5,827 nucleotides of DNA from Nitrospirota bacterium (GTDB taxonomy: Bacteria; Nitrospirota_A; Leptospirillia; Leptospirillales; Leptospirillaceae), in NCBI GenBank assembly GCA_027415455.1, contig DAIBSV010000119.1, forward strand, positions 1 through 5,827. The letters run 5' to 3'. Shown here piece by piece: positions 1 through 5,827 of this stretch (positions within the stretch are counted from its first letter, which is position 1; every line of letters begins with the position of its first letter). A model generated the notes under the pieces. The model saw only the letters and a list, made by a program, of their open reading frames with translations, had not been told where the DNA came from and made no database searches. The translations under genes were made by a program, and so were the position numbers.

Positions 1-121
1 TGAGGCGCAATCGCAGCGTGATCTGGACCAGCCGGCCTTTCTCCCGTCGGAAGTAGACCGGAATCGGCTTCGGAGCGTGCCGGTGAGAGGGTGGAGAGGG
101 AGTATGGTCGGAGACGGTCAC
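1..121 (-). CDS. Start of an unidentified protein, cut by the left window edge
   Basis: A minus-strand frame opens at a GTG (bases 121-119) and remains open to the window edge, giving 40 codons. After a Pro/Ser/His-rich lead-in, residues 16-40 read as a plausible start of a folded domain (APKPIPVYFRREKGRLVQIT and onward), with alternating basic and hydrophobic residues like a beta strand. An in-frame TGA lies seven codons upstream of the GTG, so no other common start is available. A purine-rich GAAGGTGGGG stretch sits a few bases upstream and could act as a ribosome binding site. The start codon overlaps the stop of the micro-ORF at 118-240 (GTGA), which suggests it belongs to the ATPase operon. 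The family cannot be recognised from so few residues. It could be a chance open frame, but the start context argues for a gene. Confidence 0.45.
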   Translation of the reverse strand, partial: MTVSDHTPSPPSHRHAPKPIPVYFRREKGRLVQITLRLRL

Positions 122-240
122 GGATGCCCCACCTTCTCACCCCGATTTCCCGCTCGTCCCACACGATTGAGGCAGCTCGGGCCTCTCCATCGGCGCCCCA
201 GTTCGGCGGCGTCCTCGGGCTCCGGCAACGGCTCCGTCAT
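118..240 (-). CDS. 40-residue micro-ORF, possibly translationally coupled to the KaiC-like ATPase gene
   Basis: An ATG at 240-238 overlaps the TGA of the ATPase gene (237-239) in an ATGA arrangement. The frame runs 40 codons to a TGA at 120-118, which itself overlaps the GTG of the next gene (GTGA). The peptide starts acidic (MTEPLPEPEDAAELGRR) and then becomes basic and Gly/Arg-rich, with one cysteine at residue 23. It has no membrane segment or recognisable domain. The double overlap is the main support, because such stop/start overlaps are typical of coupled archaeal and bacterial operons. An alternative is that it is only a relay that lets ribosomes travel from the ATPase gene to the gene at 1-121. 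Another is that a frameshift broke one longer gene beginning at 240. Codon content alone does not prove it is expressed. Confidence 0.35.
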   Translation of the reverse strand: MTEPLPEPEDAAELGRRWRGPSCLNRVGRAGNRGEKVGHP

Positions 241-1556
241 TGGATCACCAGTCCCGGACCCGGCTCGATCCTGATGGGATGGGCCTCGATATCGTGGACA
301 GCTCCTCGGTGTTTCTCGACGCGCAGGGTCCGCTCGACCGCGCCGCTCGGATGAACCCGGCGACGCAGGACGATCACCCCCGTAACGAAGTACTCCTCGA
401 TGGCGGTATCGCCGCCGTCGAGGCCGAACTCCTCGGTCAGAAGGATGAGGCGGTTCATCCGGCTCAAGCCGCGCAGAAAGTCACGGACCTCTTCGTAGCG
501 GCGGACCGGGACGAACGGGCTGACCGTATCGATCACGATACGCTTGGGATTGTCGAGTTGTACTCGCGTGAAGAGTTCCTCCAAGACCCGGTTCGACGAG
601 CGTCTCTGCGCCTCCGGGCTCGCGTGGCCCTCGATCAGCGTGTCGAACGCGTTCGTCAGGCTGAGGACCGTGATCATGCCCTTGCGTACTTGGGCGCGGA
701 GATCGAATCCCAAGCTCTCGGCCAGTGCGACCTCTTCGGCGGGCGTAGAATTGGTCGTCACCAGCATTCCGCGCTCGCCGCGATGGGCCGCGGCGGTTAG
801 GAACTGCAGGGCCAGCGTCGTCTTTCCGCACCCGACGTCGCCCACCACGAGATAGATCCGCCCGTCGATGAGTCCGCCTCCCAGGAGCGTGTCCAGCTGA
901 GAGCAGCCCGTGCTCACGTGGCCCACGGCCGCGGGCGTAGAGACGAACGAGCGCACGCGCTCGCCGATCTTCTCCGCGAGGTCCGCCTCGATGACATCCA
1001 CTCCATATGCCTCTGATAGCCGTCGCCCGTCGTCGGCGAGGGGAGGAACGACCACGAGCGAGGGACGCAGGTTGGTATCGGGCATGTCGCTAACTTTCGC
1101 GTAGTGTCCCAGCACTTGAAGTCGCCCGGGCCGGGTCGGGGGGGGAGGTGCCTCTACATCGAACACGAATTGGCGTCCTTTCCGGCGCGCTAGAATATCA
1201 AAGTAGTGCTCGACTCCAGACTTCCCCTTGATCGATGCAGGGATTTGAACTTCGTAGCCGGCATCTCGTAGGGCTCGCCCGACGGAATCTAGGACCGAGA
1301 CTACGGGTGGTAGCTGGTCCCGCTCTATCTCGAACCGGCTCTCACTCCCGCTCGAGGGATGGAGAATGCCCCGCTGGCGTAGGTCGGCAATCGCGTCTCC
1401 AACGGGAATGCCTAGATAGGACGCGTGGGAAACGGGTACAACGGTCCCGCCCTCCACCTTCACAACGTCTGCGACCGCTTCAGGGCCGCGAAGTACCTGG
1501 TAGAGCAAGAGATTGGAAGGATCGGACACGCTCCCCTCTTCGCTATCGACGCCCAA
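237..1556 (-). CDS. KaiC/RadA-like ATPase with N-terminal winged-helix-like and degenerate nuclease-like regions
   Basis: This 439-residue protein (numbered from the TTG at 1556) has three parts. Residues about 15-75 resemble a small winged-helix-like region. Residues about 85-190 resemble a PD-(D/E)XK restriction-endonuclease-like fold, with SGVEHYFDI (113-121) and FVFDVEA (130-136). The usual Glu-X-Lys catalytic lysine is not seen, so it may be non-catalytic. Residues about 212-439 are a KaiC/RadA-type P-loop ATPase. They carry STGCSQLDTLLGGG (215-228), Walker A GDVGCGKTT (239-247), the Glu pair 274-275 where KaiC has its catalytic glutamates, Walker B RIVIDTVSP (339-347) and the closing KHRG segment (415-418). 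Such ATPases bind ATP, often assemble into rings and act in signalling or DNA handling; the partner here is unknown. The start is uncertain: the frame is closed by a TGA at 1563-1565, and a GTG at 1529 preceded by GAGGGG is a good alternative. The stop overlaps the micro-ORF start. Confidence 0.88.
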   Translation of the reverse strand: MGVDSEEGSVSDPSNLLLYQVLRGPEAVADVVKVEGGTVVPVSHASYLGIPVGDAIADLRQRGILHPSSGSESRFEIERDQLPPVVSVLDSVGRALRDAGYEVQIPASIKGKSGVEHYFDILARRKGRQFVFDVEAPPPPTRPGRLQVLGHYAKVSDMPDTNLRPSLVVVPPLADDGRRLSEAYGVDVIEADLAEKIGERVRSFVSTPAAVGHVSTGCSQLDTLLGGGLIDGRIYLVVGDVGCGKTTLALQFLTAAAHRGERGMLVTTNSTPAEEVALAESLGFDLRAQVRKGMITVLSLTNAFDTLIEGHASPEAQRRSSNRVLEELFTRVQLDNPKRIVIDTVSPFVPVRRYEEVRDFLRGLSRMNRLILLTEEFGLDGGDTAIEEYFVTGVIVLRRRVHPSGAVERTLRVEKHRGAVHDIEAHPIRIEPGPGLVIQ

Positions 1557-2064
1557 GGTCCTTCATGGGAAATACGAACCATTCGGTCCATAGCTCACCT
1601 CGGGTCCCCCTTGGTCTCCTTTCCCGCTGGCCTCTGGAAGAATGGCTATGAGCAAGTTTATCATCGCACGAGGCCATGCGCGCATATCTCGTTGCCGTCG
1701 CGCGAGTGTGCGAGATAACTCGTCGCACCTCATGATACCGGGGAGCGAGCGGGGGGTCCAAGTAATTTAACTTTGCTATATTCGTATCGTCTAGAAGGTT
1801 AGAAGCTAGCATGATACCTGCTTGCGGGCAATTGCCTCCGGCGCGATCCGATGACTAAGTACGTTGGCGCGTATCCGTCTAGATTACGGCAGGAAAACGC
1901 CCGATCGAGAGTTCGGACCACGGATGGCTCCTTTCCTCCCTGCGATCAGGATGCCGCTTCGCGCTCTTTAGGGAGGGTGCCCGGAAACTTCTAGCACAAA
2001 CTACTAGCGCACCGGTCCCCGGCGTCTCTTTCCAGTGGAACCCCCATTGTCTTGGGCCGAGCGA
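1557..2064. other. Intergenic stretch without a convincing gene
   Basis: About 508 bp separate the unidentified gene that ends at 2065 from the start of the ATPase gene. Short open frames exist, but none has convincing protein-like composition. I see no tRNA, CRISPR or insertion-sequence ends. An AT-rich block at 1761-1787 stands out from the GC-rich surroundings and could carry an archaeal TATA element. A second weak TATA-like string on the minus strand (GATAAACTT, 1655-1663) lies about 100 bp before the ATPase start and is the better placed of the two. A 7-bp inverted pair (CCTCCCT at 1935-1941 and AGGGAGG at 1970-1976, 28-base loop) is too weak to call a terminator. Nothing else is supportable by eye. 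Confidence 0.5.
1761..1787 (-). promoter_or_regulatory. AT-rich block, weak candidate promoter element upstream of the ATPase gene
   Basis: The strand facing the ATPase gene reads AAAGTTAAATTACTT within this block, an abrupt AT-rich island in GC-rich DNA. If it is a TATA box, transcription would start near 1735-1740 and leave a leader of roughly 180-200 bases, which is long for archaea. The alternative element at 1655-1663 would give a shorter leader. This is composition evidence only. Confidence 0.2.
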
Positions 2065-3096
2065 TCAGTAGCCGAGTTCGCAACGCCCCCTCAGCGGTTC
2101 CCTATCTTCAATCCGACGACCTACCCTCCTGGCTTCCCGTAGGAACCTTTCTCGCGCGGTGGCGACGTGCGTCTCGGCATCCTTGACCGCCCGCACCATC
2201 TCCTCCAGCTCACGGTCTTGGCTGAGCTCTCGGAAGACCCTCTCTAGGCCGGTTTCCATTGGCGATTCCGTGGGGGAAGGGGGCACCTCATGGGGCCTTG
2301 CGTTCTCCGTATCCTCCGATAGGCCGCTTCCCTGAGCGACCTCGGATGGCTCGAAAGCTCCACGAGCGAATGCCTTCAGTCTCTCCCACATGTAGAGGGC
2401 CATCTCGTCCGTCGGAGAACCCCCCGCTTCGGGGGATCCGATCGAGGCGGTCTCCGCGGGCGGCGTCCTCAGCCGAAGGAGTACTTCACGAATCTTTGCC
2501 AGTAAGAGGGCTCCTGCCTCTCCCCCGGGGGGACGCTGGACGCCCCCCCAATGGCGGAAGAACTCCCCCGCGAACGGAGCCTCGCCGGTGAGCCGGCGGC
2601 TTTCCGATAGAGCCACGTCGAGTTCGTTCTTGGCCGACTGGACCAACGGATAGGCGGCGATATGCTCGATCGCCTGTCGGACCGGCTCACGCGCATCGTC
2701 GATCCGCCCGGTAACTAGTGACTCAGGAGACAAGAACAACTTTCCCAACTCATCCGTGTGAGCCAGACGATCCGCCTGGGACGGAAGAGTCGAATCCTGT
2801 GGCTCACGCCTTCTCTGTTGCCGAAAAGTTCGACCGATGAGGGCTGCCAGCGCTCCCTCCCCTTCATCCTTCAACGACATCTTGCTTCGAATGAGCCCCT
2901 CGAACTCCTCCCGTTCCGTGTCGTCGGGAATCAGGCCGTCCATCCCCGCAAATCGGTTCTTGCGGGCCAGGATCAATCGGCGAGCGAGAGCCTTGGGGCT
3001 ATCGACTTTCCATACCTGTGCGAGGTGGAGAATAGTCTCCTGAACTCTTCGGAGCCTAGGCGTAGTATCGCTGCCTCGTCCCTCCTCCCACGACAT
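2065..3096 (-). CDS. Unidentified charged, mostly helical protein of 343 residues
   Basis: I do not recognise the family. The frame runs from an ATG at 3096 to a TAG at 2065-2067. An in-frame TGA at 3142-3144 and no other start codon in between fix the start, and there is no obvious Shine-Dalgarno sequence. Residues about 12-100 look helical and basic, with a segment around LRRVQETILHLAQVWKVDSP that might pack like a small DNA-binding or adaptor helix bundle. Residues 110-210 are also helical. Residues about 212-230 and 250-280 are Pro/Ser/Gly/Glu-rich and probably disordered linkers. Residues 282-335 (ERVFRELSQDRELEEMVRAV and onward) look like a charged amphipathic helix or coiled coil. There is no signal peptide or transmembrane segment, so it is likely cytoplasmic. 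Its sense codons and continuous helical pattern support a real gene. It is transcribed divergently from the surface-protein gene at 3452. Confidence 0.72.
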   Translation of the reverse strand: MSWEEGRGSDTTPRLRRVQETILHLAQVWKVDSPKALARRLILARKNRFAGMDGLIPDDTEREEFEGLIRSKMSLKDEGEGALAALIGRTFRQQRRREPQDSTLPSQADRLAHTDELGKLFLSPESLVTGRIDDAREPVRQAIEHIAAYPLVQSAKNELDVALSESRRLTGEAPFAGEFFRHWGGVQRPPGGEAGALLLAKIREVLLRLRTPPAETASIGSPEAGGSPTDEMALYMWERLKAFARGAFEPSEVAQGSGLSEDTENARPHEVPPSPTESPMETGLERVFRELSQDRELEEMVRAVKDAETHVATARERFLREARRVGRRIEDREPLRGRCELGY

Positions 3097-3170
3097 TTGT
3101 CTTCGTGTCGCGCGACATGAGTTCCGAGAGCGCCTTCTGGCTCACGCGACAATCCACCGAAAGTTTGACA

Positions 3171-3178
3171 CAATATTA
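3171..3178 (-). promoter_or_regulatory. Weak TATA-like element for the unidentified minus-strand gene
   Basis: Read on the minus strand, the sequence here is TAATATTG within GCTAATATTGTG, about 75 bases before the ATG at 3096. A start of transcription about 25 bases downstream would leave a leader of roughly 45-50 bases. It is the only AT-rich island before that gene. No B-recognition element is evident. Confidence 0.25.
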
Positions 3179-3374
3179 GCTGATGCAGGGTCTGCACGAA
3201 AGAGGCGGAGCCGCGACTCGCCAAATCGAAGCGAGTCTAGAAGTGCGTAGGGACCCACGACCGGGGTTACGATCGGGAGGGCTTACCCTGAGTCACGAGT
3301 TGCCACGTAGACAGTTTGGGCGTGAGGCGTTCCGAGACGGCATCACGCGCGTGCACCCTTCCCCTCGGCGCCAA

Positions 3375-3383
3375 GTTTTATAC
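3375..3383 (+). promoter_or_regulatory. Archaeal TATA-like box for the surface-protein gene
   Basis: The string GTTTTATAC closely matches the archaeal TATA-box pattern (TTTATA core) and stands in GC-rich DNA. It lies about 70 bases before the ATG at 3452. Transcription would be expected to begin near 3403-3410, leaving a leader of about 45 bases. AGGTAG at 3441-3446, just before the tandem ATG codons, could serve as a weak ribosome binding site. Confidence 0.5.
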
Positions 3384-3451
3384 GATGAGCTAGGACCTCG
3401 TGCGCTGGAGACGATTCCCCAGAGTCCTACCAATCGCTGCAGGTAGTTGCG

Positions 3452-5827
3452 ATGATGCTAGTCGGATGGAGTAAGGTGGGGGGCATTCCGCCAAGCGGTA
3501 CTGCCGCCATCCGCCGGAGCCGTTCGACCGCCGTCGCGGGCCGCACCGCAGTCTTAGTCCTCCTGTTGGTGGCTCTCTTCCTCCTCTCGAGCGTACTGGC
3601 TCCGATCAGACTTAGCCCAGGATCTAGCGCGACTGGAAGCGGAACTGCCATTCCGAGGGACGCCCTCGCGGTGACCGCTTCAGTTTCCTCTCCTTCCCGG
3701 GTGGGAAGCTCGAGCGGGTCGGCGGTTGTTTCCTTCGGCTCCACCGCGATGCCCGATTCGTCCTCTTCCAGCGGTGGCTCCCCCACCGAACGGAGTGGAC
3801 TTGCAGCTCAAGCCTCGGTAGATTCAACCCCCCTCGAGCGTCCTCTGCCCGCGTCACTGGCGTTTACGCCATTGCCTCCGCGTGCGTCATCCGTTGGGTT
3901 GCGGGCGGCACCCTCGACCGACCCTCCAGCGGTTGTCCCGATCACCATCGACAACTCACAAAACACGTCCACCGGGACGTACCAGCAGCTCCTCGCCGTA
4001 AACTCTTCGCTGTACTCTGCTTACATCAATAGCAACTGGACTAACGTGCGATTCCAGTACACGAACGGGGCCTCCATTCCGGCGTGGATCGAGGGGAACG
4101 CCAGTAACACCTCGGGGAACACGCCCGTGTGGCTTCGTCTTAATTCGATTCCCGCCGGGACGAGCGAGACGGTCTACATGCTCATCGATTCAAAGAGTTC
4201 CTTCGACCTCTCCCCCACGGGGCCGACGGGAGAGGCACCGCAGCTTTCTTCGTCATACGGAAAATTTGACAACGGCGCGAGCGTATTCGTCTTCTACGAC
4301 AATTTCGCCGGTACCACCCTGAGTACGACGAAGTGGCAAAAACCCATTGGGCTTGATGGCAGTGTTTCCGTGAGCAACGGAGCCACCTTTACGACGAATA
4401 CGCGTAAGGGGTACGTCTTCATCGTGGCTGCTACCAAGATAGCGTACCCCGCGATCACGGAGATGCTCTACGAGGGGGGAACCTCGGGTCTAACACCGCT
4501 CATCGGCGAGACGAAGAACAACAAGACGAGTTCGTGGGTTGACCTGTGCCCGGGTTATGAAACTACTTGGATTGTGAATAACGCAGACTCTAACGAATTG
4601 GTAGCGACTCCAAGTTGCACGGTCAACGTAGTAAGTGGTATTACTGCAATCCCCACTCCACCCAGCGACAGCATCCCGGGGGTCGGCTGGGTTGCCACGG
4701 GCAACGAACAGGTTTATCTAAATTACACGAACACGTACTCATCCCCGAACAGGTTGGTTTCCATTGCCAACTACTTTCCTTACGTAGGGGCCACGAACTA
4801 CACGGCCGGGTCCTTCACGATCCAATGGATCCGGGCTCGAGCGTACCCTCCGAACGGAGTGATGCCATCAGCGGCCTACGGGCCGGTGTTTGTGGGGGGG
4901 ACTCCCTCGGCGACTCCGAACCCGGTCGACTCGGGCCAGGCAACGACGATCTCGACGACGGCAGCGACGGGAGGGTCGGGGAGTTACACGTACGCTTGGT
5001 CGGGGTCGGTGCCGACGGGGTGCACGCTACCGAGTGGGACGAGCACGACCTCGTTCGGTTGCACGCCGAACTCGGGGACCCAAGGGACGTACACGATCAC
5101 GGTGACGTATGGGGACTCGAGCGGGAGCTCGGTGAATAACTCGTTCGCATTGACGGTGGACACGATGTTGAACGCCCCGGGGACTCCGACGGTGACGGTG
5201 AACCCCGTGGATGTAGGACAGCAGACAGTGCTGACGGCGACGGCGGCGACGGGAGGCTCGGGTTCGTACACGTATTCGTGGAGCGGGCTGCCGACGGGGT
5301 GCAGCAGTTCGAACACGTTGACACTGGATTGCACTCCGACGTCGGTGGGGTCTGGGACGTATACGATTACCGTCACGGCGACGGACGGGAACGGCCAGAC
5401 GGCGACGAGCGGTGCATTGACGTTGACGGTGGACCCGCTCGCACAGCTCGTGATCGCCACGCCATCGAACACGAGGGACTGGAGCGTTGCATCGGTGGAG
5501 AACCCCGTGCCGGCCACGGTGACCTCGGATCCGGCCGGGCCCTGCTCGGGACTCAACGCAATCGCGGGTGTCGTGACCGTGAAGGTGCCAGAAGCGACCT
5601 GTCCGGTCGACGCTGTCGCCGCTACCGACGGGCCGCTGGTACCCGTAGGGACCCGGAGCTGGCAGCTGAACTGCCCCGCCCCATCCGCGGTCGTGGAACC
5701 GCTCGCGCAGGAAGAGATCGATCGCCTCGGGGGAGCTGTCGGCGGTGAGGCGGAGTCGGGTGGGGGCGGCCCCCTTGGCGCTTTTCCGTTCCGGAACCTT
5801 CCAGACGGGCGGCTCCAGGAGAACGCG
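3452..5827 (+). CDS. Secreted DUF2341/lectin-like surface protein with PKD-like repeats, open to the right edge
   Basis: Tandem ATGs at 3452 and 3455 open a frame of 792 codons with no stop before the window end. An in-frame TGA at 3386-3388 bounds the start. Residues 21-31 are basic and 33-52 form a hydrophobic helix (VLVLLLVALFLLSSVL), so it is a Sec signal or membrane anchor. Residues about 53-163 are a Ser/Thr/Pro-rich stalk. Residues about 164-480 match the DUF2341 pattern followed by a lectin-like sandwich: VRFQYTNGASIPAWIEGN, then YDNFAGTTLSTTKWQ, ending WIRARAYPPNGVMPS. About nine N-glycosylation sequons and a cysteine pair (366, 389) fit an extracellular cell-wall or S-layer-associated role. 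Two PKD-like repeats follow (484-572 and 575-661). After about residue 661 (base 5436) the translation loses domain character and codon pattern, and the opposite strand reads as a real repeat protein. Residues 662-792 are therefore probably not genuine. The ligand is unknown. Confidence 0.85.
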   Translation, partial: MMLVGWSKVGGIPPSGTAAIRRSRSTAVAGRTAVLVLLLVALFLLSSVLAPIRLSPGSSATGSGTAIPRDALAVTASVSSPSRVGSSSGSAVVSFGSTAMPDSSSSSGGSPTERSGLAAQASVDSTPLERPLPASLAFTPLPPRASSVGLRAAPSTDPPAVVPITIDNSQNTSTGTYQQLLAVNSSLYSAYINSNWTNVRFQYTNGASIPAWIEGNASNTSGNTPVWLRLNSIPAGTSETVYMLIDSKSSFDLSPTGPTGEAPQLSSSYGKFDNGASVFVFYDNFAGTTLSTTKWQKPIGLDGSVSVSNGATFTTNTRKGYVFIVAATKIAYPAITEMLYEGGTSGLTPLIGETKNNKTSSWVDLCPGYETTWIVNNADSNELVATPSCTVNVVSGITAIPTPPSDSIPGVGWVATGNEQVYLNYTNTYSSPNRLVSIANYFPYVGATNYTAGSFTIQWIRARAYPPNGVMPSAAYGPVFVGGTPSATPNPVDSGQATTISTTAATGGSGSYTYAWSGSVPTGCTLPSGTSTTSFGCTPNSGTQGTYTITVTYGDSSGSSVNNSFALTVDTMLNAPGTPTVTVNPVDVGQQTVLTATAATGGSGSYTYSWSGLPTGCSSSNTLTLDCTPTSVGSGTYTITVTATDGNGQTATSGALTLTVDPLAQLVIATPSNTRDWSVASVENPVPATVTSDPAGPCSGLNAIAGVVTVKVPEATCPVDAVAATDGPLVPVGTRSWQLNCPAPSAVVEPLAQEEIDRLGGAVGGEAESGGGGPLGAFPFRNLPDGRLQENA
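4901..5436 (+). repeat. Two tandem PKD-like (Ig-fold) protein repeats of about 88 residues
   Basis: Unit 1 covers about 4901-5167 and unit 2 about 5174-5436. Shared landmarks in order are NPVDSGQ / NPVDVGQ, AATGGSGSYTY, W-S-G then PTGC, a second cysteine (FGCTP / LDCTP), GTYTITVT and a closing ALTVD / LTLTVD. The two conserved cysteines per unit could form a disulfide. The coding DNA uses ACG for Thr and TCG for Ser to an unusual degree compared with the preceding DUF2341 region. This fits an array that has spread by duplication. Such repeats usually act as extracellular spacers or adhesive modules. Confidence 0.8.
5428..5715 (-). CDS. Fragment encoding one IPT/TIG-type surface-protein repeat, antisense to the PKD gene
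   Basis: The minus strand reads as a textbook IPT/TIG repeat. From right to left it gives SCASGSTTADGAGQFSC, then QLRVPTGTSGPSVAATA, TGQVASGTFTVTTPAIAL, SPEQGPAGSEVTVAGTGFS, and LQSLVFDGVAITSCASGST. The SPxxGPxGSxVTVxGTGF core is diagnostic of this Ig-like fold in extracellular proteins. The two SCASGS copies are 88 codons apart (5709 and 5445), so this is one complete repeat period. No start codon suited to a secreted protein is present. Below 5428 the frame simply continues as antisense of the PKD repeats, so the gene is broken at both ends. I infer a displaced piece of a related surface-protein gene, either by genomic rearrangement or by contig misassembly. The alternative, chance resemblance of antisense DNA to a TIG domain over this length, seems unlikely. 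Confidence 0.65.
5429..5710 (+). repeat. 18-bp direct repeats bounding a 264-bp TIG repeat segment
   Basis: The motif gtgga(c/a)ccgctcgc(a/g)cag occurs at 5429-5446 and again at 5693-5710. Sixteen of 18 bases are identical and the offset is exactly 264 bp (88 codons). On the minus strand each copy encodes the CASGS(T) part of the TIG repeat. Similarity between the two places ends outside the motif on both sides, and both apparent changes of coding frame or strand occur at or within a few bases of a copy. Confidence 0.7.
5710..5827 (-). CDS. Possible gene fragment at the right edge, in a different minus-strand frame
   Basis: From base 5827 leftwards, the frame beginning at the last base reads VLLEPPVWKVPERKSAKG, then APTRLRLTADSSPEAIDL and FLRERF. 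Its third codon positions are almost all G or C, and the peptide is a balanced mix of charged and hydrophobic residues. The frame used by the neighbouring TIG repeat gives only Pro/Arg-rich low-complexity sequence here. The sense frame thus appears to shift near 5710, at the second copy of the 18-bp repeat. I do not recognise the protein, and under 40 residues is too little for a firm call. It might be the upstream part of the TIG gene with a frameshift, or an unrelated gene joined here. Confidence 0.3.

Follow-up and report, generated by a model that had tools for sequence, protein, structure and literature searches.

The stretch of DNA analysed here, referred to below as the window (5,827 bases, GC 62%), raises the question of why the coding strand appears to flip inside a surface-protein gene close to the end of the sequence. 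An earlier note, made from the letters alone, had described PKD-like coding on the plus strand that gives way to IPT/TIG coding on the minus strand, and had considered a template switch, an assembly join and an inverted exchange of domain arrays that might generate diversity. Based on comparison with related genomes, we consider the apparent strand flip to be a chimeric join that arose in amplification, library preparation or assembly, probably close to where the assembled contig ends, and assign to this reading a probability of roughly 0.8. The features of the window are collected in Table 1.

Table 1. Features of the window, with positions, strand and the evidence for each.
Feature	Position	Strand	Evidence
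KaiC-like ATPase, 439 aa	237-1556	minus	PF06745, 129.8 bits
343-aa protein without clear family	2065-3096	minus	ORF list and profile search
Surface-protein gene, 5' part with signal/N-terminal segment, DUF2341 head and two PKD-like repeats, cut off at 5437	3452-5437	plus	PF10102, PF00801; signal segment by eye
PKD stalk, match ending exactly at the junction	4898-5437	plus	93% DNA, gap-free, to G225:C1:125163-125702
Junction 1, 7-bp overlap GGACCCG present both in the PKD relative G225 and in the IPT relative G309	5431-5437		base-by-base comparison
Inverted IPT/TIG fragment, about one repeat period	5431-5718	minus	81% DNA over 288 bp, zero gaps, to G309:C240:2166-2453; closest match found
Stretch of about 24 bp between second and third breaks, matching neither side	5719-5742		
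Mid-gene fragment of IS701-type (DDE_5) transposase; window ends inside it	5743-5827	minus	P0128 residues 221-248

Two genes lie upstream of the surface-protein gene. The KaiC-like ATPase, in which about 200 residues precede the KaiC domain, is 94% identical in the related genome G225, and the next-best of the 300 genomes searched reaches at most 48%. These 300 were drawn from a larger class, and a match at E 1e-20 was obtained in 45 of them; distant near-full-length relatives of the ATPase occur in genomes G085 (45%) and G147 (44%). The gene for the 343-aa neighbour is present in two of seven genomes checked, namely G225 and G147, and was not found in a further one of the seven, G309.

The plus-strand frame begins at 3452 and, with 792 aa, stays open to the end of the window. 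Its product meets the gathering score for DUF2341 (PF10102, 41.4 bits, cut-off 23.4) and contains two PKD/Ig-like repeats, the last of which ends near residue 661. The scores for PKD (PF00801, 25.8 bits, cut-off 23.5) and He_PIG (PF05345, 35.2 bits), together with the 93% DNA match to G225, bear out the earlier description of PKD-like coding on the plus strand up to 5437. Among 120 listed of 232 matches, the named best ones belong mostly to Thermoplasmata and other archaea. DUF2341-PKD surface proteins of these groups (L002, L005 and L145, compared by eye) have a DUF2341 head and a PKD/Ig-like stalk, as does the window gene; in contrast to them, the window gene breaks off ahead of the IPT array (found in G225 and G309) and of the membrane anchor (found in G309).

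The comparison with G225 locates the cut. Contig C1 of this genome aligns with the window over 15-1997 and 2052-3834 at 88% DNA identity and again over the PKD stalk, of which positions 4898-5161 match C1 a second time (89%), against the next repeat. Over 5381-5437 all 57 bases are identical (40/40 over 5398-5437), and the two sequences then diverge. Past the junction point, G225 continues on the same strand and in frame from LTLTVDP into ALTAGTPSATPNPVDSG..., a third PKD repeat, followed by several IPT-like repeats (LTLTPSSGPSGVTVTA...), and its contig ends inside the gene; the roughly 1.7 kb of gene beyond the end of the second PKD repeat does not reach the kind of IPT repeat seen in the window piece. 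As the match with G225 extends to 5437 and the G225 gene continues beyond it without changing strand, the plus gene of the window is, judged by sequence, real up to 5437 and cut at that position. The earlier note had held that an intact homologue reading through in the plus frame would mark the gene as genuine; G225 does read on and supports the gene, but its continuation differs from what follows 5437 in the window. Separately, at window positions 1997-2052 the contig of G225 has about 2.2 kb extra (G225:C1:120495-122680), with a frame (L106:9961-10479) weakly like a DDE_3 transposase (17.8 bits, below the cut-off of 28.6).

Beyond the junction, the minus-strand piece at 5440-5709 scores 22.3 bits for PF01833 (gathering cut-off 20.9) and, within its longer frame, 19.9 bits, which is below the cut-off. 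In the minus frame 74 of 96 residues are identical to G309 (68 of 95 in the plus frame), and the claim of IPT/TIG coding on the minus strand from 5440 upward can be upheld. The G309 match lies inside a 1839-aa frame (L140:3-5522) that contains, on one strand and in this order, an IPT-like array, two IPT repeats of the window kind, ESGLP-type repeats followed by a membrane anchor (by eye for repeats and anchor). Its IPT-like array resembles that of G225 (74% DNA over 1042 positions); in G225 itself, the window kind of IPT repeat finds weak matches, at 42-45% identity, in short stretches of the IPT-like array. By these similarities the G309 gene appears to be the same kind of gene, with synteny lending no support, as the 343-aa neighbour was not found there. 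The IPT piece, as its alignment indicates, is a later part of the same kind of gene, turned round, and it probably derives from the organism's own gene.

Which strand codes in 5431-5718 is decided by homology, since codon statistics and substitution positions fail to separate the two: a codon-usage scan scores the plus and minus frames alike across this stretch, and 29 of 54 differences fall at third positions in both frames. The earlier note had also taken the missing stops at the junction as a telling sign. However, genes of this kind commonly have open antisense frames. In those of G309 and G225, 41-67% of codons lie in open stretches of at least 130 codons in two of the three antisense frames and none in the third; the plus gene of the window has 21-23% in two of its antisense frames and 0% in the remaining one. 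Long antisense open frames being normal here, the stop-free junction is evidence of nothing. Two further observations on the IPT piece were set aside. A 38-bp match (84%) between G309:C238 and 5692-5729 was read and taken as chance. Both ends of the piece lie, by eye, in the same motif of the repeat, which might be taken for design; no weight was given to this, because such closeness of phase is fairly often expected in a repeat of about 264 bp.

At the junction, GGACCCG belongs to both sides, since identity with G225 runs to 5437 and the match with G309 starts at 5431. The overlap proposed earlier, gtggaccc, thus holds in that a short overlap exists, but for its first two letters only the relative on the PKD side gives support. 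A DNA search with the IPT piece covered 103 genomes of the family, 40 of them with some match; as only two candidates were scored per genome, the absence of an alignment across 5431-5437 is weak in that search, and the junction was therefore sought separately as a pattern. Allowing up to 2 mismatches, the 20-base pattern occurs at 7 places in 6 of the 103 family genomes (the pattern in reverse, used as control, occurs at 1 place). When all 7 were read, none proved to be the junction: the flanking sequence agrees with that of the window in 3-12 of 28 positions to one side and in 8-13 of 38 to the other. Viral contigs contained 0 exact copies of the 24-base junction, phages searched with 5300-5827 gave zero matches, and viral contigs searched with the plus gene gave 6 pattern stretches and 0 relatives.

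The minus-strand IPT stretch, although present as described earlier, lasts only to 5718, and the breaks and the transposase fragment in another frame that come after it had been missed. Among the matches listed, none passes 5720. The next 24 bp or so align neither with the IPT relative nor with the transposase relatives, and have no match among the fetched loci. The last 85 bases of the window, on the minus strand and in a frame other than that of the IPT piece, read RVLLEPPVWKVPERKSAKGAAPTRLRLT, which is identical at 24 of 28 residues to P0128, the sole match at E<=10 among 8 candidates. P0128 is a transposase assigned by its source to Leptospirillum sp. Group IV 'UBA BS', with DDE_5 (PF13546) at 13-260 of its 415 residues (157 bits); the 45-residue tail alone is without a Pfam match. 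Several plasmid relatives of P0128 are annotated as IS701 family, whose transposases carry DDE_5; compared with these, the window tail comprises only about 28 codons, without an IS end or a full gene. The break lies in the interior of the transposase gene and of its DDE_5 match and so does not represent the end of an IS.

We searched 395 genomes of the phylum to which the genome of L079 belongs (L079 is titled Nitrospirae bacterium) and found P0128 matches at E 1e-20 or better in 11 of them. The two best copies are 90% and 75% identical to P0128; at the DNA level, they match the tail with 86% identity (85 bases) and 72% identity (81 bases). The match starts sharply at 5743, and past this point their proteins continue LTETPRTVAEIAK... 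and LAEKPQTVAEIAK..., quite different from LTADSSPEAIDLF in the window. In turn, 19 of the 103 archaeal family genomes contain P0128 matches at E 1e-8 or better, which are 29-35% identical when full-length and up to 50% in short pieces. Among the genomes searched, the transposase piece is by these alignments close only to bacterial copies. Searches with P0128 found nothing in viral contigs or in two further genomes. Weak matches of the tail protein, in three of six genomes at E 1 (best 0.097) and in 19 of the 103 family genomes at E 0.1 (best 0.004), were left unused.

A mechanism consistent with these breaks can be outlined. A strand ending in GGACCCG would have been joined to an IPT/TIG repeat that genes of this kind carry on the same strand at a more downstream position, which makes the piece read backwards; within 310 bp a second switch, via about 24 bp, would have led into the interior of a Leptospirillum-type IS701 transposase gene. 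A single break with an overlap could by itself be a genomic inversion. Yet, two or three unrelated breaks in about 310 bp, each inside a gene and with a last piece whose close matches, in the genomes searched, are all bacterial, argue for a chimera. The template-switch or assembly-join reading, already raised in the earlier note, is thereby strengthened: it is in line with the overlap, the orientation inverted with respect to relatives, the nearby breaks and the foreign-looking transposase fragment. The position of the breaks at the window end fits a contig end, which the end of the window probably is, and the G225 contig likewise ends inside the same repeat array.

We infer that amplification, library preparation or assembly produced the joins. 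Commonly used assemblers work with k-mers longer than the 7-bp overlap, so that plain repeat collapse would be insufficient for junction 1 by itself. Template switching in the library and an assembler joining loose ends are other routes to chimeras. For amplification with phi29, Lasken and Stockwell (2007; PMC1855051) describe chimeras with inverted orientation, an intervening deletion and 2-21 nt of complementarity; 406 of 475 were inverted, 337 of those joined segments less than 10 kb apart, and the chimeras formed mostly within one molecule. The window shares with them the inverted piece and the intervening deletion, judged against the single-strand order in G225 (PKD, IPT-like array) and G309 (IPT-like array, IPT repeat), as well as the short overlap, whose 7 bp, judged from the relatives, fall within the described range. 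It differs in that its last piece seemingly comes from another organism, and the use of phi29 is an assumption for this sample. In amplified metagenomes such chimeras are, according to PMC10945365, rare, mostly inverted and derived from the same DNA, which argues against the phi29 route for the transposase piece unless the archaeon carries the IS.

The chimeric reading has to be weighed against a real but unprogrammed rearrangement, in which a microhomology-mediated inversion or deletion broke the surface gene beside a decayed IS701 fragment and left it truncated. Repeat-rich genes do rearrange, and the neighbourhood may accept IS elements, as the extra 2.2 kb of G225 with its weakly DDE_3-like frame suggests; the P0128 matches in the 19 family genomes also speak for it, distant as they are (29-50% identity, highest only in short pieces). 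We nevertheless regard this explanation as unlikely, given that the end of the window has two or three unrelated breaks in some 310 bp, that the transposase fragment is broken off within its gene and has its close counterparts, in the genomes searched, among bacterial copies only, and that the junction pattern was not found in the 103 family genomes.

Highly improbable, in our view, is a real and recurrent inversion in the archaeon between the motif GGTGGACCCG at the PKD end and its inverse in the IPT repeat, associated with an IS and leaving the stalk truncated or reshuffled in part of the population; of this motif only GGACCCG is supported by a relative. Least probable of all is a programmed inversion, by an invertase or in the manner of a shufflon, in which domains of the surface protein are exchanged for diversity: the gene is modular and its relatives differ in the head domain, but the window has no inverted repeat pair of at least 16 nt touching 5420-5450 (among exact ones with a start at 5416-5445, for which lengths of 8-12 were tried, the longest has 10 nt and pairs with 3711; the far end of any inversion would lie outside the window) and no recombinase among its five tested frames, the antisense-joined piece would encode no IPT domain, and the inverted stretch enters the transposase fragment without returning to the gene. 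Bacterial phase-variable invertible loci, as far as the sources consulted describe them, likewise switch strand inside a surface gene, whereas in the window neither sites nor a recombinase nor an alternative orientation was seen. Among the titles returned by a literature search on invertible surface genes and archaea, none names archaea. The inverted domain-array exchange suggested earlier as a diversity mechanism consequently finds no positive support, with G225 uninverted, the junction not found in the 103 genomes and no recombinase in the five frames.

A separate result concerns the head of the surface protein. The window and G225 share the N-terminal segment (131 residues, 79% identical in protein) and the PKD stalk (188 residues, 89%). 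Between them, positions 3834-4898 of the window encode the DUF2341 head, while the counterpart in G225 is a different head of 224 residues (G225:C1:124471-125163; L106 about 12472-13164), and the two heads have only a 9-residue match (E 8.6). Relatives of the G225-type head, at 31-34% identity, are found in G147 (L119 784-1335), before an IPT-like array (by eye), and also in the Thaumarchaeota locus L004 (4004-4663 and 9276-9869), which carries DUF2341. The frame is open at both ends of the exchange. From these alignments, an in-frame exchange of heads on a conserved stalk looks real and is better supported than the strand-flip result. The exchange suggests a modular arrangement in which different heads sit on a common stalk, a recognised route of surface-protein evolution.

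Should the fragment at 5743-5827 truly be part of the archaeal genome, it would represent transfer between bacteria and archaea, and a real inversion would suggest that stalk domains are shuffled by inversion in this archaeal group. As an artefact, the join is a warning against reading a strand flip with a short overlap in a repeat-rich surface gene as a diversity mechanism ahead of a look at the reads.
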